Shown: positions 1 through 64,000 of the stretch, in pieces
Numbering within the stretch: position 1 is the first letter of the stretch
Layout of the letters: the number at the start of each line of letters is the position of its first letter
Assembly: GCF_002915175.1 (NCBI RefSeq)
Contig: NZ_NXEJ01000002.1
Coordinates: 30,236 to 94,235, forward strand
Source of the DNA: Agrobacterium rosae
GTDB lineage: Bacteria > Pseudomonadota > Alphaproteobacteria > Rhizobiales > Rhizobiaceae
Direction: 5' to 3'
Length of the DNA: 64,000 bases
Program-made: the position numbers and the translations under genes
Notes under the pieces: model-generated
Database searches by the model: none
What the model was told of the DNA's origin: nothing
Seen by the model: the letters and a program-made list of their open reading frames with translations, nothing else

Positions 1-1536
1 CGAGCCGTTATTCTCGAATGCGGAGAGATTTGCGTGTTCGGTGAAGATATCGGCTGGGCCGGTGTAATCGAACGCCTCGGCAAAGCCCATGCGGCGGCCA
101 ACTTCTGCCAACTGCCACCAGTCTGCCGTTGCCTCTCCCGGTGCGGGCAGATAGCCGCGCTGGCGGGAAATTCGCCGTTCAGAGTTGGTGACGGTTCCGT
201 CCTTTTCGCCCCAGCCCAGCGAGGGCAGGAGGACATGGGCGTATTTGGCCGTATCGGTGGTTGCGAACATGTCGGAGACGACGACGAAGGGGCAGGCTTT
301 CAATGCGGCTTCGACGGCGCTGGCATCGGGCATGGAGACCACTGGGTTCGTTGCCATGATCCACAAAGCTTTGATGCGGCCATCGGCCACCGCCTGAAAC
401 AGATCGACGGCTTTTAGGCCCGGCTTTTGGGCGATAGTCGGTGCGTTCCAGAACCGCTGCACGCGGTCGCGGTCATCGGCATTTTCGATGGCCATATGGG
501 CGGCCAGCATGTTGGCGAGACCGCCGACCTCGCGCCCACCCATGGCATTGGGCTGACCGGTCAGTGAAAACGGCCCCATGCCTGACCTGCCGATGCGGCC
601 GGTTGCCAAATGGCAGTTGATGATGGCGTTGACCTTGTCCGTGCCGCTGGCCGATTGGTTGACGCCCTGGCTGTAGCAGGTGACGGTCTTTTCCGTCCGC
701 TCATAGAGTTCGTAGAACTGGATGAGTTCGGCAATGGTCAATCCAGTCGCTTCTGCAATTTCGGGAAGGCTGTATTCCTCAGCGGATTGGACCGAAGTAT
801 CGAAGCCGTTTGTGAAGCTCTCGATATAGGTTCGGTCGATGGCAGGGCCGTTGGCGAGATGGGCCAAAAGGCCGGTAAACAGCGCGACATCGCCATCCGG
901 GCGGATCGCCAGATGCATGTCTGCGATGTCGCAGGTCATGGTGCGGCGCGGGTCGATGACGACGATGCGCATTTGCGGACGCTCGGCCTTGGCGGCGGCG
1001 AGACGCTGGTAGATGACCGGATGGCACCATGCGAGATTGGAGCCCGTGAGAATGACGAGATCGGCTTCGAAAATATCCTCGTAAAGGCCCGGCACTGTAT
1101 CCGACCCAAAGGCGCGGCGGTGGCCGGCGACGGAGGAGGACATGCACAGGCGCGAATTCGTATCGATATTGGCCGAACCGATGAAGCCTTTCATCAGCTT
1201 GTTGGCGATGTAATAATCTTCGGTCAGCAACTGGCCGGAGACGTAGAAGGCGACCGAGTCAGGTCCATGTTCGGCAATGGCTTCAGAAAATTTAGCGGCC
1301 ACGAGGTCAAGTGCACTGTCCCATGTCACCCGCTCGCCATCCACTTGCGGATAAAGTAGACGCCCGTCGAGATCGATGGTTTCGGCCAGCGCCGAGCCCT
1401 TGGAACAGAGCCGTCCCAGATTGGCAGGGTGATCGGGATCGCCTTTGACGGAAACAGCGCCATCGTCTTCGATCTTGGCAATCACGCCACAGCCGACGCC
1501 GCAATAGGGACAGGTAGTCTTGACCTCTTGTGCCAT
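1..1536 (-). CDS. nasA: Assimilatory nitrate reductase, catalytic subunit (C-terminus outside window)
   Basis: This molybdopterin oxidoreductase reduces nitrate to nitrite in the cytoplasm. 512 codons are visible and the gene runs off the left edge. The N-terminus has the [4Fe-4S] motif CPYCGVGC (Cys9, 12, 16) with the fourth ligand in RLCSKGS (Cys44). The stretch NSRLCMSSSV near residue 131 carries the Cys expected to ligate molybdenum. The ATG at 1536 lies 2 nt after the nirD stop, so it is the last gene of the nrt-nir-nas operon seen here. The family is usually near 880 residues and often ends in a BFD-type Fe-S domain that cannot be seen. Confidence 0.93.
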   Translation of the reverse strand, partial: MAQEVKTTCPYCGVGCGVIAKIEDDGAVSVKGDPDHPANLGRLCSKGSALAETIDLDGRLLYPQVDGERVTWDSALDLVAAKFSEAIAEHGPDSVAFYVSGQLLTEDYYIANKLMKGFIGSANIDTNSRLCMSSSVAGHRRAFGSDTVPGLYEDIFEADLVILTGSNLAWCHPVIYQRLAAAKAERPQMRIVVIDPRRTMTCDIADMHLAIRPDGDVALFTGLLAHLANGPAIDRTYIESFTNGFDTSVQSAEEYSLPEIAEATGLTIAELIQFYELYERTEKTVTCYSQGVNQSASGTDKVNAIINCHLATGRIGRSGMGPFSLTGQPNAMGGREVGGLANMLAAHMAIENADDRDRVQRFWNAPTIAQKPGLKAVDLFQAVADGRIKALWIMATNPVVSMPDASAVEAALKACPFVVVSDMFATTDTAKYAHVLLPSLGWGEKDGTVTNSERRISRQRGYLPAPGEATADWWQLAEVGRRMGFAEAFDYTGPADIFTEHANLSAFENNGS

Positions 1537-1538
1537 GC

Positions 1539-1877
1539 TCACTCCGCCGCGATCATGAGGCTTTCGATTGATATCGACAGCTTGCCGTCCACATTGCGAA
1601 CGGGAATGGTGCGCACCGCACCCTCATCCGCACCCAGCGCCTTGCCGGTTTCCAGCGAAATCACCCAATTGTGCAGCGGACATGTGACCGATGCGCCGTG
1701 GACGATGCCCTGGCTTAAGGGGCCGCCCTTGTGCGGGCAGTGGTCTTCGATGGCATAGACATCGTTGTCCGCCGTGCGGAACACGGCGATCTTGCCCGAT
1801 GGCGTTTTGACGCAGCGTGCGCCGCGCAGAGGAATGTCGGAGATTTCGCCGATATCGACCCAGTTCATTGCGTTCAT
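1539..1877 (-). CDS. nirD: Nitrite reductase (NADH) small subunit, Rieske type
   Basis: This 112-residue partner of NirB belongs to the assimilatory nitrite reductase that makes ammonium. A single Rieske-like fold fills the protein, and both ligand pairs are present, CPHKGG and CPLHNW. Many NirD proteins of enteric bacteria have lost these ligands, so this one may hold a real [2Fe-2S] cluster. The start at 1877 (MNAMNW) was chosen because AAGGACAGG lies just upstream; the frame stays open further upstream to 1943 without a comparable ribosome site. It sits between nirB and nasA in the operon. Confidence 0.93.
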   Translation of the reverse strand: MNAMNWVDIGEISDIPLRGARCVKTPSGKIAVFRTADNDVYAIEDHCPHKGGPLSQGIVHGASVTCPLHNWVISLETGKALGADEGAVRTIPVRNVDGKLSISIESLMIAAE

Positions 1878-1970
1878 CCTGTCCTTGTCGATGATGTCTC
1901 CGGGTGGGCGGAAACTCCTCTTTCCGCCCACCCGGCTGCCCACGCGTCCGTCACGCCTTGCGGCGGTCGG

Positions 1971-4421
1971 TCACTCTGCGGCTTGATTGAAGCCGATGGT
2001 CGCCATCGGTTTGAATTCGTGCTTGTGTTCGCCGGACACGCGCTCCGACCACGGATCGACCTGCGCAAATTTCTGGCTGAAGACGAAGCGCTCGAAATAG
2101 GCCTTGCGCTTTTCGGCATCACCCATGATCTGGCGGCGGACTTCGTCGTAACCAATGCGCTTGGCCCATTTGTAGATGCGCTCGAGATAACGACCCTGTT
2201 CGCGATACATCTGCGTTAGCGCCACGATATGCTCCAGCGCCTCGTCCTCGGTTTTGACGAGGCCTAGAACTTCCGTGCCCTTGATGTCGAGACCGGCAGC
2301 ACCGGCGAAGTGGATTTCGTAACCACTGTCGACGCAGATGACTCCGATATCCTTGCAGGTGGCCTCGGCGCAGTTGCGCGGACAGCCGGAGACGGCCAGC
2401 TTCAGCTTTGCCGGTGTCCAGGAACCCCACATGAACTTCTCGACGCGAATGCCGAAGCCGGTCGAATCCTGCGTGCCGAAGCGGCACCAGTCCGAACCGA
2501 CGCAGGTTTTGACGGTGCGAAGGCCTTTGGCGTAGGCCTGACCGGAGATGAAACCGGCCTTGCCGAGATCGGCCCAGACGGCGGGCAGGTCTTCTTTTTC
2601 GATGCCGAGCAAGTCGATACGCTGGCCACCGGTGACCTTCACCATCGGTATTTCGAACTTGTCGACAACATCGGCAATGGCGCGCAATTCGTTGGCATTG
2701 GTCACGCCACCCCACATGCGCGGCACGACGGAATAGGTGCCGTCCTTCTGGATATTGGCGTGAACACGCTCGTTGATATAGCGCGACTGGTAATCATCGG
2801 CATATTCATCCGGCCAGTCGGAAACGAGATAGTAATTCAGCGCCGGACGGCATTTGGCGCAGCCGCAGGATGTTTTCCACTCCAGCTCCTGCATGACGGC
2901 AGGGATGGTTTTCAGACCCTTGGCCTTGATCAGACGACGGACGTCATCATGGCCAAGCTCCGTGCAGGTGCACATGGGCTGAACGGCAGCTGGATTATAG
3001 CTGTCACCCAGCGTCAGCGTCATCAATTGTTCCACAAGGCCGGTGCAGGAACCGCACGATGCCGAGGCCTTGGTGTGGGCGCGGACATCATCCAGCGATG
3101 TCAGCCCCTTCGACGTGATGGTCGAGGTGATCTTGCTCTTGCAAACGCCGTTACAGCCACAGATTTCCGCGTCATCCGGCAAGGCTGCAACGGCCGCCAT
3201 AGGGTCCAGTGGGGACCCTCCCTGATAGGCTTGGCCAAAAATCAGTGTGTCGCGCATTTCCGAAATATCGGTCGCTTTTTTCTTCAGGTCGTTGAACCAC
3301 GCGCCATCGGAGGTTTCGCCGTAGAGAACGGTGCCGATAATGCGATTGTCTTTCAGGATCACGCGCTTGTAGACGCCTGCGGTAGCATCGCGCAGTACGA
3401 TTTCCTCGCGGTCATCGCCATCGGCAAAGTCACCGATGGAGAAGAGGTTGATGCCGGTAACCTTGAGCTTCGTCGGCGTATCCGCATGGACGAAGGCCGG
3501 TGTGGCATCGCCCGCCAGATGAGAGGCCGCGACCCGTGCCATTTCGTAAAGCGGCGCGACGAGGCCGTAGACCATGCCATCCACCTCGGCGCACTCACCG
3601 ACGGAGAGAATATCGCCGTCCGATGTCTGCATGCCTGCGTCCACGACGATCCCGCGATTGACGGCAAGACCTGTGTCCTTTGCGAGACCCGCATTGGGCC
3701 GAATGCCGACCGCCATCACCACCAGCGTGGCAGGGATGATGGTGCCATTGTCGAGCTCGATGCCTTCGACCTTGTCGGTGCCGACAATCTGCTTAGTATT
3801 GGCCTTGGTGATGACCTTGATGCCGCGATCTTCCATCGCTTTTTGCAGGAGATAGCCCGCTGCCGGGTCGAGCTGGCGCTCCATCAGCGTCGGCATTACG
3901 TGCAGTACGGTCACGTCCATGCCGCGCATAGAAAGACCGGCCGCCGCTTCCAGCCCCAGCAACCCGCCACCGATGACGACGGCCTTTGCGCGGGATTGGG
4001 CGGCCAGCAACATCGCATCCACATCATCTAGATCGCGATAGGTGATGACGCCGGGCAGATCCTTGCCCGGAACAGGGATGATGAAGGGAACGGAGCCGGT
4101 GGCGATGACCAGCTTGTCGTAGTTTTCCGTTACGCCATGGTCGGAGGTTACCGTCTTCGCAGCGCGATCGATGTTGACGATGCGGTGGCCCTTATAGAGC
4201 GTGATGCCGTGCTGGATATACCAGCCGTCACCATGGATGATGATGTCCTCATAGGACTTCTCACCCGACAGCACCGGCGACAGCATGATGCGGTCGTAAT
4301 TGACGCGGGGCTCGGCGTTGAAAATCGTGACCTGATATCGATCAGGTGCTTTCTCGAACAGTTCTTCCAGCATGCGCCCGGGGGCCATGCCGTTTCCGAT
4401 GATGACAAGCTTTTCTGTCAT
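1971..4421 (-). CDS. nirB: Nitrite reductase (NADH) large subunit
   Basis: This 816-residue cytoplasmic siroheme enzyme takes electrons from NADH to reduce nitrite to ammonium. Residues 1-290 form the FAD/NAD(P)H module (IIGNGMAPGR, later VVIGGGLLGLEAA). Two BFD-like [2Fe-2S] modules follow near 415-465 (CGCNGVCKS, CGSC) and 480-530 (CTC, CGCAKC). The C-terminal sulfite/nitrite reductase domain has CVGSDWC near 640 and CPRNC near 680, the C-x5-C and C-x3-C pattern that binds [4Fe-4S]-siroheme. The ATG at 4421 begins MTEKLVIIGNG, the family's usual start, and lies 5 nt after the upstream ATPase gene. All cluster ligands look intact. Confidence 0.95.
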   Translation of the reverse strand: MTEKLVIIGNGMAPGRMLEELFEKAPDRYQVTIFNAEPRVNYDRIMLSPVLSGEKSYEDIIIHGDGWYIQHGITLYKGHRIVNIDRAAKTVTSDHGVTENYDKLVIATGSVPFIIPVPGKDLPGVITYRDLDDVDAMLLAAQSRAKAVVIGGGLLGLEAAAGLSMRGMDVTVLHVMPTLMERQLDPAAGYLLQKAMEDRGIKVITKANTKQIVGTDKVEGIELDNGTIIPATLVVMAVGIRPNAGLAKDTGLAVNRGIVVDAGMQTSDGDILSVGECAEVDGMVYGLVAPLYEMARVAASHLAGDATPAFVHADTPTKLKVTGINLFSIGDFADGDDREEIVLRDATAGVYKRVILKDNRIIGTVLYGETSDGAWFNDLKKKATDISEMRDTLIFGQAYQGGSPLDPMAAVAALPDDAEICGCNGVCKSKITSTITSKGLTSLDDVRAHTKASASCGSCTGLVEQLMTLTLGDSYNPAAVQPMCTCTELGHDDVRRLIKAKGLKTIPAVMQELEWKTSCGCAKCRPALNYYLVSDWPDEYADDYQSRYINERVHANIQKDGTYSVVPRMWGGVTNANELRAIADVVDKFEIPMVKVTGGQRIDLLGIEKEDLPAVWADLGKAGFISGQAYAKGLRTVKTCVGSDWCRFGTQDSTGFGIRVEKFMWGSWTPAKLKLAVSGCPRNCAEATCKDIGVICVDSGYEIHFAGAAGLDIKGTEVLGLVKTEDEALEHIVALTQMYREQGRYLERIYKWAKRIGYDEVRRQIMGDAEKRKAYFERFVFSQKFAQVDPWSERVSGEHKHEFKPMATIGFNQAAE

Positions 4422-4426
4422 GTTGG

Positions 4427-5227
4427 TTACTCCGCAGCTTCGACGAAGCGGTGACGTTCGTAGAGGAACTTCAACACGGCTTCGCGGCATTTCAGGTAGG
4501 TTCGGTCGGAGGCAAGCTCGATGCGGTGGCGCGGTCTTGGCAGCGGCACATCGAGAATTTCGCCGATATGTGCGGCGGGACCGTTGGTCATCATGACGAT
4601 GCGGTCCGAGAGCAGCACGGCTTCGTCCACGTCGTGGGTAATCATCACCATGGTGTTGCCAAGACGGGCGTGGATTTCCATCACCGCATCCTGCAAATGG
4701 GCGCGGGTCAGAGCGTCCAGCGCACCGAAGGGCTCGTCCAGCAGCAGAATTTTCGGCTCCATCGCCAGCGCCCGGGCAATGCCGACACGTTGCTTCATGC
4801 CGCCGGAAATTTCGGATGGTTTCTTGTCCTTGGCATGGGCCATCTGCACGAGGTCGAGATTGCGCATGACCCATTCGTGGCGCTCAGCCTTGGACTTGCT
4901 GTAGCGGAAGACCTTTTCGACGCCGAGATTGACGTTTTCGTAGACGCTCAGCCATGGCAGCAGGCTGTGGTTCTGAAAAACCACGGCGCGTTCCGGGCCG
5001 GGCTCGTTCACCTCGCGGTTTTCCAGAAGGACGACGCCGGAGGAAACCTTGGTGAGCCCCGCGATGAGGTTCAACATGGTGGACTTGCCGCAGCCGGAAT
5101 GGCCGATGACCGAGACGAATTCGCCCTTGCTGATGGTCAGGTTGATGCCCTTCAGCACCTCGGCGCGGGCACCGCCCTTATCGAAATATTTGTCGATGTT
5201 ATCGAGCTTGAGATAGGCGTTCATCAT
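4427..5227 (-). CDS. nrtD: Nitrate ABC transporter, ATP-binding protein
   Basis: This 266-residue ATPase energises the nitrate importer. Walker A is GHSGCGKST near residue 45, the signature is EISGGMKQRVGIARAL and Walker B is ILLLDEPFGALD. It has only the ATPase domain, as in NrtD of cyanobacteria, and not the NrtC form with a fused substrate-binding domain. The start at 5227 (ATGATG) is preceded by AAAGGAG at good spacing, so the longer open frame upstream is not used. It lies between the permease and nirB; a short palindromic repeat sits in the gap before it. The symbol is by analogy. Confidence 0.9.
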   Translation of the reverse strand: MMNAYLKLDNIDKYFDKGGARAEVLKGINLTISKGEFVSVIGHSGCGKSTMLNLIAGLTKVSSGVVLLENREVNEPGPERAVVFQNHSLLPWLSVYENVNLGVEKVFRYSKSKAERHEWVMRNLDLVQMAHAKDKKPSEISGGMKQRVGIARALAMEPKILLLDEPFGALDALTRAHLQDAVMEIHARLGNTMVMITHDVDEAVLLSDRIVMMTNGPAAHIGEILDVPLPRPRHRIELASDRTYLKCREAVLKFLYERHRFVEAAE

Positions 5228-5243
5228 GTATTTCTCCTTTGAC

Positions 5244-5287
5244 GCAATCCCGAACGGAAAACCGGTTTCCACTTTTCCTGGAATTGC
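5244..5287. repeat. Short palindromic intergenic repeat inside the nrt operon
   Basis: The 44-bp stretch starts GCAATCC and ends GGAATTGC, and has the inner palindrome GGAAAACCGGTTTCC. It fills most of the 68-nt gap between the permease and ATPase genes. Sequence of the form AAAACCGGTTTCCACTTTTC is, from memory, a frequent dispersed intergenic word in Rhizobiaceae genomes. In RNA it can fold into a long imperfect hairpin, which might affect mRNA stability between the two genes. Confidence 0.6.
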
Positions 5288-5295
5288 TTGCCTTC

Positions 5296-6192
5296 TCAGT
5301 TGGCCGCTGCGCCGCGGGTGATGACATTGCCGAGTGCTGCGACCAGTTTGTCGAGCACGAAGCCGACGACGCCGATGTAGGCGAGGGCGACGATGATGTC
5401 GGGCAGGCGCGAGGAATTCCACGCATCCCAGATGAAGAAGCCGATACCGACGCCACCGGTCAGCATTTCCGCGGCGACGATGGCGAGCCACGAGAGGCCG
5501 ACACCGATGCGCAAGCCCGTGAAGATGTAGGGCGCGGCGGATGGCAGCATGATCTTGTAGAAGAACTCCAGCTGGTTCAGCCGCAGCACCTGCGCCACGT
5601 TGCGGTAATCCTGCGGAATGTTGCGCACGCCAACCGCGGTGTTGATGATGACCGGCCAGATGGAGGTAATGAAGATCACGAAAATGGCGGATGGATTGCT
5701 GTCCTGAAAGGCGGCCAGCGAAAGCGGCAGCCAGGCCAGCGGCGGCACGGTGCGCAGCACCTGAAAGATCGGGTCGAGACCGCGCATCGCCCAGATGGAC
5801 TGTCCGACGACCGCACCGAGGATGACGCCTGCTACTGCGGCAAGGCCGAAACCATAGGCCACGCGCTCCAGTGAAATCAGAACTCGCCAGCCCAGCCCGA
5901 TATCCTGCGAGCCGTTGACGAAGAACGGATAGACGATCAGGTCATAGCTTTCCTGAAACACCTGGCTCGGCGGCGGCAAAGTCGCGCCGGGGGAGGAACA
6001 AAGCATCTGCCAGACGACCAGCATGATCACCAGCACGACGAGCGGCGGAACGACGTTGCGGGTTATGGCAGCGGCGATCTTTTTGGCGTTCAGTGCCGGT
6101 GCCTTGCGGCGGTCGATGGCAATCACAGTGCCGCTTTTCGGAATGGCGGTGGCCGTTGCCATGCTGTCTGTCTTGCGGGCGGTTGCGGTCAT
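5296..6192 (-). CDS. nrtB: Nitrate ABC transporter, permease
   Basis: This 298-residue inner-membrane permease belongs to the nitrate/sulfonate/taurine class. After a hydrophilic N-terminus of about 45 residues there are around six membrane segments (VVPPLVVLVIMLVVWQML first). The ABC-permease coupling region is seen at VGVRNIPQDYRNVAQVLRLN, where the ATPase docks. It is followed by the ATPase gene and preceded by the substrate-binding protein gene. The long N-terminal extension could be shortened by using the internal Met11, but Met1 is kept because no better ribosome site was found. Confidence 0.92.
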   Translation of the reverse strand: MTATARKTDSMATATAIPKSGTVIAIDRRKAPALNAKKIAAAITRNVVPPLVVLVIMLVVWQMLCSSPGATLPPPSQVFQESYDLIVYPFFVNGSQDIGLGWRVLISLERVAYGFGLAAVAGVILGAVVGQSIWAMRGLDPIFQVLRTVPPLAWLPLSLAAFQDSNPSAIFVIFITSIWPVIINTAVGVRNIPQDYRNVAQVLRLNQLEFFYKIMLPSAAPYIFTGLRIGVGLSWLAIVAAEMLTGGVGIGFFIWDAWNSSRLPDIIVALAYIGVVGFVLDKLVAALGNVITRGAAAN

Positions 6193-6220
6193 GGGTCTAT
6201 CCTATTTGCAAGAGGTCCGT

Positions 6221-6245
6221 GCCCCTCACCCCAAGGAGGAGGGGC
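6221..6245. repeat. Hairpin between nrtA and nrtB
   Basis: GCCCCTC and GAGGGGC face each other across an 11-nt loop in the 63-nt gap between nrtA and nrtB. As RNA this makes a stable stem after the nrtA stop. Such stems after binding-protein genes commonly leave more binding-protein mRNA than permease mRNA. There is no U-run after it, so it does not look like a full terminator. Confidence 0.5.
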
Positions 6246-6255
6246 GAGAGCGTCT

Positions 6256-7569
6256 TTAAGAAGCGGCTTTGATCGAGAGGCTTTCGAGATAGGCGGATGG
6301 ATTTTCCGGGTCGAAAACCTTGCCATCGAAGAAGGTCTCCTTGCCGCGGGATTTCGATGTCGGGATATCGGCTGCAGCCACGCCCAGTTCCTTTGCGGCT
6401 TCGCGCCACAGGTCTTCGCGGTTGACCTGGGACACCAGCGCCTTGATGTCGGTATCCGGCGCGAATTTGCCCCAGCGGACATTCTCGGCGATGAACCAGC
6501 TGTCATGGCTCTGGAACGGGTAGGACGCGCTATCTTTCCAGAATTTCATCTGCAAATCGGTGCCATGGGCCACACGGCCATTGCCGTAATTGATGTCACC
6601 CTTCAGGCGACCCAGCACATCCTTTGGCGGCACGTTAAACCATTGGCGCTTGCCGAGAATGGCGGACATCTCATCCTTGTTGTCCATGCTGTCGCACCAT
6701 TGCTGGGCTTCCATCACGGCCATGAGGATGGCTTTGGCGGCGTTTGGGTTCTTCTCGACCCACTCGGCGCGCATGCCGAGTGCCTTTTCAGGATGTCCCT
6801 TCCAAAGCTCGCCGGTGGTACAGGCGGTAAAGCCGATGCCCTGGTTGACCAGCTGCTCATTCCAGGGCTCGCCCACGCAGAACACATCCATGTTGCCAAC
6901 TTTCATATTGGCAACCATCTGCGGTGGCGGAACGACGATGGTGGAGACATCCTTGTCCGGGTTGATGCCGCCAGCGGCTAGCCAGTAGCGTATCCACAAA
7001 TCATGCGTGCCGCCGGGGAAGGTCATGGCCGCCTTGATCTCCTTGCCTTCGGCCTTCTTCTTCTCGAAGGCTGCTCTCAGCTTGGAAGCATCCAGCTGCA
7101 CGCCGGTCTCGGCATATTCCTTGGCAACCGAAATGCCCTGGCTGTCGAGGTTAAGGCGGGCGAGAATGGCCATCGGCACGGGCACATTGTTCTGTGTCAC
7201 CTTGCCGGTGTGCATGAGGTAGGGCATGGGGGTCAGGATATGCGCACCATCGATGCCGTTGGATGCGCCGCCGAGAACGAGATTGTCGCGTGTCGCACCC
7301 CAGGAGGCCTGCTTGGCAACTTCCACATCAGGCATTCCGTATTTGGCGAAGAGCCCTTTTTCCGACGCGACGATGAGGGGTGCGGCGTCCGTCAACGCTA
7401 TGTAGCCAAGTTTGGCGCCTTTAACCTCCGGCGCGGCGGTAGCGGCAAATGCGCCGGATGGGAAAGCGGATTTCATCGCCGTGATCAGGGCTGCGGTGGC
7501 GGTGGTCTTCAGCATGCTGCGGCGGCTTATGGTGCCGGTGAATGTCGGTTTCATGCGCATGTTCCCCAT
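6256..7569 (-). CDS. nrtA: Nitrate ABC transporter, substrate-binding protein (Tat signal)
   Basis: This 437-residue periplasmic or membrane-anchored protein captures nitrate for NrtB and its ATPase. The N-terminus carries a twin-arginine signal (SRRSMLKTTATAAL) followed by a hydrophobic stretch ending at GAFAATAAP. The body shares WIRYWLAAGGINPDKDV and DVFCVGEPWNEQ with the cytoplasmic sensor NasS encoded upstream, so both belong to the NrtA/SsuA-like binding family. The start at 7569 (MGNMRMKP) follows a GGCGGA-like ribosome site; in-frame ATGs at 7560 and 7554 are alternatives. It is the first gene of the operon and its leader holds an ANTAR-type switch. Confidence 0.93.
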   Translation of the reverse strand: MGNMRMKPTFTGTISRRSMLKTTATAALITAMKSAFPSGAFAATAAPEVKGAKLGYIALTDAAPLIVASEKGLFAKYGMPDVEVAKQASWGATRDNLVLGGASNGIDGAHILTPMPYLMHTGKVTQNNVPVPMAILARLNLDSQGISVAKEYAETGVQLDASKLRAAFEKKKAEGKEIKAAMTFPGGTHDLWIRYWLAAGGINPDKDVSTIVVPPPQMVANMKVGNMDVFCVGEPWNEQLVNQGIGFTACTTGELWKGHPEKALGMRAEWVEKNPNAAKAILMAVMEAQQWCDSMDNKDEMSAILGKRQWFNVPPKDVLGRLKGDINYGNGRVAHGTDLQMKFWKDSASYPFQSHDSWFIAENVRWGKFAPDTDIKALVSQVNREDLWREAAKELGVAAADIPTSKSRGKETFFDGKVFDPENPSAYLESLSIKAAS

Positions 7570-7605
7570 TTTTGATCCGCCGTTCCGGCGCTGTTTGCGA
7601 AAAGT

Positions 7606-7639
7606 AAAAATAAAAAAACGCCGCTCGGAGATTGCGTTT
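7606..7639 (-). terminator. Intrinsic terminator in the nrtA leader
   Basis: Read on the minus strand, AAACGC (7639-7634) can pair with GCGTTT (7621-7616) and runs into a T-rich tract at 7618-7606. It lies about 40 nt before the nrtA start, so unregulated transcripts would end here. A second compact stem, CCGGGA/TCCCGG with loop CCTCCC, sits just upstream at 7658-7641. Placement directly behind two ANTAR-type hairpins fits an attenuator that NasT would override. Confidence 0.7.
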
Positions 7640-7667
7640 GCCGGGAGGGAGGTCCCGGTCAGCAAAA

Positions 7668-7736
7668 ACCTTGCGACGTCAGTGTCGTTGGTAAGCAGCA
7701 GTGAAGCGCTTTTATCCTCGATCGCCGTTGACCGAG
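7668..7736 (-). promoter_or_regulatory. Tandem hexaloop hairpins, predicted NasT (ANTAR) RNA target
   Basis: Hairpin P1 (7736-7717) is CTCGGTC / GATCGAG closed by the loop AACGGC. Hairpin P2 (7692-7668) has CGAC/GTCG closed by ACTGAC, with outer ACC/GGT pairs across a small internal loop. Both six-base loops have A at position 1 and G at position 4, which is the known ANTAR recognition rule. The pair lies between the predicted transcription start and the leader terminator of nrtA. Since nasT, encoding an ANTAR protein, is the adjacent upstream locus, this is almost surely its binding site. Confidence 0.8.
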
Positions 7737-7748
7737 TGTTTTCTATAA

Positions 7749-7764
7749 AGCAAACGCTATGCCA
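7749..7764 (-). promoter_or_regulatory. Predicted sigma54 promoter of the nrt-nir-nas operon
   Basis: TGGCATAGCGTTTGCT on the minus strand matches the -24/-12 consensus TGGCAC-N5-TTGCW, with GG and GC exactly 10 bp apart. The expected start near 7738 falls right before hairpin P1 of the leader. This suggests general nitrogen control through RpoN and NtrC combined with nitrate control through NasT. Confidence 0.75.
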
Positions 7765-7863
7765 GTTTGTTCAAAAGCTTCCATGTGGCTGAAATGGCAT
7801 GGGTATTTTTAGATGCGCGGGTGCGCGGCTATATTTTGATCGTTGCGTTTTCGGATTATAATT

Positions 7864-7911
7864 TGCGCAGCTGATTGTGGCTCAATGTTTTTAATGCGCA
7901 GCTTTTGTGCA
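7864..7911 (-). promoter_or_regulatory. Candidate NtrC enhancer sites upstream of nrtA
   Basis: On the minus strand the 17-bp dyad TGCACAAAAGCTGCGCA occupies 7911-7895 and resembles NtrC sites of the form TGCAC-N7-GNGCA. The word AGCTGCGCA occurs at 7903-7895 and again at 7872-7864, 31 bp apart, close to three helical turns. The position, about 110-160 bp upstream of the sigma54 box, suits an enhancer. This is a pattern match only. Confidence 0.45.
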
Positions 7912-7921
7912 GATACGACGC

Positions 7922-9208
7922 TTAGGCTTCATCGATTCCAGTGTGATTTTCTGCATGCGCACTCACTGCAAAGCCGTTCACGTAGTCTACAATCGCGCCC
8001 GGATCGAAGACGTTGCCATCCATGAAACGGTCACCATCTCTGTCACCTTCAATCCGCGTATCGGCATCTTGCGGTGAATTACCTGTGCCCAAAGCATCGC
8101 GGTAGAGGTCGCTGCGATAGGCCGATGCCGCAGCTTCTGCGGCTTGCGGCGTAAATTGGGCCTGCCCCCAGCGGATCATCTGGCTGTAAATCCACAACGC
8201 CTGGCTCTTGCGTGGGTAATTGGCAAAATTGTCGTGGAAGGTGAAATAGCGCTCAATCACGCGCTGATTGCCTTGCGCATCGACACTGAAGCGTCCAGCT
8301 AGTACCTGGCGGATGATCTCGACGGGTGCGGCGATGTATTTCTCTTTCGCCAAGGTTTCGGCCAGCGCATTGTGGTTTTCTGCATCGTCACACCAGCGCG
8401 CCGCAGCATCTAGCGCCACCAGCAGGCGGGAAACTGCTTCGGGTTGTGCCTCTGCCCATTCCGGGCGCATACCGACGACTTTCTCCGGTGCTGATGGCCA
8501 GATATCCTGTTTTGCCGCAACGATACGGCCAATGCCACGTTCGCTTGCAACCATGTTCCAGGGCGCCCCGACGCAGAACCCGTCGATAGCACCAGCGGCC
8601 AAGGCATCCGACGTCAGCGGTGGCGGCACGACGACGAGTTTGACGTCTTTGTCAGGGTGAATACCGCCAGCCGCCAGCCAATAGCGAAATTCATAATTAT
8701 GCGATGAGAAGGGGTAGGTAACGCCGAAGGTCGGTGCCGGTTCGCCACGTGCGCGCATTTCATCGAGAAGTGTTTTCAGTGCTTTGGCATTGTCCAGCGC
8801 GCTGGCGGTTTCGGAAATTCCCGCCACTTCGCGCATGCGCGCAAACAACCGCGTCGACAGCGTAATGGCATTGCCGCCACGCCCGAGCGAAAACGGCGTG
8901 ATGGTGGGGGAGGGGTTGGAGCCGAGATCGAGCATCGAAGCAACAGGCATGGGAGACAACATGTGGGCGATATCGAACTGTCGGAACGCCAGACGGTCGC
9001 GCACATTGGCCCAAGATACATCCTTGACCAAATCAAGCGTCAGGCCTTCTCGCTCGGCGAAGCCGAATTCCGCAGCGGCGATCAGGACGGAGGCATCGAC
9101 CAGTGGAATGAAGCCTGCGCGCAAGGTGCGCTGGCGGTCATTGCCAATAAGGCCGGGCGCGCTGTCTGCGCTGCCGCTTTTCGTTGTGTCGCTGACGATA
9201 GGCGTCAT
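7922..9208 (-). CDS. nasS: Nitrate/nitrite sensor NasS
   Basis: This 428-residue protein is related to NrtA but has no signal peptide: the N-terminus MTPIVSDTTKSGSADS is hydrophilic, so it stays in the cytoplasm. It shares FRYWLAAGGIHPDKDV, VVVPPP and DGFCVGAPWNM with NrtA. In the known NasS-NasT systems, NasS holds NasT when nitrate or nitrite is absent and lets it go when the ligand binds. It lies 31 nt downstream of nasT and directly before the nrtA promoter region, which supports this role. Confidence 0.92.
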   Translation of the reverse strand: MTPIVSDTTKSGSADSAPGLIGNDRQRTLRAGFIPLVDASVLIAAAEFGFAEREGLTLDLVKDVSWANVRDRLAFRQFDIAHMLSPMPVASMLDLGSNPSPTITPFSLGRGGNAITLSTRLFARMREVAGISETASALDNAKALKTLLDEMRARGEPAPTFGVTYPFSSHNYEFRYWLAAGGIHPDKDVKLVVVPPPLTSDALAAGAIDGFCVGAPWNMVASERGIGRIVAAKQDIWPSAPEKVVGMRPEWAEAQPEAVSRLLVALDAAARWCDDAENHNALAETLAKEKYIAAPVEIIRQVLAGRFSVDAQGNQRVIERYFTFHDNFANYPRKSQALWIYSQMIRWGQAQFTPQAAEAAASAYRSDLYRDALGTGNSPQDADTRIEGDRDGDRFMDGNVFDPGAIVDYVNGFAVSAHAENHTGIDEA

Positions 9209-9239
9209 CTGTATGCTTCCTTTCCTGTCCCTGCGCCGC

Positions 9240-9827
9240 TCACATCAGCAAACCGGCGGCGGTGACCACGCTTTGCGCGATCTCGGACAGTTTCTTCTTC
9301 TCGTTCATCGCCGTCTGGCGCAAAAGCGCGAAGGCTTCCTCTTCGGAAAGGCCGCGCATCTTCATCAAAATGCCCTTTGCGCGCTCCACGATCTTGCGGT
9401 CTTCCAGTGCAGATTTTGCGTCAGCCAGTTCTCGCTTCAGGCGGCTAAAGGCGTTGAAGCGGCTGACGGCCATATCGAGAATGGGTTTGACGCGTTCTTT
9501 CTTCAGGCCATCAACGATATAGGCAGAGACACCTGCCTCGACCGCTGCTTCGATGGAGGCCGTATCGGACCGGTCCACGAACATGGCGATGGGTCGTCCT
9601 ACGGTGCGGGTCAGTTGAAACAAATGCTCCATCATGTCCCGGTTGGGATTTTCGATGTCTATGACGATGACGTCGGGACAGAGCGTGTCGATGATGCGCG
9701 CCACGCCGTGGACCTCGTGGATCACGGTGACGCGGTCATGCCCCGCCTCTCGCAGGCCTTCCTCGATAATGGAGGCGCGAATGGCGTTTTCATCGATCAC
9801 CAGAATGGTCAGGTCGCGCAGCGTCAT
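9240..9827 (-). CDS. nasT: ANTAR-domain antiterminator NasT
   Basis: This 195-residue RNA-binding regulator has an N-terminal receiver-like domain (ILVIDENAIRASII, then VIVIDIENPNRD) and a C-terminal ANTAR domain at about 130-185 (ERAKGILMKMRGLSEEEAFALLRQTA). Free NasT is expected to bind the two hexaloop hairpins in the nrtA leader and stop formation of the terminator. The ATG at 9827 gives MTLRDLTILVIDEN, which matches the usual family N-terminus; an ATG at 9857 is in frame but adds residues not expected for the fold, and neither has a strong ribosome site. Confidence 0.92.
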   Translation of the reverse strand: MTLRDLTILVIDENAIRASIIEEGLREAGHDRVTVIHEVHGVARIIDTLCPDVIVIDIENPNRDMMEHLFQLTRTVGRPIAMFVDRSDTASIEAAVEAGVSAYIVDGLKKERVKPILDMAVSRFNAFSRLKRELADAKSALEDRKIVERAKGILMKMRGLSEEEAFALLRQTAMNEKKKLSEIAQSVVTAAGLLM

Positions 9828-9892
9828 GTGCGCATAGATGACGCAGCGCACAATCATTTGCAATCTTTTTCAGCGCGATTAAAAAATAGGCG

Positions 9893-9919
9893 TTTGGTAT
9901 GATCTCTTTTGTACCAAAA
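9893..9919. promoter_or_regulatory. Candidate AnsR operator near the regulator's own promoter
   Basis: TTTGGTA (9893-9899) and TACCAAA (9912-9918) form an inverted repeat, and TTTTG-TAC-CAAAA (9907-9919) is a tighter dyad inside it. The 8-mer TTTTGTAC recurs at 12175-12182 in the aspA/ansP intergenic region, also inside a dyad. Sharing between the two control regions of the ans locus suggests the same GntR repressor binds both. Confidence 0.4.
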
Positions 9920-9978
9920 CATTTCTCTTCATCGGTGGCGGCTTGACAAGTATCTTATGTTTATAAAAAGTTAGCCGC

Positions 9979-10692
9979 ATGAGTGCAGGGGTGGACTGGT
10001 TATCAGAAACAAGCCCGATCAGCCGTAAAAGCGCGGCGGAATCGGTATTTGAGGATTTGCGTCTGGCAATCGTCTCCGGGCGTTTGACCGTGGGCACGCG
10101 TTTGCCTGCCGAAACGCATCTCGCCGTCCGGTATGGCGTCAGTCGCCCCATCGTTCGCGAGGCTCTACGGTCCTTGCAAACGCTGGGCATGACGCAGACC
10201 CGGACAGGCAGCGGCACGTTCGTTCTGACCGACAGACCCAGCCCGGAATTGAGCTATGGTGGCTATTCGGCACGTGACCTGATCGAGGCCAGACCCTTCA
10301 TCGAAGTTCCTGCAGCAGGTTGGGCGGCGGTGCGTCGCACCGGTGAGCAGCTTTCTCGTATCCTAAAACTGTGCGACGCGATGGACGTGCAGGAAGATCC
10401 GCACAAATGGGTCAAGCTGGACTCGGAGTTTCACAGCACCATCGCTGAAGCGTCCGGTAACTCCGTGTTCGCCAAAGTCGTTGCAGATGCCCGCGATTCG
10501 CTGAGCCAGCAATCTGAACTGCTCAACATCATGGCTCCGCGCCGCATCGCTTCGAATGTGGAGCGTCGCCTGATTGCAGAAGCCATCGCTGCCGGGTCGG
10601 ATGAGACCGCCCGAAGCGCCATGGAAGCGCATCTCGGGCAGGTCAAACAGATCGTCACCGCCATTCTGGGCGATGAAAAAGCGTTGCGTTAA
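9979..10692 (+). CDS. ansR: GntR-family (FadR/FCD type) regulator of asparagine use
   Basis: This 237-residue regulator has a winged helix at about 15-85 (PAETHLAVRYGVSRPIVREALRSL) and an FCD ligand-binding domain at about 95-225 with acidic and His residues such as DSEFHSTIAEA. It is encoded next to aspartase, an amino-acid permease and an asparaginase. This gene set is known in Rhizobium etli, where AnsR represses the ans operon. The gene overlaps the aspA stop tail to tail by 4 nt. No clear ribosome site precedes the ATG at 9979. The name rests on context. Confidence 0.8.
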   Translation: MSAGVDWLSETSPISRKSAAESVFEDLRLAIVSGRLTVGTRLPAETHLAVRYGVSRPIVREALRSLQTLGMTQTRTGSGTFVLTDRPSPELSYGGYSARDLIEARPFIEVPAAGWAAVRRTGEQLSRILKLCDAMDVQEDPHKWVKLDSEFHSTIAEASGNSVFAKVVADARDSLSQQSELLNIMAPRRIASNVERRLIAEAIAAGSDETARSAMEAHLGQVKQIVTAILGDEKALR

Positions 10693-12110
10693 AGCACGTC
10701 CTCGCCCTTTGGTTGAAGGCTCAGCAATGGCAGATTGGCCAGCAATTCCGGCCTGAGTGCCTGCTCCAGCTGTTCAGCGGTCATGTAACCTTTTTCCAGA
10801 ACCACCTGCGCAACCGTGCGCCCGGAGGCCAGTGCTTCCTGCGCCACCTGCGTTGCGGCATAATAACCGATCAGCGGGTTGAGTGCCGTCGCAAGCCCCA
10901 GCGATTCCTCCAGTCTGCGTGCCATGATCTCGACATTGGCGGTAATGCCGTCGACACAACGCTCTGCAAGTGTGCGGCAGGCGGCGCTCAGCTGTGAAAT
11001 GCTGTCGGATAGCGAGCGCATGATGATAGGCTCGAATGCGTTGAGTTGAAGCTGTCCGCCTTCGGCGGCCATGGTGATCGTGATGTCGTTGCCAATAACG
11101 GCAAAGGCGACCTGATTGACCACTTCGGGAATGACCGGATTGACCTTGCCCGGCATGATGCTGGAACCGGCCTGGACCGGTGGCAGGTTGATTTCGCCAA
11201 TGCCTGCGCGGGGGCCGGAGGACAGCAGGCGCAGGTCGTTGCAGGTCTTCGACAACTTGACGGCAACACGTTTCAAAACGCCGGAAAGGTGCACGAATGC
11301 GCCGGGGTCCTGCGTGGCCTCGATCAAATCTGCGGCGGTCACCAGCGGACGGCCCGTGAGTTCCACCAGATGTTTGCAGGCGACCTCGGCATAACCGGCA
11401 GGTGCGTTCAGCCGCGTGCCGATGGCCGTCGCACCCAGATTGATTTCATGCAGCAAGGCTGCGGATTCGATCAGGCGGAGGCGATCTTCACCAAGCATGA
11501 CGGCAAAGGTGCGAAATTCCTGACCCAGCGTCATCGGCACGGCGTCCTGCAACTGTGTGCGACCCACCTTGAGGATGTCATCGAATTCCTTGGCCTTGCG
11601 CTCGAAAGCATCCTGCAAGATCAGCATGGAGGCGGCAAGATCATCGATGGCTTCGATCAGGGCGACATTGATGGCGGTCGGGTAGGCGTCGTTGGTCGAC
11701 TGGCTGAGATTGACGTGGTCGTTGGGGTGCAGATGCGCGTAGTCGCCCTTGGCGTGGCCGAGAATTTCCAGTGCACGATTGGCGATGACCTCATTGGCAT
11801 TCATGTTGGTGGAGGTTCCGGCACCACCTTGGATAACGTCGATGATGAACTGGTCGTGCAGCGCCCCACCACGGATTTCGCCGCAAGCCTGTGAGATAGC
11901 GTCGAGTTTTTCGCTGTCCAGCAAGCCTAACTCATGGTTTGCCCTTGCGGCTGCCTCCTTCACGAAGGCCAGTCCACGGATGAGATAGGTATAGCGGCCG
12001 ATGGAGAGGCCGGTGATCTGGAAATTTTCGGCAGCCCGCGCCGTATGCACACCCCAATAAGCTTCGTTCGGAATGTCTTTTTCACCCAGCAGATCGTATT
12101 CCTTACGCAT
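10689..12110 (-). CDS. aspA: Aspartate ammonia-lyase (aspartase)
   Basis: This cytoplasmic enzyme of the fumarase/aspartase superfamily turns L-aspartate into fumarate and ammonium, the second step after asparaginase. The catalytic-loop signature GSSIMPGKVNP is intact, as are the substrate contacts GTSTNMN and HPNDHVNLSQSTND. The ATG at 12110 gives 473 residues beginning MRKEYDLLG. A strong GGAGG lies 14 nt before it but only 5-8 nt before the in-frame GTG codons at 12119 and 12116, so the real start may be a GTG adding two or three residues. It corresponds to AnsB of the rhizobial ans operon but is divergent from ansP here. Confidence 0.93.
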   Translation of the reverse strand: MRKEYDLLGEKDIPNEAYWGVHTARAAENFQITGLSIGRYTYLIRGLAFVKEAAARANHELGLLDSEKLDAISQACGEIRGGALHDQFIIDVIQGGAGTSTNMNANEVIANRALEILGHAKGDYAHLHPNDHVNLSQSTNDAYPTAINVALIEAIDDLAASMLILQDAFERKAKEFDDILKVGRTQLQDAVPMTLGQEFRTFAVMLGEDRLRLIESAALLHEINLGATAIGTRLNAPAGYAEVACKHLVELTGRPLVTAADLIEATQDPGAFVHLSGVLKRVAVKLSKTCNDLRLLSSGPRAGIGEINLPPVQAGSSIMPGKVNPVIPEVVNQVAFAVIGNDITITMAAEGGQLQLNAFEPIIMRSLSDSISQLSAACRTLAERCVDGITANVEIMARRLEESLGLATALNPLIGYYAATQVAQEALASGRTVAQVVLEKGYMTAEQLEQALRPELLANLPLLSLQPKGEDVL

Positions 12111-12146
12111 GGTCACCACGGTTTCCTCCACATGGAAAATCAATAT

Positions 12147-12192
12147 ATCTGTAAAGCTGCTTGACAGATTTTGATTTTGTACGCCTAGTACA
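12147..12192. promoter_or_regulatory. Dyads in the divergent aspA/ansP control region
   Basis: ATCTGT (12147-12152) and ACAGAT (12164-12169) face each other across 11 nt. Next to it TGTAC-GCCTA-GTACA (12178-12192) is a perfect dyad, preceded by TTTT to give the TTTTGTAC word also seen before ansR. These lie 37-80 bp upstream of aspA in the 292-nt gap between the divergent genes aspA and ansP and are candidate operators for the GntR regulator. No other gene is visible in this gap. Confidence 0.4.
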
Positions 12193-12402
12193 GGGCAGCG
12201 TCAACGGGGGTGGATGGAGGGTTGACGCCCGTGAGAAGGGCCAGTATCTGGAAATAATCTGTCTTACAGCATTACAGAAGCAGCTGTTTTAGCATATTTT
12301 GTAGTGATCTAAGCAACATTGAAGTCGCTGATCCCACCATGCCGGATGGGCCATCCGGGTGGAGCGGGATTTGCTGGCGACGAAAGCTCTCAGGGAGGGG
12401 CG

Positions 12403-13878
12403 ATGTCAGTGGACAAGTTGAACCAAGCCAACCATGAACCTCAATTGGAAGCCCGGGAAGAACTGGGCTATCACAAGGCGCTGAAACCGCGCCAGATTCA
12501 GATGATCGCCATTGGGGGTGCCATCGGGACCGGGCTGTTTCTCGGCGCAGGTGGTCGTCTCGCCGTTGCCGGACCGGCGCTGATTTTCGTCTATGCGCTT
12601 TGCGGCTTCTTCGCATTTCTGGTGCTGCGCGCCCTTGGCGAACTCATCATGCACCGCCCGACATCGGGCTCCTTCGTATCGTACGCCCGTGAGTTCTACG
12701 GCGAGAAAATGGCCTTTGCGGTCGGCTGGATGTACTGGCTGAACTGGGCCATGACGTCTGTCGCCGATGTAACGGCCGTGGCGATCTATATGAATTTCTT
12801 CAAGCAATATGTCCCTTGGATGCAGGGCATCGACCAATGGGTCTTTGCCCTTGGGGCGCTGATCATCGTGCTTGCCATGAACATGCTGTCCGTCAAGGTT
12901 TTCGGTGAGCTGGAATTCTGGTTCAGCCTCATCAAGGTCATCGCTCTCGCGACCTTTCTCGTGGTCGGTATCTATTTCGTTATTTTCGGCACGCCTATCG
13001 AAGGTCATGTCACCGGCTTCAGCCTGATTACCGACAACGGCGGCTTTTTCCCCAATGGTATTTTGCCAGCCTTCATCATCGTCCAAGGGGTGCTGTTCGC
13101 CTATGCATCCATCGAGTTGATCGGCACGACGGCGGGTGAGACGGAAGATCCGCGCAAGGTCATTCCGGGCGCCATCCGCACCGTGGTCTTCCGCCTGTTG
13201 GTGTTTTATGTCGGCTCCGTGCTGCTTCTGTCGCTGCTTTTGCCCTATACGGCTTACAAGGCTGGCGAGAGCCCGTTCGTGACTTTCTTCGGCTCCATCG
13301 GCATTGAAGGTGCCGATATCATCATGAACCTTGTCGTGCTCACGGCTGTTCTGTCATCCCTCAATGCGGGACTTTATTCCACCGGACGCATCCTGCATTC
13401 CATGGCGGTTTCCGGCTCCGCACCGGCAGCTTTGGCAAAGATGAACAAGGCGGGCGTGCCCTATGGCGGCATTGCCGTGACCGCCGTCGTCACCGTCATT
13501 GGCGTTATTCTCAATGCCATTGTGCCTGCTGCCGCGTTTGAAATTGCGCTCAATGTCGCAGCATTGGGCATCATTTGCGCGTGGGGTGCCATCGTGTTAT
13601 GCCAACTCAAGCTGTGGCATCTGTCCCAGCAGGGGAAAATGAACCGTCCTGATTTCAGAATGTTTGGCACGCCTTATACCGGCGTCCTGACGCTTGTCTT
13701 CCTCTGCGGTGTGTTGGTACTGATGGCGATGGATTATCCGGCTGGGACTTGGACTGTAGGTTCGCTCATCATCATCGTTCCAGCTCTCGTGGCGGGGTGG
13801 TATCTGTTGCGCAATCGCATTCACGAACTGGCGAAAGCAGATGCATCGAGTAGCGCAGGTGCGCGGAGTAAAAATTGA
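12403..13878 (+). CDS. ansP: Amino-acid permease, AnsP (L-asparagine) type
   Basis: This 491-residue APC-family proton symporter has about 12 membrane helices. The first begins at [22 protein letters not shown], the family's substrate-binding GAIGTG motif, and the [19 protein letters not shown] motif is present in helix 6. The ATG at 12403 (MSVDKLNQ) is backed by GGGAGGGG a few bases upstream; an ATG at 12319 in the same frame has no such site. It overlaps the start region of the asparaginase gene, which supports asparagine or aspartate as the substrate. Confidence 0.88.
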
Positions 13879-13880
13879 GA

Positions 13881-14837
13881 ATGACGGAATCGAAATTGCT
13901 GGTGGCTGTCATTGCCACCGGCGGCACCATTGCCAGCACGCGTGATGAAACCGGTACGGCCAAGCCCGCGCTTTCGGGAGAAGATCTGATTTCCGGCCTG
14001 TCCGGTGCCCATGTTCTGGTCAAGCCGGTCGAGCTTATGGCGAAGGATTCGTCCAGTCTCACCATTTCCGACATGCAGAATATCAGCGACGCGGTGGGCA
14101 GGGAGCTCGCCGACCCGGCGGTGTCAGGCATTGTCGTTCTTCATGGCACGGATGCCATGGAGGAAAGCGTGCTTCTGGTGCATCTCCAGCATCGCCTGAC
14201 CAAACCGGTCATTTTTACCGGAGCACAGTTTACCGCGGACCATCCACAGGCTGATGGTCCGGGCAATCTTTCTGCGGCGATCGCCGCGTCGACCGATCCG
14301 TCCAATTCAGACAAAGGCGTTCTGCTCTGTTTCTGCGGCAGGTTGCTGCCTGCATGGGGCCTCTACAAACGCTCCGCCGACGAGCCCGATGCGTTCGATC
14401 TCTCCGGCCAGGCGACCTGTGCCGAAAGTCCGGGTTTCACCGCAGACGTTAAAAACATGCGAGTGGATATCGTTGCCATTTATCCGGGCTGCGATGCCGT
14501 TCATATCGATGCCAGCCTGAAGGCGGGTGCCAGGGGAATCGTCCTGTCTGCGCTGGGTTCAGGCAATGCCAACGCATCTATCGTCGATGCGGTCCGCCGC
14601 TGTACCGAAAACAACGTGCCAGTGGTCGTGTCCAGCCGGGTGTCAGTTGGTGAACTCGTTGCCGGTTATGGCGGTGGCGGCGGCGGTCACGATATGGGGG
14701 CACAGGGGGCTATCCACTCCCGGACGTTGCGGGCAGGGCAGGCGAGAATTCTGCTGGCCGCGATGCTGGCGTCTTCGAAAAGCAGGGCCGACATGACGGA
14801 CGCATTCAACGATTTTCAAAAAATGGCGAAAACGTGA
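13881..14837 (+). CDS. ansA: L-asparaginase
   Basis: This enzyme hydrolyses L-asparagine to aspartate and ammonium. Both family signatures are present: ATGGTIAST near residue 12 with the nucleophilic Thr, and LHGTDAMEES near 90 with the second Thr-Asp pair. There is no signal peptide, so it acts in the cytoplasm. The ATG at 13881 gives 318 residues. A TTG at 13875 overlaps the ansP stop and is better spaced from GGAG (6 nt rather than 12), so translation could begin there with two extra residues. It feeds aspartate to the aspartase encoded at the same locus. Confidence 0.93.
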   Translation: MTESKLLVAVIATGGTIASTRDETGTAKPALSGEDLISGLSGAHVLVKPVELMAKDSSSLTISDMQNISDAVGRELADPAVSGIVVLHGTDAMEESVLLVHLQHRLTKPVIFTGAQFTADHPQADGPGNLSAAIAASTDPSNSDKGVLLCFCGRLLPAWGLYKRSADEPDAFDLSGQATCAESPGFTADVKNMRVDIVAIYPGCDAVHIDASLKAGARGIVLSALGSGNANASIVDAVRRCTENNVPVVVSSRVSVGELVAGYGGGGGGHDMGAQGAIHSRTLRAGQARILLAAMLASSKSRADMTDAFNDFQKMAKT

Positions 14838-14845
14838 TTTTTTTG

Positions 14846-14870
14846 GGAACCATTGTGATCTGATCCCGTT
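14846..14870 (+). promoter_or_regulatory. EcfG-type promoter upstream of gcd
   Basis: GGAAC (14846-14850), a 16-nt spacer and CGTT (14867-14870) fit the EcfG consensus exactly. The expected start lies about 25 nt before the gcd ATG. It sits 9 nt after the ansA stop, so gcd can be expressed apart from the ans genes. A chance match cannot be ruled out. Confidence 0.55.
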
Positions 14871-14901
14871 TCACCGGCTGGGAGACCACCGGGGGCTTTT
14901 T

Positions 14902-17241
14902 ATGGCAGTGACATCAACTGCAGTCATCCTGACGCTTATTGGACTAGCAATTTTTGGCTTTGGATCTCAGCTCGTGATGCTGGGCGGAAGCTTTTATTAT
15001 GCATTGGCAGGTATCGCATTCGTGGTCACTGCCGTTCTTCTGTTTAAGAGAAACAAAGCGGCACTGCACTTCTATGCCGCTTTCGTGGTCGCGACATTGT
15101 TGTGGGCCCTATGGGAAGTCGGCTTCGACTGGTGGCAACTCGGCCCTCGTGGCGGTTTCATCATCCTGATTGGCATGTGGCTTTTGATGCCATGGATCAG
15201 AAAGCCGCTCGGCTTTACCAGTCCGACAGGCACCTCTTACGGTGCGAATGCGGTTCCGTTACTGACGGCTGTGCTGGTTTCGGTCGGTGCCGCAGCGTTT
15301 GCCATGACCCAGGACCCGCATGATCTGGAAGGCAATCTTCCCAGCGAGATCGTTACGGCGGCTCCATCCTATGGAAACGACGTTCCTGATGGTGACTGGC
15401 ACCAATATGGCCGGACATCCTACGGTCAACGTTATTCGCCGCTGACGCAGATCAACGCGACAAATGTCAGCGGATTGAAAGAAGCGTGGCGCTATCAAAC
15501 GGGCGACGTCAAGTTGCCCGATGACGTGGGCGAGACGACCTATCAGGTGACGCCCTTAAAAGTCGGCAATTCGCTTTATCTCTGCACACCGCACAATTGG
15601 GCCATCGCGGTGGACGCTGCGACCGGCAAGGAAAAGTGGAAATACGATCCTAACGCCGGAATGAACCCCGACCGCCAGCACCAGACCTGCCGCGGCGTGA
15701 CATATTATGCCGATCCGGCAGCTGAAAGCGGTGCCTTTTGTGCCGCTCGAGTTTATCTGCCGACGTCAGATGCCCGTCTCATCGCACTCGATGCGGCGAC
15801 GGGCCAGGTCTGCACGACTTTTGCCGACAAGGGTACTCTTCGTCTGACGACCGGCATGGAGCATAATCCGGCTGGTTACTACTACTCGACATCCCCACCT
15901 GCTATTGCGGGCAACAAGATCATCATCGGCGGTGCCGTCAACGACAACTACTCGACGCAGGAGCAGTCCGGCGTCATCCGTGCGTTTGACGTTGCGACTG
16001 GTGCTTTGATCTGGAACTGGGATTCGGGAAACCCTACCCAGACCCGACCGCTTCAACCGGGTCAGACCTATACGACCAACTCTCCCAACAGCTGGTCGGT
16101 ATTCAGCGTCGATGAAGCGCTTGGGCTTGTTTACATCCCCTTGGGAAATCAGGTTCCGGACCAACTCGGTATGGGTCGAAGCGAGAATGTCGAGAAATAT
16201 TCATCGTCCATCGTCGCGCTGGATGTAAACACCGGGCAGGACAAGTGGGTTCGCCAGTTCGTGCATCACGACCTCTGGGACATGGATGTTCCGGCGCAGC
16301 CTGTGTTGCTCGACATTACCAAGAAGGACGGACAGACGGTTCCGGCCCTAGTTGGCCCAACCAAACAGGGCGACATCTATGTTCTGGACCGCCGCAGTGG
16401 CGAGCCTATTCTGGCTGTGACGGAAGAAAAGGCTCCCGGCGGTACGATTCCGGAAGATTTCAGCGCGCCGACGCAGCCGACATCCGCTTTGTCGTTCAAG
16501 CCTGATCCGCTGGTTGAAAAGAACATGTGGGGCGTTTCCATGTTCGACCAGCTGGCCTGCCGCATCAAGTTCCACCAGCTGAATTATGAGGGTCGCTATA
16601 CGCCGCCGTCGCTGAATGGGTCTCTGATTTATCCCGGCAACTTCGGCACATTCAACTGGGGCAGCGTTGCGGTTGATCCAGAGCGTCAGGTGATGTTCGG
16701 CATGCCGACCTATCTGGCCTTCACGTCGCAACTCGTTCCGCGCTCTCAGATTCCGCCACGCGGTCAGGATGAAAAGGGCAGCGAGCAAGGCCTGAACCGG
16801 AACGATGGCGCGCCTTATGGTGTCTTTATGGGGCCATTCCTTGGGCCATTGGGTGTTCCGTGTCAGGCTCCGCCATGGGGCTATGTCGCAGGCGCTGATC
16901 TGCGCACCGGTGATGTGGCCTACAAGCACAAGAACGGCACCGTCTATGACATGACGCCGCTGCCACTGCCGTTCAAAGTGGGTGTTCCCGGTATCGGCGG
17001 ACCGATGATCACCAAGGGTGGCGTCGCGTTTCTGGGGGCTGCGGTCGATAACTACCTGCGCGCCTACGACCTGACATCCGGAAAACAGCTTTGGGAAGCG
17101 CGGCTTCCTGCTGGGGGTCAGGCAACGCCGATGACCTATGCCATGGACAATGGCAAACAATATGTGGTGATGGTTGCAGGCGGACATGGTTCGGTCGGCA
17201 CCAAGCCCGGTGATTACGTCATCGCCTATACGCTGCCTTAA
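14902..17241 (+). CDS. gcd: Membrane-bound PQQ-dependent glucose dehydrogenase
   Basis: This 779-residue quinoprotein oxidises aldoses such as glucose to gluconolactone on the periplasmic face and passes electrons to ubiquinone. Residues 1-140 hold about five membrane helices. From about 165 on, an eight-bladed propeller follows, starting DWHQYGRTSYGQRYSPLTQINA and containing HDLWDMDVPAQPVLLD. The length fits E. coli Gcd (796). A quinate or shikimate dehydrogenase of the same family is possible. No pqq synthesis gene lies in the window, so cofactor supply is unknown. A perfect EcfG-type promoter lies just upstream. Confidence 0.88.
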   Translation: MAVTSTAVILTLIGLAIFGFGSQLVMLGGSFYYALAGIAFVVTAVLLFKRNKAALHFYAAFVVATLLWALWEVGFDWWQLGPRGGFIILIGMWLLMPWIRKPLGFTSPTGTSYGANAVPLLTAVLVSVGAAAFAMTQDPHDLEGNLPSEIVTAAPSYGNDVPDGDWHQYGRTSYGQRYSPLTQINATNVSGLKEAWRYQTGDVKLPDDVGETTYQVTPLKVGNSLYLCTPHNWAIAVDAATGKEKWKYDPNAGMNPDRQHQTCRGVTYYADPAAESGAFCAARVYLPTSDARLIALDAATGQVCTTFADKGTLRLTTGMEHNPAGYYYSTSPPAIAGNKIIIGGAVNDNYSTQEQSGVIRAFDVATGALIWNWDSGNPTQTRPLQPGQTYTTNSPNSWSVFSVDEALGLVYIPLGNQVPDQLGMGRSENVEKYSSSIVALDVNTGQDKWVRQFVHHDLWDMDVPAQPVLLDITKKDGQTVPALVGPTKQGDIYVLDRRSGEPILAVTEEKAPGGTIPEDFSAPTQPTSALSFKPDPLVEKNMWGVSMFDQLACRIKFHQLNYEGRYTPPSLNGSLIYPGNFGTFNWGSVAVDPERQVMFGMPTYLAFTSQLVPRSQIPPRGQDEKGSEQGLNRNDGAPYGVFMGPFLGPLGVPCQAPPWGYVAGADLRTGDVAYKHKNGTVYDMTPLPLPFKVGVPGIGGPMITKGGVAFLGAAVDNYLRAYDLTSGKQLWEARLPAGGQATPMTYAMDNGKQYVVMVAGGHGSVGTKPGDYVIAYTLP

Positions 17242-17266
17242 AAATCTATCGAAAAGTCGATGTCGG

Positions 17267-17297
17267 AATGGCCGGGAAAATCTTTCCGGCCATTTTT
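17267..17297 (+). terminator. Terminator after gcd
   Basis: AATGGCCGG (17267-17275) pairs with CCGGCCATT (17286-17294), with extra AAA/TTT pairs inside, and is followed by TTT. It begins 26 nt after the gcd stop. Confidence 0.75.
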
Positions 17298-17340
17298 CGT
17301 TGTGCCTGCCCGCAACATGAATTTGGGACTTGCGATAAAA

Positions 17341-17394
17341 TGTAATAACATTACAAAAGCAATGCTTGACGACTCGTTTCCAATACGTCTATCT
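17341..17394 (+). promoter_or_regulatory. Promoter and 15-bp palindrome before the riboswitch
   Basis: TGTAAT-AAC-ATTACA (17341-17355) is a perfect dyad. TTGACG (17366-17371) and CTATCT (17389-17394), 17 bp apart, make a plausible housekeeping promoter. The dyad ends 10 bp before the -35 box, suitable for a regulator. Such AT-rich dyads are typical of Fur/Zur-like metal regulators, but I cannot assign the protein. Confidence 0.45.
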
Positions 17395-17600
17395 GGTTGT
17401 GACGGTTTCGAGCGAGTGATCGCAAGAAATAATAGGGAATGCGGTGCGAGCCTTCGGGTTTAATGCCGCAGCTGCCCCCGCAACTGTAAACGGATTGTCC
17501 AACCCTTTGGCGCTTTCACAAGCGTCATGCCACTGCGAAGCAATATCGCGGGAAGGTGGGTGAAGACGCAAATCCGTGAGCCAGGAGACCTGCCGTCATA
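17394..17600 (+). ncRNA. Cobalamin (B12) riboswitch
   Basis: The region has the layout of the cobalamin aptamer: a first segment with GGGAATGCGGTGCGAG and CCGCAGCTGCCCCCGCAACTGTAA, then GCCACTG, GGGAAGGTGGG and the B12 box GAGCCAGGAGACCTGCC at 17578-17594. Adenosylcobalamin binding normally lowers expression downstream. A stem CGGGC/GCCCG (17618-17633) follows, just before an AGGAG. It lies upstream of a BtuFCD-like importer, which agrees with corrinoid control. The boundaries are approximate. Confidence 0.93.
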
Positions 17601-17646
17601 AGTTCATTCCAATTCACGGGCGGGGATGCCCGGAGCAGGAGACGTC

Positions 17647-17733
17647 GTGATTGCATCTTGCGCACCTCAGCGCCTTATTCCATCTGCCATGTCCCGGTTT
17701 CAGATCGTCCTAGTGCTGCGTGTTGCGGACTGA
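17647..17733 (+). CDS. Possible 28-residue leader ORF behind the riboswitch
   Basis: A GTG at 17647 follows AGGAG at 6 nt spacing and opens 28 codons (MIASCAPQRL..., ending VLVLRVAD) before TGA at 17731. It is the first ribosome site after the riboswitch, and the stem CGGGC/GCCCG lies immediately upstream of that site. I do not recognise the peptide. It may be a leader peptide whose translation the riboswitch controls, or the remnant of a longer gene. Nothing else is evident in 17734-17798 apart from a small ACAAGG/CCTTGT hairpin at 17752-17766. Confidence 0.35.
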   Translation: MIASCAPQRLIPSAMSRFQIVLVLRVAD

Positions 17734-17798
17734 AGGTCTAAACATGTTCATACAAGGCTGCCTTGTGCCGCCCATGACGATCGGGGACTATCGAAAAA

Positions 17799-18830
17799 AT
17801 GACATTCCATTTCAAAAAGACAATGTGTGCTGCGGCTTTTGTTGTCGCGACAACGTGCGCATCCATGCTTTCGGCACAAGCCGCTGAAACAACCTATCCT
17901 CTGACGATCAAGAATTGCGGTCGGGACGTAACCTATCCGCATGCGCCGCAGCGCACCGCATCGCTCGGCCAGAGCACTACGGAAATTTTGTATCTGCTGG
18001 GTCTCGCTGACAAGGTTGTTGGTACCGCCGTATGGATTGGCCCTGTCATGAAGGGATATGAAGACGCCAATGCCAAGGTCAAGCGCCTTGCCGATAACGA
18101 CCCCAGTTTCGAAAGTGTTCTGGCCACTAGGCCTGATCTCGTTACGGCGCAGTTTCAGTGGCATGTCGGCCCCGAAGGCATCGTTGCCAAGCCGGAGCAG
18201 TTCGAAGAGCTGAACATTCCCGTTTACACCTCGCCCGCCGATTGCACCGGCAAGGACAATTCGGGCGGTGGTGATGGCGTGCGTCATTCCGTCTTCACCA
18301 TGGATCTGATCTATCAGGAGATCACTGAACTCGCGCAAATCTTCAACGTTCAGGACAGGGGCGAAAAGCTGGTTGCCGATCTCAAAGCCCGTGAAGACGT
18401 GGCGCGCAAGAAGATCGCGTCTGCGGATGGAAAGCTGTCCGCCGTCTTTTGGTTCTCCAGCGCAGAGCTGGACATCGATCCCTATGTTGCCGGCACCAAT
18501 GGTGCACCCGGCTACATCATGTCTGCGCTCGGCATCAAGAACGTGATCGACAGCGAAGAGGAATGGCCAACGGTCGGTTGGGAAACCATCGCCAAGTCCG
18601 AACCGACTTTGATTGTGGCCGGTAAGATGGATCGTCGGCGCTTTCCGGCAGATGACGTCGTCGTCAAGGAGAAGTTCCTCAAGGAAGACCCCGTTACGAG
18701 CCTCATGCCTGCGGTTAAACTGGGCCACGTCGTCGCCATGGATGCGCAGGCGATGAACCCGACAATCCGCACCATCGAAGGCATTGAAGTTCTGGCCGAC
18801 GCCGTCGTCCAGCTTGGACTATCCAAGTAA
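17799..18830 (+). CDS. ABC transporter substrate-binding protein, BtuF-like
   Basis: This 343-residue periplasmic protein has a Sec signal peptide (about residues 1-29, MLSAQAAE cleavage region) and the two-lobed helical-backbone fold of iron-siderophore and B12 binding proteins (PHAPQRTASLGQSTTEILYLLGL at the start; IEVLADAV at the end). The cobalamin riboswitch upstream and the FecCD permease and ATPase genes downstream argue for corrinoid uptake. A siderophore or metal chelate is the alternative. The ribosome site is weak, which fits control from the leader. Confidence 0.8.
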   Translation: MTFHFKKTMCAAAFVVATTCASMLSAQAAETTYPLTIKNCGRDVTYPHAPQRTASLGQSTTEILYLLGLADKVVGTAVWIGPVMKGYEDANAKVKRLADNDPSFESVLATRPDLVTAQFQWHVGPEGIVAKPEQFEELNIPVYTSPADCTGKDNSGGGDGVRHSVFTMDLIYQEITELAQIFNVQDRGEKLVADLKAREDVARKKIASADGKLSAVFWFSSAELDIDPYVAGTNGAPGYIMSALGIKNVIDSEEEWPTVGWETIAKSEPTLIVAGKMDRRRFPADDVVVKEKFLKEDPVTSLMPAVKLGHVVAMDAQAMNPTIRTIEGIEVLADAVVQLGLSK

Positions 18831-18833
18831 GTC

Positions 18834-19853
18834 ATGGGTGCATGTTTCACCCTTGCCCGTGTCGCCTTGCTGGCGGTCGGGTGCCTCGCGCTTGCGCTCT
18901 GGCTCGGTGCTGCCATTGGCGAGACATCCATCCCCATGGATGTCGTCGCCAAGACGGTTGCGAACCGTGTGTTCCATGCGGGTTATCCGCTGGATGCCAT
19001 CGATGAAGGCATCATCTGGAACTACCGCCTCAGCCGGGCGGTGGTCGCCGCCTGCTGTGGTGCGGCATTGGCAATGTCCGGCGTCGTCCTTCAGGCACTT
19101 CTGCGCAATCCATTGGCTGATCCTTACATTCTCGGCATTTCAGCGGGTGCTTCCACCGGGGCGGTCAGTGTTGCCATTCTGGGGTTCGGTGCCGGCATGC
19201 TGACCATGCCACTGGGTGCCTTTCTGGGTGCGCTTGTGGCATTTGCCTTGGTCAGTCTGCTTGCCCTGCGCGCAGGTCGTGGAAACAGTGCGATCATTCT
19301 GGCCGGCGTCGCGGGCTCACAGCTGTTCAATGCGGTCACGTCTTTCATCGTCACCAAGGCCGCCAATGCCGAGCAGGCGCGCGGCATCATGTTCTGGCTG
19401 CTCGGCAATTTGTCAGGGGTGCGCTGGCCGGACGTATGGCTGGCTCTGCCGGTCACCATCATCGGCTTTGCAGTCTGTCTCTGGCATGCGCGCGCACTGG
19501 ATGCGTTCACGTTCGGCGCGCAATCAGCCGGGTCTCTCGGCGTACCGGTTCGGCGCGTCTACATCGTCCTCACCGGAGTATCCGCGCTGATGACCGGTAT
19601 CATGGTCAGCATCGTCGGCTCGATCGGCTTTATTGGGCTCGTCATTCCGCATGCGGCGCGCATGATCGTCGGCATCCGCCATGGGCGTTTGCTGCCCGTC
19701 GCTGCGCTGACGGGTGCCATGTTCATGATCGCTGCCGACATCTTGTCGCGCACCATTATCGCCGGGCAGGTTCTGCCCATTGGCGTGATTACCGCCTTGT
19801 TCGGCGCACCCGCCTTTGCGCTCATTCTCAGCCAGCGCAGGAGGGCGATATGA
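18834..19853 (+). CDS. ABC transporter permease, FecCD/BtuC family
   Basis: This 339-residue inner-membrane permease has about ten helices. It shows the family landmarks RLSRAVVAACCGAALAMSGVVLQALLRNPLADPYILGISAGAS and, near the end, GSIGFIGLVIPHAARMIVG, where the ATPase docks. The gene begins 3 nt after the binding-protein stop and its own stop overlaps the ATPase start (ATGA), so the genes form one operon. Substrate is inferred to be cobalamin or a related corrinoid. Confidence 0.88.
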   Translation: MGACFTLARVALLAVGCLALALWLGAAIGETSIPMDVVAKTVANRVFHAGYPLDAIDEGIIWNYRLSRAVVAACCGAALAMSGVVLQALLRNPLADPYILGISAGASTGAVSVAILGFGAGMLTMPLGAFLGALVAFALVSLLALRAGRGNSAIILAGVAGSQLFNAVTSFIVTKAANAEQARGIMFWLLGNLSGVRWPDVWLALPVTIIGFAVCLWHARALDAFTFGAQSAGSLGVPVRRVYIVLTGVSALMTGIMVSIVGSIGFIGLVIPHAARMIVGIRHGRLLPVAALTGAMFMIAADILSRTIIAGQVLPIGVITALFGAPAFALILSQRRRAI

Positions 19854-20647
19854 TACTTGTCGCCAAAGATCTGTGCTGGTCTGCCGGTGGGGTCGACATC
19901 GTCAAAAATGTCAGCCTTGAAATCAAGCCGGGCGAGTTTCTCGGTATCGTCGGGCCTAATGGCTCCGGCAAGACAAGCCTTATGTCGCTTCTGTGCGGTC
20001 TCAGGAAAGTGGGATCGGGCGAAGTCAGTCTCGATGGCAAGGCAATGCAGAGCCTGAACAGGCGCGACGTCGCGCGACATATTGCATTCGTGGAACAACA
20101 GGCGGAAACGCAGGAGCGGATCAACGCGCGTCAGGCTGTGGAGCTTGGTCGCACGCCGCATATTGGCGCTCTATCGCCATGGTCGGCGCAGGATGATGCC
20201 ATCGTGGACCAGGCGCTGCGGGATGTTGACGCCGACCATCTCGCCAAGCGCATGTGGCATACGCTGTCGGGCGGGGAGCGGCAGCGCCTGCATATCGCCC
20301 GGGCGCTGGCGCAAAAGCCCGACATCCTGCTTCTGGACGAGCCGACGAACCATCTCGATATCGGCCATCAGATCGCGCTTCTGCACCTTGTGCGCAAACA
20401 GCGACTGACTGTTGCCGCCGCCCTTCACGATCTCAACCACGCGGCCATGTTCTGCGACCGTGTCGCCGTCATGAAAGGCGGCAACCTCGTTGCCCTCGGC
20501 AAGCCATCCACCGTGTTTACCGTCGATCTGATCGGCGATGTCTTCGGTGTGGCGGTGGATGTCGAGCGCGAAGATGGCGACATCTGCCATATCCGCTATC
20601 GACCGCCCCGCGATGAGACCCTATCAACAGACAGGACGACAAAATGA
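19850..20647 (+). CDS. ABC transporter ATP-binding protein, BtuD/FecE-like
   Basis: This 265-residue ATPase powers the BtuC-like permease. Walker A is GPNGSGKTS near residue 34, the signature is TLSGGERQRLHIARAL and Walker B is ILLLDEPTNHLD. The start at 19850 overlaps the permease stop and follows AGGAGGGCG. An open frame extends far upstream but only within the permease gene. Its own stop overlaps the pseudoazurin ATG at 20644, so the redox protein is translationally coupled to the importer. Confidence 0.88.
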   Translation: MILVAKDLCWSAGGVDIVKNVSLEIKPGEFLGIVGPNGSGKTSLMSLLCGLRKVGSGEVSLDGKAMQSLNRRDVARHIAFVEQQAETQERINARQAVELGRTPHIGALSPWSAQDDAIVDQALRDVDADHLAKRMWHTLSGGERQRLHIARALAQKPDILLLDEPTNHLDIGHQIALLHLVRKQRLTVAAALHDLNHAAMFCDRVAVMKGGNLVALGKPSTVFTVDLIGDVFGVAVDVEREDGDICHIRYRPPRDETLSTDRTTK

Positions 20648-21090
20648 GCTTTGTTCGCATGCTTTCCGCCACCGTGTTTTTCACCTGCCTCGCCATCTCT
20701 CCGGTGCTTGCAGAAACATTCGAGGTGAAGATGCTCAATCAGGGCGAAAAAGGCTCGATGGTGTTCGAGCCGGATTTTCTGGCATTGAAGCCGGGTGACA
20801 CGGTCAAATTCATCGCTACCCAGAAGAGCCACAATGCCGCGACCATCGATGGCATGGTGCCGGAGGGCGCGACCGGCTTCAAAGGCAAGATCAACGAGGA
20901 GATCGAGGTCTCGTTTGATCATCCCGGTTTTTACGGCATCAAATGCTCGCCGCATTACGGTATGGGCATGGTGATGCTGATTAAGGTCGGCGAAGCGATG
21001 CTCCCGGAAAGCTACAAATCGGTCAATCATCCCGCCCGTGCAAAACCGCGTTTCGATGCGCTGTTTGCCGCTGCCGAAGGCAAGCCCTGA
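20644..21090 (+). CDS. Pseudoazurin (type 1 copper protein)
   Basis: This 148-residue periplasmic blue-copper electron carrier has a Sec signal at residues 1-23 (ISPVLAETFEV). The copper ligands are all visible: His in QKSHNAA, then Cys, His and Met in GIKCSPHYGMGM. Pseudoazurins usually donate electrons to copper nitrite reductase or nitrous oxide reductase, neither of which is in this window. Its ATG overlaps the stop of the B12-type ATPase gene, an unusual context for this family. No terminator was recognised directly after the gene. Confidence 0.92.
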   Translation: MSFVRMLSATVFFTCLAISPVLAETFEVKMLNQGEKGSMVFEPDFLALKPGDTVKFIATQKSHNAATIDGMVPEGATGFKGKINEEIEVSFDHPGFYGIKCSPHYGMGMVMLIKVGEAMLPESYKSVNHPARAKPRFDALFAAAEGKP

Positions 21091-21272
21091 TCCTTGGATT
21101 TGGCCGTAATGAGTTGGCGCATCCGTTTTCGGTTGCGCCTCTCTTGAATTGAGCAGACGGCCTCCCACATCTGGATCAACCCGCTGGTCCGGGCCCCTCT
21201 GGTGAAAGTCTCGGCGCTTTCACGATGTCGGACCTTTTCCGATGTCTTCGCCGAGTGTGCAGAGGTTAGCGC

Positions 21273-21584
21273 ATGATTTCCGATATTGCCGCGTGGTTCA
21301 TCACGCTTTTCGTTCTCAATCCAATCCAGGCTGATGTGCAGGAGCGTATGCAAGGCGTCAACGCGTCGGCGCAGTCCATTCAGCAATCCCAGCAATGTAT
21401 TGCGGCGCAGGGCCCAAAGCTGCTCCAGCGTGCCGGTGAAGACCCATCTTGGGCGATCGCCACTGCGGCAGGGTATACGCTCGGCTGGACTTCACCCATG
21501 CAATTGCTGGATACGAGCGATCCGAATTGCGCCGAACTCACCCGCCTGTTGCAGGCCGGTGAGGGCGAAGAGGCCAATAGCTAA
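21273..21584 (+). CDS. Hypothetical protein
   Basis: This 103-residue protein has one hydrophobic N-terminal stretch (IAAWFITLFVLNPIQADV), which may be an uncleaved anchor or a poor signal. A Gln-rich amphipathic middle (QSIQQSQQCIAAQGPKLLQRA) and two further cysteines follow. The ATG has AGAGG at 7 nt. It stands alone, 30 nt from the convergent lpsL gene. I recognise no family. Confidence 0.65.
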   Translation: MISDIAAWFITLFVLNPIQADVQERMQGVNASAQSIQQSQQCIAAQGPKLLQRAGEDPSWAIATAAGYTLGWTSPMQLLDTSDPNCAELTRLLQAGEGEEANS

Positions 21585-21614
21585 ATTCTATCGGACATCC
21601 GGCAGCCTGAGAGA

Positions 21615-22631
21615 TCAGGCCTTGCCGGATTGCCAGTTGCGATACCATTCCACAAAGGCGGCAACGCCCGTTTCGATAGTGATATCAGGCGCGTAGCCGG
21701 TCAGTGCTCGCAGCAAATCCGGCGAGGCGAAAGTGCGCGGCACATCGCCCTGCTGCATCGGCAGCATATTGCGGATGGCCTTCTGGCCAAGAACGTCTTC
21801 CACCGTTTCCACAAAGCGCATCAGTTCCACCGGCTGGCCGCCGCCAATATTGACGACGCGGAACGGCGCGTGACTCGACAACGTGTCGGTCACGCCCTCT
21901 TCGGTCACGCGGTTGTCTTCCGATGGCGCGATGTGGCTCAGCCGCACGATGCCTTCGACCAGATCATCGATATAGGTGAAGTCACGGCTCATCTTGCCTT
22001 CGCCGTAGATGTCGATGGGCTGGCCCTTGAGGATTGCATCCACGAATTTGAACAGCGCCATATCAGGGCGTCCCCACGGGCCATAGACCGTGAAGAAACG
22101 GAAGGCCGTCGTCGGCACCTTGTGCAGATGCGCGTAGCTATGCGCCATCAGCTCCATGGACTTCTTGGTGGCGGCATAGATCGTCATCGGCTCGTCGGCC
22201 TTGTCGCTTTCTGCGAAAGGCACTTTTTCGTTGGAGCCGTAGATGGAAGAGGTAGAGGCCAGCAGCAGGTGCTTGGGTTGCAACGTCTTTGCCAGTTCCA
22301 GGATGTTCCACGAGCCGATCAGGTTCGAGTTCACGTAGTCCTTCGGGCAGTCGATGCTGTAGCGCACACCTGCCTGTGCAGCGAGATGGATGATCACCTC
22401 GGGCTCAGCAAGGTTTGCGGCGCGGTTCAGCGCATCGGCATCTTCCAGCATTCCGATCTGGGCTTTGAAACCGTTGGATCGGGCTAGAATGGCATGGCGT
22501 TTTTCCTTGAGCGCGATATCGTAATATTGCGTCATTCCGTCAAAACCGACGACGAAATGGCCATCATCCAGCAGTCTTTTTGCCAGATGAAAGCCGATGA
22601 AACCTGCTGTGCCGGTGATCAGATATCGCAT
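21615..22631 (-). CDS. lpsL: UDP-glucuronate 4-epimerase
   Basis: This 338-residue short-chain dehydrogenase-type epimerase makes UDP-galacturonate for LPS and other surface polysaccharides. The NAD motif [15 protein letters not shown] is at the N-terminus and the catalytic pair appears as SSIYG and YAATKKSME. The ATG at 22631 gives [10 protein letters not shown]; the frame upstream is open but lacks a start that fits the fold. It lies 13 nt after rkpK, whose product supplies its UDP-glucuronate. This rkpK-lpsL order is known in Sinorhizobium. Confidence 0.9.
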
Positions 22632-22644
22632 GTTTTCGCCTAGC

Positions 22645-23952
22645 TTATAATGAGCGGCCGATGCCGGCATAGGTGAAGCCGTGAGCCGTGACTTCGTCCG
22701 GACGATAGATATTGCGCAGATCCACCAGCACGGGTGACGCCATGATCGACTTCAGCCGGTCGAGATCAAGCGCGCGGAACTGGTTCCACTCGGTCACGAT
22801 CACCACCGCGTCGGCATCCTGTGCGGCCTCGTATGGGCCGGTCGCATATTCGATGCCCTCCATCAACGGGCGCGCATTGACCATGCCTTCTGGATCATAA
22901 CCCGTTACCTTTGCGCCTGCGTCCTGCAAGGTCTGGACGACGGCAATCGCCGGGCTGTCGCGCATGTCGTCCGTGTTTGGCTTGAAGGTCAGGCCCAGCA
23001 CGGCAATCTTCTTGCCTCTGATATCACCACCCACGGCGGCAATGACCTTGCGGCCCATGGCGCGTTTGCGCGTATCGTTGACCGCAATCGTCGTCTCGAT
23101 CAGGCGGACCGGGCTGTCGAAATCCTGTGCCGTCTTGGCCAATGCCAGCGTATCTTTCGGAAAGCACGAGCCGCCATAGCCGGGACCGGCATGCAGGAAC
23201 TTGGCCCCGATGCGGCCATCAAGGCCGATGCCGCGCGACACGTCCTGAACGTCCGCACCGACCTTTTCGCAAAGGTCTGCCATCTCGTTGATGAAAGTGA
23301 TCTTCATGGCCAGGAAAGCGTTGGCGGCGTATTTGATCAGTTCGGATGTACGGCGTGTGGTGAACAGCAACGGTGACTGATTGAGATAAAGCGGGCGGTA
23401 GACTTCCGTCATGACAGGTCGGGCGCGCTCGTCGGACAGACCGACGACGATGCGGTCAGGACGCTTGAAGTCGTCGATGGCAGCCCCTTCACGCAGGAAT
23501 TCCGGGTTGGAAACAACGGCGATATCTGCGCTTGGATTCTCCTCGCGGATGATGCGCTCAACCTCATCACCAGTCCCGACAGGCACGGTTGATTTGGTGA
23601 CGATGACGGTAAAGCCGGTAACGGCTGCGGCAATCTCACGGGCCGCGGCATAGACGTAAGCAAGATCCGCATGGCCATCGCCACGGCGCGATGGTGTGCC
23701 AACCGCGATGAAGACGGCATCGGCATCTGCGACGGCGCTTTTCAGGTCGGTGGTGAAGCACAGGCGGCCAGCCTTGGCATTGCTGGCGACGATCGCATCC
23801 AGGCCCGGCTCGAAAATCGGGATTTGGCCGTTTTTCAGGGCTTCGATCTTCTCAGGCATCTTGTCGACGCAAATAACGTCATGACCGAAATCGGCAAAAC
23901 AGGCACCTGAAACAAGCCCCACATAACCAGAGCCAATCATTACAATACGCAT
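22645..23952 (-). CDS. rkpK: UDP-glucose 6-dehydrogenase
   Basis: This 435-residue enzyme oxidises UDP-glucose to UDP-glucuronate with two NAD+. The Rossmann motif [17 protein letters not shown] starts at residue 6, the catalytic Cys lies in [12 protein letters not shown] near residue 260, and the C-terminal domain starts at [16 protein letters not shown]. The ATG at 23952 follows AAAGGT at good spacing. Its product is the substrate of the epimerase encoded just downstream, so both genes serve surface polysaccharide synthesis. Confidence 0.93.
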
Positions 23953-24187
23953 CAAAAGACCTTTCGGGATCAAAGCTGGCGACAAACTCACCGGCCGCAC
24001 GTGCGCCAAACAGCATTTTGGCTAGGTGTTTATCCGCCTTCGCTGCCGGGGCCAAGCGTAGAGCCTGTTTTCAACGGAAGATTTCACGAAATTGTTGTAA
24101 ATGAAGCTGATACCAAGGCACCGCAGGGCTTGTGAAGCGTTCATCCAACATATCTTCTGCTGCTTATTCCAGGGAACATCGTCATCC

Positions 24188-25402
24188 ATGATCCAGCAAT
24201 CCAGCCTTTCGGAAATTTCACTCTGGCTTTCGCAGCAAGGCTATGAAGGGGTCGCTGAAGAAACGCTGCTTTCCGGTTTTTGCGAGCGTTGCAATTCGGC
24301 AGGCATCAGCATTTCCTCGGCGCTGATCCTGATGGATACGCTGCACCCGGATTTCGAGGGTCACGCCTTCCGCTGGGACAGCCACGACGTTTTCGAATCG
24401 TCCAGTGTCTATGATTTTACCGATGATGGAACGGCGCGCGAGGCTTGGGAAAGCTCGGTGTTTTTCCATCTCATCAAAGAGAATGCCGATGAGGCGCGGC
24501 ATCGGTTTTATCTCGGTGAAGACACGAAATTTCCAAAGCTCTCCGAACTGAAGCAAGCTGGACATACGGATTATCTGGCGGCGATCCATCGTTTTACGGA
24601 TCGCGGGAGCATCGGTGAAATGAATGCCTTCTATTCGCACTGGCTGACGCGGCACCCGGAAGGCTTTCATGATGATGAGCTTGCCGCCCTGCGCCTGCTT
24701 TTGCCGACGCTTGCGCTGGCCTTCAAGGCCGCATCCTGCATGCGCATCATCGGCACGATCAGCGATGTCTATTTGGGCCGCGATGCGGGCCGCAAGGTCA
24801 TGAGTGGCACGATAACCCGTGGCGAAGTCGAACGGATCGATGCTGTCCTGTGGTTTTCCGATCTGCGGGATTTTACCGGCATTTCCGACCGGGCACAGCC
24901 GGACCAGATCATTCCGTTTCTCAACGACTATGCCGGTCTGGTTATCGATGCGATCCACGCCCATGGCGGCAGCGTGCTGAAGCTGATCGGTGACGGGGTG
25001 CTGGCCATCTTTCGCGATGCCGATCAGAGTTCGGGATGCGCTGCGGCACTTGCGTCGGAAATTACGATGCGCACCAACCTGACCGTGCTGAACAACCGGC
25101 GACAGCAGGAGGGTCTGCCGACAACGGATGTCTATCTCGGCTTGCATGTGGGGGAGGTGTTCTACGGCAATATCGGCAGCCGCAACCGGCTTGATTTTAC
25201 CGTGGTCGGACCTGCGGTCAACATGGTCAGCCGCATCGGCAGCCTGTGCAGCTCGGTTGATCGGGACACGGTGATGTCCCGCGAGTTCATGGCCATGTGT
25301 CCGGAAAACATGCGCGGCTTCATGGTGTCGATAGGGCGTTATGCTCTGCGTGGCTTTGCCAGGGCGCATGAGCTCTACACCATCGACCCGGAAATGTGCT
25401 GA
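24188..25402 (+). CDS. Class III adenylate/guanylate cyclase
   Basis: This 404-residue protein has an N-terminal region of about 220 residues that I do not recognise and a C-terminal cyclase domain (about 235-395). Metal-binding aspartates lie in LWFSDLRDFTGISD and LIGDGVLAIF, the substrate Lys in VLKLIGDG, and the transition-state Asn/Arg in GPAVNMVSRIG, so it should be active. LDFTVVG has Asp at the adenine-selecting position, favouring cAMP. No membrane segment is seen. The start at 24188 is preferred because the upstream extension is Cys-rich and lacks a ribosome site, but the site here is also weak. Confidence 0.85.
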   Translation: MIQQSSLSEISLWLSQQGYEGVAEETLLSGFCERCNSAGISISSALILMDTLHPDFEGHAFRWDSHDVFESSSVYDFTDDGTAREAWESSVFFHLIKENADEARHRFYLGEDTKFPKLSELKQAGHTDYLAAIHRFTDRGSIGEMNAFYSHWLTRHPEGFHDDELAALRLLLPTLALAFKAASCMRIIGTISDVYLGRDAGRKVMSGTITRGEVERIDAVLWFSDLRDFTGISDRAQPDQIIPFLNDYAGLVIDAIHAHGGSVLKLIGDGVLAIFRDADQSSGCAAALASEITMRTNLTVLNNRRQQEGLPTTDVYLGLHVGEVFYGNIGSRNRLDFTVVGPAVNMVSRIGSLCSSVDRDTVMSREFMAMCPENMRGFMVSIGRYALRGFARAHELYTIDPEMC

Positions 25403-25564
25403 AGGTCGACAACGAAACGAAATCGAACGGTTTTTCCGTTTTCATACCTTGTGCCACTTTGATGTAAGGCGTAGCCAGAGGTGGGGGCTATCGTCACATC
25501 ACCGTCTTGCACGCATCTTTTCGATGTCGGACGGTTGCCTGTTCTCCGTTCAGGATCGGTTGCC

Positions 25565-26452
25565 ATGCAAAAAGGTTTTCTACTGGGGTTGCTCGCCTAT
25601 GCCAGCTTTTCCTGTGGAGACGCCACCATCAAGTCGCTGGGCTCTCAGGTCAGCGTCTTCGAGATCGGCTTTTTCAGCATCCTCTCATCGGCATCTCTCA
25701 TTTTCTTTCTAAAGCCGAAGGAAGAACGCTGGCGCCACTTCTGGCGCATGAGCAGGCCGTGGGCCGTGCATGGGCGTGCGATTTCAGGCCTGTTTGCGGG
25801 CATTCTTGGCATCTATGCGTTTACCAGCGTGCCATTGGCCGAGGCCTATGCGCTGATTTTCCTGTCGCCGCTTTTCGTCACCATTTTGTCGGCGCTGGTG
25901 CTGAAAGAAGATATCGGGCTTTGGCGCTGGTCTGCGGTCATGGCAGGCATCGTCGGGGTGTTGCTGGTGGTGCGACCCGGCTTCAAAACGCTAGAACTTG
26001 GGCATTTCGCAGCCCTCTGCGTGGCATTTCTCGCAGGGCTCACCATCGTTCTTCTTCGGTCGCTTGCGGGGCGGGAAAAGCGCACGTCGATCATGGGCGT
26101 GCTGATCACCTACGGCCTGACATTCAATGGTATCCTGATGATACCTGATTTTCAGGTTCCGACGCTCAACCAGATCGGTGCCTTTATCGTCATCGGCATG
26201 TGTACGGCTGTGGGGCAGATAACCCTACTGACGGCGACGAAAATTGCGCCTGCCAGCCAGATCGCGCCATCTCACTACTCCCAAATCCTATGGGCCGTCG
26301 CCATCGGTGCATCCTTCTTTGGCGAATATCCGGACAGGCTTGCAATTTGTGGTCTGGTGGTTATCGCCTCTGCCGGATTGCTGACGATGATGCGCGAAAA
26401 AATCCGTCTTGGCTTCGTGCGCTGGAACCCGTTTTTCCGCAACAGGTTGTGA
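25565..26452 (+). CDS. EamA/DMT-family transporter
   Basis: This 295-residue inner-membrane protein has about ten helices arranged as two EamA repeats (LLAYASFSCGDATIK opens the first; ALCVAFLAGLTIVLLRSL opens the second). Family members export amino acids or other small metabolites; the substrate cannot be read here. The start at 25565 (MQKGFLLG) is chosen because the upstream extension is not hydrophobic. Its stop is one base from the end of a convergent LysR gene. Confidence 0.82.
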   Translation: MQKGFLLGLLAYASFSCGDATIKSLGSQVSVFEIGFFSILSSASLIFFLKPKEERWRHFWRMSRPWAVHGRAISGLFAGILGIYAFTSVPLAEAYALIFLSPLFVTILSALVLKEDIGLWRWSAVMAGIVGVLLVVRPGFKTLELGHFAALCVAFLAGLTIVLLRSLAGREKRTSIMGVLITYGLTFNGILMIPDFQVPTLNQIGAFIVIGMCTAVGQITLLTATKIAPASQIAPSHYSQILWAVAIGASFFGEYPDRLAICGLVVIASAGLLTMMREKIRLGFVRWNPFFRNRL

Positions 26453-26453
26453 G

Positions 26454-27356
26454 CTAGAGGGTCTGGCCGACCTGCTCCAGCAGCCAGTTTTGAAACGCAC
26501 GCGCCAGGATATTGTCCTGACGTCCCTCGGGCAACGCGATGTAATAGCTGTTTTCGGTGGTTAGCGGCACGTCGAAGACGACGTTCAACAAGCCCGATTT
26601 CAATTCGGTTTCGATCAGATAACGCGGCAAAAGCGCAAAACCCAAACCGCTGACAGCGGCTTCGATCAGCATGGAAAACTGGTCGAAACGGCTGCCGCGA
26701 TAGGCACTGTCCGATGTCAGCTTGTTCATCTCGAACCATTCCGTCCATAGCTTGGGGCGTGTGGTCAGGTGCAGGAGCGGTCCCTCCAGCATATCGGCGT
26801 GTTTTTCCAGGACTTTGGACGCCAAAAGCTGTGGACTTGCCACGGGCACGATGACCTCATTGCACAGAAATGTGCAGGTGCCGTGGGCCCAGACTGGCTG
26901 ACCGTAATGGATGGCGATATCGAAGCCTTCCTCGTCGAAGTCGAAGGGTTGTGCGCGAGAGCCCACCGTCAGCACCGTGTTCGGGTGCTTTACCATGAAG
27001 TCGTGCAGGCGCGGGGTGAGCCAGCGGCTGCCGAAGGTCGGAAGCGTGGCGATGGACAGCAGCGCGCTCGATGAGCCAGCGGTGACGGCTCGCACCATCA
27101 ATTGTTCGGATTGATGCAGCAGTTTCTGCACATCAGGCAGGAACTTGCGCCCCGCATCGGACAGCACGACGCGGCGGCGAATGCGCTCGAATAACAGCAT
27201 GCCGGTCTGCGCTTCCAGATCGCTGATCTGGCGGCTGACGGCGCTTTGTGTGAGGTTGAGCTCTTCGGCGGCGCGCGTGAAATTTCCGTGCCTTGCAGCG
27301 CATTCGAAAGCCTGCAAGGTCACGATATCAGGAACCAGCCGTCTGCGTGTGTCCAT
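26454..27356 (-). CDS. LysR-family regulator (GcvA-like)
   Basis: This 300-residue regulator has a winged helix-turn-helix at about 10-70 (HGNFTRAAEELNLTQSAVSRQISDLEAQTG) and a periplasmic-binding-like effector domain from about 95. IATLPTFGSRWLTPRL and DIAIHYGQPVW are typical of the GcvA subgroup. It is convergent with the DMT transporter and has a 111-nt gap to the putA end. Its target and ligand are unknown. A second GcvA-like protein is encoded at 51784. Confidence 0.88.
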   Translation of the reverse strand: MDTRRRLVPDIVTLQAFECAARHGNFTRAAEELNLTQSAVSRQISDLEAQTGMLLFERIRRRVVLSDAGRKFLPDVQKLLHQSEQLMVRAVTAGSSSALLSIATLPTFGSRWLTPRLHDFMVKHPNTVLTVGSRAQPFDFDEEGFDIAIHYGQPVWAHGTCTFLCNEVIVPVASPQLLASKVLEKHADMLEGPLLHLTTRPKLWTEWFEMNKLTSDSAYRGSRFDQFSMLIEAAVSGLGFALLPRYLIETELKSGLLNVVFDVPLTTENSYYIALPEGRQDNILARAFQNWLLEQVGQTL

Positions 27357-27467
27357 TCCCGTCTCGCATCAACCTACACGCTTTCTCGGTTGAAAGCAGC
27401 TCTCAAACCCGTACATGATCGGGAAAGAGAATGAAACGGAAATTCCAGCGCGGACAGGAAGCTGCCA

Positions 27468-30400
27468 TCAGCCGATCGACATCAGGCTTGCATTGCCGCC
27501 AGCCGCCGTCGTGTTGACGCTGACGGAGACTTCTTCCAGCAGCCAGTTCAGATTGTAGGGCTGGTCACTTCCCTGCAATGCGTCGCTGGAGGCCGCCTGA
27601 ACCAGGACAAGCGGCCCTGCAAGCCGCGCAATCTGGGCGTTTACCTGTTTCACGCGTTCCGCATCACCTTCCACCAGCGCACCGGCATATGGCCCGGATT
27701 TGCCCCAGTCGTCCGACCACGCGATGTGCGCTGCGACGCTGGATGGCAGTCCGCCGAGTTCCGTTTCCAGACCTGTCTGCTTGTCGATTGCAACCGTATT
27801 TCCGGTTGCTAAAGCTGCTGCCAACTGACGGAACAATCCCTGTGCAGTAAGTGGAGCCAAGAGGACGTGACCACGTGGATGCAAAGCATAAAGGTTGCGC
27901 TCGCCCACCGGGCCTGCCAGTTCCGTTTCGAAACCAAGGCCCGAGAGTTGGGACGAGAGGCGAGCCATTTCTGCCGCTGCCTTGTCGCTCTTGGTTTCCA
28001 GCCAGTTGGCGAAGTCGTTGACAGCAGTGTCGTTCTGCTGGCCCTTGCGCTCAACGGTCGGCGCATTTTTTGTCAAACGTCCAAGATAGAGCGGGCCGCC
28101 AGCCTTGGGGCCGGTGCCGGAAAGACCACGCCCACCAAAAGGCTGGACGCCGACGACAGCGCCGATGATGTTGCGGTTGACATAAAGATTGCCCGCTTTG
28201 ATGCGTGAAAGGACATGCGCAATTGTCGTATCGAGACGCGTGTGCAGGCCGAAGGTCAGGCCATAACCGGTCGCGTTGATGTCATCGATCAGACGATCCA
28301 GTTTTTCGCGCTTGAAGCGGATGACATGGAGGACGGGGCCGAAGACTTCGTGTTTGAGGTCGGACAGCGACGTCAGCTCGATGATCGTCGGCGGCACGAA
28401 AGTACCCTTGTCCGTCTCACCGGAGGGCGTGATCTGCTCTATGCGGTTGCCCAGCGCACGCATGGATTCGATATGCTTTTCGATGTTGTCCTTGGCTTCC
28501 AGGGTAATGACCGGGCCGACATCCACCGATAGCCGATCCGTTCTGCCGATGCGCAATTCGTGCAAGGCACCTTTCAGCATGGTCAGCGTTCGCTCAGCCA
28601 CATCGTCCTGAAGGCAGAGAACGCGCAGTGCCGAGCAGCGCTGACCGGCACTGTCGAAGGCGGATGCGATGACATCAGCCACCACCTGTTCGGCCAGTGC
28701 CGAGGAATCCACGATCATAGCGTTCTGGCCACCGGTTTCGGCGATCAGCGGAATGGGCTGGCCATCGTTAGATACCCGCGCTGTCAGTTGTTTCTGAATG
28801 AGGCGGGCGACCTCGGTGGAGCCGGTAAACATTACGCCTGCGGTTTGCTTGGCACCCACCAGCTGCGCGCCGGTTTGGCCATCGCCCGGCAGAAGCTGTA
28901 CCGCATCTGCGGGAACGCCAGCCTCATGCAGCAGGCGAATGCCCTCTGCGGCAATCAGCGGCGTTTCCTCGGCAGGCTTTGCCAGAACCGGGTTACCGGC
29001 AACAAGTGCCGCAGCCACCTGGCCGATGAAGATCGCCAGCGGGAAATTCCACGGGCTGATGCAGACGACGGGACCTAGGGCCTGTTGCTGCGGACCAAAC
29101 GTGCTGCGGGCTTCGGCTGCATAATAGCGAAGGAAATCGATGGCCTCACGCACTTCGGCAATGGCGTTGGGCGCGGATTTTCCAGCCTCGCGCATGATGA
29201 GGCCAAGCAGCGTTGGCAATTTCGCCTGCATCAGATCGGCAGCCTTTTCCAGGCAAGTAGCGCGATCCTCCACGCTGGTCTGTGGCCATGTGGATGCCGC
29301 TGCGGCTTCCAGTGCCTTGGTGACATCGTCCTCGGTCGGTTCGGTAACGAAGCCAACGACATCATTGCGGTCACCCGGGTTGAGAACGGATCGTGTAGAA
29401 CCCGTGGCATGTGGTGATGCGGCTTTCCATTCGGTCTCAGCACTTGCCGAAAGGGCCTTGCCGAGCGCGGCGAGCGTCTCTTCATTGGCGAGATCCAGCC
29501 CCGAGGAATTCGTCCGAGCGCCATAGAGATTGGCCGGCTTGGAAATCTTGTCATGCTGTGCGCCCGGTATCGGCATGGATTTCACCACGGCGACCGGGTC
29601 CTCCAGAAGAGAGTCGACGGCAACATTCGGGTCCGCGATGCGGTTGACGAAAGAGAAGTTCGCACCGTTTTCCAGGAGGCGGCGCACGAGATAGGCCAGC
29701 AGCGTTTCATGGGTTCCCACCGGTGCGTAAAAGCGACAGGGGCGGTCGAGATTGTGTTTGCCGACGACCTCGCTGTAAAGCGGTTCGCCCATGCCATGCA
29801 GGCACTGGAACTCATAATCACCTATTTTGAACTCTGGACCGGCCAGATGATAAATCGTTGCCAGAGATTGCGCGTTGTGGGTCGCGAATTGTGGGAAGAT
29901 GACGTCCCTGTTAGCGAGAAGTTTAACGGCGCAGGCGATGTAGGAGACATCCGTATGGACCTTGCGGGTGAAGACGGGGAAGTCTTCCAAGCCATCCAGT
30001 TGCGCCCGTTTGATTTCCGCGTCCCAATAGGCACCCTTGACGAGACGCACCATGATGCGGCGGTTCGATCTGCGAGCGAGGTCGATGATATAGTCGAGCA
30101 CGAAAGGGCAGCGGCGGCTGTAAGCCTGCACGACGAAGCCAAGGCCCTGCCAGTTGCCCAGTTCCGGGTCCAGCGCGATGGATTCCAACAGATCGAGCGA
30201 CAGCTCCAACCGGTCGGCTTCCTCGGCATCGATGTTGAGGCCGATATCGTAGCGCTTGGCCAGCAACATCAGGGATTTTACGCGCGGCAGAAGCTCATCC
30301 ATCACACGCTGGGCCTGCGTACGGGCATAACGTGGATGCAGCGCAGACAGCTTGATGGAAATGCCGGGGCCGCCATAAACGCCGCGACCGGCGGAGGCCT

Positions 30401-31151
30401 TGCCGATGGCGTGGATCGCCTGTTCGTAGTCACGGTAATAGCGCTCGGCGTCCTTGGCCGTGGTCGCAGCTTCGCCCAGCATGTCGTAGGAATATTGAAA
30501 GCCCTTCGCTTCCAGTGCTTTGGAGCGGCTGATCGCCTCGCCGATGGTCTGGCCGGTGACGAATTGTTCGCCCATCATCCGCATGGCCATATCGACACCA
30601 CGGCGGATGACCGGCTCTCCGGCGCGGGAAATGAGTTTGGTCAGCGCTGAGGAAAGACCCTTGTCGTTGACGGTAGACGTCAGCTTGCCGGTGATGACCA
30701 GCCCCCAGGTCGCAGCGTTGACGAACAGCGAGCGACCTCCGCCGAGGTGGGACCGCCAGTCGCCGGTGGCAATCTTGTCGCGGATCAGGGCGTCGCGTGT
30801 GGCAGCATCGGGAATACGCAGCAATGCTTCGGCAAGGCACATCAGCGCCACGCCTTCCTGGCTTGAAAGCGAATATTCCTGCACCAGCCCCTCGACGCCG
30901 GTACCTTTCGCCTTGGAGCGCAGGGCTTTGACCAGCTTGCGGGCAGTGTTGCGAATTGTCTCGCCCTGTTCAGGGGAAACAGTTGCCGCTTCCAACAGTG
31001 TTGCAACACAATCGGGCTCGGCAAGGCGGTAGGCGGCCGTTATGGCTTTACGCATAGCGCTTTGCGGTCGCACCGGCGGTGCGAAATCGGTGAAAACGCC
31101 GTCCGTTTCGTTTGCTTGTGTCGTGGTAAGCCCAGCTAGATTTTCGGCCAT
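27468..31151 (-). CDS. putA: Bifunctional proline dehydrogenase / P5C dehydrogenase
   Basis: This 1227-residue enzyme oxidises proline to glutamate in two steps at the inner membrane face. The FAD-dependent proline dehydrogenase barrel covers about 130-480, with RLVKGAYWDAEIKRAQ near 365-380. The aldehyde dehydrogenase covers about 530-1010, with PWNFPLAIF and the nucleophilic Cys in SAGQRCSALR near 837. A C-terminal extension follows. There is no ribbon-helix-helix DNA-binding domain at the N-terminus, unlike E. coli PutA, so control is left to the divergent Lrp-type gene. Confidence 0.95.
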   Translation of the reverse strand: MAENLAGLTTTQANETDGVFTDFAPPVRPQSAMRKAITAAYRLAEPDCVATLLEAATVSPEQGETIRNTARKLVKALRSKAKGTGVEGLVQEYSLSSQEGVALMCLAEALLRIPDAATRDALIRDKIATGDWRSHLGGGRSLFVNAATWGLVITGKLTSTVNDKGLSSALTKLISRAGEPVIRRGVDMAMRMMGEQFVTGQTIGEAISRSKALEAKGFQYSYDMLGEAATTAKDAERYYRDYEQAIHAIGKASAGRGVYGGPGISIKLSALHPRYARTQAQRVMDELLPRVKSLMLLAKRYDIGLNIDAEEADRLELSLDLLESIALDPELGNWQGLGFVVQAYSRRCPFVLDYIIDLARRSNRRIMVRLVKGAYWDAEIKRAQLDGLEDFPVFTRKVHTDVSYIACAVKLLANRDVIFPQFATHNAQSLATIYHLAGPEFKIGDYEFQCLHGMGEPLYSEVVGKHNLDRPCRFYAPVGTHETLLAYLVRRLLENGANFSFVNRIADPNVAVDSLLEDPVAVVKSMPIPGAQHDKISKPANLYGARTNSSGLDLANEETLAALGKALSASAETEWKAASPHATGSTRSVLNPGDRNDVVGFVTEPTEDDVTKALEAAAASTWPQTSVEDRATCLEKAADLMQAKLPTLLGLIMREAGKSAPNAIAEVREAIDFLRYYAAEARSTFGPQQQALGPVVCISPWNFPLAIFIGQVAAALVAGNPVLAKPAEETPLIAAEGIRLLHEAGVPADAVQLLPGDGQTGAQLVGAKQTAGVMFTGSTEVARLIQKQLTARVSNDGQPIPLIAETGGQNAMIVDSSALAEQVVADVIASAFDSAGQRCSALRVLCLQDDVAERTLTMLKGALHELRIGRTDRLSVDVGPVITLEAKDNIEKHIESMRALGNRIEQITPSGETDKGTFVPPTIIELTSLSDLKHEVFGPVLHVIRFKREKLDRLIDDINATGYGLTFGLHTRLDTTIAHVLSRIKAGNLYVNRNIIGAVVGVQPFGGRGLSGTGPKAGGPLYLGRLTKNAPTVERKGQQNDTAVNDFANWLETKSDKAAAEMARLSSQLSGLGFETELAGPVGERNLYALHPRGHVLLAPLTAQGLFRQLAAALATGNTVAIDKQTGLETELGGLPSSVAAHIAWSDDWGKSGPYAGALVEGDAERVKQVNAQIARLAGPLVLVQAASSDALQGSDQPYNLNWLLEEVSVSVNTTAAGGNASLMSIG

Positions 31152-31225
31152 CGGTCCGGTCCCTGATATCGGTCACGAGCGATGTCTATTCCAGCGCTCT
31201 TTTTCGCAGATCAGAATATCATTGC

Positions 31226-31239
31226 TAGCAAAATTGCTA
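31226..31239. promoter_or_regulatory. Candidate PutR operator between putA and putR
   Basis: TAGCAA-AA-TTGCTA is a perfect dyad in the 154-bp divergent gap, about 75 bp before putA and 67 bp before putR. It is the only good dyad there. Lrp-type PutR proteins of alphaproteobacteria activate putA with proline, so this site is a good candidate. Confidence 0.5.
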
Positions 31240-31305
31240 TGGTCCTATTTTAGCGATATATCAGGGCAAAATGACTTATAATCGGCATCAACAGAGGTCA
31301 ATCGG

Positions 31306-31776
31306 ATGGCTAAACCATCAGAATCAGGTGATCTGGATCACTTTGATCTGAAGATACTACAAGCGATGAGCGAGGATGGGCGTATGTCCATCCTGCAACT
31401 CTCCAGGCAAGTCGGGCTTTCGAAGACACCATGTCAGACACGGCTCAAACGCCTGGTGGATGAGGGCTATATTCTCGGCTTTCGCGCCATGCTCAATCCG
31501 GCCAAGCTGGGGCTGGAGCATATTGCGTTCACAGAAGTCAAACTATCGGACACGCGTGAAAAGGCGCTGGAAGAGTTCAACACGGCGGTGCGCAAGATCA
31601 AGGAAGTGGAAGAGTGCCACATGATTGCGGGCGCTTTCGATTATCTGCTGAAGGTACGCACGACAGACATTCGGAAATACCGGCTGGTGCTGGGCGAAAA
31701 AATCTCCAGCCTTCCATGTGTGGCCAACACATCGACGTTTGTCGTCATGCAGTCGGTAAAAGATGTCGGAATATGA
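31306..31776 (+). CDS. putR: Lrp/AsnC-family activator of putA
   Basis: This 156-residue regulator has a helix-turn-helix at about 15-60 (LSRQVGLSKTPCQTRLKRLVDEGYI) and an Asp-rich RAM effector domain at about 75-145 (VEECHMIAGAFDYLLKVRTTD). It is divergent from putA. In Agrobacterium and Rhodobacter, PutR of this family activates putA when proline is present. The start at 31306 has AGAGGT upstream. A terminator follows at once. Confidence 0.9.
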   Translation: MAKPSESGDLDHFDLKILQAMSEDGRMSILQLSRQVGLSKTPCQTRLKRLVDEGYILGFRAMLNPAKLGLEHIAFTEVKLSDTREKALEEFNTAVRKIKEVEECHMIAGAFDYLLKVRTTDIRKYRLVLGEKISSLPCVANTSTFVVMQSVKDVGI

Positions 31777-31806
31777 AAACGGCGCTGCCGTGAGGCAACG
31801 CCGTTT
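31777..31806. terminator. Two-way terminator between putR and ecfG
   Basis: AAACGGCG (31777-31784) pairs with CGCCGTTT (31799-31806); the loop itself can pair through TGCC/GGCA. It starts right after the putR stop and lies 18 nt after the ecfG stop on the other strand, so it likely serves both. Confidence 0.75.
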
Positions 31807-31824
31807 CAAATCTGAGCAAAGTGT

Positions 31825-32394
31825 TTAGCGAATTGCTGCTGCAGCAGTGACAGCGGCAACCTGGGCATCAGGCCCGAACTCGTTTTCGTCCTGGATACCA
31901 AGCAGTTCCTGCAGACGAAGACGCGCACGGCTCACACGGCTTTTGATCGTACCAACGGGGCAACCGCAAATCTCTGCAGCTTCCTCATAAGCAAAACCGG
32001 AGGCACCGATCAGGAGAATCGCTTCACGCTGATCTTCCGGAAGCTTTGCAAGAGCAGTCTTAAAGTCCTGCAAATCCACGGAGCCATGCTGTTCCGGTGG
32101 CACGGACAGCCGGGACGTGTAAACGCCATCCGTGTCCTGAACCTCACGGCCGGATTTTCTGATCTGGCTGTAGAATTCATTGCGAAGGATCGTCACCAAC
32201 CACGCTCGCATATTGGTGCCCGGCTGGTAGCTTTCCTGCTTCGCCCAAGCCTTCATTATCGTATCCTGTACGAGGTCATCGGCGCGGTCGCGAGAGCGAA
32301 TGAGGGAAATGGCGAATGCTCGTAGATTGGGAAGGGCGGCCAGCATTTCGCGCTTGAAATTGTGTTCGTTCTTGCTCGAATCTGTTTCCATCAT
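31825..32394 (-). CDS. ecfG: ECF sigma factor EcfG, general stress response
   Basis: This 189-residue ECF sigma factor has region 2 (SLIRSRDRADDLVQDTIMKAWAKQ) at about 30-95 and region 4 (LPEDQREAILLIGASGFAYEEAAEICGCPVGTIKSRVSRAR) at about 120-175. Its gene overlaps nepR by ATGA, the standard arrangement for the alphaproteobacterial general stress sigma. NepR should hold it until phosphorylated PhyR binds NepR. Its expected promoter form, GGAAC-N16/17-CGTT, occurs repeatedly in the neighbouring gaps. Confidence 0.93.
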   Translation of the reverse strand: MMETDSSKNEHNFKREMLAALPNLRAFAISLIRSRDRADDLVQDTIMKAWAKQESYQPGTNMRAWLVTILRNEFYSQIRKSGREVQDTDGVYTSRLSVPPEQHGSVDLQDFKTALAKLPEDQREAILLIGASGFAYEEAAEICGCPVGTIKSRVSRARLRLQELLGIQDENEFGPDAQVAAVTAAAAIR

Positions 32395-32591
32395 CCCCTC
32401 GAAGCTTTTGCGTTATTTTCAGCTTCGTCGAGCTTTTCGAGCAGATCGAGAAATTTGTCTGGAATGCCCTCGTCCTGAACGGCATCATACAGTTCTCGTA
32501 ATTTACGCGAGATGACGGCTCTACCCGAGTCGGAAACCGTCGGCGACGTTCCCTTGTCAGATGGATCCTGATCCGATTGAAACATATTCAT
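32391..32591 (-). CDS. nepR: Anti-sigma factor NepR
   Basis: This 66-residue protein has the NepR core ISRKLRELYDAVQDEGIPDKFLDLLEKLDEAE at about 27-58, with a disordered Asp/Ser-rich N-terminus. It binds EcfG in unstressed cells and the sigma-like part of phosphorylated PhyR in stress. The gene precedes ecfG with a 4-nt overlap. Start codons at 32591 and 32585 are both possible. The promoter upstream is a near-perfect EcfG site, which gives positive autoregulation. Confidence 0.93.
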   Translation of the reverse strand: MNMFQSDQDPSDKGTSPTVSDSGRAVISRKLRELYDAVQDEGIPDKFLDLLEKLDEAENNAKASRG

Positions 32592-32624
32592 GATTTCCGG
32601 TATTCGTTAGGTTATGCCCGTAGT

Positions 32625-32649
32625 AATGCACGACTAAAAAAATAGTTCC
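32625..32649 (-). promoter_or_regulatory. EcfG-type promoter of nepR-ecfG
   Basis: On the minus strand GGAAC (32649-32645), 16 nt, then CATT (32628-32625) differs from the consensus CGTT by one base. A start near 32618 gives a leader of about 27 nt. It is the mirror partner of the phyR promoter. Confidence 0.65.
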
Positions 32650-32670
32650 AACCCACTGGAACTATTTTTT
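32637..32670. repeat. Perfect 14-bp inverted repeat joining two divergent EcfG -35 boxes
   Basis: AAAAAATAGTTCCA and TGGAACTATTTTTT face each other across ACCCAC. Each arm contains one GGAAC box followed by the same A/T run, so the -35 parts of the nepR and phyR promoters are identical and back to back. The -10 boxes lie outside the repeat and differ. Confidence 0.85.
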
Positions 32671-32682
32671 GAACGCCGCGTT
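32658..32682 (+). promoter_or_regulatory. EcfG-type promoter of phyR
   Basis: GGAAC (32658-32662), 16 nt and CGTT (32679-32682) fit the consensus exactly. A start near 32689 gives a leader of about 43 nt to the phyR ATG. Confidence 0.75.
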
Positions 32683-32731
32683 TTTTCCATTAGGTTTGCG
32701 TTGCAAGCCGCATGATACAGGGGAGAATTCC

Positions 32732-33526
32732 ATGTCAGTTTCTACACGCATCGCACCGCATCTGCCTTACCTCCGCAGGTTTGCCCGTGCCGTTTGCGGT
32801 TCACAATCGACAGGTGACGCATATGTTGCCGCCAGCCTTGAAGCCTTGATCGCAGATGTGAGCATTTTTCCGCAGACAAGCAGCGATCGCGTTTCACTTT
32901 ACCAATTGTTTGTCTCGATCTTTAGTTCCGTGACGATCAACATCAAGAGCGACGAAAACCTGACTGGCTGGGAAAAGCGCGCATCCGCCAATCTTTCTGC
33001 GGTCCCCGCAGTTCCGCGTCAGGCATTCTTGCTAACAACCGTTGAAGAATTCTCCATCGCCGAAGTTGCCGAAATTCTGCGCGTACCCGAACCGCAAGTT
33101 GGGAAGCTCATCGATGAGGCCGCCTCTGAAATCGCCCGCCAGGTCGCGACCGACATCATGATCATCGAGGACGAACCTCTGATCGCGATGGATATTGAGC
33201 AGATGGTGACCGATCTCGGCCATAACGTGACCGGCATTGCACGCACACACAAGGAAGCGCTCGAGCTGTTCCACCGGACACAGCCGAAGATGATCCTCGC
33301 GGATATTCAGCTTGCAGACGGAAGCTCCGGTCTGGAAGCAATGAAGGAAATTCTTCAGATGACCACGCTGCCTGTCATCTTCATCACGGCTTTCCCGGAA
33401 CGCCTTCTCACAGGCGAGCGTCCTGAGCCGACCTTCCTCGTCACCAAGCCATTCAACCCTGACATGGTAAAAGCCCTCATAAGTCAGGCTCTGTTCTTTA
33501 ATGAAAGTTCACGTGTCGCAGCTTAA
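32732..33526 (+). CDS. phyR: Stress response regulator PhyR
   Basis: This 264-residue anti-anti-sigma factor has an N-terminal ECF-sigma-like domain (about 1-125) and a C-terminal receiver (about 135-255) that begins IMIIEDEPLIAMDIEQM. The phospho-accepting Asp lies in ILADIQLADGSSG. When phosphorylated, the sigma-like part draws NepR away from EcfG. The ATG at 32732 has GGGGAG upstream. It is divergent from nepR-ecfG and is followed by a PhyK-like kinase. Confidence 0.95.
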   Translation: MSVSTRIAPHLPYLRRFARAVCGSQSTGDAYVAASLEALIADVSIFPQTSSDRVSLYQLFVSIFSSVTINIKSDENLTGWEKRASANLSAVPAVPRQAFLLTTVEEFSIAEVAEILRVPEPQVGKLIDEAASEIARQVATDIMIIEDEPLIAMDIEQMVTDLGHNVTGIARTHKEALELFHRTQPKMILADIQLADGSSGLEAMKEILQMTTLPVIFITAFPERLLTGERPEPTFLVTKPFNPDMVKALISQALFFNESSRVAA

Positions 33527-33550
33527 GTGACGCTGGATTGAAGAGATTTT

Positions 33551-33575
33551 GGAACCCGGGTTCTTACCCGGCGTT
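33551..33575 (+). promoter_or_regulatory. EcfG-type promoter before the PhyK-like kinase, overlapping a hairpin
   Basis: GGAAC (33551-33555), 16 nt and CGTT (33572-33575) match exactly. The spacer contains CCGGGT-TCTT-ACCCGG, which as RNA makes a 6-bp stem behind phyR without a T-run. The kinase would thus have its own stress promoter. Confidence 0.65.
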
Positions 33576-33636
33576 CAGGTCTGCATGTTTGCTCGAACAA
33601 AGCGACCTTGATCGCCGTACCCGTTAGGAGACCATA

Positions 33637-34632
33637 TTGCATCGGCTGGCGTGGCATAATGCGGGGCGAGATGAGGGCGACCTTCACGATTCACTCGTGC
33701 TTGCCCTGTTGGACTCTGATGAGACGGTCATGCTTCAGGACCGCGACAAAGAATATATCTTTATCGCAAACCTGCCAGACGTCTGGAGTCTGCCGACTGA
33801 AACCGACGAGGAGCCGAATGATGTAACGATGTTCGGCAAGGACCTCGCTACCCGCCTGTCGGATTTGAAGAAAGATCTGACATCGGCAGGAAGCAGGGGC
33901 ATGCTGGAGGTGAGTGCGGGCAAGGACCGTGTCTTTCAGTTTCACGTCTACTCCACCGTCAACATGTCCGGACAACGCGTTCTGAAAACGACGATCAGAG
34001 AGATAACGGTTGAGCGAAGGCGAGAGCAGTTGCTCCGCTCACTGTTGCGCGAAGTCAGTCATCGCTCCAAAAACCTCCTCGCCATTATCCAGAGTCTCTC
34101 GTCCCAAACAGCGCGGTTCAGCCTGACGAAGGACGACTTTTTGCGCAAATTCAGGGGGCGGCTGCACGCATTGGCGCAGTCCCAGGATTTGATAACGGAT
34201 TCCGATTGGCGCGGTGCCGAGATTTTCGACTTGCTGAAACAGCAGGGAGATCTCTATCTTCCGGAATACCCGCATCTGATCCAGATGAAGGGCGAGAACC
34301 TTCTTCTCAATCCCAATGGCGCTTTATATGTGGGGCTGGCCTTCCATGAACTGGTCGTCAACACGATCAGCCACGGGGGAAATCTGTCGCAACACCTGCC
34401 GTTGACGCTCGATTGTCGCAAAGACGGTGAGTTTTTCGAAGTGCGCTGGGTGGAGCCGCTGGGCGGAAGCGGTGCATCTCAGATGCCTGCCGATTCGGAC
34501 AAGAGAAGCAATTTCGGAAGTGTGGTTTTGGAAAAGGTCGTGCCCGCTGCATTGGGTGGTGAGGCCACATACAAGGTCTCTGCCGATAGCATCGATTACT
34601 TCTTGAGATTTCCCGCTCCGCTGCCGACCTGA
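33637..34632 (+). CDS. HWE/HisKA_2-type sensor kinase, PhyK-like
   Basis: This 331-residue kinase has an N-terminal PAS-like part (about 15-125), then the phospho-acceptor box LLREVSHRSKNLLAIIQSLSSQ and an ATPase part with FHELVVNTISHGG and FGSVVLEKVVPAALGG. It has no membrane segment. The TTG at 33637 is taken as start because TAGGAG lies 7 nt upstream. HWE/HisKA_2 kinases next to phyR normally phosphorylate PhyR. Confidence 0.85.
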   Translation: MHRLAWHNAGRDEGDLHDSLVLALLDSDETVMLQDRDKEYIFIANLPDVWSLPTETDEEPNDVTMFGKDLATRLSDLKKDLTSAGSRGMLEVSAGKDRVFQFHVYSTVNMSGQRVLKTTIREITVERRREQLLRSLLREVSHRSKNLLAIIQSLSSQTARFSLTKDDFLRKFRGRLHALAQSQDLITDSDWRGAEIFDLLKQQGDLYLPEYPHLIQMKGENLLLNPNGALYVGLAFHELVVNTISHGGNLSQHLPLTLDCRKDGEFFEVRWVEPLGGSGASQMPADSDKRSNFGSVVLEKVVPAALGGEATYKVSADSIDYFLRFPAPLPT

Positions 34633-34734
34633 ATCCTCACCTCGTAAAGCCGTTCAGCAAATTGCGCAGCCGCATAGACGTGCGGCTTTCTCTGCTTATG
34701 CATACTTGCGATGAATTACGGCGCAAAGCCCAAC

Positions 34735-34838
34735 AAAAAAGCACGGCTCCGTAGAGCCGTGCTATCTATGGCAGGTTTTCAGGGGCAAAACCTGCGTGCG
34801 CCAAGCCTCAGGCGGGGACGGGGAGTGGCTTGGCTTGT
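34735..34838 (-). ncRNA. Predicted stress-induced small RNA with C-rich loops
   Basis: From an expected start near 34838 the minus strand gives about 104 nt with three stems and no ORF. Stem 1 (34833-34801) is CCAAGCC/GGCTTGG with a 19-nt loop holding CUCCCCGUCCCCGCC. Stem 2 (34795-34771) is GCAGGTTTT/AAAACCTGC with loop GCCCCUG. Stem 3 (34763-34740) is AGCACGGCTC-TACG-GAGCCGTGCT followed by TTTTTT, an intrinsic terminator. A perfect EcfG-type promoter lies upstream. C-rich loops can pair with ribosome sites, as in Caulobacter GsrN, a stress-sigma-dependent RNA; kinship with GsrN is not claimed. Confidence 0.65.
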
Positions 34839-34844
34839 TTTAAA

Positions 34845-34869
34845 AACGCAGGTCTCGAAACTTGGTTCC
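34845..34869 (-). promoter_or_regulatory. EcfG-type promoter of the predicted small RNA
   Basis: On the minus strand GGAAC (34869-34865), 16 nt and CGTT (34848-34845) match exactly. It lies 15 nt beyond the stop of the histidine kinase gene and points into a 250-nt stretch with no coding gene. Confidence 0.7.
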
Positions 34870-34883
34870 AAGCGGTTTCAATT

Positions 34884-36587
34884 TTAATTCGGGACGGCCG
34901 TTTTTTTTCGAGCGAGAAAATGATGCGTGGGTGCCGTAAGGGTCCAACGAAATCCATGAACCGTATAATCCGTTGAAATGGTTGCGGAAAATGAACTTTC
35001 TGCATGACGTTTCGTAATGGTTGTGCCGAAACCGCTTCGGGTCGGAGGAACGGCGGGCGGCCCGCCGACATCTTTCCAGCGGATGGTCAGCTGATCACGA
35101 TCACCGTCGATCTCACGATCCCAAAAGAGTTCGACAGTGCCTGTGGCCGCTGACAGCGCACCGTATTTGATCGAGTTGGTCGCCAGCTCGTGAATGATGA
35201 GACCCAGATTTTGTGCAGCTTCCGGTGACAGCATGAAGTCTTGTCCGGCGAGCTTGACCTGATCTATGGCGCTTCCGAAAACCTTCAGATGCGTTTCCAG
35301 CAATTTGTGTATCGGCAGGCCCTGCCACTGAACCTCTGATAGTGCGCTGATCGACATCCCCAAACCACGGAGGCGGTGTTCTACCTCCTTTTGAAAATCG
35401 GCAACGCTGGTGTTTTCGCGCGCCAGCTGGCGCATCATCGCCTGAACCAGCGTCAGCATGTTCTTGGAGCGGTGTACTAGTTCGTGCAGGATGAGGTGGG
35501 TGCGGTCTTCCGCCTGGCTGCGATCGAAGGACGCGTTGGAAAGCGCAATGGCGACCTGGTTGGCTTCCTTTATCTTCGTGTCGATTGGCGACACGATTTC
35601 GCCCTCACCAATCCGCTTGGCCATCTCGACCAGTTCGCGTATCGAGCCGCGCATCTGTCTGCCGACCAGATAAGCGCCGGCAATAGCAATGAGAACCAGG
35701 GCAAAGCTGCCGGTTATCATCTTGCGCCAGGTGCTTGCCAATGCGGACTGGCTGTTGTCGGCTGGTCCCCAGATGATGGCTTTCCACGACCACCCCGGCA
35801 GCTGCGAGTAGGCATATATGGTACCGTCGTCATCTTCAAAGCTGCCGCTGAACGCCCGGATTTGATCGCTTGCCAAGGTTTGGGAGAAAGTGGCTCCGGC
35901 TGCGATTGTCTGCGGTGTGCTGGATGCCACGACGCGATTGTCTCCATCCAATATCGCTATCGTCCAGCCCGGCGGGAGGCTTTCCGTCGAAATCAGCCCC
36001 ATCAAATCGCGGGCATTCTGCGTCATGATCAGCGCGTCACCCGCAGCAGAGAGTGCTGATGGCAATGGGCGCATGACGTTAAAGACCCATTCCTTGCTGG
36101 TATTGCCATAAAAGATGTTGGACACCACGGTCCTGCGTCCGGAAATGACGTCTGAAAGCTTGATCGCGGGCGGCACATTCCCGAGGGGCTGGTCGAGCGG
36201 CACGCGGCTGTTTAATCGCTGTTTGCCGTCGGCGGTTGCGATGATGACGTATAGACCTTGCTTTTGGAGGCTATCACTCACACGCTTGTGAAACGCCGCG
36301 AGGTCTCCATCCTCCAGCTCTGGAAACTGCGAGAGCAGATTGAGGGAGGTTGCCATTTCCTGCAGACGGCGGTCGATGTTGCGGCTGACCGCACGCGCAT
36401 CTTCCATGGCCTCCCTTTGAAGGTCGCCCCGTTCGTCTGCCTCCAGCTTCAACATCAAATAGCCGACGAATATAATCAATGGCAGCGTGATAACCGTTGT
36501 CATAACAACGAGATAGACACTAATAGGCGCGGTTGGAAAAAAACCGGCAAGGCGCTGTCGTAGTCTCGGTATGATATTGTTCTGCAT
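34884..36587 (-). CDS. Membrane sensor histidine kinase, HWE type, with periplasmic sensor
   Basis: This 567-residue kinase has a membrane helix at about 22-47, a periplasmic region of about 230 residues that looks like a double Cache sensor, a second helix near 285-310, HAMP, and the kinase core. The acceptor box is LILHELVHRSKNMLTLVQAMMRQ and the ATPase part has IIHELATNSIKYGALS and GFGTTITKRH. It lies in the stress locus, so it may be a second input to PhyR. No EcfG site is seen before it. The C-terminus is basic (FLARKKTAVPN). Confidence 0.88.
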   Translation of the reverse strand: MQNNIIPRLRQRLAGFFPTAPISVYLVVMTTVITLPLIIFVGYLMLKLEADERGDLQREAMEDARAVSRNIDRRLQEMATSLNLLSQFPELEDGDLAAFHKRVSDSLQKQGLYVIIATADGKQRLNSRVPLDQPLGNVPPAIKLSDVISGRRTVVSNIFYGNTSKEWVFNVMRPLPSALSAAGDALIMTQNARDLMGLISTESLPPGWTIAILDGDNRVVASSTPQTIAAGATFSQTLASDQIRAFSGSFEDDDGTIYAYSQLPGWSWKAIIWGPADNSQSALASTWRKMITGSFALVLIAIAGAYLVGRQMRGSIRELVEMAKRIGEGEIVSPIDTKIKEANQVAIALSNASFDRSQAEDRTHLILHELVHRSKNMLTLVQAMMRQLARENTSVADFQKEVEHRLRGLGMSISALSEVQWQGLPIHKLLETHLKVFGSAIDQVKLAGQDFMLSPEAAQNLGLIIHELATNSIKYGALSAATGTVELFWDREIDGDRDQLTIRWKDVGGPPAVPPTRSGFGTTITKRHAESSFSATISTDYTVHGFRWTLTAPTHHFLARKKTAVPN

Positions 36588-36732
36588 TGTCTCGCGGGTT
36601 TTTACCGGTGCTCAAATCATATTGGCATACCACAGAATGGCTCAAGCCTCGGTCCTTCGCAATCCCATAATGTGCCCGTTTATCCGCCACTTCTGATAGC
36701 CATTTGTGCCTTCAGGTGCCTAAAAAAACATC

Positions 36733-36758
36733 GGAACCAATTTCCTTCCTGCGCCGTT
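36733..36758 (+). promoter_or_regulatory. EcfG-type promoter of the PRC-barrel gene
   Basis: GGAAC (36733-36737), 17 nt and CGTT (36755-36758) match the consensus. The expected start near 36765 gives a leader of about 72 nt. Confidence 0.7.
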
Positions 36759-36836
36759 TGCAAATCAACAGGCTCACACAGAAACGGATTTACCGTCGGG
36801 AGCCAGTTGAAATTGACACCACAAGGAAGGTACGAA

Positions 36837-37385
36837 ATGAAAAAGACACTCACCATGATCGCCACAGCCGCTCTCTTGGGTTCCACAACATTCGCACCAA
36901 TTGCTATGGCACAGGCCACAGCGCAGCCCGCACCAGCGGCTCCAAGTGCGACTGCCCCGGCAACGACAGCATCGCCAGCTCCCTCGGCATCCACGGGTGG
37001 TGCATATCTGACGGAGCAGGCTGCAACGCAGATCAGCGCCAATGATTATATCGGCAATGCAGTCTACACCTCGACCGATGAAAGCATCGGTAGCGTGACC
37101 AACCTCATTCTCCAGGAAAATGGCGGCATCGTCGCAGCCGTTGTGGGCGTCGGCGGGTTCCTGGGCATCGGTGCCAAAGACGTCGCCGTTCCCATGGACA
37201 AGCTGACCGTTACGCGTGATGCGGCAAATGGCACAGTGCGTCTGACAACGACTGAGACCGCAGAGTCTCTCAAGGCTGCTCCCGAATTCGTCACGATGAA
37301 GGATAAGAAGGCCGCTGAAGGTTCTGCCGCACCAGCAACAAATTCCACGACGGGCGGCGCAACGACCACTGCGCCCAAGCCATAA
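36837..37385 (+). CDS. Secreted PRC-barrel domain protein
   Basis: This 182-residue exported protein has a Sec signal (residues 1-26, FAPIAMAQA), then a low-complexity Ala/Pro/Thr linker to about 55, a PRC-barrel at about 63-140 (ISANDYIGNAVYTSTDESIGSVTNLILQENGGIVAAVVGVGGFLGIGAKDVAVP) and an Ala/Thr-rich tail. The start at 36837 has AAGGAAGG upstream. PRC-barrel proteins of this kind are common among rhizobial stress-induced envelope proteins, and an EcfG-type promoter precedes it. Its exact role is unknown. Confidence 0.85.
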   Translation: MKKTLTMIATAALLGSTTFAPIAMAQATAQPAPAAPSATAPATTASPAPSASTGGAYLTEQAATQISANDYIGNAVYTSTDESIGSVTNLILQENGGIVAAVVGVGGFLGIGAKDVAVPMDKLTVTRDAANGTVRLTTTETAESLKAAPEFVTMKDKKAAEGSAAPATNSTTGGATTTAPKP

Positions 37386-37430
37386 TACGGTTACCTGGGA
37401 GAGGAGCTATGAGAGTGGTCTCATAGCGGA

Positions 37431-37461
37431 AACACCGGTCCATTTGGACCGGTGTTTTTTT
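37431..37461. terminator. Terminator between the PRC-barrel gene and galE
   Basis: AACACCGGTCCA (37431-37442) pairs with TGGACCGGTGTT (37445-37456), followed by TTTTT. A second stem GCTATGAG/CTCATAGC lies upstream at 37406-37427. The hairpin ends 3 nt before the galE stop on the other strand. Confidence 0.88.
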
Positions 37462-37463
37462 GT

Positions 37464-38447
37464 TTAGATGCTGGCGTTTCGTGACGAGTGCCAACGCCAA
37501 GCCGAGCGGATGATATCAGTCAGCGTATATTGCGGCTCCCAACCCAGGACTTCCCGTGCCTTGTCGTTGTTGGCAACGAGAGTGGTGGAATCGCCTTCGC
37601 GGCGGTCCGCATATTCTACGGGGAAGGGGCGGCCCGAGACTTCGGAAATCGTGTCGAGCAATTCCTTGACTGTCGTCCCGGTGCCGCTGCCGAGATTGAG
37701 TTCGACTGTCTCGCCACCATTCAGCAGATAATCGACGGCACGAACATGGGCATCGGCCAAATCCAGAATGTGGATATAGTCACGCACACAGGTGCCATCT
37801 CTCGTGTCGTAATCCGTGCCGAACACTTTGAAGCCTTCGCGACGTCCCAATGCAGCCTCGATGGCAAGCGGAATGGCGTGGGTCTCAGGCTTGTGCCACT
37901 CACCGATACGCCCCTCGAAGTCAGCGCCGGCCGCGTTGAAATAACGCAGCATCACAGATTTCAGACCTTTATAGGTGCTGTAGTCCTTCAGTGCCTGTTC
38001 CACCACCCATTTGGTGCGGCCATATGGATTGATGGGAGCCTGTGGGTGAGTTTCGTCCAGGGGCACGCGTTCCGGCAGGCCGTAGGTTGCGCAAGTGGAG
38101 GAGAAAACAAAGGCTTTGACGCCAGCGTCCATGGTCGCAGACAAGAGTGTCAGCGCGCCGGTGACATTGTTATCGTAAAAAGCGACGGGATTTTTGACCG
38201 ATTCGCCGACTTCGATCAGCGCTGCAAAATGCAGTACAGCTTCCGGCTGATGTTTCGCGAAGACTTCGTCCAGCCGCTTACGGTCGCGAATGTCGCCCTG
38301 TTCGAAGGGCCCCCAACGCACGAATTCTTCGTGGCCATTGGAAAGATTGTCGAAAACGACGGGTTCATATCCGCGTTCGGCCAATAACAGGCAGGTATGG
38401 GAACCGATATATCCGGCACCGCCGACAACAAGGACTTTCTTCCGCAT
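37464..38447 (-). CDS. galE: UDP-glucose 4-epimerase
   Basis: This 327-residue epimerase interconverts UDP-glucose and UDP-galactose, which rhizobia need for succinoglycan and LPS (called exoB there). The NAD motif GGAGYIGSHTCLLL is at residue 9, and the catalytic pair is SSTCATYG and YGRTK. The ATG at 38447 has GGAGAG at good spacing. It stands alone between two terminators. Confidence 0.93.
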   Translation of the reverse strand: MRKKVLVVGGAGYIGSHTCLLLAERGYEPVVFDNLSNGHEEFVRWGPFEQGDIRDRKRLDEVFAKHQPEAVLHFAALIEVGESVKNPVAFYDNNVTGALTLLSATMDAGVKAFVFSSTCATYGLPERVPLDETHPQAPINPYGRTKWVVEQALKDYSTYKGLKSVMLRYFNAAGADFEGRIGEWHKPETHAIPLAIEAALGRREGFKVFGTDYDTRDGTCVRDYIHILDLADAHVRAVDYLLNGGETVELNLGSGTGTTVKELLDTISEVSGRPFPVEYADRREGDSTTLVANNDKAREVLGWEPQYTLTDIIRSAWRWHSSRNASI

Positions 38448-38530
38448 CCAACATTCTCTCCGTTAAAAGACGTGTTGGCAAACTGCCTAACATTTTGTCG
38501 GCAGAAGGGCAGCGGGAATTTGTTGCGGAT

Positions 38531-38566
38531 GAAAAAGAAAGCCGCCTTCTGGTTGAGGCGGCTTTC
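38531..38566 (-). terminator. Terminator of the DUF883-DUF1469 operon
   Basis: GAAAGCCGCC (38537-38546) pairs with GGCGGCTTTC (38557-38566); on the minus strand TTTTTC follows. It begins 9 nt after the stop of the downstream gene of the pair. Confidence 0.85.
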
Positions 38567-38575
38567 GGTATTGGG

Positions 38576-38995
38576 TTACTTCTTTTTCAGGATCGTCGTT
38601 CGCGTGGCAACATAACCTAGCGCAATCGCCGCCAGTAATGTCACGTATGGCCGCGTCTGAAGGACACTCGAGGCCATGGTCTGCGCGGCAATCGGTGCAG
38701 CCGCCAACGGCAAAACAGGTCTCATTGCATACCGTCTTGGTCTGCGAGCGATCGCAAGGCTGACGAGCATGATAACGCCGAGCAGAAATGCGATCCCTGC
38801 AATCACCAGAGCCGCAGGACCGGCACCCAGTTCTTTTGCCAAATAGATCGAGCCACCGATAATGGCTGCGATGAAAGCGATGGCAAAGAAGATGCCCGCC
38901 AAGGTCCACAATAATAGAGTGGACTTGATACGGCGGGTCACTAACTGGCCCTCGCGCTGGGTGTCACCAAGATAAAGCAGCAGCGTTTGAAGCAT
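38576..38995 (-). CDS. DUF1469 (YqjE-like) membrane protein
   Basis: This 139-residue protein has two clear membrane helices near 27-52 (LLWTLAGIFFAIAFIAAIIGGSIYLA) and 60-84, then a basic stretch RRPRRYAMRP and a weaker third segment. The family is found next to DUF883 proteins in many proteobacteria (yqjD-yqjE in E. coli), linked to stress and stationary phase. It follows the DUF883 gene by 9 nt. Confidence 0.82.
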   Translation of the reverse strand: MLQTLLLYLGDTQREGQLVTRRIKSTLLLWTLAGIFFAIAFIAAIIGGSIYLAKELGAGPAALVIAGIAFLLGVIMLVSLAIARRPRRYAMRPVLPLAAAPIAAQTMASSVLQTRPYVTLLAAIALGYVATRTTILKKK

Positions 38996-39004
38996 GTTGC
39001 TGCC

Positions 39005-39346
39005 TTATTTACGGGTGACGAGAGCGAGAAGGAAACCTGCCGCGACAGCGATACCCAACGACTGAAGCGGGTTCTTCTGTACCTGATAGGTGAGGTTGTC
39101 GTTGATGGACTGGATTTCGTTGCGCACGGTTTCGACGGTTTCTTCGCCAGCGGCGTAAGCGTCATCTGCAACACGTGAAGCACGGGCCTTGACCTCATGC
39201 GAAACGCCAGCTCCCAGCGCCTTTACGCTACCAGCGAGATTTGCCAGGTCTTCGCGCAACTGTGCGAGCTGCGCAGATACTTCTGCTGCATCGCCGCTTT
39301 CAAGAGTTTCACGCACTTTGTCTTCCACGTTACGAACCGTCGCCAT
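39005..39346 (-). CDS. DUF883 (ElaB/YqjD-like) protein
   Basis: This 113-residue protein is mostly helical and probably coiled-coil, with a single C-terminal membrane anchor (PLQSLGIAVAAGFLLALVTRK) and the conserved QVQKNPLQSLG just before it. E. coli relatives are anchored in the inner membrane and bind ribosomes in stationary phase. A perfect EcfG-type promoter lies 62-86 bp upstream, so stress induction is likely. Confidence 0.85.
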   Translation of the reverse strand: MATVRNVEDKVRETLESGDAAEVSAQLAQLREDLANLAGSVKALGAGVSHEVKARASRVADDAYAAGEETVETVRNEIQSINDNLTYQVQKNPLQSLGIAVAAGFLLALVTRK

Positions 39347-39407
39347 GATTTTTCCTTTGCTGAAATGATGTCCAAACGCCGTGTCTACGGCTCACGCGTA
39401 AGTTCAA

Positions 39408-39432
39408 AACGTGCCGCTCGGGGTTTGGTTCC
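39408..39432 (-). promoter_or_regulatory. EcfG-type promoter of the DUF883-DUF1469 operon
   Basis: On the minus strand GGAAC (39432-39428), 16 nt and CGTT (39411-39408) match exactly. The start near 39401 gives a leader of about 55 nt. Confidence 0.7.
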
Positions 39433-39570
39433 GCTGTTTGCGCGGCCAGACATAAAAAACAGCCTCAGTGCAGAATCTGTGCTGCGGGTTTGTTTTCCTG
39501 TCACAAGCATCATATAAGGCCCGTCTCAAGACGCGACCTTCTCCCATCCACGACAAGATGTGACCGACAA

Positions 39571-40668
39571 ATGCTGCAAACGCCATATTACCTGATCGAC
39601 AAGACGAAGCTTCTCCGCAACATGGAGAAGATTGCCTATGTGCGCGAAAAATCCGGTGCCAAGGCTCTCTTGGCGCTGAAGTGTTTCGCAACATGGTCCG
39701 TGTTCGATTTCATGTCGCAATATATGGATGGTACGACATCGTCTTCGCTCTACGAAGTGCGCCTGGGTCGCGAGAAATTCGGCGGTGAAACGCATGCCTA
39801 TAGCGTTGCCTATGCCGATTACGAGATTGACGAGGTCATCTCGAACGCTGACAAGATCATCTTCAATTCCATCGGTCAGCTGGAACGCTTCGCCGACAAG
39901 GCGTCTGGCATCACGCGCGGGCTGCGCCTCAACCCGCAGGTCTCCTCTTCTACCTTCGATATCGCCGACCCGGCGCGCCCGTTCAGCCGTTTGGGCGAGT
40001 GGGATGTTGCAAAGGTCGAAAAGGTCATGGACCGCATTTCCGGCTTCATGATTCACAACAACTGTGAAAATGGCGATTTCGATCTGTTCGACAGCATGTT
40101 GTCGCAGATCGAGGACAAGTTCGGCACGCTTCTGGCGCGTGTAGAATGGGTCAGCCTCGGTGGCGGCATTCACTTTACCGGGGACAATTACCCGCTCGAC
40201 CAGTTCTGCGATCGTCTCAAGGAATTCTCTGAAAAATACGGCGTTCAGGTCTATCTGGAACCCGGTGAAGCCTCTATCACCAAGAGCACGACGTTGGAAA
40301 CAACGGTTCTCGATACGTTGTTCAACGGCAAGAACCTTGCAATCGTCGACAGCTCGATTGAGGCGCATTTGCTGGATTTGCTGATTTATCGCGAAACCGC
40401 CAAGGTATCGCCCAATGAGGGTGATCATTCCTATATGGTCTGCGGCAAGTCCTGCCTTGCCGGCGACGTGTTTGGCGAGTTTCGTTTCGAAAATGAATTG
40501 AAGGTGGGTGACCGCGTCTCCTTCCAGGACACGGCCGGTTACACCATGGTCAAGAAAAACTGGTTCAATGGCGTCAAAATGCCGACCATTGCCATCAAGG
40601 AACTGGACGGTTCAATTCGTGCCGTCCGTGAATTTGGCTTCGCCGATTTCGAGCAGAGCCTGTCTTAA
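39571..40668 (+). CDS. nspC: Carboxyspermidine/carboxynorspermidine decarboxylase
   Basis: This 365-residue PLP enzyme of the alanine-racemase-like fold removes CO2 from carboxyspermidine to give spermidine. The PLP lysine lies in LLALKCFATW near residue 41; GGGIHFTGDNYPLDQF, YLEPGEA and CGKSCLAGDVFGEF are the phosphate-binding and catalytic regions. The ATG at 39571 gives MLQTPYYLIDK, matching the family. It is followed by the dehydrogenase that makes its substrate. In Agrobacterium tumefaciens this pathway is the main route to spermidine. Confidence 0.92.
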   Translation: MLQTPYYLIDKTKLLRNMEKIAYVREKSGAKALLALKCFATWSVFDFMSQYMDGTTSSSLYEVRLGREKFGGETHAYSVAYADYEIDEVISNADKIIFNSIGQLERFADKASGITRGLRLNPQVSSSTFDIADPARPFSRLGEWDVAKVEKVMDRISGFMIHNNCENGDFDLFDSMLSQIEDKFGTLLARVEWVSLGGGIHFTGDNYPLDQFCDRLKEFSEKYGVQVYLEPGEASITKSTTLETTVLDTLFNGKNLAIVDSSIEAHLLDLLIYRETAKVSPNEGDHSYMVCGKSCLAGDVFGEFRFENELKVGDRVSFQDTAGYTMVKKNWFNGVKMPTIAIKELDGSIRAVREFGFADFEQSLS

Positions 40669-40718
40669 AGCACTCAAACACACTCATCCCTGCGGGGATA
40701 AAGGGGGCATCACCTGAA

Positions 40719-41957
40719 ATGAAGAAGAACGTTCTCATCATCGGCGCCGGTGGCGTGGCACAGGTCGTGGCGCATAAATGCGCCCAGAACAGCGATGTAT
40801 TGGGAGACATTCATATTGCGTCACGCACTGTCGAAAAGTGCCGCAAGATTGTCGAGTCCGTACGCGAAAAGAAGAGCCTCAAGACAGACGTCAAACTTGA
40901 GGCCCATGCGCTTGACGCGATGGATATCGAAGCAACGAAAGCATTAATCGCAAAAACCGGCGTTCAGATCGTCATCAATGTCGGTTCGGCTTTCGTCAAC
41001 ATGTCCGTTCTTCGCGCCTGCATGGATGCAGGTGTTGCCTATATGGATACCGCCATTCACGAAGATCCGACCAAGATCTGCGAAAATCCACCTTGGTATG
41101 GAAACTACGAGTGGCAGCGCGCGGCCGAGTGCAAGGAAAAGGGCGTTACCGCCATTCTCGGCGTCGGCTTCGATCCGGGTGTCGTCAACGCCTATGCGCG
41201 TTTGGCCAAGGATGAGTATTTCGACAAGGTCACCTCGGTCGATATCGTCGATATCAATGCCGGCAGCCATGGCCGCTGGTTTTCGACCAACTTCGATCCG
41301 GAAATCAACTTCCGTGAATTTACCGGCGTCGTCTATTCCTGGCAGAACAACCAGTGGCAGACGAACGAGATGTTCGAAGTCGGTCAGGAATTCGACCTGC
41401 CGGTCGTCGGCAAGCAGAAGGCCTATATGACCGGCCACGACGAAGTCCATTCGCTTTCCAAGAACATGGATGGCGCAGACGTGCGTTTCTGGATGGGCTT
41501 CGGTGACCACTACATCAACGTCTTCACCGTGTTGAAGAACCTTGGCCTGCTCTCCGAAAAGCCGGTCAAGACCGCCGAAGGTCTGGAAGTCGTGCCGCTG
41601 AAACTGGTCAAGGCCGTGCTACCCGATCCGTCTTCGCTGGCACCTGATTATGTCGGCAAGACCTGCATAGGCGATGTCGTGAAGGGCATCAAGGATGGCA
41701 AAGAGCGTGAAGTCTTCATCTACAACGTGGCCGACCATAAGGACGCCTACAATGAAGTCGGCTCTCAGGGCATTTCCTATACCGCTGGCGTTCCGCCAGT
41801 TGCTGCGGCCATGCTGATCGCCACCGGCGAATGGGATGTGAAGCAGATGGCAAACGTGGAAGAGCTGCCGCCGCAGCCATTCCTCAATATTCTCAACAAA
41901 ATCGGCCTGCCAAGCCGCATCAAGGATGAGAACGGCGACCGCGCCCTGACATTCTGA
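40719..41957 (+). CDS. Carboxyspermidine dehydrogenase (saccharopine dehydrogenase-like)
   Basis: This 412-residue NADPH enzyme reductively joins aspartate semialdehyde to putrescine. The Rossmann motif is IIGAGGVAQVVAHKCAQN at residue 7; GVGFDPGVVNAYARLA and SQGISYTAGVPPVAAA are typical of the family. It begins 50 nt after the decarboxylase gene, whose product completes spermidine synthesis. The protein family is often mis-named saccharopine dehydrogenase; the neighbour decides the call. A strong terminator follows. Confidence 0.9.
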   Translation: MKKNVLIIGAGGVAQVVAHKCAQNSDVLGDIHIASRTVEKCRKIVESVREKKSLKTDVKLEAHALDAMDIEATKALIAKTGVQIVINVGSAFVNMSVLRACMDAGVAYMDTAIHEDPTKICENPPWYGNYEWQRAAECKEKGVTAILGVGFDPGVVNAYARLAKDEYFDKVTSVDIVDINAGSHGRWFSTNFDPEINFREFTGVVYSWQNNQWQTNEMFEVGQEFDLPVVGKQKAYMTGHDEVHSLSKNMDGADVRFWMGFGDHYINVFTVLKNLGLLSEKPVKTAEGLEVVPLKLVKAVLPDPSSLAPDYVGKTCIGDVVKGIKDGKEREVFIYNVADHKDAYNEVGSQGISYTAGVPPVAAAMLIATGEWDVKQMANVEELPPQPFLNILNKIGLPSRIKDENGDRALTF

Positions 41958-41976
41958 ACCGCCGATAAATGACAGC

Positions 41977-42003
41977 GAAAAGCCCCGCATGCCGGGGCTT
42001 TTT
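41977..42003. terminator. Terminator after the carboxyspermidine genes
   Basis: AAAAGCCCCG is mirrored by CGGGGCTTTT around the loop CATGC, with T-runs on one side and A-runs on the other, so it can work in both directions. It lies between two convergent genes. Confidence 0.88.
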
Positions 42004-42033
42004 ATTGACCTGACCTTGCTTGGGGTGGTCGGT

Positions 42034-42270
42034 TTATTTCTTGCCGTTCTTGCGTGCAGACACCTTGGGTTTCGCTGCTTCCTGGGCAGCGATGTCTTTC
42101 ACGTCTGATTTTTTGCGGGTCGCGGGCTTTGTGGCCCGGGTATTTTCGAGCAGCGCATATTCGTGTTTGGCCTGTTCCCAGTGATCGGCGTCCCGTCCAT
42201 GCGGATGCCCCTCGCTTTCCCACAGGGTGTAGGCACGTTTACTAATCCATTCTTGCGATGAAACCTGCAT
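42034..42270 (-). CDS. DUF2934 protein
   Basis: This 78-residue protein has the DUF2934 core at residues 7-40 (WISKRAYTLWESEGHPHGRDADHWEQAKHEY) and a Lys-rich tail ending ARKNGKK. The family is small, common in rhizobia and of unknown function. AGGAGAT precedes the ATG. The tail suggests nucleic acid contact, which is only a guess. The 281-nt gap upstream (42271-42551) shows no further gene. Confidence 0.8.
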   Translation of the reverse strand: MQVSSQEWISKRAYTLWESEGHPHGRDADHWEQAKHEYALLENTRATKPATRKKSDVKDIAAQEAAKPKVSARKNGKK

Positions 42271-42551
42271 ATTGATCTCCTGTTACGACGTCATCGCCCG
42301 AAAAGGGCTGTCTGTGTGGTCCGGCTGGAACGCTGGACAGGAATTGGTGCCGGTATTTTACCAAGTCATTACATGCCACGATTCGCGAAAGCGTCAAGTG
42401 AAATTGCTGCACCGCAAAACGCTATGGTTGTTCCTTTTTCGAGTGATATCAACGCTTGGGAAAAGGCCATGTTTCACGTCGCAGTGATAAATGTTGCGTG
42501 ATGTTGCCGAGACCTTCACACTGTACAAGGATGCACTGTGACTGAGGAGGC

Positions 42552-43625
42552 ATGATGCAGAACGGTTCCGTGACGGATGAAATTCTTATCGAGAAAAATG
42601 GCAGTGTCGGCCTTATCCGCCTGAACAGACCCAAAGCCATCAACAGCCTCAACGAAGCCATGGTTTCCGGCATGAAAGCCGGATTGGACCTCTTTGCCCG
42701 CGACCCGGATGTGACAAGTGTCGTCCTGTGCGGAGAGGGAGAACGCGGTCTTTGCGCCGGTGGAGATGTGCGCCTGATCTATCAGGCGCGATCCGACGAT
42801 GAGGCTGGCCGCACGCGTTTCTGGCGTGAGGAGTTTCCACTGAATGAGCGGATTTCCCATTATCCGAAACCCTATATCGCTTTTATGGATGGCATCGTCA
42901 TGGGCGGCGGCGTCGGCATTTCCGCCCACGGCCGATATCGTATTGTGACCGAGCGAACCCGGCTCGCCATGCCGGAAACCGCCATCGGTTATTTCCCGGA
43001 TGTGGGTGCAACATGGTTGCTTCCCAAAGCACCGGGTGAAACCGGAACATGGTTGGGCCTGACGGGCCGTGAAGTTGGTGCGGCCGATGCGATATATGCG
43101 GGCCTTGCAGATTATCACATTCTCTCGCGCCGACTGCCTGAACTGGTGCATGAATTGGCGCAAACCTCTTTCGCTGCCGATGTCGGAGCCGTCATCGAGA
43201 CGTTTTCGGTGAGGCCGGAAACCCCTGCTGTTCTCGCTGCCAACAGCGACGCAATCGACGCTGCATTCCGCTTCAACACGGTTGAGGAGATCATTGCTGC
43301 ACTTGCGGCAGATGACGATGATTTCGCCAGGGAAACGCTCACTATCCTGCAATCGAGGTCTCCGACCAGCCTGAAATTGACCTTGCGGCTTTTGCGTGCA
43401 GGACGGCAAAGTTCCGGGCTGATCGAATGTCTGGAGCGGGAGTTTGCCGCAGGCTGCGAAGTGCTGCGCAATCATGATTTCTACGAGGGCGTACGCGCCG
43501 CACTCGTCGATAAGGATCGCAATCCCAAATGGCATCCGGACACGCTTGGCGACGTGACGGAGGAAGATTTGGATCGGTATTTCGTTTCCGTCAAGCCGCC
43601 GCTGTTTCGCGACCATCGCCTCTGA
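42552..43625 (+). CDS. 3-hydroxyisobutyryl-CoA hydrolase (crotonase family)
   Basis: This 357-residue enzyme of valine breakdown releases 3-hydroxyisobutyrate from its CoA ester. The crotonase oxyanion-hole motifs are GLCAGGDVRLIY near 70 and MDGIVMGGGVGISAHGRYRIVTE near 113-135, and the hydrolase-type ETAIGYFPDVGATWLL follows. The length is that of the hydrolase group and longer than simple enoyl-CoA hydratases (about 260). GAGGAGGC precedes the paired ATGs at 42552 and 42555. It stands alone. Confidence 0.85.
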   Translation: MMQNGSVTDEILIEKNGSVGLIRLNRPKAINSLNEAMVSGMKAGLDLFARDPDVTSVVLCGEGERGLCAGGDVRLIYQARSDDEAGRTRFWREEFPLNERISHYPKPYIAFMDGIVMGGGVGISAHGRYRIVTERTRLAMPETAIGYFPDVGATWLLPKAPGETGTWLGLTGREVGAADAIYAGLADYHILSRRLPELVHELAQTSFAADVGAVIETFSVRPETPAVLAANSDAIDAAFRFNTVEEIIAALAADDDDFARETLTILQSRSPTSLKLTLRLLRAGRQSSGLIECLEREFAAGCEVLRNHDFYEGVRAALVDKDRNPKWHPDTLGDVTEEDLDRYFVSVKPPLFRDHRL

Positions 43626-43771
43626 CACCATCTTCGCGAACATGCGTTCGAATTTTACTGGCCATGCAGTAAAACATTCTAAGTTCGACTTGAGATGGAG
43701 AGGCTAATTCCTCGCGGCAGCCAGCAGGTTTACGTATCTTGCCGGTACAATTTTATGCTGTGGGGAATTCC

Positions 43772-44758
43772 ATGAAACGGATCATGTTAATCGGTGCTGC
43801 CATTGCAGCACTTCTGTCAACCTCTGCCTTTGCGCAAGAGCCAAAAACGCTTCTCAACGCGTCCTACGACGTGGCGCGTGAAGTGTTTGCCGCTGAAAAC
43901 GAAGCCTTCATCAAGGCGCATCCGGGCGTGACCATCGACCAGTCGCATGCGGGAACCTCCAAGCAGGCGCGCGCCATCGTTGAAGGTCTCGAGGCCGACG
44001 TCGTAACCTTCAATCAGGTCACTGACATTGATTTTCTGGTCAAGCAGGGCTTCGTTTCCGCCGATTGGCAGAAGAATTTCGCCAATGATGCGTCGCCCTT
44101 TTATTCCTTCCCATCCTTCCTCGTTCGCGCTGGAAACCCCAAGAATATCAAGGATTGGGACGATCTTGTCAGGGATGATGTGAAGCTGGTTTTCCCGAAC
44201 CCGAAAACCTCAGGCAACGCCCGCTACACCTATCTGGCCGCGACTGCTTACGCGAAGGAAAAGTTCAATAGCGATGACGCCAAGGTTCAGGACTTCATTA
44301 AGAAAATCTTCGCCAACACGCCTGTCTTCGACACCGGAGGCCGTGCCGCAACGACGACCTTTGTCGAGCGTGAAGTCGGTGACGTGCTGATCACCTTCGA
44401 GGCTGAAACACGCGGCATTGCCAAGCAATATGGCAAGGACAAGGTCGAAAGCGTCGTTCCTTCGGTAAGCCTTCTGTCAGAGTTCCCGGTTGCCGTGGTA
44501 GACAAGGTTGTCGATAAGCGCGGTTCGCGTGAACTGGCAAAGACCTATCTTGATTTCCTCTACACCGAGGAAGGCCAGCGCATTGCTGCCCAGTTCGGCC
44601 ACCGCGTTCACAATGAAAAGGTCGCCGCCGAGTTCAAGGACCAGTTCCCACAAATCCGCCTCGTCAACGTCAACGACGTGTTCGGCGGCTGGGATAAAAT
44701 CCAGAAAGAACACTTCGCATCCGGTGCCGTGCTTGATACGCTTTACGGCAACCGCTAA
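43772..44758 (+). CDS. Sulfate ABC transporter, substrate-binding protein
   Basis: This 328-residue periplasmic protein has a Sec signal (residues 1-21, STSAFAQE) and the sulfate-binding fold (LNASYDVAREVFAAENEAF; HAGTSKQARAI; GLEADVVTFNQ; NPKTSGNARYTYLAA). It captures sulfate or thiosulfate for CysTWA. The ATG at 43772 is preceded by TGGGGA. A strong hairpin lies behind it, before cysT. Confidence 0.93.
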   Translation: MKRIMLIGAAIAALLSTSAFAQEPKTLLNASYDVAREVFAAENEAFIKAHPGVTIDQSHAGTSKQARAIVEGLEADVVTFNQVTDIDFLVKQGFVSADWQKNFANDASPFYSFPSFLVRAGNPKNIKDWDDLVRDDVKLVFPNPKTSGNARYTYLAATAYAKEKFNSDDAKVQDFIKKIFANTPVFDTGGRAATTTFVEREVGDVLITFEAETRGIAKQYGKDKVESVVPSVSLLSEFPVAVVDKVVDKRGSRELAKTYLDFLYTEEGQRIAAQFGHRVHNEKVAAEFKDQFPQIRLVNVNDVFGGWDKIQKEHFASGAVLDTLYGNR

Positions 44759-44783
44759 TCGCTGATTGGTTGAGATGACATCG

Positions 44784-44808
44784 ACCCGGTGGGCCTCCCG
44801 CCGGGTCT
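44784..44808 (+). promoter_or_regulatory. Hairpin between the sulfate-binding protein gene and cysT
   Basis: GACCCGGTGGG pairs with CCCGCCGGGTC around CCT, an 11-bp stem with one G-U pair. No clear U-run follows, so partial termination or protection of the upstream mRNA is more likely than full termination. This would raise binding protein over permease. Confidence 0.6.
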
Positions 44809-44831
44809 CTCTTGCATGATGGGGGACGGTT

Positions 44832-45653
44832 TTGAAACGCAATGTTTTGCCGGGGCTGCGCTTGTCGCTTGGCGTGACCCTGCTTTATGTCGGCATCATT
44901 GTCGTCCTGCCACTGGCTGCCCTTGTCTTCAAGGCGGCGAGCGTTGGTCCTGCTGAATATTGGGCGATCATTTCCTCGCCACGCGCCGTCGCCAGCTACC
45001 GCGTCACCGTGCTCTGCGCCCTTGTCGCCACGCTGTTCAACGTCGTCTTCGGTCTCGCGCTCGCCTGGGTGCTCACCCGCTACCGTTTCCCCGGCTGGCG
45101 TCTGGTCGATGCCATTGTCGATCTTCCCTTCGCGCTGCCCACGGCTGTCGCCGGTATTGCGCTCACCGCACTTTTCGCGGGCAATGGCTGGTTCGGCTCG
45201 ATCCTCGCCCATGCCGGTATCAAGGTTGCCTATACGCCACTCGGCATCATCATCGCCATGGCCTTTACCAGCCTGCCTTTCATCGTGCGCACGGTGCAAC
45301 CGGTGTTGGAGGATTTGGACCCGGCCCTGGAGGAAGCAGCGCAATCTTTGGGCGGCTCGGATTTCGAGATTTTCCGTAAGGTGATTTTGCCTTTGCTGAC
45401 GCCTGCCATTCTCGCGGGCCTGTCGCTGTCCTTTGCCCGCAGCCTTGGTGAATTCGGCGCGATCATCTTTATCGCTGGCAACCAGCCGTTTTCGACGGAG
45501 ATCACCTCGCTCCTCGTCTTCATCCGGCTGGAGGAATATGATTATCAGGCCGCAGCCGCCATCGCTTCCGTGCTGCTGATTACGGCCTTCGTCATGCTGG
45601 CTGTCACCAATTACCTTCAGACACGCGCCCTGCGCTACACGGTGAGGAGCTAG
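44832..45653 (+). CDS. cysT: Sulfate ABC transporter, permease CysT
   Basis: This 273-residue permease has about six helices and the docking region EEAAQSLGGSDFEIFRKVILP. The pattern LPFALPTAVAGIALTALFAGNGWFG is typical of CysT. The start is TTG at 44832 (KRNVLPGL follows), preceded by GGGGGA at about 5 nt. It pairs with CysW encoded 3 nt downstream. Confidence 0.92.
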   Translation: MKRNVLPGLRLSLGVTLLYVGIIVVLPLAALVFKAASVGPAEYWAIISSPRAVASYRVTVLCALVATLFNVVFGLALAWVLTRYRFPGWRLVDAIVDLPFALPTAVAGIALTALFAGNGWFGSILAHAGIKVAYTPLGIIIAMAFTSLPFIVRTVQPVLEDLDPALEEAAQSLGGSDFEIFRKVILPLLTPAILAGLSLSFARSLGEFGAIIFIAGNQPFSTEITSLLVFIRLEEYDYQAAAAIASVLLITAFVMLAVTNYLQTRALRYTVRS

Positions 45654-45656
45654 CCG

Positions 45657-46538
45657 ATGAGTGCTCATGCCTCCCGTCGTAAGCCGCCACGCGTGGGTGA
45701 CGCCCCTTGGGTGCGCCGCTCGCTGATTGCGTTCGTACTGGTGATCGGTGCCTTGCTCGTCGTCGCGCCGCTGCTCATCATCGGCGTCGAAGCCTTCTCT
45801 CAGGGGTGGAAGACCTATACGGCCACCATCAATCACCCCGATACGCGCCACGCCATCATGCTGACGGTCATCACGGCGTTGATCGCGGTACCGGTCAACA
45901 CTGCCTTCGGCATTGCCGCCGCGTGGGCGATTACGAAATTCGATTTCCGAGGCCGTCGCTTTCTGCTGGTCCTCATCGAGATACCCTTCTCCATCTCGCC
46001 CATCGTGGCGGGTGTGGCCTATCTGTTCGTTTACGGCCTGCAAGGTCTGCTCGGCCCATTCTTCGCTGCTTACGATATCAAGGTGCTGTTTGCCCTGCCG
46101 GGCATCGTCATCGCCTCCATGTTCGTCACGGCACCCTTCGTCGCGCGCGAACTGATCCCGCTGATGCAGGCGCAAGGGCGTGATCTGGAGGAGGCGGCCA
46201 CCTCGCTCGGCGCATCCGGCTGGCGCACCTTCTGGTCGGTTACGCTGCCCAATATCAAATGGGCGCTGCTTTACGGCGTCGTGCTGTGCAATGCGCGCGT
46301 GATGGGGGAGTTCGGCGCGGTATCGATCGTATCAGGCAATATTCGCGGCCAGACCAATACGCTGCCTTTGCATATCGAACTGCTCTACCACGATTATCAG
46401 GCCGCAGGCGCTTTCGCCTCGGCATCCATTCTCGCGGCTCTCGCCGTCGTCACCATCATTGCCAAGGTCGCGCTGGAAAAGCGCGGGGCAGGGCGTGGAG
46501 CCAAGAAAACCGCTGCCATTTCGGAGACAACTGCATGA
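45657..46538 (+). CDS. cysW: Sulfate ABC transporter, permease CysW
   Basis: This 293-residue permease partners CysT. The docking region is LEEAATSLGASGWRTFWSVTLPNIKWALLYG, and ARVMGEFGAVSIVSGNIRGQTNTLPLHIE is characteristic of CysW. GAGGAG precedes the ATG at 45657. Its stop overlaps the cysA ATG. Confidence 0.92.
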   Translation: MSAHASRRKPPRVGDAPWVRRSLIAFVLVIGALLVVAPLLIIGVEAFSQGWKTYTATINHPDTRHAIMLTVITALIAVPVNTAFGIAAAWAITKFDFRGRRFLLVLIEIPFSISPIVAGVAYLFVYGLQGLLGPFFAAYDIKVLFALPGIVIASMFVTAPFVARELIPLMQAQGRDLEEAATSLGASGWRTFWSVTLPNIKWALLYGVVLCNARVMGEFGAVSIVSGNIRGQTNTLPLHIELLYHDYQAAGAFASASILAALAVVTIIAKVALEKRGAGRGAKKTAAISETTA

Positions 46539-47560
46539 AAATCCGCCTCGAAAACGTGGTGAAGACCTTCGATAATTTTCGTGCAGTGCGGGATGTGTCG
46601 CTGGATATCGAAAGCGGTGAACTGCTGGCGCTGCTCGGCCCTTCCGGCTCCGGCAAGACGACGATCCTGCGCATGGTCGCAGGTCTGGAATATACCGATG
46701 GCGGCCAGATTTATTTTGGGGATGAGGACGCCACCAATATTCCAGTACGTGACCGTGGCGTCGGCTTCGTGTTCCAGCATTATGCGCTCTTCCCGCATAT
46801 GACGCTGCACGAGAACATCGCCTTCGGCATGAAAGTCTCCAGGGTCAAGCGCGACAAGGCGGCCATCGATGCGCGGGTGGATGACCTGCTGCGGCTGGTG
46901 AAGCTGGATGGTCTGGGCGAACGGTTCCCGGCGCAAATCTCCGGCGGCCAGCGCCAGCGTGTGGCACTGGCGCGTGCGCTCTCGGTCGATCCCAAGGTTC
47001 TGCTGCTGGATGAACCCTTCGGCGCGCTGGACGCCAATGTGCGACGTGATCTGCGCCGCTGGCTGCGCGAAATCCACAACGAACTCGGTATCACCACCAT
47101 CTTCGTCACCCATGATCAGGAAGAAGCGCTTGATCTCGCCGACCGCGTGGTCATCCTCAATCAGGGTGAAATCGTGCAGCAAGGCACGCCCAAAGAGGTT
47201 TGCCGCCAGCCCAACTCCTCCTTCGTCATGCGTTTTCTGGGCGATGCCAACCGCATTTCCGGCACGGCGCGTTCAGGTAAGGTTTTCGTCGGCTCAGCCG
47301 AAGTCCCCTTCGCCTATGGTCAGGCAGACGGCCCGGTCGATATCTACGCCCGGCCCAATGATCTGGAATGGGAAGACCTGCATGATGGCATTCCGGCCCA
47401 AGTAACCCGCGTGCTGGACCGCGCAGGTGATCGCCGCGTGATTGCCTCGACCACAGAGGGCGACCTTCTGGAATTCGACGTCTCCCCGGAAACCGCCGTC
47501 GAGGCAGGCGACCGCGGCCATATCGTCATCCGCCGCGCCAAGATTTTCCCTGCGGGTTAA
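46535..47560 (+). CDS. cysA: Sulfate/thiosulfate ABC transporter, ATP-binding protein CysA
   Basis: This 341-residue ATPase has Walker A GPSGSGKTT near 36, signature QISGGQRQRVALARAL, Walker B VLLLDEPFGALD and a C-terminal TOBE-like regulatory part from about 240. The start at 46535 (MKIRLENVVKTF) overlaps the cysW stop. The stop overlaps the end of the convergent alkylation-repair gene by 4 nt. Confidence 0.93.
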   Translation: MKIRLENVVKTFDNFRAVRDVSLDIESGELLALLGPSGSGKTTILRMVAGLEYTDGGQIYFGDEDATNIPVRDRGVGFVFQHYALFPHMTLHENIAFGMKVSRVKRDKAAIDARVDDLLRLVKLDGLGERFPAQISGGQRQRVALARALSVDPKVLLLDEPFGALDANVRRDLRRWLREIHNELGITTIFVTHDQEEALDLADRVVILNQGEIVQQGTPKEVCRQPNSSFVMRFLGDANRISGTARSGKVFVGSAEVPFAYGQADGPVDIYARPNDLEWEDLHDGIPAQVTRVLDRAGDRRVIASTTEGDLLEFDVSPETAVEAGDRGHIVIRRAKIFPAG

Positions 47561-48663
47561 ACGCTGAGCTCAAACGTCGTTTCGGCCAGCGCCTCGCCAT
47601 TCACCATCAGCTGTATCAGGTGCAGGCCGGGATAATGCTTGCGGGTGGTGAAATCGCGGATGGCGCGGCTGATGGACAGCGTGCAGCCTTCGCCCGGTTG
47701 AAGGCTCAACTCTTTCCATTTGAAAATCTTGAGCGAGGTGCCGCCGCCCTTCTTCACGTAGTGAACGGCGTAATCGATGACCAGCTTTTGGGGCTTTTCG
47801 GATGTCGAGCGAAGCGATGCCGAAATCCGCACATTGCCGCCCAGCGGCAGGGCGTCCGGCGTTACCTGAAATGCCTCTATCGCAATATCCGCTTTCTCGT
47901 GTGCGCCAAGATGTGCCAGCGCCGAGGCATCGCCCTTTTTCACGAGGGTTCGCAGAGCCTTCCGGATGATCCATGCGGTGTGTTTGTTCTCCTTCGGCCA
48001 AGTGGAGATGCGCTCAAGAACCCATTGCGGATTGTCCTTGGTGATATCGTTCAGATGGTTGGCCACGGATTTGCGCACATAGAGCGCGTCATCGCTCTTG
48101 AGGTTTTCCATAATATTAGCAACCGGCGAGGGATCATCGATCAGCGCCTTGATCTGGAACGACCATGGCAGACGCGGGCGGCAACCTTCGCTGGCCAATC
48201 GGCGCACGTGCTCGTTTTCATCTCGCGACCATTCCTCCATCGTCGCCAGCGCGCGGGGCATGTCGGCGAGGATGAAGTGACGGATGGCGAATTCCGATGA
48301 GCCAAAGCGCGTGAAAAATTTAAGCGCTGCCATGGACTTATCGAAATGCTCCAAGCCGTAGAGTGCCACGTATTCCGACAGGGAAATCGAGGCAAAGCCG
48401 TGGTTGATGCGCGGCGCAAGTGCGGTGAGGACTTCGAGGTTGCGAGCGTAATCGCCGGGCAGCATGGCGTGAAGGCTGGTTGCCACCTGGCGCATGCGCT
48501 GCATAATGCCGAGTGTATCGAGATCGGTCTCTGCCAGTGCCAGAAACGCCTCTTCATCGAAGGGCGGATAAACGGCTTTCGTTTCGGCGGCGATGAATTG
48601 CAGACGGTCGCGGTTGAAGATTTCCTTCAATGCCGGTGCCGCCGTGTCGCTTGCCTCTGCCAT
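47557..48663 (-). CDS. DNA alkylation repair-like HEAT-repeat protein (AlkC/AlkD type)
   Basis: This 368-residue protein is built of HEAT-like helical pairs up to about 265 (MEEWSRDENEHVRRLASEGCRPRLPW; LKSDDALYVRKSVANHLNDITKDNP; TAWIIRKALRTLVKKG), as in AlkC/AlkD 3-methyladenine glycosylases. A C-terminal Ig-like domain of about 100 residues follows (LGGNVRISASLRSTSEKPQKLVIDYAVHYV), known from a subset of AlkC-type proteins. Activity on DNA is inferred from the family. Confidence 0.8.
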   Translation of the reverse strand: MAEASDTAAPALKEIFNRDRLQFIAAETKAVYPPFDEEAFLALAETDLDTLGIMQRMRQVATSLHAMLPGDYARNLEVLTALAPRINHGFASISLSEYVALYGLEHFDKSMAALKFFTRFGSSEFAIRHFILADMPRALATMEEWSRDENEHVRRLASEGCRPRLPWSFQIKALIDDPSPVANIMENLKSDDALYVRKSVANHLNDITKDNPQWVLERISTWPKENKHTAWIIRKALRTLVKKGDASALAHLGAHEKADIAIEAFQVTPDALPLGGNVRISASLRSTSEKPQKLVIDYAVHYVKKGGGTSLKIFKWKELSLQPGEGCTLSISRAIRDFTTRKHYPGLHLIQLMVNGEALAETTFELSV

Positions 48664-48722
48664 CTAATTCCCTCGTCGTTCCTTCTTTGTTCTTAATGGC
48701 GAGTGCGCAATTTTGCAAATGA

Positions 48723-48752
48723 AAAGCCCGGTGTCGCAAAACACCGGGCTTT
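48723..48752 (-). terminator. Terminator after the semialdehyde dehydrogenase gene
   Basis: AAAGCCCGGTGT (48723-48734) pairs with ACACCGGGCTTT (48741-48752) around CGCAAA, a 12-bp stem. On the minus strand TTCATTT follows. It lies 26 nt after the gabD stop. Confidence 0.75.
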
Positions 48753-48778
48753 AAACTTCAGTTCAAATCAGCCGGATA

Positions 48779-50215
48779 TCAGTTCATCTGGCTCACGAAG
48801 CGTGTTTCCAGATAGGCACCGACGGCCTCCGAACCACCTTCCGTGCCGTAGCCCGAGTCCTTGATGCCGCCGAAGGGTACTTCTGGCAGAGCAAGGCCGT
48901 TGTGGTTGATGGTCAGCATGCCAGCTTCGACCTGACGGCCAAGTTCGTGCGCCGTCTTGACCGAGCCGGTGAATGCAAAGGATGCCAGGCCGAAGGGCAG
49001 GCGGTTTGCTTCCGAGATCGCGTCATCGAAGGACTTGAACGTGTTGACGATGGCAACCGGGCCAAACGGCTCGTCGTTCATGATCTTGGCAGATGTCGGG
49101 ACGTTGGCCAGCACGGTCGGTTCGAAGAAGTTGCCCTTGTTGCCGATGCGCTTGCCGCCGGTCTTGAGTTCCGCGCCGTTGGAAACGGCATCCTGAATAA
49201 GGGCTTCCATCGCCGGGATGCGGCGCTCATTGGCGAGCGGCCCCATGGTGATGCCATCTTCCAGGCCGTTGCCGACCTTAACGGCCTCAGCGGCTTTGAC
49301 GAAACCGTCGAGGAACTGGCTGGCAACGCCTTCCTGCACGAGGAAACGTGTCGGTGCGACGCAGACCTGACCGGCATTGCGGAACTTCGACATCGCCATG
49401 ATTTCGACGGCCTTTTCGATATTGGCATCATCGAAAATCATGACAGGGGCGTGGCCGCCAAGTTCCATCGTGGCGCGCTTCATGTGCTTGCCGGCCAGGG
49501 CAGCGAGATGCTTGCCGATCGGCGTGGAGCCGGTAAAGGAAATCTTGCGGATGACCGGATGCGGAATGAGATATTCGGAAATTTCCGAAGGCACGCCATA
49601 GACGAGATTGACGACGCCAGCGGGAACGCCTGCATCAACGAAGGCGCGGATGAGTTCGGCAGGTGATGCCGGTGTTTCCTCGGGAGCCTTGACGATGATG
49701 GAGCAGCCAGCAGCGAGCGCTGCGGACAGCTTGCGCACGATCTGGTTGATCGGGAAGTTCCAAGGCGTAAAGGCTGCAACGGGACCGACGGGAACCTTGA
49801 TGGCCAGCTGCGAAACGCCGGTGGCGCGGGCAGGGATGACCTGGCCGTAGGTGCGGCGTGCTTCTTCGGCAAACCAGTCGATGGTATCGGCAGCGCCCAT
49901 GACTTCCATGGCAGACTGCGCCAATGGCTTGCCCTGTTCGCGGGTCATCAGCCAGGCAATCGTGTCCTTGCGCTCGCGCAGCAGGTCAGCCGCCTTGCGC
50001 ATGATCTTGGAGCGCTCATAGGCGGATGTTTCGCGCCAGACCTTGAAGCCCTTGTCGGCAGCGTCCAACGCCAGATCGAGATCAGCCTTTTCCGCATGGG
50101 CGATCTGGCCGAGGATTTCGTCGGTTGCCGGATCGGATACGGCAATGGTCTTGCCGGACAAGGCGTCGCGCCATTCGCCGTTGATGAGGAGCTTGACGTT
50201 GGGATAGCTGTGCAT
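48779..50215 (-). CDS. gabD: NAD(P)-dependent succinate-semialdehyde dehydrogenase
   Basis: This 478-residue aldehyde dehydrogenase oxidises succinate semialdehyde to succinate, or a near homologue such as glutarate semialdehyde. Catalytic residues are Asn in PWNFPINQI, Glu in MELGGHAP and Cys in [11 protein letters not shown]. The ATG at 50215 ([15 protein letters not shown]) follows GAAGGT. The glutaryl-CoA dehydrogenase gene lies upstream on the same strand, which leaves open a role in lysine/glutarate breakdown. Confidence 0.85.
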
Positions 50216-50455
50216 GTGAAATACCTTCGTGACTTTACCGACCGGCACGGTGCCGATGCTTGGCGTTTAACTGAGGTCTCGGAATTTACCGGTGCTGCAT
50301 GACATGTCTTCCGTGGCGGGACAATCGAATGCAGCGATACCGGATATGGCAAATGGATTTGCCAGAGACGATGATGACATCTCTATATTAATTCGTGCGG
50401 CGGCGGTTTCAACCGGTCAGCGCATTAAAAAGTATTATTTATTTCGCATCGCAGC

Positions 50456-50483
50456 AAAAACCGGCGGCATGGCACCGCCGGTT
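50456..50483 (-). terminator. Terminator after gcdH
   Basis: AACCGGCGG pairs with CCGCCGGTT around CATGGCA; on the minus strand TTTTT follows. It begins 17 nt after the gcdH stop. The rest of the gap to gabD (50216-50455) is AT-rich in part and holds no visible gene. Confidence 0.85.
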
Positions 50484-50499
50484 GCTTGATCGTTCAATC

Positions 50500-51687
50500 T
50501 CAGAAAAACGCCTGAATGCCGGTCTGGGCGCGGCCGAGGATCAGCGCGTGCACATCATGCGTTCCCTCATAGGTGTTGACCGTTTCCAGGTTCTGCGCAT
50601 GGCGCATGACGTGATATTCGATCTGAATGCCGTTGCCGCCATGCATGTCGCGGGCCTGACGAGCAATATCCAGCGCCTTGCCGCAATTGTTGCGCTTGAC
50701 GATGGAGATCATCTCAGGTGCCATCTTGTGGTCATCGAACAGACGACCGACGCGAAGCGAGGCCTGAAGGCCGAGCGTGATTTCCGTCTGCATGTCGGCC
50801 AGCTTCTTTTGGTAAAGTTGCATGCCGGCCAGCGGCTTGCCGAACTGCTTGCGGTCCATGCCATATTGGTGGGCGCGGAACCAGCAGTCTTCGGCGGCAC
50901 CCAGCACACCCCAGGAAATGCCGTAGCGGGCGCGGTTGAGGCAACCGAACGGACCCTTGAGACCGGAGACACCAGGCAGCAACGCATCTTCGCCCACTTC
51001 GACGCCGTCCATGACGATCTCGCCGGTGATGGAGGCGCGCAGCGACAGCTTGCCACCGATCTTTGGTGCGGACAGACCCTTCATGCCTTTTTCCAGCACG
51101 AAGCCGCGGATCTGGTTGTCATGCGCTTCAGATTTTGCCCAGACGACGAAAACATCGGCAATCGGCGAATTGGAAATCCACATCTTGGAGCCGCGCAGGC
51201 GATATCCACCCTCGATCTTTTCGGCACGCGTCTTCATGCCGTTCGGGTCGGAACCCGCATCCGGCTCGGTCAGGCCGAAGCAGCCGATCAGCTCGCCGGA
51301 GACGAGGCCGGGCAGATACTTGTCCTTCTGCTCTTCCGAGCCATAGGCAAAGATCGGGTAGATGACGAGCGAGGACTGCACGCTCATCATCGAGCGATAA
51401 CCGCTGTCGATGCGCTCGACTTCACGTGCGACGAGGCCGTAAGCGACATAGCTAGCTTCGGCAGCACCGTATTTCTCGGGAAGCGTCACACCCAGAAGGC
51501 CGGTCTGGCCCATCAGGCGGAACAGCTCAGGCTCTGAAGTTTCGGACAAATAAGCTTCGTTGATGCGCGGCAGAAGCTCCGATTGGGCAAAGGCCGCTGC
51601 CGTATCGCGGATCATCCGCTCGTCTTCGGTCAGTTGGTCCTCGAGAAGAAACGGGTCCTGCCAATTGAATGCTGTGCGTTCGCTCAC
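50500..51687 (-). CDS. gcdH: Glutaryl-CoA dehydrogenase
   Basis: This 395-residue FAD enzyme oxidises and decarboxylates glutaryl-CoA to crotonyl-CoA in lysine, tryptophan and glutarate breakdown. [18 protein letters not shown] is the flavin-contact region, and the C-terminal [19 protein letters not shown] holds the catalytic Glu in the form typical of GcdH. The start is GTG at 51687, with TTGGAG 8 nt upstream. A divergent LysR gene lies 96 nt away, as is usual for gcdH. Confidence 0.9.
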
Positions 51688-51783
51688 GGTAAATCTCCAA
51701 AATTGCTGAGCCGATTATTGGCATTTGGTAGCGTCGCGGCAAGCCATGTTTACTCATTTTGCTATTACCGATAGGAATGCGCC

Positions 51784-52692
51784 ATGACCTCGCTCAGCCG
51801 CAAACTTCTGCCCTCCACCAGCGCTCTCGCCGCCTTTGATTCCGTGGCGCGGCTGGGCAGTTTTTCGCTGGCCGCAGACGAGCTTTCGTTAACGCAAGGA
51901 GCCATCAGCCGGCAGGTTCTGTCGTTGGAAGAACAGCTTGGCGTGCGGCTGTTCGATCGTGGCGCGCGCGGTGTTTCGCTGACCGCCGAGGGTCAGACCT
52001 ATGCCAAGGCCATCGGCACGGCGCTGGGCGATATCCGCTCCGCATCCTTGCAGATTATGACCAAAACGCATGGCAGCACGCTGAACCTCGCCATGCTGCC
52101 CACCTTTGGCACGCGCTGGCTGTTGCCGCGCATTCCCAAATTCGTGGCAGCGCACCCGGAAATCACGCTCAATTTCGCCACCCGCATCGGCCAGTTCGAT
52201 TTCGAAAAGGAAGGCCTCGATATGGCCATCCATATTGGCCAGCCGGATTGGCCGGCGGCGGAAAGCACGTTTCTGATGGATGAGATGGTGGCACCGGTGT
52301 GCAGCCCATCCTTTCTCGCGCAGCACCCCATCGCCAAGGCGCAGGATATCTCGACCCTGCCGCTGCTGCATATGGCGTCCAGACCCGGCGCGTGGGACCA
52401 CTGGTTTCAGAGCCTTGGGCTTGGCGCACAGAATGCACCCGCCATGCGGTTCGAACAGTTCTCCAGCGTGGCGCAGGGCTGCATCGCCGGGCTGGGTGTG
52501 GCGTTGATGCCGCTGTTTTTGATCGATATCGAACTCAAGGCCGGGCAACTGGTTCCGGCCTTCGATCATCAGGTCAAAAGCCCCAGTTCCTATTATGCCG
52601 TGGCTCCGCTTTCGCGCATCAACCATGCGCCCGTGGTGCTGTTCAAGCAGTGGCTTCTGGCTGAGGTCGAGGCGTTTCGCACGAGGGGTTGA
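51784..52692 (+). CDS. LysR-family regulator divergent from gcdH
   Basis: This 302-residue GcvA-like regulator has a helix-turn-helix at about 15-70 (LGSFSLAADELSLTQGAISRQVLSLEEQLG) and an effector domain from about 97 (LAMLPTFGTRWLLPRIPKF; DMAIHIGQPDWP). Position suggests it controls gcdH, as GcdR-type proteins do. It resembles the protein encoded at 26454-27356 throughout, so the two may be ancient paralogues. Confidence 0.88.
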   Translation: MTSLSRKLLPSTSALAAFDSVARLGSFSLAADELSLTQGAISRQVLSLEEQLGVRLFDRGARGVSLTAEGQTYAKAIGTALGDIRSASLQIMTKTHGSTLNLAMLPTFGTRWLLPRIPKFVAAHPEITLNFATRIGQFDFEKEGLDMAIHIGQPDWPAAESTFLMDEMVAPVCSPSFLAQHPIAKAQDISTLPLLHMASRPGAWDHWFQSLGLGAQNAPAMRFEQFSSVAQGCIAGLGVALMPLFLIDIELKAGQLVPAFDHQVKSPSSYYAVAPLSRINHAPVVLFKQWLLAEVEAFRTRG

Positions 52693-52783
52693 TAATAATT
52701 TCTCCCTTGTTTTCGCCACTTAGAGTTTTCCCGCAGAAATTCACCCGTTGCCGACTCGACAAAAACGCACTTTCGAATTACGC

Positions 52784-52801
52784 TGATTAAACGTTTAATC
52801 A
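52784..52801. promoter_or_regulatory. LacI-type operator
   Basis: TGATTAAACGTTTAATCA is a perfect 18-bp palindrome with the central CG usual for LacI/GalR operators. It ends 16 nt before the lacI-type gene, so the repressor would control itself and the importer operon behind it. Confidence 0.8.
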
Positions 52802-52817
52802 CGCGGATGGATAAGCC

Positions 52818-53876
52818 ATGACCTCTGGTCGTGCAGGCGCAAATCTGACGGCAATCGCCTCGGCACTCGGTGTGTCTGCGGCGACGGTCTCCAATGCGCT
52901 TTCCGGCAAGGGTCGCGTCTCCGCAGAACTCTCAGACAAGATACGCCTGAAGGCTGCAGAACTGGGCTATGTGCCCAGCATCGCCGGTCGTGCCCTGCGT
53001 ACCGGCAAAAGCGGCGTTCTGGGTCTGGTGTTGCCGGATATCGCCAATCCGCTGTTTCCGCAGATCGCCCAGGCCATCGAAAAGGCAGCTGACGATGCCG
53101 GTTACGGCGTTCTGATTGCAGACTCTCATGGCGATGTCGCCAAGCAGACACAAGCGATCAACCGCCTCATCGAACGCGGCGTCGAAGGTATGGTCATCGT
53201 GCCCCGTCGCGGTACGCGCATCGGCAATGTCGATTGCCCCGTGGCCGTCATCGATTCACCTTCCACCCCTGGAAATACGGTGTCCGCCGATCATTGGGAC
53301 GGTGGCGTTCAGATCGGTCGGCATCTGGCGGAACTGGGTCACGACAGAGTGGTCATCATCGGCAACAATCCGGATTCCAACGTTCAGAATGACCGCGTTG
53401 GGGGAATCAGGTCTGGGCTTGGCAGTGCTGCGCGGACGGAGACGCTGTGGATTGCGTCTGTGGAAAAACAGGGTGGGGCAGGGTGTCCCTTGGGTGTCGC
53501 GCAGAAGGTAGCGCAGGGCTTTACCGCTTTTGCGGCGGTTTCCGATCTTCACGCGCTGCGCGTTCTGACCGAATTGCAGCGTGATGGCGTGACCGTGCCG
53601 GAACAGGCCAGCGTGACAGGCTTTGACGATCTTATCTGGGCACCTGTCGTCACGCCGGCGCTGACCACCATTCGCATGGATATGGCGCGTGTCGCGGATC
53701 TCGCCGTTACAGCACTGGTGCGCAGCATCGATGCCGAAGACCGCCCCGTTTCGGGAGGCGTCGTCGCCGATGTCTCGAAAGTCGCAATGCAGCTCATCAT
53801 CAGAAGCTCTTGCGGCCCAAATCATAACAAGCAGACAGCCAACAAAACCTCGACAGCAGGAGAACTCACATCATGA
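52818..53876 (+). CDS. LacI-family regulator of the purine importer operon
   Basis: This 352-residue repressor has the LacI helix-turn-helix at about 9-55 (LTAIASALGVSAATVSNALSGKGRVSAELSDKIRLKAAELGY) and a periplasmic-binding-like effector domain from about 65 (LGLVLPDIANPLFPQIAQAIEKAADD). The downstream genes suggest a purine or nucleoside effector. Its stop overlaps the ATG of the binding-protein gene. Confidence 0.9.
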   Translation: MTSGRAGANLTAIASALGVSAATVSNALSGKGRVSAELSDKIRLKAAELGYVPSIAGRALRTGKSGVLGLVLPDIANPLFPQIAQAIEKAADDAGYGVLIADSHGDVAKQTQAINRLIERGVEGMVIVPRRGTRIGNVDCPVAVIDSPSTPGNTVSADHWDGGVQIGRHLAELGHDRVVIIGNNPDSNVQNDRVGGIRSGLGSAARTETLWIASVEKQGGAGCPLGVAQKVAQGFTAFAAVSDLHALRVLTELQRDGVTVPEQASVTGFDDLIWAPVVTPALTTIRMDMARVADLAVTALVRSIDAEDRPVSGGVVADVSKVAMQLIIRSSCGPNHNKQTANKTSTAGELTS

Positions 53877-54895
53877 AGAAGATCATTCTGGCATCCGGAA
53901 CGGCGCTGATGCTGTCCATGGGTGCCGCGCAGGCGCAGGACAAGACACTGACGATTTCCGTCTATGCCTTCGCGCAGGACGAATTCAAGGAACTGGTCTA
54001 CACGCCGTTCGAAGCCAAATGCGGCTGCAAGCTGGTGGTCGAAACCGGCAACAGCGTCGAGCGTCTGGCCAAGATGGAAGCCAACAAGGCAAGCCCGGTC
54101 ATTGATCTCGCCATCGTCTCCATGGCCGATGCGCTATCCGCCGCCCGCAAGGACCTCGTTCAGAAGATCGATACCGCCAAAGTGCCGAATGTCGACAAGC
54201 TCTATGATATCGCCAAGGACCCGAACGGCGATGGCATGAGTGTTGGCGTCAACTTCTACGCCACCTCCATCGTCTACCGCACCGACAAGATGAAGATCGA
54301 TAGCTGGGCCGATCTGTTGAAGGACGGCATCGTTGACCACGTGGCCTTCCCGAATGTCACCACCAATCAGGGCCCGCCAGCGCTCTATATGCTGGGCAAG
54401 GCCATTGGCAAGGATACGCCTGACCTCTCCGGCGCTATCGAGGCTGTCGGCGAAAAGAAGGACGAGATCGTCACCTTCTATGTGAAGTCTTCGCAGTTGG
54501 TGCAGCTGATGCAGCAGGAAGAAATCTGGGCCGCCCCCATCGGTCGCTTCTCCTGGGCACCCTTCACCAAGCTCGACCTGCCACTGGCGTGGGCAACGCC
54601 CAAGGAAGGCCAGACGGGCGGAATGAATGTTCTCGTGGTGCCGAAGAACGGCAAGAACGAAGACCTCGCGCTGCAGTTCATGGATTTCTGGCTCTCGACG
54701 GATGTGCAGAAGGCGCTGGCTGAAAAGCTGGTCGATAGCCCAACGAATAAAGAGGTGAAGGTCTCCGACGAAGTCGCCAACAACATCACTTACGGCGATG
54801 AGACGGCGAAAAGCCTCCAGCTCATTCCCTCTGCTGCCACGCTGGATAACCGCGACAAGTGGTTGTCGGAGTGGAATGCGAAGGTTGGTCAGTAA
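53873..54895 (+). CDS. ABC transporter substrate-binding protein (PotD/family 1-like)
   Basis: This 340-residue periplasmic protein has a Sec signal (residues 1-21, MGAAQAQDK) and the fold of spermidine/putrescine, thiamine and iron binding proteins (LTISVYAFAQDEFKELVYTPFEAKCGCKLVVETGNS; NPNGDGMSVGVNFYATSIVY). Two close Cys (KCGCK) could form a disulfide. The partner genes for nucleoside hydrolase and adenine deaminase point to a purine nucleoside or related ligand, which is not the usual substrate for this class. Confidence 0.82.
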   Translation: MKKIILASGTALMLSMGAAQAQDKTLTISVYAFAQDEFKELVYTPFEAKCGCKLVVETGNSVERLAKMEANKASPVIDLAIVSMADALSAARKDLVQKIDTAKVPNVDKLYDIAKDPNGDGMSVGVNFYATSIVYRTDKMKIDSWADLLKDGIVDHVAFPNVTTNQGPPALYMLGKAIGKDTPDLSGAIEAVGEKKDEIVTFYVKSSQLVQLMQQEEIWAAPIGRFSWAPFTKLDLPLAWATPKEGQTGGMNVLVVPKNGKNEDLALQFMDFWLSTDVQKALAEKLVDSPTNKEVKVSDEVANNITYGDETAKSLQLIPSAATLDNRDKWLSEWNAKVGQ

Positions 54896-54935
54896 GGACG
54901 GTTCGGGCGTTGGGGGCTACGTGCTGACGCACGTC

Positions 54936-55094
54936 ACCCCCCTCTGTCCTGCCGGACATCTCCCCCACAAGGGGGGAGATCAGCAGGATGCACCGACACC
55001 GCTCCTGTCTCGACCTATGAGATGGCCTGAAACTTTGCCGCGAGTCGATCTCCCCACCTGTGGGGGAGATGCCCGGCAGGGCAGAGGGGGGCTG
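54936..55094. repeat. Large imperfect inverted repeat element
   Basis: The left arm (54936-54982, CACCCCCCTCTGTCCTGCCG onward) and right arm (55047-55094) are near-perfect inverse copies over about 47 nt, separated by about 64 nt. Each arm also holds its own CTCCCC/GGGGAG stem. It fills the 271-nt gap between the binding-protein and first permease genes. Its style matches rhizobial intergenic mosaic elements (RIME-like). It has no coding capacity. Confidence 0.75.
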
Positions 55095-55166
55095 GCACCC
55101 ACCAACGCTCAATACAAATCCTCCGCCAAGCAAAGGCGGAGACAATTCAACACCGGAGAAGACTCC

Positions 55167-55994
55167 ATGTTTCAAAACCGGGCTGAAGCCTTGGCGCTTG
55201 CCTTGCCCGCTGCAATCTTTGCGGCGGCGGTGTTTCTTGTGCCCGTGTTCATTCTTCTGTCGGAAGGGTTTCGCACCGCCGATGGCTGGACCTTTCAGGC
55301 CTATGTGGATTTCTTTTTCGATCCGCTGAACCGCGCCGTGTTCCTGCGCACGCTGAAGCTCGGCGCGCTCGTCACCGTAGTCTCCGCCATCATCGGTTAT
55401 GCGGCGGCCTTCGCCATTGTCAATCTACCGGCCAACTCCAAAGGCCACATGATCAACCTCGTCATCCTGCCGTTGATGATCTCGCCGGTGGCCCGCACCT
55501 ATGCCTGGATCGTCATTCTCGGTCGCACCGGCATGGTCAACGAGCTGCTGAAGCTTGTGGGCCTCACGGATGCGCCGATCCGCATTCTGTTTTCCGAAAC
55601 GGCCGTCTTCATCGGCCTGCTGCAATTGTTTCTGCCGCTGATGATCATCTCCCTCATCAGTGCGCTGGAAAACATGCCGAAAGACGTCATCGCCGCCTCG
55701 CGGGTGCTCGGTGCCAACTGGTTGCAGGTGTTCTGGAAGGTCATTCTGCCGCTGACCAAGGAAGGTCTTGTCGTCGGCGGCACACTGGTCTTTACCGGCT
55801 CTCTGACGGCCTATATCACGCCCGCCATTCTCGGCGGCTCCAAGGTTCTGATGCTGGAAACGCTGCTCTACCAGCAGGTCACGGTCTCCAACAATTTCGT
55901 TGCCGCCAGCGTCATCGCCTTCATTCTGATCGTCATGAGCTTTGCGGCCAATATCCTGCTCAAGCGCATCGCCACGGCAAGGAACAAGAAATGA
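55167..55994 (+). CDS. ABC transporter permease 1 (PotB-like)
   Basis: This 275-residue permease has about six helices; the first is LALALPAAIFAAAVFLVPVFILLSEGF, and the docking region is MPKDVIAASRVLGANWLQVFWKVILPL. The ATG at 55167 has CGGAGAAG upstream; the open frame before it lies in the repeat element and is not coding. Its stop overlaps the next ATG. Confidence 0.88.
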   Translation: MFQNRAEALALALPAAIFAAAVFLVPVFILLSEGFRTADGWTFQAYVDFFFDPLNRAVFLRTLKLGALVTVVSAIIGYAAAFAIVNLPANSKGHMINLVILPLMISPVARTYAWIVILGRTGMVNELLKLVGLTDAPIRILFSETAVFIGLLQLFLPLMIISLISALENMPKDVIAASRVLGANWLQVFWKVILPLTKEGLVVGGTLVFTGSLTAYITPAILGGSKVLMLETLLYQQVTVSNNFVAASVIAFILIVMSFAANILLKRIATARNKK

Positions 55995-56770
55995 CCCGGC
56001 ACCTCTTCATTCCGCTCACGCTCGCGCTGGTCATCGGCTTTCTGATCGGCCCGTTCCTCATCATCGTCGCCGCATCCTTTTCGGCGGGCGATACGCTGGC
56101 CTTTCCGCCGCAGGGCTTTTCGTTGAAATGGATCGCCAAAGTCTTCACGGTCGAAAGTTTCCGCGAAAGCTTTGCCATGTCGATGTTTCTGGCCATCGGA
56201 GGAACCTTCGCAGCGCTCATCCTCGGCGTACCCGCATCCTACGCCATGTCGCGCTACAAGCTGCCGTTTTCGGAGACCATCCGCACCATCGTTTCGGCCC
56301 CGATCATCGTTCCCGGCATCATCGTTGGCCTGGCTCTGCTTAGATATTTCGTCGTGCCCTTCGGCATCGGCATCACTTTGGCACTGTTTCTGGCCCACAC
56401 GGCGCTGATCCTGCCCTATGCCGTGCGCGTCGTCTCGGCCAGCCTCACCAATCTGCGCTCGGATATCGAGGAAGCAGCCGTCCTGCTCGGGTCTTCCCGC
56501 ATCGGTGCATTCTTTCGCGTGGTGCTGCCGAATATCAGGGGCGGCATTCTCTCAGCCTTCATTCTGGGCTTCGTGACCAGTTTCAACCAAGTGCCGGTGT
56601 CGCTGTTCCTGTCCGGTCCCGGCGTGCGCACCCTGCCCATCGATATGCTGGGCTATATGGAAATCGTCTTCGACCCATCCGTGGCGGCGCTGTCGTCGCT
56701 GCTCGCCTTCCTGTCCATCGGCATTGTCTTCATGGCCGAACGTTTTCTGGGGTTCTCCCGTTATGTCTGA
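55991..56770 (+). CDS. ABC transporter permease 2 (PotC-like)
   Basis: This 259-residue permease pairs with the previous one. The docking region is IEEAAVLLGSSRIGAFFRVVLPNIRGG. It starts in an ATGA overlap and its end overlaps the ATPase gene by 8 nt, so the operon is tightly coupled. Confidence 0.88.
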   Translation: MTRHLFIPLTLALVIGFLIGPFLIIVAASFSAGDTLAFPPQGFSLKWIAKVFTVESFRESFAMSMFLAIGGTFAALILGVPASYAMSRYKLPFSETIRTIVSAPIIVPGIIVGLALLRYFVVPFGIGITLALFLAHTALILPYAVRVVSASLTNLRSDIEEAAVLLGSSRIGAFFRVVLPNIRGGILSAFILGFVTSFNQVPVSLFLSGPGVRTLPIDMLGYMEIVFDPSVAALSSLLAFLSIGIVFMAERFLGFSRYV

Positions 56771-57788
56771 TGCAAATTACCTCTCGCTCCAGAACCTGTC
56801 GCTGGCCTACGGCAACTCCGTTGCGGTCAAAGACCTCAATCTCGATATCCGCAAGGGCGAGCTTCTGGCGCTGCTCGGCCCATCCGGCTGCGGCAAGACC
56901 ACCACGATGCGCGCCATTGCCGGGCTGATGCCCGTAGCCGGTGGTCGTATCGATCTTGACGGTGCCGATATCACCCGCGTGTCCGCCAACAAGCGGGCGG
57001 TGGGGCTGGTGTTCCAGTCCTACGCGCTGTTTCCGCATCTGACGGTCTACGAAAATGTCGCCTTCGGTCTGAAGCTGAAGGGCATGAAAGGTTCGCCGCT
57101 GGACGAGAAAGTCGTATCCGGCCTGAAATCCGTTGGCCTCTCCGCTTTCGCCTCGCGCAAACCAGCGGAATTGTCTGGCGGGCAGCAACAGCGCGTGGCG
57201 TTGGCTCGCTCCATGGTCATGGACCCCAAGGTTCTGCTTCTAGACGAGCCACTATCGAACCTCGATGCACGGTTGCGGCTGGAAATGCGCACGGAGCTTC
57301 AGCGCGTGCAGAAGGCCACCGGCGTCACCATGATTTTTGTCACGCATGATCAGGTCGAGGCCTTGGCGCTGGCCGACCGCATCGTGGTGATGAAGAATGG
57401 TACCATCGAGCAGATCGGCACGCCGGAAGAGATTTACAACGCACCCGTCTCGTCCTTCGTGGCTGACTTCGTCGGCTTTGAAAACATCTTTCGTCTGGAA
57501 GGTGACGAGCTGAAAACAGACAATGGCCGCATTGCCCTTTCCGGTCAGGTTCCGAGTACGGCGGGACTTGCCTGGAGGCCGCGCATGGTGACCCTCGGTT
57601 CAGGACCTTTCGAGGGAACCGTGCGCGGCACGTCTTTTGCGGGCAACACGCGTGAATATCTGCTGGATACACCGCTTGGCCCCATCAAAGCGGAAGTCGA
57701 TGCCGGACTGCCGGTGCAGGACATCGGTACACCACTTGCCTTCGACCTGCCGGTCAAGAAAGCAGCCAGCCTGAAAGTGTTCAGCTGA
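56763..57788 (+). CDS. ABC transporter ATP-binding protein (PotA-like)
   Basis: This 341-residue ATPase has Walker A GPSGCGKTT near 40, signature ELSGGQQQRVALARSM, Walker B VLLLDEPLSNLDARL and a TOBE-like C-terminus from about 245. It powers the PotB/PotC-like permeases. The start at 56763 (MSDANYLSLQ) is chosen by family fit and overlap with the permease gene. The nucleoside hydrolase gene begins 2 nt after it. Confidence 0.88.
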   Translation: MSDANYLSLQNLSLAYGNSVAVKDLNLDIRKGELLALLGPSGCGKTTTMRAIAGLMPVAGGRIDLDGADITRVSANKRAVGLVFQSYALFPHLTVYENVAFGLKLKGMKGSPLDEKVVSGLKSVGLSAFASRKPAELSGGQQQRVALARSMVMDPKVLLLDEPLSNLDARLRLEMRTELQRVQKATGVTMIFVTHDQVEALALADRIVVMKNGTIEQIGTPEEIYNAPVSSFVADFVGFENIFRLEGDELKTDNGRIALSGQVPSTAGLAWRPRMVTLGSGPFEGTVRGTSFAGNTREYLLDTPLGPIKAEVDAGLPVQDIGTPLAFDLPVKKAASLKVFS

Positions 57789-57790
57789 TC

Positions 57791-58717
57791 ATGGGTATCT
57801 GGATCGACTGCGACATGGGCTTCGATGACATCGCCGCCATCATGGTGGCAACGTCTCACGGGCTCCAGATCGATGGACTCTCGCTGGTGTTCGGCAACGC
57901 ACCGCTGGCGCAGGTGCGCCGCAATGCTGCCAGCGCGAAAATAGCCTTTGGCTGGGACTTCCCCATCCATACGGGCCGCGAAAATCCCGTTCTCGGAAAG
58001 CTTGAAACCGCACAAACTATCCTCGGCGATACCGGCATTCCAACGGTTGGTGCAGGCCTGCCCGCCGCTGCCGATCTGCCCCACAGCAATGCGTTTCAAG
58101 CGCTTTGCGACTGGCTGACAGATGGCAGCGAAGACAAGCGTATTCTCGCGCTCGGCCCCGTCACCAACATCGCCGCGCTCTGCCTTGCAAGGCCAGACCT
58201 TGCCGCCCGCATCACAGACCTCATCTGGATGGGTGGCGGCGTCACGGCTGGCAATCATACGGCATCTGCGGAATTCAATGCCTTCGCCGATCCCGAAGCG
58301 CTGGCCATCGTCATCGCTCACGGTCTGCCCCTGCGCATGGTCGATCTCGATCTCTGCCGGAAGGTCACCGCTACGCTTTCGGATGTTGCACCCATTCGCG
58401 CAGCCGGAGGCAAGAATGCAGGCTTGATTGCCGATATGCTGGAAGGCTTCATCAACATCGCGACCAGTCGCGGGCGTGATGCCATGGCCCTTTACGACCC
58501 CTGTGCAGCCGTCGCCTTGGTGGCCCCAGATTGCATTGGCTGGAAAAAAGCGCGCGTTGATGTCGAGCTTCACGGTGGGCTCACGCGTGGCCGCACCGTG
58601 GTCGAAGCGCGTGCCGCCCATGCGGAGCGTTTCAATGCGCAATTTGCCGAAACGGTTGATGCTATCAGCGCCAAATCCATCATTCTCGATGCCCTGCGTC
58701 AGGAGGCAAGCCGATGA
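57791..58717 (+). CDS. Nucleoside hydrolase (inosine-uridine preferring family)
   Basis: This 308-residue hydrolase should split ribonucleosides into base and ribose. The calcium-binding motif is DCDMGFDD at residue 6, a variant of the usual DTDPGxDD; WMGGGV and EFNAFADPEA follow as in the family. It is in one operon with the importer and adenine deaminase, so adenosine or inosine is the likely substrate. The start directly abuts the ATPase gene. Confidence 0.88.
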   Translation: MGIWIDCDMGFDDIAAIMVATSHGLQIDGLSLVFGNAPLAQVRRNAASAKIAFGWDFPIHTGRENPVLGKLETAQTILGDTGIPTVGAGLPAAADLPHSNAFQALCDWLTDGSEDKRILALGPVTNIAALCLARPDLAARITDLIWMGGGVTAGNHTASAEFNAFADPEALAIVIAHGLPLRMVDLDLCRKVTATLSDVAPIRAAGGKNAGLIADMLEGFINIATSRGRDAMALYDPCAAVALVAPDCIGWKKARVDVELHGGLTRGRTVVEARAAHAERFNAQFAETVDAISAKSIILDALRQEASR

Positions 58718-60507
58718 AACAACAGACCATTATCGTTGATCGTGACGGGATGATTGAAGATACATTGCGCGCCCGCACCGTGGCGGCAGCACGGGGCGAC
58801 CAGCCCTTCGATATCCTGATCAGCGGTGGCACGCTTGTCGATGTGGTCACGGGCGAGCTTCGTCTGGCCGATATCGGCATTGTCGGCCCGCTGATTGCCA
58901 GCGTCCACGCGGCTGGAAGCCGCACAGATGCCGCACAGGTTCTGGATGCGACGGGCGCTTTTGTTTCGCCGGGGCTGATCGATACGCATATGCATGTCGA
59001 AAGCTCCATGGTGACGCCCGCCGCCTACGCCGGTGCCGTTGTCCCTCGCGGCGTCACCACCATCGTCTGGGACCCGCATGAATTCGGCAATGTCCATGGC
59101 ATCGATGGCGTGCGCTGGGCGGCGGAAGCCAGCAAGGGGCTGCCGTTGCGAGCCATCCTGCTGGCACCATCGTCCGTGCCGTCAGCGCCGGGGCTGGAAC
59201 AGGCGGGTGCAGATTTCGACGCTTCCGCCATGGCCGAAATGCTGTTCTGGCCTGAGGTCGGCGGCGTTGCCGAAGTCATGAACATGCGCGGCGTCATCGA
59301 CCGCGATCCGCGCATGAGCGCCATTCTTCAGGAAGGCCTGTTTTCCGACAAGCTGATCTGCGGCCATGCTCGCGGTCTTGAAAGTGCAGATCTCAACGCC
59401 TTCATGGCAGCAGGCATCACGTCTGACCATGAGCTGACATCCGCTGCCGATCTCATGGCAAAGCTGCGGGCCGGGCTGACGATAGAGCTGCGCGGTTCGC
59501 ACGACCATCTCCTACCGGAATTCGTGGAAGCCTTGAACGCGCTCGGCCACCTGCCACAAACGCTGACGCTATGCACCGACGATGTTTTCCCCGACGATCT
59601 CGCTAAAAATGGCGGGCTGGATGATGTGGTGCGGCGGCTGGTGCGCTACGGCCTTAAACCGGAATGGGCATTGCGCGCGGCCACGCTGAATGCGGCCATG
59701 CGTCTGCAACGCAACGACCTCGGCCTCATCGCTGCCGGTCGTCGTGCCGATATCGCAGTCTTCGAAGACCTGTCGCAATTTGTCCCACGCCATGTGCTGG
59801 CCAGCGGCACGCCCGTTGCAGAAGCTGGCAAGATGCTTGTCGATCTCACAGAAATGGATGCAGCACCGCTCAAGCATTCGGTGAAGCTGACGTCTCGCTC
59901 GCCCTCCGATTTCAAGGTCAAGTCCGAGGGCAAAAGGGTCAAACTCGCCACCATCGACAAGCCGCGTTTCACTCAGTGGGGGACGGCGGAAGCAGCCGTC
60001 GAAAACGGTTTCGTGGTGCCGCCTGAAGGTGCAACCATGATTTCCGTCACCCACCGCCACGGCAAGGCCGACCCCGTCACCAAAACCGGGTTCCTGACCG
60101 GCTGGGGGAAATGGGACGGTGCCTTCGCCACCACAGTTGCGCATGACAGCCATAATCTGACGGTGTTCGGCGGCAATGCGGATGATATGGCGGTCGCCGC
60201 AAACGCCGTTATCAAATCAGGCGGCGGCATGGCCGTCGCATCCGGCGGTAAGGTTACGGCGTTGCTGCCACTACCGCTGTCCGGCCTCGTCTCCGACGTA
60301 GGTTTGGAAGATGTCGCATCCGGTTTTGAGACCGTGCGCGATGCGGTCGGCCAAATCGTGGAATGGCAACCGCCCTACCTCGTCTTCAAAGCCTGCTTCG
60401 GTGCCACGCTCGCCTGCAATATTGGCCCCCACCAGACGGATATGGGCATCGCGGACGTTCTAACGGGGAGAGTGATGGAAACGCCTGTGCTGGAGATTTT
60501 GGCTTAA
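58714..60507 (+). CDS. ade: Adenine deaminase
   Basis: This 597-residue amidohydrolase turns adenine into hypoxanthine and ammonium. The metal motif is DTHMHVESS near 89, followed by DPHEFGNVHG and GHARGLESADLNAFMAAGITSDHE, all typical of bacterial Ade. The C-terminal half holds SVTHRHGKADPVTKTGFLTGWG. It overlaps the hydrolase gene by ATGA, so adenosine would be cut to adenine and then deaminated. It ends the operon. Confidence 0.92.
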   Translation: MKQQTIIVDRDGMIEDTLRARTVAAARGDQPFDILISGGTLVDVVTGELRLADIGIVGPLIASVHAAGSRTDAAQVLDATGAFVSPGLIDTHMHVESSMVTPAAYAGAVVPRGVTTIVWDPHEFGNVHGIDGVRWAAEASKGLPLRAILLAPSSVPSAPGLEQAGADFDASAMAEMLFWPEVGGVAEVMNMRGVIDRDPRMSAILQEGLFSDKLICGHARGLESADLNAFMAAGITSDHELTSAADLMAKLRAGLTIELRGSHDHLLPEFVEALNALGHLPQTLTLCTDDVFPDDLAKNGGLDDVVRRLVRYGLKPEWALRAATLNAAMRLQRNDLGLIAAGRRADIAVFEDLSQFVPRHVLASGTPVAEAGKMLVDLTEMDAAPLKHSVKLTSRSPSDFKVKSEGKRVKLATIDKPRFTQWGTAEAAVENGFVVPPEGATMISVTHRHGKADPVTKTGFLTGWGKWDGAFATTVAHDSHNLTVFGGNADDMAVAANAVIKSGGGMAVASGGKVTALLPLPLSGLVSDVGLEDVASGFETVRDAVGQIVEWQPPYLVFKACFGATLACNIGPHQTDMGIADVLTGRVMETPVLEILA

Positions 60508-60529
60508 AGGCGTACTCCGTCCTCACGTC

Positions 60530-60614
60530 CGTCATGCTCGGGCTTGTCCCGAGTATCTAATCACGTTGAATGTCGGCGGTTCGTTAGATCCTCGGGACGA
60601 GCCCGAGGATGACG
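60530..60614. repeat. Inverted repeat element after ade
   Basis: CGTCATGCTCGGGCTTGTCC onward (60530-60560) is mirrored by 60584-60614 over 31 nt with three mismatches, around a 23-nt centre. Words like CGTCATCCTCGGGCTTG are frequent in rhizobial intergenic repeats. It lies between two convergent genes and could also act as a terminator. Confidence 0.7.
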
Positions 60615-60634
60615 CAAGAGGGAAGCTTTTGCGT

Positions 60635-61807
60635 CTATTCGCCCGCCAACTCCTGCTCCACCAATGTCGTCCAAAACGCGACACCTGACGCAGTCGCCTC
60701 ATCGTTGAAATCATAGGACGTGTTGTGGTGCAGCGCGCCGTCTACCGCAGGGCCGTTGCCGAGCCAGACGTAACATCCCGGAGCTTCGCCCGCAAAGAAC
60801 GAGAAATCGTCACCCGCCGTTGAAGGTGGGAAGGCAGTTCTGGCTTTTTCGCCGAAAACGCTTCGTGCTGCTTTGAGTGCCCGGGTTGTCGCATCCGGAT
60901 CATTAATAACCGGTGGAATGCGGCGGATGAAGTCGTAATGCACCTCGATGCCGAACATGGCAGCGGTTCCCTTTGCCAGCCGCCCGATTTCCTCTTCCAG
61001 CTGGTCGCGAACATGGGCGGAATAGGCGCGTGCCGTGCCGCCGATTTCGACAATATCCGGAATAACGTTCAGCGCTTTGGGATCACCCGCCTGCACCGAA
61101 CAGGCGCTGACGACAGCCGGTTGCAGCGGATCGACCACGCGTCCGACGATGCTTTGCAACGCAGCCAGAAAGCTTCCTGCCGCCGTGATCGGGTCGCGCC
61201 CCAGATGTGGCTTTGCGCCGTGGGTGCCGATACCCTTGAACGTCACCCGCCAGCTGTCGGAGGAGGCCAGTTGCGGCCCTTCGACCACCGCCATTTCATC
61301 CACATCCAGCCCCGGCATGTTGTGCAGCCCATAGACCGCATCGCAGGGGAAAAGATTGAACAGCCCATCCTCTACCATCTGTTTCGCGCCGCCGCGCCCT
61401 TCTTCGGCTGGCTGGAAGATGAAGTGCACGGTACCAGAAAAATTGCGGGTCTCGGCCAACTGCCGGGCAGCACCAAGGAGCATCACCGTGTGCCCATCAT
61501 GACCGCAGGCGTGCATCTTGCCTGCTATGGTCGATTTATAGGAGCGGTCGGCCATTTCAGGCATGGCGAGCGCATCCATGTCTGCCCGAAGCCCGATGCG
61601 GCGCGTGCCGTTGCCCACCTGAAGCGTGCCGACGACACCGGTTTTGCCCAAACCACGATGAACGGCAATCCCGGCCTCTTCCAGATGCCTGGCAACCAGC
61701 GCGCTGGTGCGCTCTTCTTCGAAGCCGAGTTCGGGGTGCGCATGCAGGTCTCGCCGCAAAGCGGTCAGAAAAGGCAGGTCGTTTCCGAACCGGGCGAGCG
61801 GGGTCAT
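60635..61807 (-). CDS. M20 family amidohydrolase (hippurate hydrolase-like)
   Basis: This 390-residue metallo-hydrolase has the M20D landmarks LHAHPELGFEE, GLRADMDALAM, GKMHACGHDGHTVMLLGAA and FQPAEEGRGGAKQM, so metal ligands are present. Members cleave N-acyl amino acids such as hippurate or indole-acetyl conjugates; the substrate is not evident. The ATG at 61807 is preceded by AAGGAAAG. It is divergent from the phosphoribosyltransferase gene. Confidence 0.87.
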   Translation of the reverse strand: MTPLARFGNDLPFLTALRRDLHAHPELGFEEERTSALVARHLEEAGIAVHRGLGKTGVVGTLQVGNGTRRIGLRADMDALAMPEMADRSYKSTIAGKMHACGHDGHTVMLLGAARQLAETRNFSGTVHFIFQPAEEGRGGAKQMVEDGLFNLFPCDAVYGLHNMPGLDVDEMAVVEGPQLASSDSWRVTFKGIGTHGAKPHLGRDPITAAGSFLAALQSIVGRVVDPLQPAVVSACSVQAGDPKALNVIPDIVEIGGTARAYSAHVRDQLEEEIGRLAKGTAAMFGIEVHYDFIRRIPPVINDPDATTRALKAARSVFGEKARTAFPPSTAGDDFSFFAGEAPGCYVWLGNGPAVDGALHHNTSYDFNDEATASGVAFWTTLVEQELAGE

Positions 61808-61916
61808 GGGCGGTCTTTCCTTGCAAAGTCGAAACGGTCTTCTTTTTCTAGTGCAGAAGCCCCTGAAAATTAATAGGACCGACTGGGAAAACCGAAATAA
61901 TATCGGAGTGAAAGGA

Positions 61917-62594
61917 ATGGTCATGAAGCCGCACGAATTCTGGCAGGAAATCCACGCGCCCGGCAGCTTCGACCTCGCCGGTCCCCATTCCGGTTTCTTC
62001 CCGGTTACGCTCGATGATGGCAGACAATTGCGCCTGCCGATCCGCCCGCTGGCTGATGGGGAACACGCGCTCGCATCGCTCATCATCAACCAGGCGTCCT
62101 TTCCCGTGGTCGAAGCTTTGGCGGATGATCTGGCGGGCAAGCTCAAACATTTCGAGATAGACATTGTCGTGGGCCTTCCCACGCTGGGCCTCACGCTCGC
62201 GGCAGAGGTCGCGCGTCGCCTCGGTCACAGCCGTTATGTGCCGCTCGGGACGTCACGGAAATTCTGGTACCTGGAAGAACTTTCCGTGCCCATGTCATCC
62301 ATCACCACCCAACAGCAGAAGCGTCTTTATATCGACCCGCGCATGCTTCCACTTCTGGAGGGCAGGCGGGTTGCGCTGGTGGATGATGTGATTTCCAGCG
62401 GCACCTCGATCATTGCAGGTCTGTCGCTTCTCGCGGCCTCCAATATCGAGCCCGTGGTCATCGGTGCCGCCATGCTGCAATCGGACAGATGGCGCGACAG
62501 GCTGTCGGATTTCGGGGCGCAATGGCCGGGCAGGGTGCAGGGCGTTTTCACCACACCTCTGCTGAAAAAGGCAGGCGACGGTTGGATTTTCTGA
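61917..62594 (+). CDS. Phosphoribosyltransferase
   Basis: This 225-residue protein has the PRPP-binding motif VALVDDVISSGTS near 148 and a flexible-loop region around SSITTQQQKRLYIDP. IDIVVGLPTLGLTLAAEVARRLG resembles adenine phosphoribosyltransferases. It probably makes a nucleotide from a purine base, which would suit the importer and Ade genes nearby, though it is not in their operon. Starts at 61917 and 61923 are both possible; AAAGGA and GGAG lie just upstream. Confidence 0.8.
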   Translation: MVMKPHEFWQEIHAPGSFDLAGPHSGFFPVTLDDGRQLRLPIRPLADGEHALASLIINQASFPVVEALADDLAGKLKHFEIDIVVGLPTLGLTLAAEVARRLGHSRYVPLGTSRKFWYLEELSVPMSSITTQQQKRLYIDPRMLPLLEGRRVALVDDVISSGTSIIAGLSLLAASNIEPVVIGAAMLQSDRWRDRLSDFGAQWPGRVQGVFTTPLLKKAGDGWIF

Positions 62595-62721
62595 CGGGCA
62601 TCAATCGGCGGTAGTCGTTGAATGGCTATTTTTTCATCCTGCTCAATTTCTGACTTGCGAAGCCTTGGAGGATGGGCCTAGGATCGTCGCCGATTGAGTA
62701 AGCCCATGGCTTTAAATAAAA

Positions 62722-62738
62722 AAACGGCTGCGCCGTTT
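62722..62738. terminator. Small A/T-flanked hairpin before the dipeptidase gene
   Basis: AAACGGC-TGC-GCCGTTT is a perfect hairpin that ends 11 nt before the dipeptidase ATG. A T-rich stretch follows on the minus strand only, where no gene ends nearby. It could influence translation of the downstream gene. Confidence 0.35.
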
Positions 62739-62749
62739 GGAATGTCTGC

Positions 62750-63805
62750 ATGCAACTTGTTTTCGATGGTCATAATGATGTGCTCCTACGGCTGTGGCGC
62801 AATGCCAAATCGGGGAGCGATCCTGTCGCCGAGTTCATGCAAGGCACGTATGAGGGTCATATCGATGCGCCGCGCGCCAAGGCGGGCGGATTGGCCGGTG
62901 GCATCTGCGCCATCTACATTCCCTCCGGTGATCTGATCCTGCAGGAGCCAGATGTTTCAGGGCATTACGTCACCCCGCTTGCAGCCCCGCTGGATCGTCA
63001 GCTATCGCTCGATATCGCGCTGGAAAAAGCCGCCATTGCGCTGCGTCTCGATCAGGCGGGAGGCTGGAAGCTTTGCCGCTCGACCACCGAAATCCGCCAA
63101 GCCATGGAGAACGGCGTGTTTGCTGCCGTCCTACACATGGAAGGCTGCGAGGCGATTGCCGCCGATCTCGATGCGCTGGATGTGTTTTATGCCGCCGGTC
63201 TGCGCTCGCTCGGCCCGGTCTGGAGCCGCCACAATATTTTCGGCCACGGCGTGCCCTTCGCCTATCCCATGTCGCCGGATACCGCACCCGGCCTCACCGA
63301 TGCCGGTTTTGAATTGGTGAAACGCTGCAACCAGCTCGGCATTCTCATCGATCTCGCCCACATCACCGAAAAAGGCTTCTGGGATGTGGCAAAAACCACC
63401 GATCAGCCCTTGATCGCCAGCCATTCCAACGCCCATGCCCTGACGCCCGTGGCGCGCAATCTCACCGATAAGCAGATGGACGCCATCAAGGAAAGCAACG
63501 GACTTGTTGGGCTGAACTACGCCGTCACCATGCTGCGGCCGGATGCGCGCGATGACGCCAACACGCCGCTTTCCGCCATGGTGCAGCATATCGATTACAT
63601 GGTCGAGCGCATGGGCATTGATTGCGTGGCGCTGGGTTCGGACTTCGATGGTGCGACGATACCCGCTGAAATCCGCGATGCTAAGGGCAACAATAATCTT
63701 GTTGCGGCGCTCAAATCTGCGGGTTACGCTGATAAAGACCTTGCTAAAATTTGCCGGGAAAACTGGCTGCGCGTTTTGTCTCAGGCATGGCACGAACCGG
63801 CCTGA
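62750..63805 (+). CDS. Membrane dipeptidase family (peptidase M19)
   Basis: This 351-residue zinc peptidase has the M19 signatures DGHNDVL at residue 6, HMEGCEAI near 128, LIDLAHITEKGFWD and IASHSNAHAL near 224, and GSDFDGA near 303, so the metal ligands are intact. It lacks a signal peptide and should cleave dipeptides in the cytoplasm. It is followed at 37 nt by a peptide-binding protein gene, giving an uptake-and-cleavage unit. Confidence 0.88.
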   Translation: MQLVFDGHNDVLLRLWRNAKSGSDPVAEFMQGTYEGHIDAPRAKAGGLAGGICAIYIPSGDLILQEPDVSGHYVTPLAAPLDRQLSLDIALEKAAIALRLDQAGGWKLCRSTTEIRQAMENGVFAAVLHMEGCEAIAADLDALDVFYAAGLRSLGPVWSRHNIFGHGVPFAYPMSPDTAPGLTDAGFELVKRCNQLGILIDLAHITEKGFWDVAKTTDQPLIASHSNAHALTPVARNLTDKQMDAIKESNGLVGLNYAVTMLRPDARDDANTPLSAMVQHIDYMVERMGIDCVALGSDFDGATIPAEIRDAKGNNNLVAALKSAGYADKDLAKICRENWLRVLSQAWHEPA

Positions 63806-63842
63806 GACCGAGTAGACACAAAGACACAAACAGGGGAAGACG

Positions 63843-64000
63843 ATGAACAAATCGCTCAACAAAGCCGCCCGCATCCTCGCCACCAGCGTGGCCCTTTCGA
63901 TGCTCTCTCTCGCGCCACAGGCCTTTGCGGCAACGCCCGCTGACACGCTGGTCGAAGGTTTCGCTATCGATGACATCATCACGCTCGATCCGGGCGAGGC
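63843..64000 (+). CDS. Peptide ABC transporter substrate-binding protein (N-terminus only)
   Basis: Only 52 codons are inside the window. They show a Sec signal (residues 1-29, LSMLSLAPQAFAATPA) and a mature start PADTLVEGFAIDDIITLDPGEA that fits the family 5 (dipeptide/oligopeptide) binding proteins. GGGGAAG precedes the ATG. The gene continues past the right edge. Confidence 0.75.
   Translation, partial: MNKSLNKAARILATSVALSMLSLAPQAFAATPADTLVEGFAIDDIITLDPGE

Follow-up and report, generated by a model that had tools for sequence, protein, structure and literature searches.

A small RNA gene of about 104 nt was identified within the general stress locus of Agrobacterium rosae, in a stretch of 64,000 nt of genomic sequence (hereafter the window). 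Comparison with related genomes indicates that it is a real and conserved gene of this locus, and its conservation puts it beyond chance. Judged by its position, which is that of ReC64 of Rhizobium etli, and by its GsrN-like features, the RNA is a further case of an RNA type already described in relatives. Its expression is probably driven by the stress sigma factor EcfG, as suggested by its promoter motif and by analogy with ReC64. We estimate a probability of about three in four that it acts in trans as a small regulatory RNA in the alphaproteobacterial general stress response, being GsrN-like and the Agrobacterium counterpart of ReC64. What the sequences show is the gene, its structure, its promoter footprint, its location and its conservation; transcription in A. 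rosae is inferred. Coordinates are collected in Table 1.

Table 1. Coordinates in the window of the predicted small RNA, its promoter and the neighbouring genes.
Feature	Position	Strand	Remarks
Predicted small RNA, about 104 nt	34735-34838	minus	putative start site about 7 nt after the -10 element
-35 element GGAAC of the predicted EcfG promoter	34865-34869	minus	GGAAC with 16-nt spacer in 39/39 genus genomes
-10 element CGTT	34845-34848	minus	16 nt after GGAAC
Hairpin 1 (predicted fold)	34800-34834	minus	8-bp stem 34834-34827/34807-34800
Hairpin 2	34771-34795	minus	9-bp stem 34795-34787/34779-34771; loop GCCCCUG
Intrinsic terminator and T run	34735-34763	minus	10-bp stem 34763-34740; helix 3 covaries in relatives
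ecfG, general stress sigma factor	31825-32394	minus	Sigma70_r2 and Sigma70_r4_2; adjoins nepR
nepR, anti-sigma factor	32391-32591	minus	PF18557
phyR frame, anti-anti-sigma response regulator	32669-33526	plus	Pfam PhyR_sigma2, PhyR_sigma-like, Response_reg
tcrY-type HWE histidine kinase, convergent with the RNA	33637-34632	plus	PF07536
Second HWE histidine kinase	34884-36587	minus	Pfam; sub-threshold Cache match

An earlier, sequence-only reading of the window had described a GGAAC-N16-CGTT site pointing into a gap between genes, followed by two hairpins with C-rich loops and a terminator, all fitting together as one unit. The site was present on the minus strand (34869-34845), and both hairpins were recovered by folding. 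The 104-nt RNA folded at -48.1 kcal/mol, compared to -28.6 +/- 3.0 kcal/mol for 200 shuffled sequences (z = -6.6). In the predicted fold the apical loop of hairpin 1 is 19 nt long, ACUCCCCGUCCCCGCCUGA, and contains CCCCGUCCCCGCC; three weak inner pairs are also drawn within this loop by the minimum-energy fold. The 10-bp terminator stem stood as described, but the "six T" (34740-34735) include the last T of the stem. Taken singly, the promoter motif and the terminator are weak evidence. The EcfG promoter motif was only mildly enriched in the window (6 sites versus 1.5 expected, a number reached by 1 of 100 shuffles), and terminator-like sites between 33000 and 37500 were not enriched at all (4 found versus 4.5 expected). 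The combination is specific: promoter, C-rich-loop hairpin and terminator together were found at one place in the 64 kb by a combined scan. Only one frame of at least 20 amino acids starts inside the RNA on the same strand, with its start at 34744 in the terminator. An Rfam search of the region gave nothing at the gathering threshold at the RNA; at E <= 10 three weak matches were obtained, the best being L20_leader (23.5 bits, E 0.019, cut-off 58.7). The 6C/B11 RNA of Actinobacteria also has hairpins with C-rich loops, but differs in phylum and locus, and 6C was absent among the Rfam matches of the region.

The RNA was found in all 39 Agrobacterium genomes, in 38 by BLASTN (E <= 5.6e-15) and in one, G219, by covariance model (E 3.9e-8). 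A DNA search with the RNA matched 4 of 199 genomes of the family; the four belong to this genus and include the genome of the window itself. Mean column identity over the 39 genomes was 0.87 in the -35 block, 0.48 in the spacer and 0.81 in the -10 block. It was 0.79-0.99 in the RNA and 0.73 in the T run, and fell to 0.44 beyond it. Outside the RNA, blocks above background were seen just upstream (A/T-rich, 0.76) and towards tcrY (up to 0.85). Among 15 Agrobacterium sequences two-sided changes were observed in 6 of 25 pairs, compared to at most 2 when the partners were slid; four of the six fell in hairpin 2, where they affected 4 of 8 pairs. Further pair types in these 15 sequences were not above shuffles. 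Conservation of stems and C-rich loops in relatives was one of the three tests that the sequence-only reading had set for itself; both were conserved, so its claim survived this test. Its wider proposal, an EcfG-type RNA of the GsrN kind with C-rich loops inside the stress locus, found support in the conservation and covariation, in the promoter footprint and in the neighbouring genes.

The frame of the second kinase (34884-36587) ends 14 bp before the -35 box of the RNA on the same strand, and the terminator scan listed no site between the two. Both points favour an alternative, in which what looks like a separate RNA is chiefly the kinase mRNA's 3' end with its terminator, and the EcfG motif is fortuitous or an added promoter. 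We consider this quite unlikely. The spacer and the sequence just upstream are poorly conserved (0.44-0.57, apart from the A/T-rich block), whereas the -35 box, the -10 box and the RNA are kept. Moreover, the next gene on this side is a different one in some other genera (at L091, L097 and L102, a second EcfG motif stands ahead of a frame that is CsbD-like by eye). The position between the convergent tcrY and second kinase genes would also fit a mere terminator region with no function in trans, but termination requires neither a conserved promoter nor two extra hairpins whose unpaired loops are conserved, making this explanation highly improbable.

The -10 box of the RNA was CGTT in 17 of the 39 genomes, CATT in 17 and TGTT in 5. 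At 12 of 12 named loci (the sample described below) whose RNA has CATT or TGTT, the CGTT motif upstream of phyR was kept; an EcfG pattern upstream of phyR was not found at two of the named loci, L046 and L059. The promoter of the RNA may have been retuned in the CATT/TGTT clade, and EcfG dependence may be weaker in 22 of the 39 genomes, because the -10 box has changed there while the phyR motif keeps CGTT. In the window, an EcfG motif was found near the start of the phyR frame (32658-32682), and the true phyR start is probably somewhat downstream of 32669.

The RNA had been presented as unannotated. This holds only in part: the equivalent RNA of R. etli, ReC64, has already been mapped and is EcfG1-dependent, and a GsrN homologue was predicted in 2018 in 'Agrobacterium radiobacter'. 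The strain in question may be K84, in which case it now belongs to Rhizobium. No description of the window RNA in Agrobacterium proper was found among the literature matches listed, and in three Agrobacterium RNA papers (PMC3738593, PMC4201532, PMC7486931), whose accessible main text has no usable coordinates or gene names, no match to the locus was found.

According to the accessible parts of the reports, ReC64 is an 88-nt RNA downstream of phyR-tcrY, and its start determined by 5' RACE fits an EcfG1 motif; a ReC64 reporter was abolished in an ecfG1 mutant and remained at 82% in an ecfG2 mutant (PMC3892343). ReC64 was found in a tiling-array study that also reported a larger band (PMC2881028); Northern blots detected it in stationary phase (PMC3892343, PMC2881028), and saline shock led to its over-expression (PMC4167512). 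The motifs predicted before ReC64 in the last of these studies are of the SigA and RpoH types and not of the EcfG type (PMC4167512). ReC64 was published as early as 2010, and the text available assigns it no function. Like ReC64, the window RNA is intergenic, lies downstream of phyR-tcrY in the ecfG-phyR region and has an EcfG motif at its start; unlike the 88-nt ReC64 it is about 104 nt long by prediction, the two being compared by position and promoter description only.

In the accessible text of Tien et al. 2018 (PMC5869019), ReC64-type RNAs are classed as putative GsrN homologues. Such homologues are proposed there from transcript data in R. etli, S. meliloti and Brucella abortus, and that of 'Agrobacterium radiobacter' by BLASTN from R. 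etli. They are typically located near ecfG-nepR-phyR (PMC5869019), and the window RNA was likewise found close to these genes. It shares with GsrN, as described, a general-stress-sigma promoter (here by sequence) and an exposed C-rich 5' loop (here predicted and conserved). In contrast, gsrN of C. crescentus is described as distal to the locus and as activating katG through its leader. The Rhizobiaceae homologues are drawn with a small hairpin flanking the C-rich loop (PMC5869019), whereas the window RNA has one open loop. By the strict Caulobacter criterion, a GsrN is stabilised by Hfq and cleaved to a stable 5' isoform. A second comparison is offered by PmaR of Agrobacterium tumefaciens, a stationary-phase sRNA acting through a C-rich loop (PMC6234868). 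The accessible description is of a spoon-like RNA with one long stem and a C-rich end loop, located between two hypothetical genes (PMC6234868); the window RNA, unlike this, has three predicted hairpins and lies beside tcrY.

Conservation beyond the genus was studied at 79 named tcrY loci, taken from the best 80 of 482 confirmed; R. etli is not among these 79. An RNA with an EcfG-like promoter was found beside tcrY, on its downstream side, at 57 of the 79 loci (22/22 of the Agrobacterium type and 35/57 of the others). It was opposite in strand to tcrY at 55 of the 57 and on the same strand at two (L085 and L096), and at all 35 non-Agrobacterium loci with the RNA the -10 box was CGTT. Scanning the locus gave no motif at the remaining 22 of 79. 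One locus, L006, was missed by the motif expression and yet has the RNA, with N bases. A match at L095 and a second match at L078 were left out of the counts, and matches at L108 and L110 were dropped as terminators by eye. Thirteen loci (L104-L110 and L112-L117; Ciceribacter, Allorhizobium, Rhizobium and others) had no RNA beside tcrY by the motif scan.

In an alignment of 34 Rhizobiaceae sequences the loop 1 core (CCCCGU, then CCC) and the CCC of loop 2 were invariant or nearly so, and the stems differed. Among the 20 non-Agrobacterium sequences 99.3% of the cells were paired, and two-sided changes were observed in 14 of 28 pairs, compared to at most 3 when the partners were slid and 6.2 in shuffles. 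Helix 2 never varied in this set, and further pair types showed no excess (23 versus a shuffled mean of 22.4). A covariance model built without Agrobacterium (R1) found the window RNA at 34840-34729 with 27.1 bits and E 8.4e-5, the next match having E 9.9. The R1 match alone does not prove homology, since reverse complements of the RNA in other loci scored 17-28 bits, as high as the window. The case for homology is carried by position, promoter, loop sequence and fold together. A combined alignment (A6) was fitted to R1, and its 26 of 28 pairs were not relied on. In a whole-genome covariance search with a second model (R2) at E <= 0.01, at least 23 of 297 genomes of the family and at least 7 of 199 of the order were matched, the window's own genome being counted in both. 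Since scoring took in no more than 12 or 18 candidates from each genome, a miss says little; matches with E 0.001-0.01 were left out of the homologue count. A pattern search matched 41 of 394 family genomes, many of them by chance, because a reversed-pattern control also often matched.

A wider set comprised 90 tcrY loci from the 124 family genomes with a TcrY match (151 searched), and a PhyR-like match was present at all 90. A looser signature of EcfG-like promoter, C-rich-loop hairpin and strong terminator was found at 20 of the 90 loci, in 16 genera, three of the 20 being of this genus. It was opposite to tcrY in 20 of 20 cases, and dinucleotide shuffles gave 1 in 900. A stricter signature was found at 17 of 90 loci compared to 0 of 450 shuffles. 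Within the tcrY locus, to which the scan was confined, 70 of 90 loci had no signature; some RNAs are missed by it, as L183 and L184 have the RNA. The stems of the wider class are mostly unrelated in sequence. The class is defined by position and signature, and homology across it is not established by sequence. In several members, among them L205, L226, L236 and L261, inspection by eye suggests a fold in which the C-rich loop carries a small hairpin, as in the figure legend for Rhizobiaceae GsrN in Tien et al. (PMC5869019). An EcfG-like promoter opposite a kinase gene, with C-rich segments and a 13-bp terminator stem, was also observed in Nisaea nitritireducens (L076:6137-6300, minus strand; z -4.1). 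Nisaea is presumably a genus outside Rhizobiaceae, and the element is possibly a GsrN-like RNA.

The proposed action of the RNA begins with stress, upon which EcfG would be freed from NepR and would transcribe the RNA from its own locus. The RNA would fold into two hairpins presenting the conserved C-rich loops, plus the terminator. The most likely pairing partners of these loops would be G-rich ribosome-binding regions in target mRNAs, with Hfq perhaps taking part, and the outcome would be repression or, in some cases, activation of the targets. C-rich sequences of GsrN (PMC5869019) and PmaR (PMC6234868) pair with mRNAs, and by analogy the loops may block or pair at ribosome sites here. Pairing at ribosome-binding sites is regarded as the likeliest action because the loops are complementary to G-rich ribosome-binding sites.

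The leaders of 30 katG genes of the genus were compared. In 7 of 7 leaders from the window's side of the genus, G runs reached 2 at most; one of these leaders, L280, gave a shuffle p of 0.03 with loop 1. In the other clade (21 genomes) the katG site was identical in 20, loop 2 had UUUCG in 11 and UUUCA in 10, and loop and site matched in 10. As a conserved target katG was rejected, the site being fixed in 20 of 21 genomes and matched by loop 2 in 10, with no compensation. The katG match was also absent in three of four g47 genomes and in G219, all of which carry the RNA. A pairing of loop 2 with the katG start region (GGGCGAAA) in two relatives, for which 0 of 300 shuffles were as good, was superseded by this count over 21 genomes, the wrong loop variant having been used for one of the two, L286 (G204). 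Whole-RNA duplex energies with katG, dominated by long loose pairings, were not used. The failure of katG means that the Caulobacter target is not simply transferable.

Thirteen window genes were also scored as targets in 26 tests, in which the assumed starts of phyR and of the PRC-barrel gene deviated by a few bases. The best value was obtained for a saccharopine-dehydrogenase-type gene at 40719 (-25.7, 0 of 200 shuffles). A single such value is unsurprising because 26 tests were made, and this gene is not claimed as a target: the G-rich segment is half of the gene's own conserved hairpin. The sequence CCCUGCGGGG (40685-40719), located just before this gene, was seen in the window and in 8 of 9 relatives having the gene (13 stretches fetched). 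The exact complement of loop 1, GGGGACGGGG, occurred at three places in the window's own genome, namely the RNA gene and the interiors of two long open frames. The reversed control occurred 27 times, a comparison in which avoidance and codon bias are not separated.

The loop cores stay while the stems turn over, and none of the few candidate targets was conserved. Both observations are in line with C-rich loops whose effect is mediated by a protein, or which serve as a sponge or a broad anti-Shine-Dalgarno decoy, instead of pairing with particular mRNAs. This is judged unlikely: GsrN and PmaR, which have C-rich loops, act on named mRNAs, and the absence of targets is a weak argument, covering only katG and 13 window genes. 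A related suggestion, which we offer tentatively and hold to be possible but doubtful, is that the general stress locus of many Rhizobiaceae genera regularly includes an EcfG-driven RNA convergent with tcrY; as its stems turn over completely and its C-rich loops stay, this RNA may act as a general brake on translation at G-rich ribosome sites instead of regulating a fixed set of targets, katG for example. If the trans-acting reading is true, the general stress response of these plant-associated bacteria gains a post-transcriptional branch whose gene lies in the stress locus itself. The 39-genome alignment and the covariance models make the RNA directly testable in Agrobacterium.

Five further EcfG-like motifs were observed in the window, at 14846, 32658, 33551 and 36733 on the plus strand and at 39408 on the minus strand. 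The genes behind them are an unidentified frame near 14902, phyR, tcrY, the gene for a PRC-barrel protein and the gene for a DUF883_C-like small protein (sub-threshold). Elsewhere in the window, a cobalamin riboswitch (17386-17611, plus) and a terC RNA (21181-21240, plus) were identified by Rfam.
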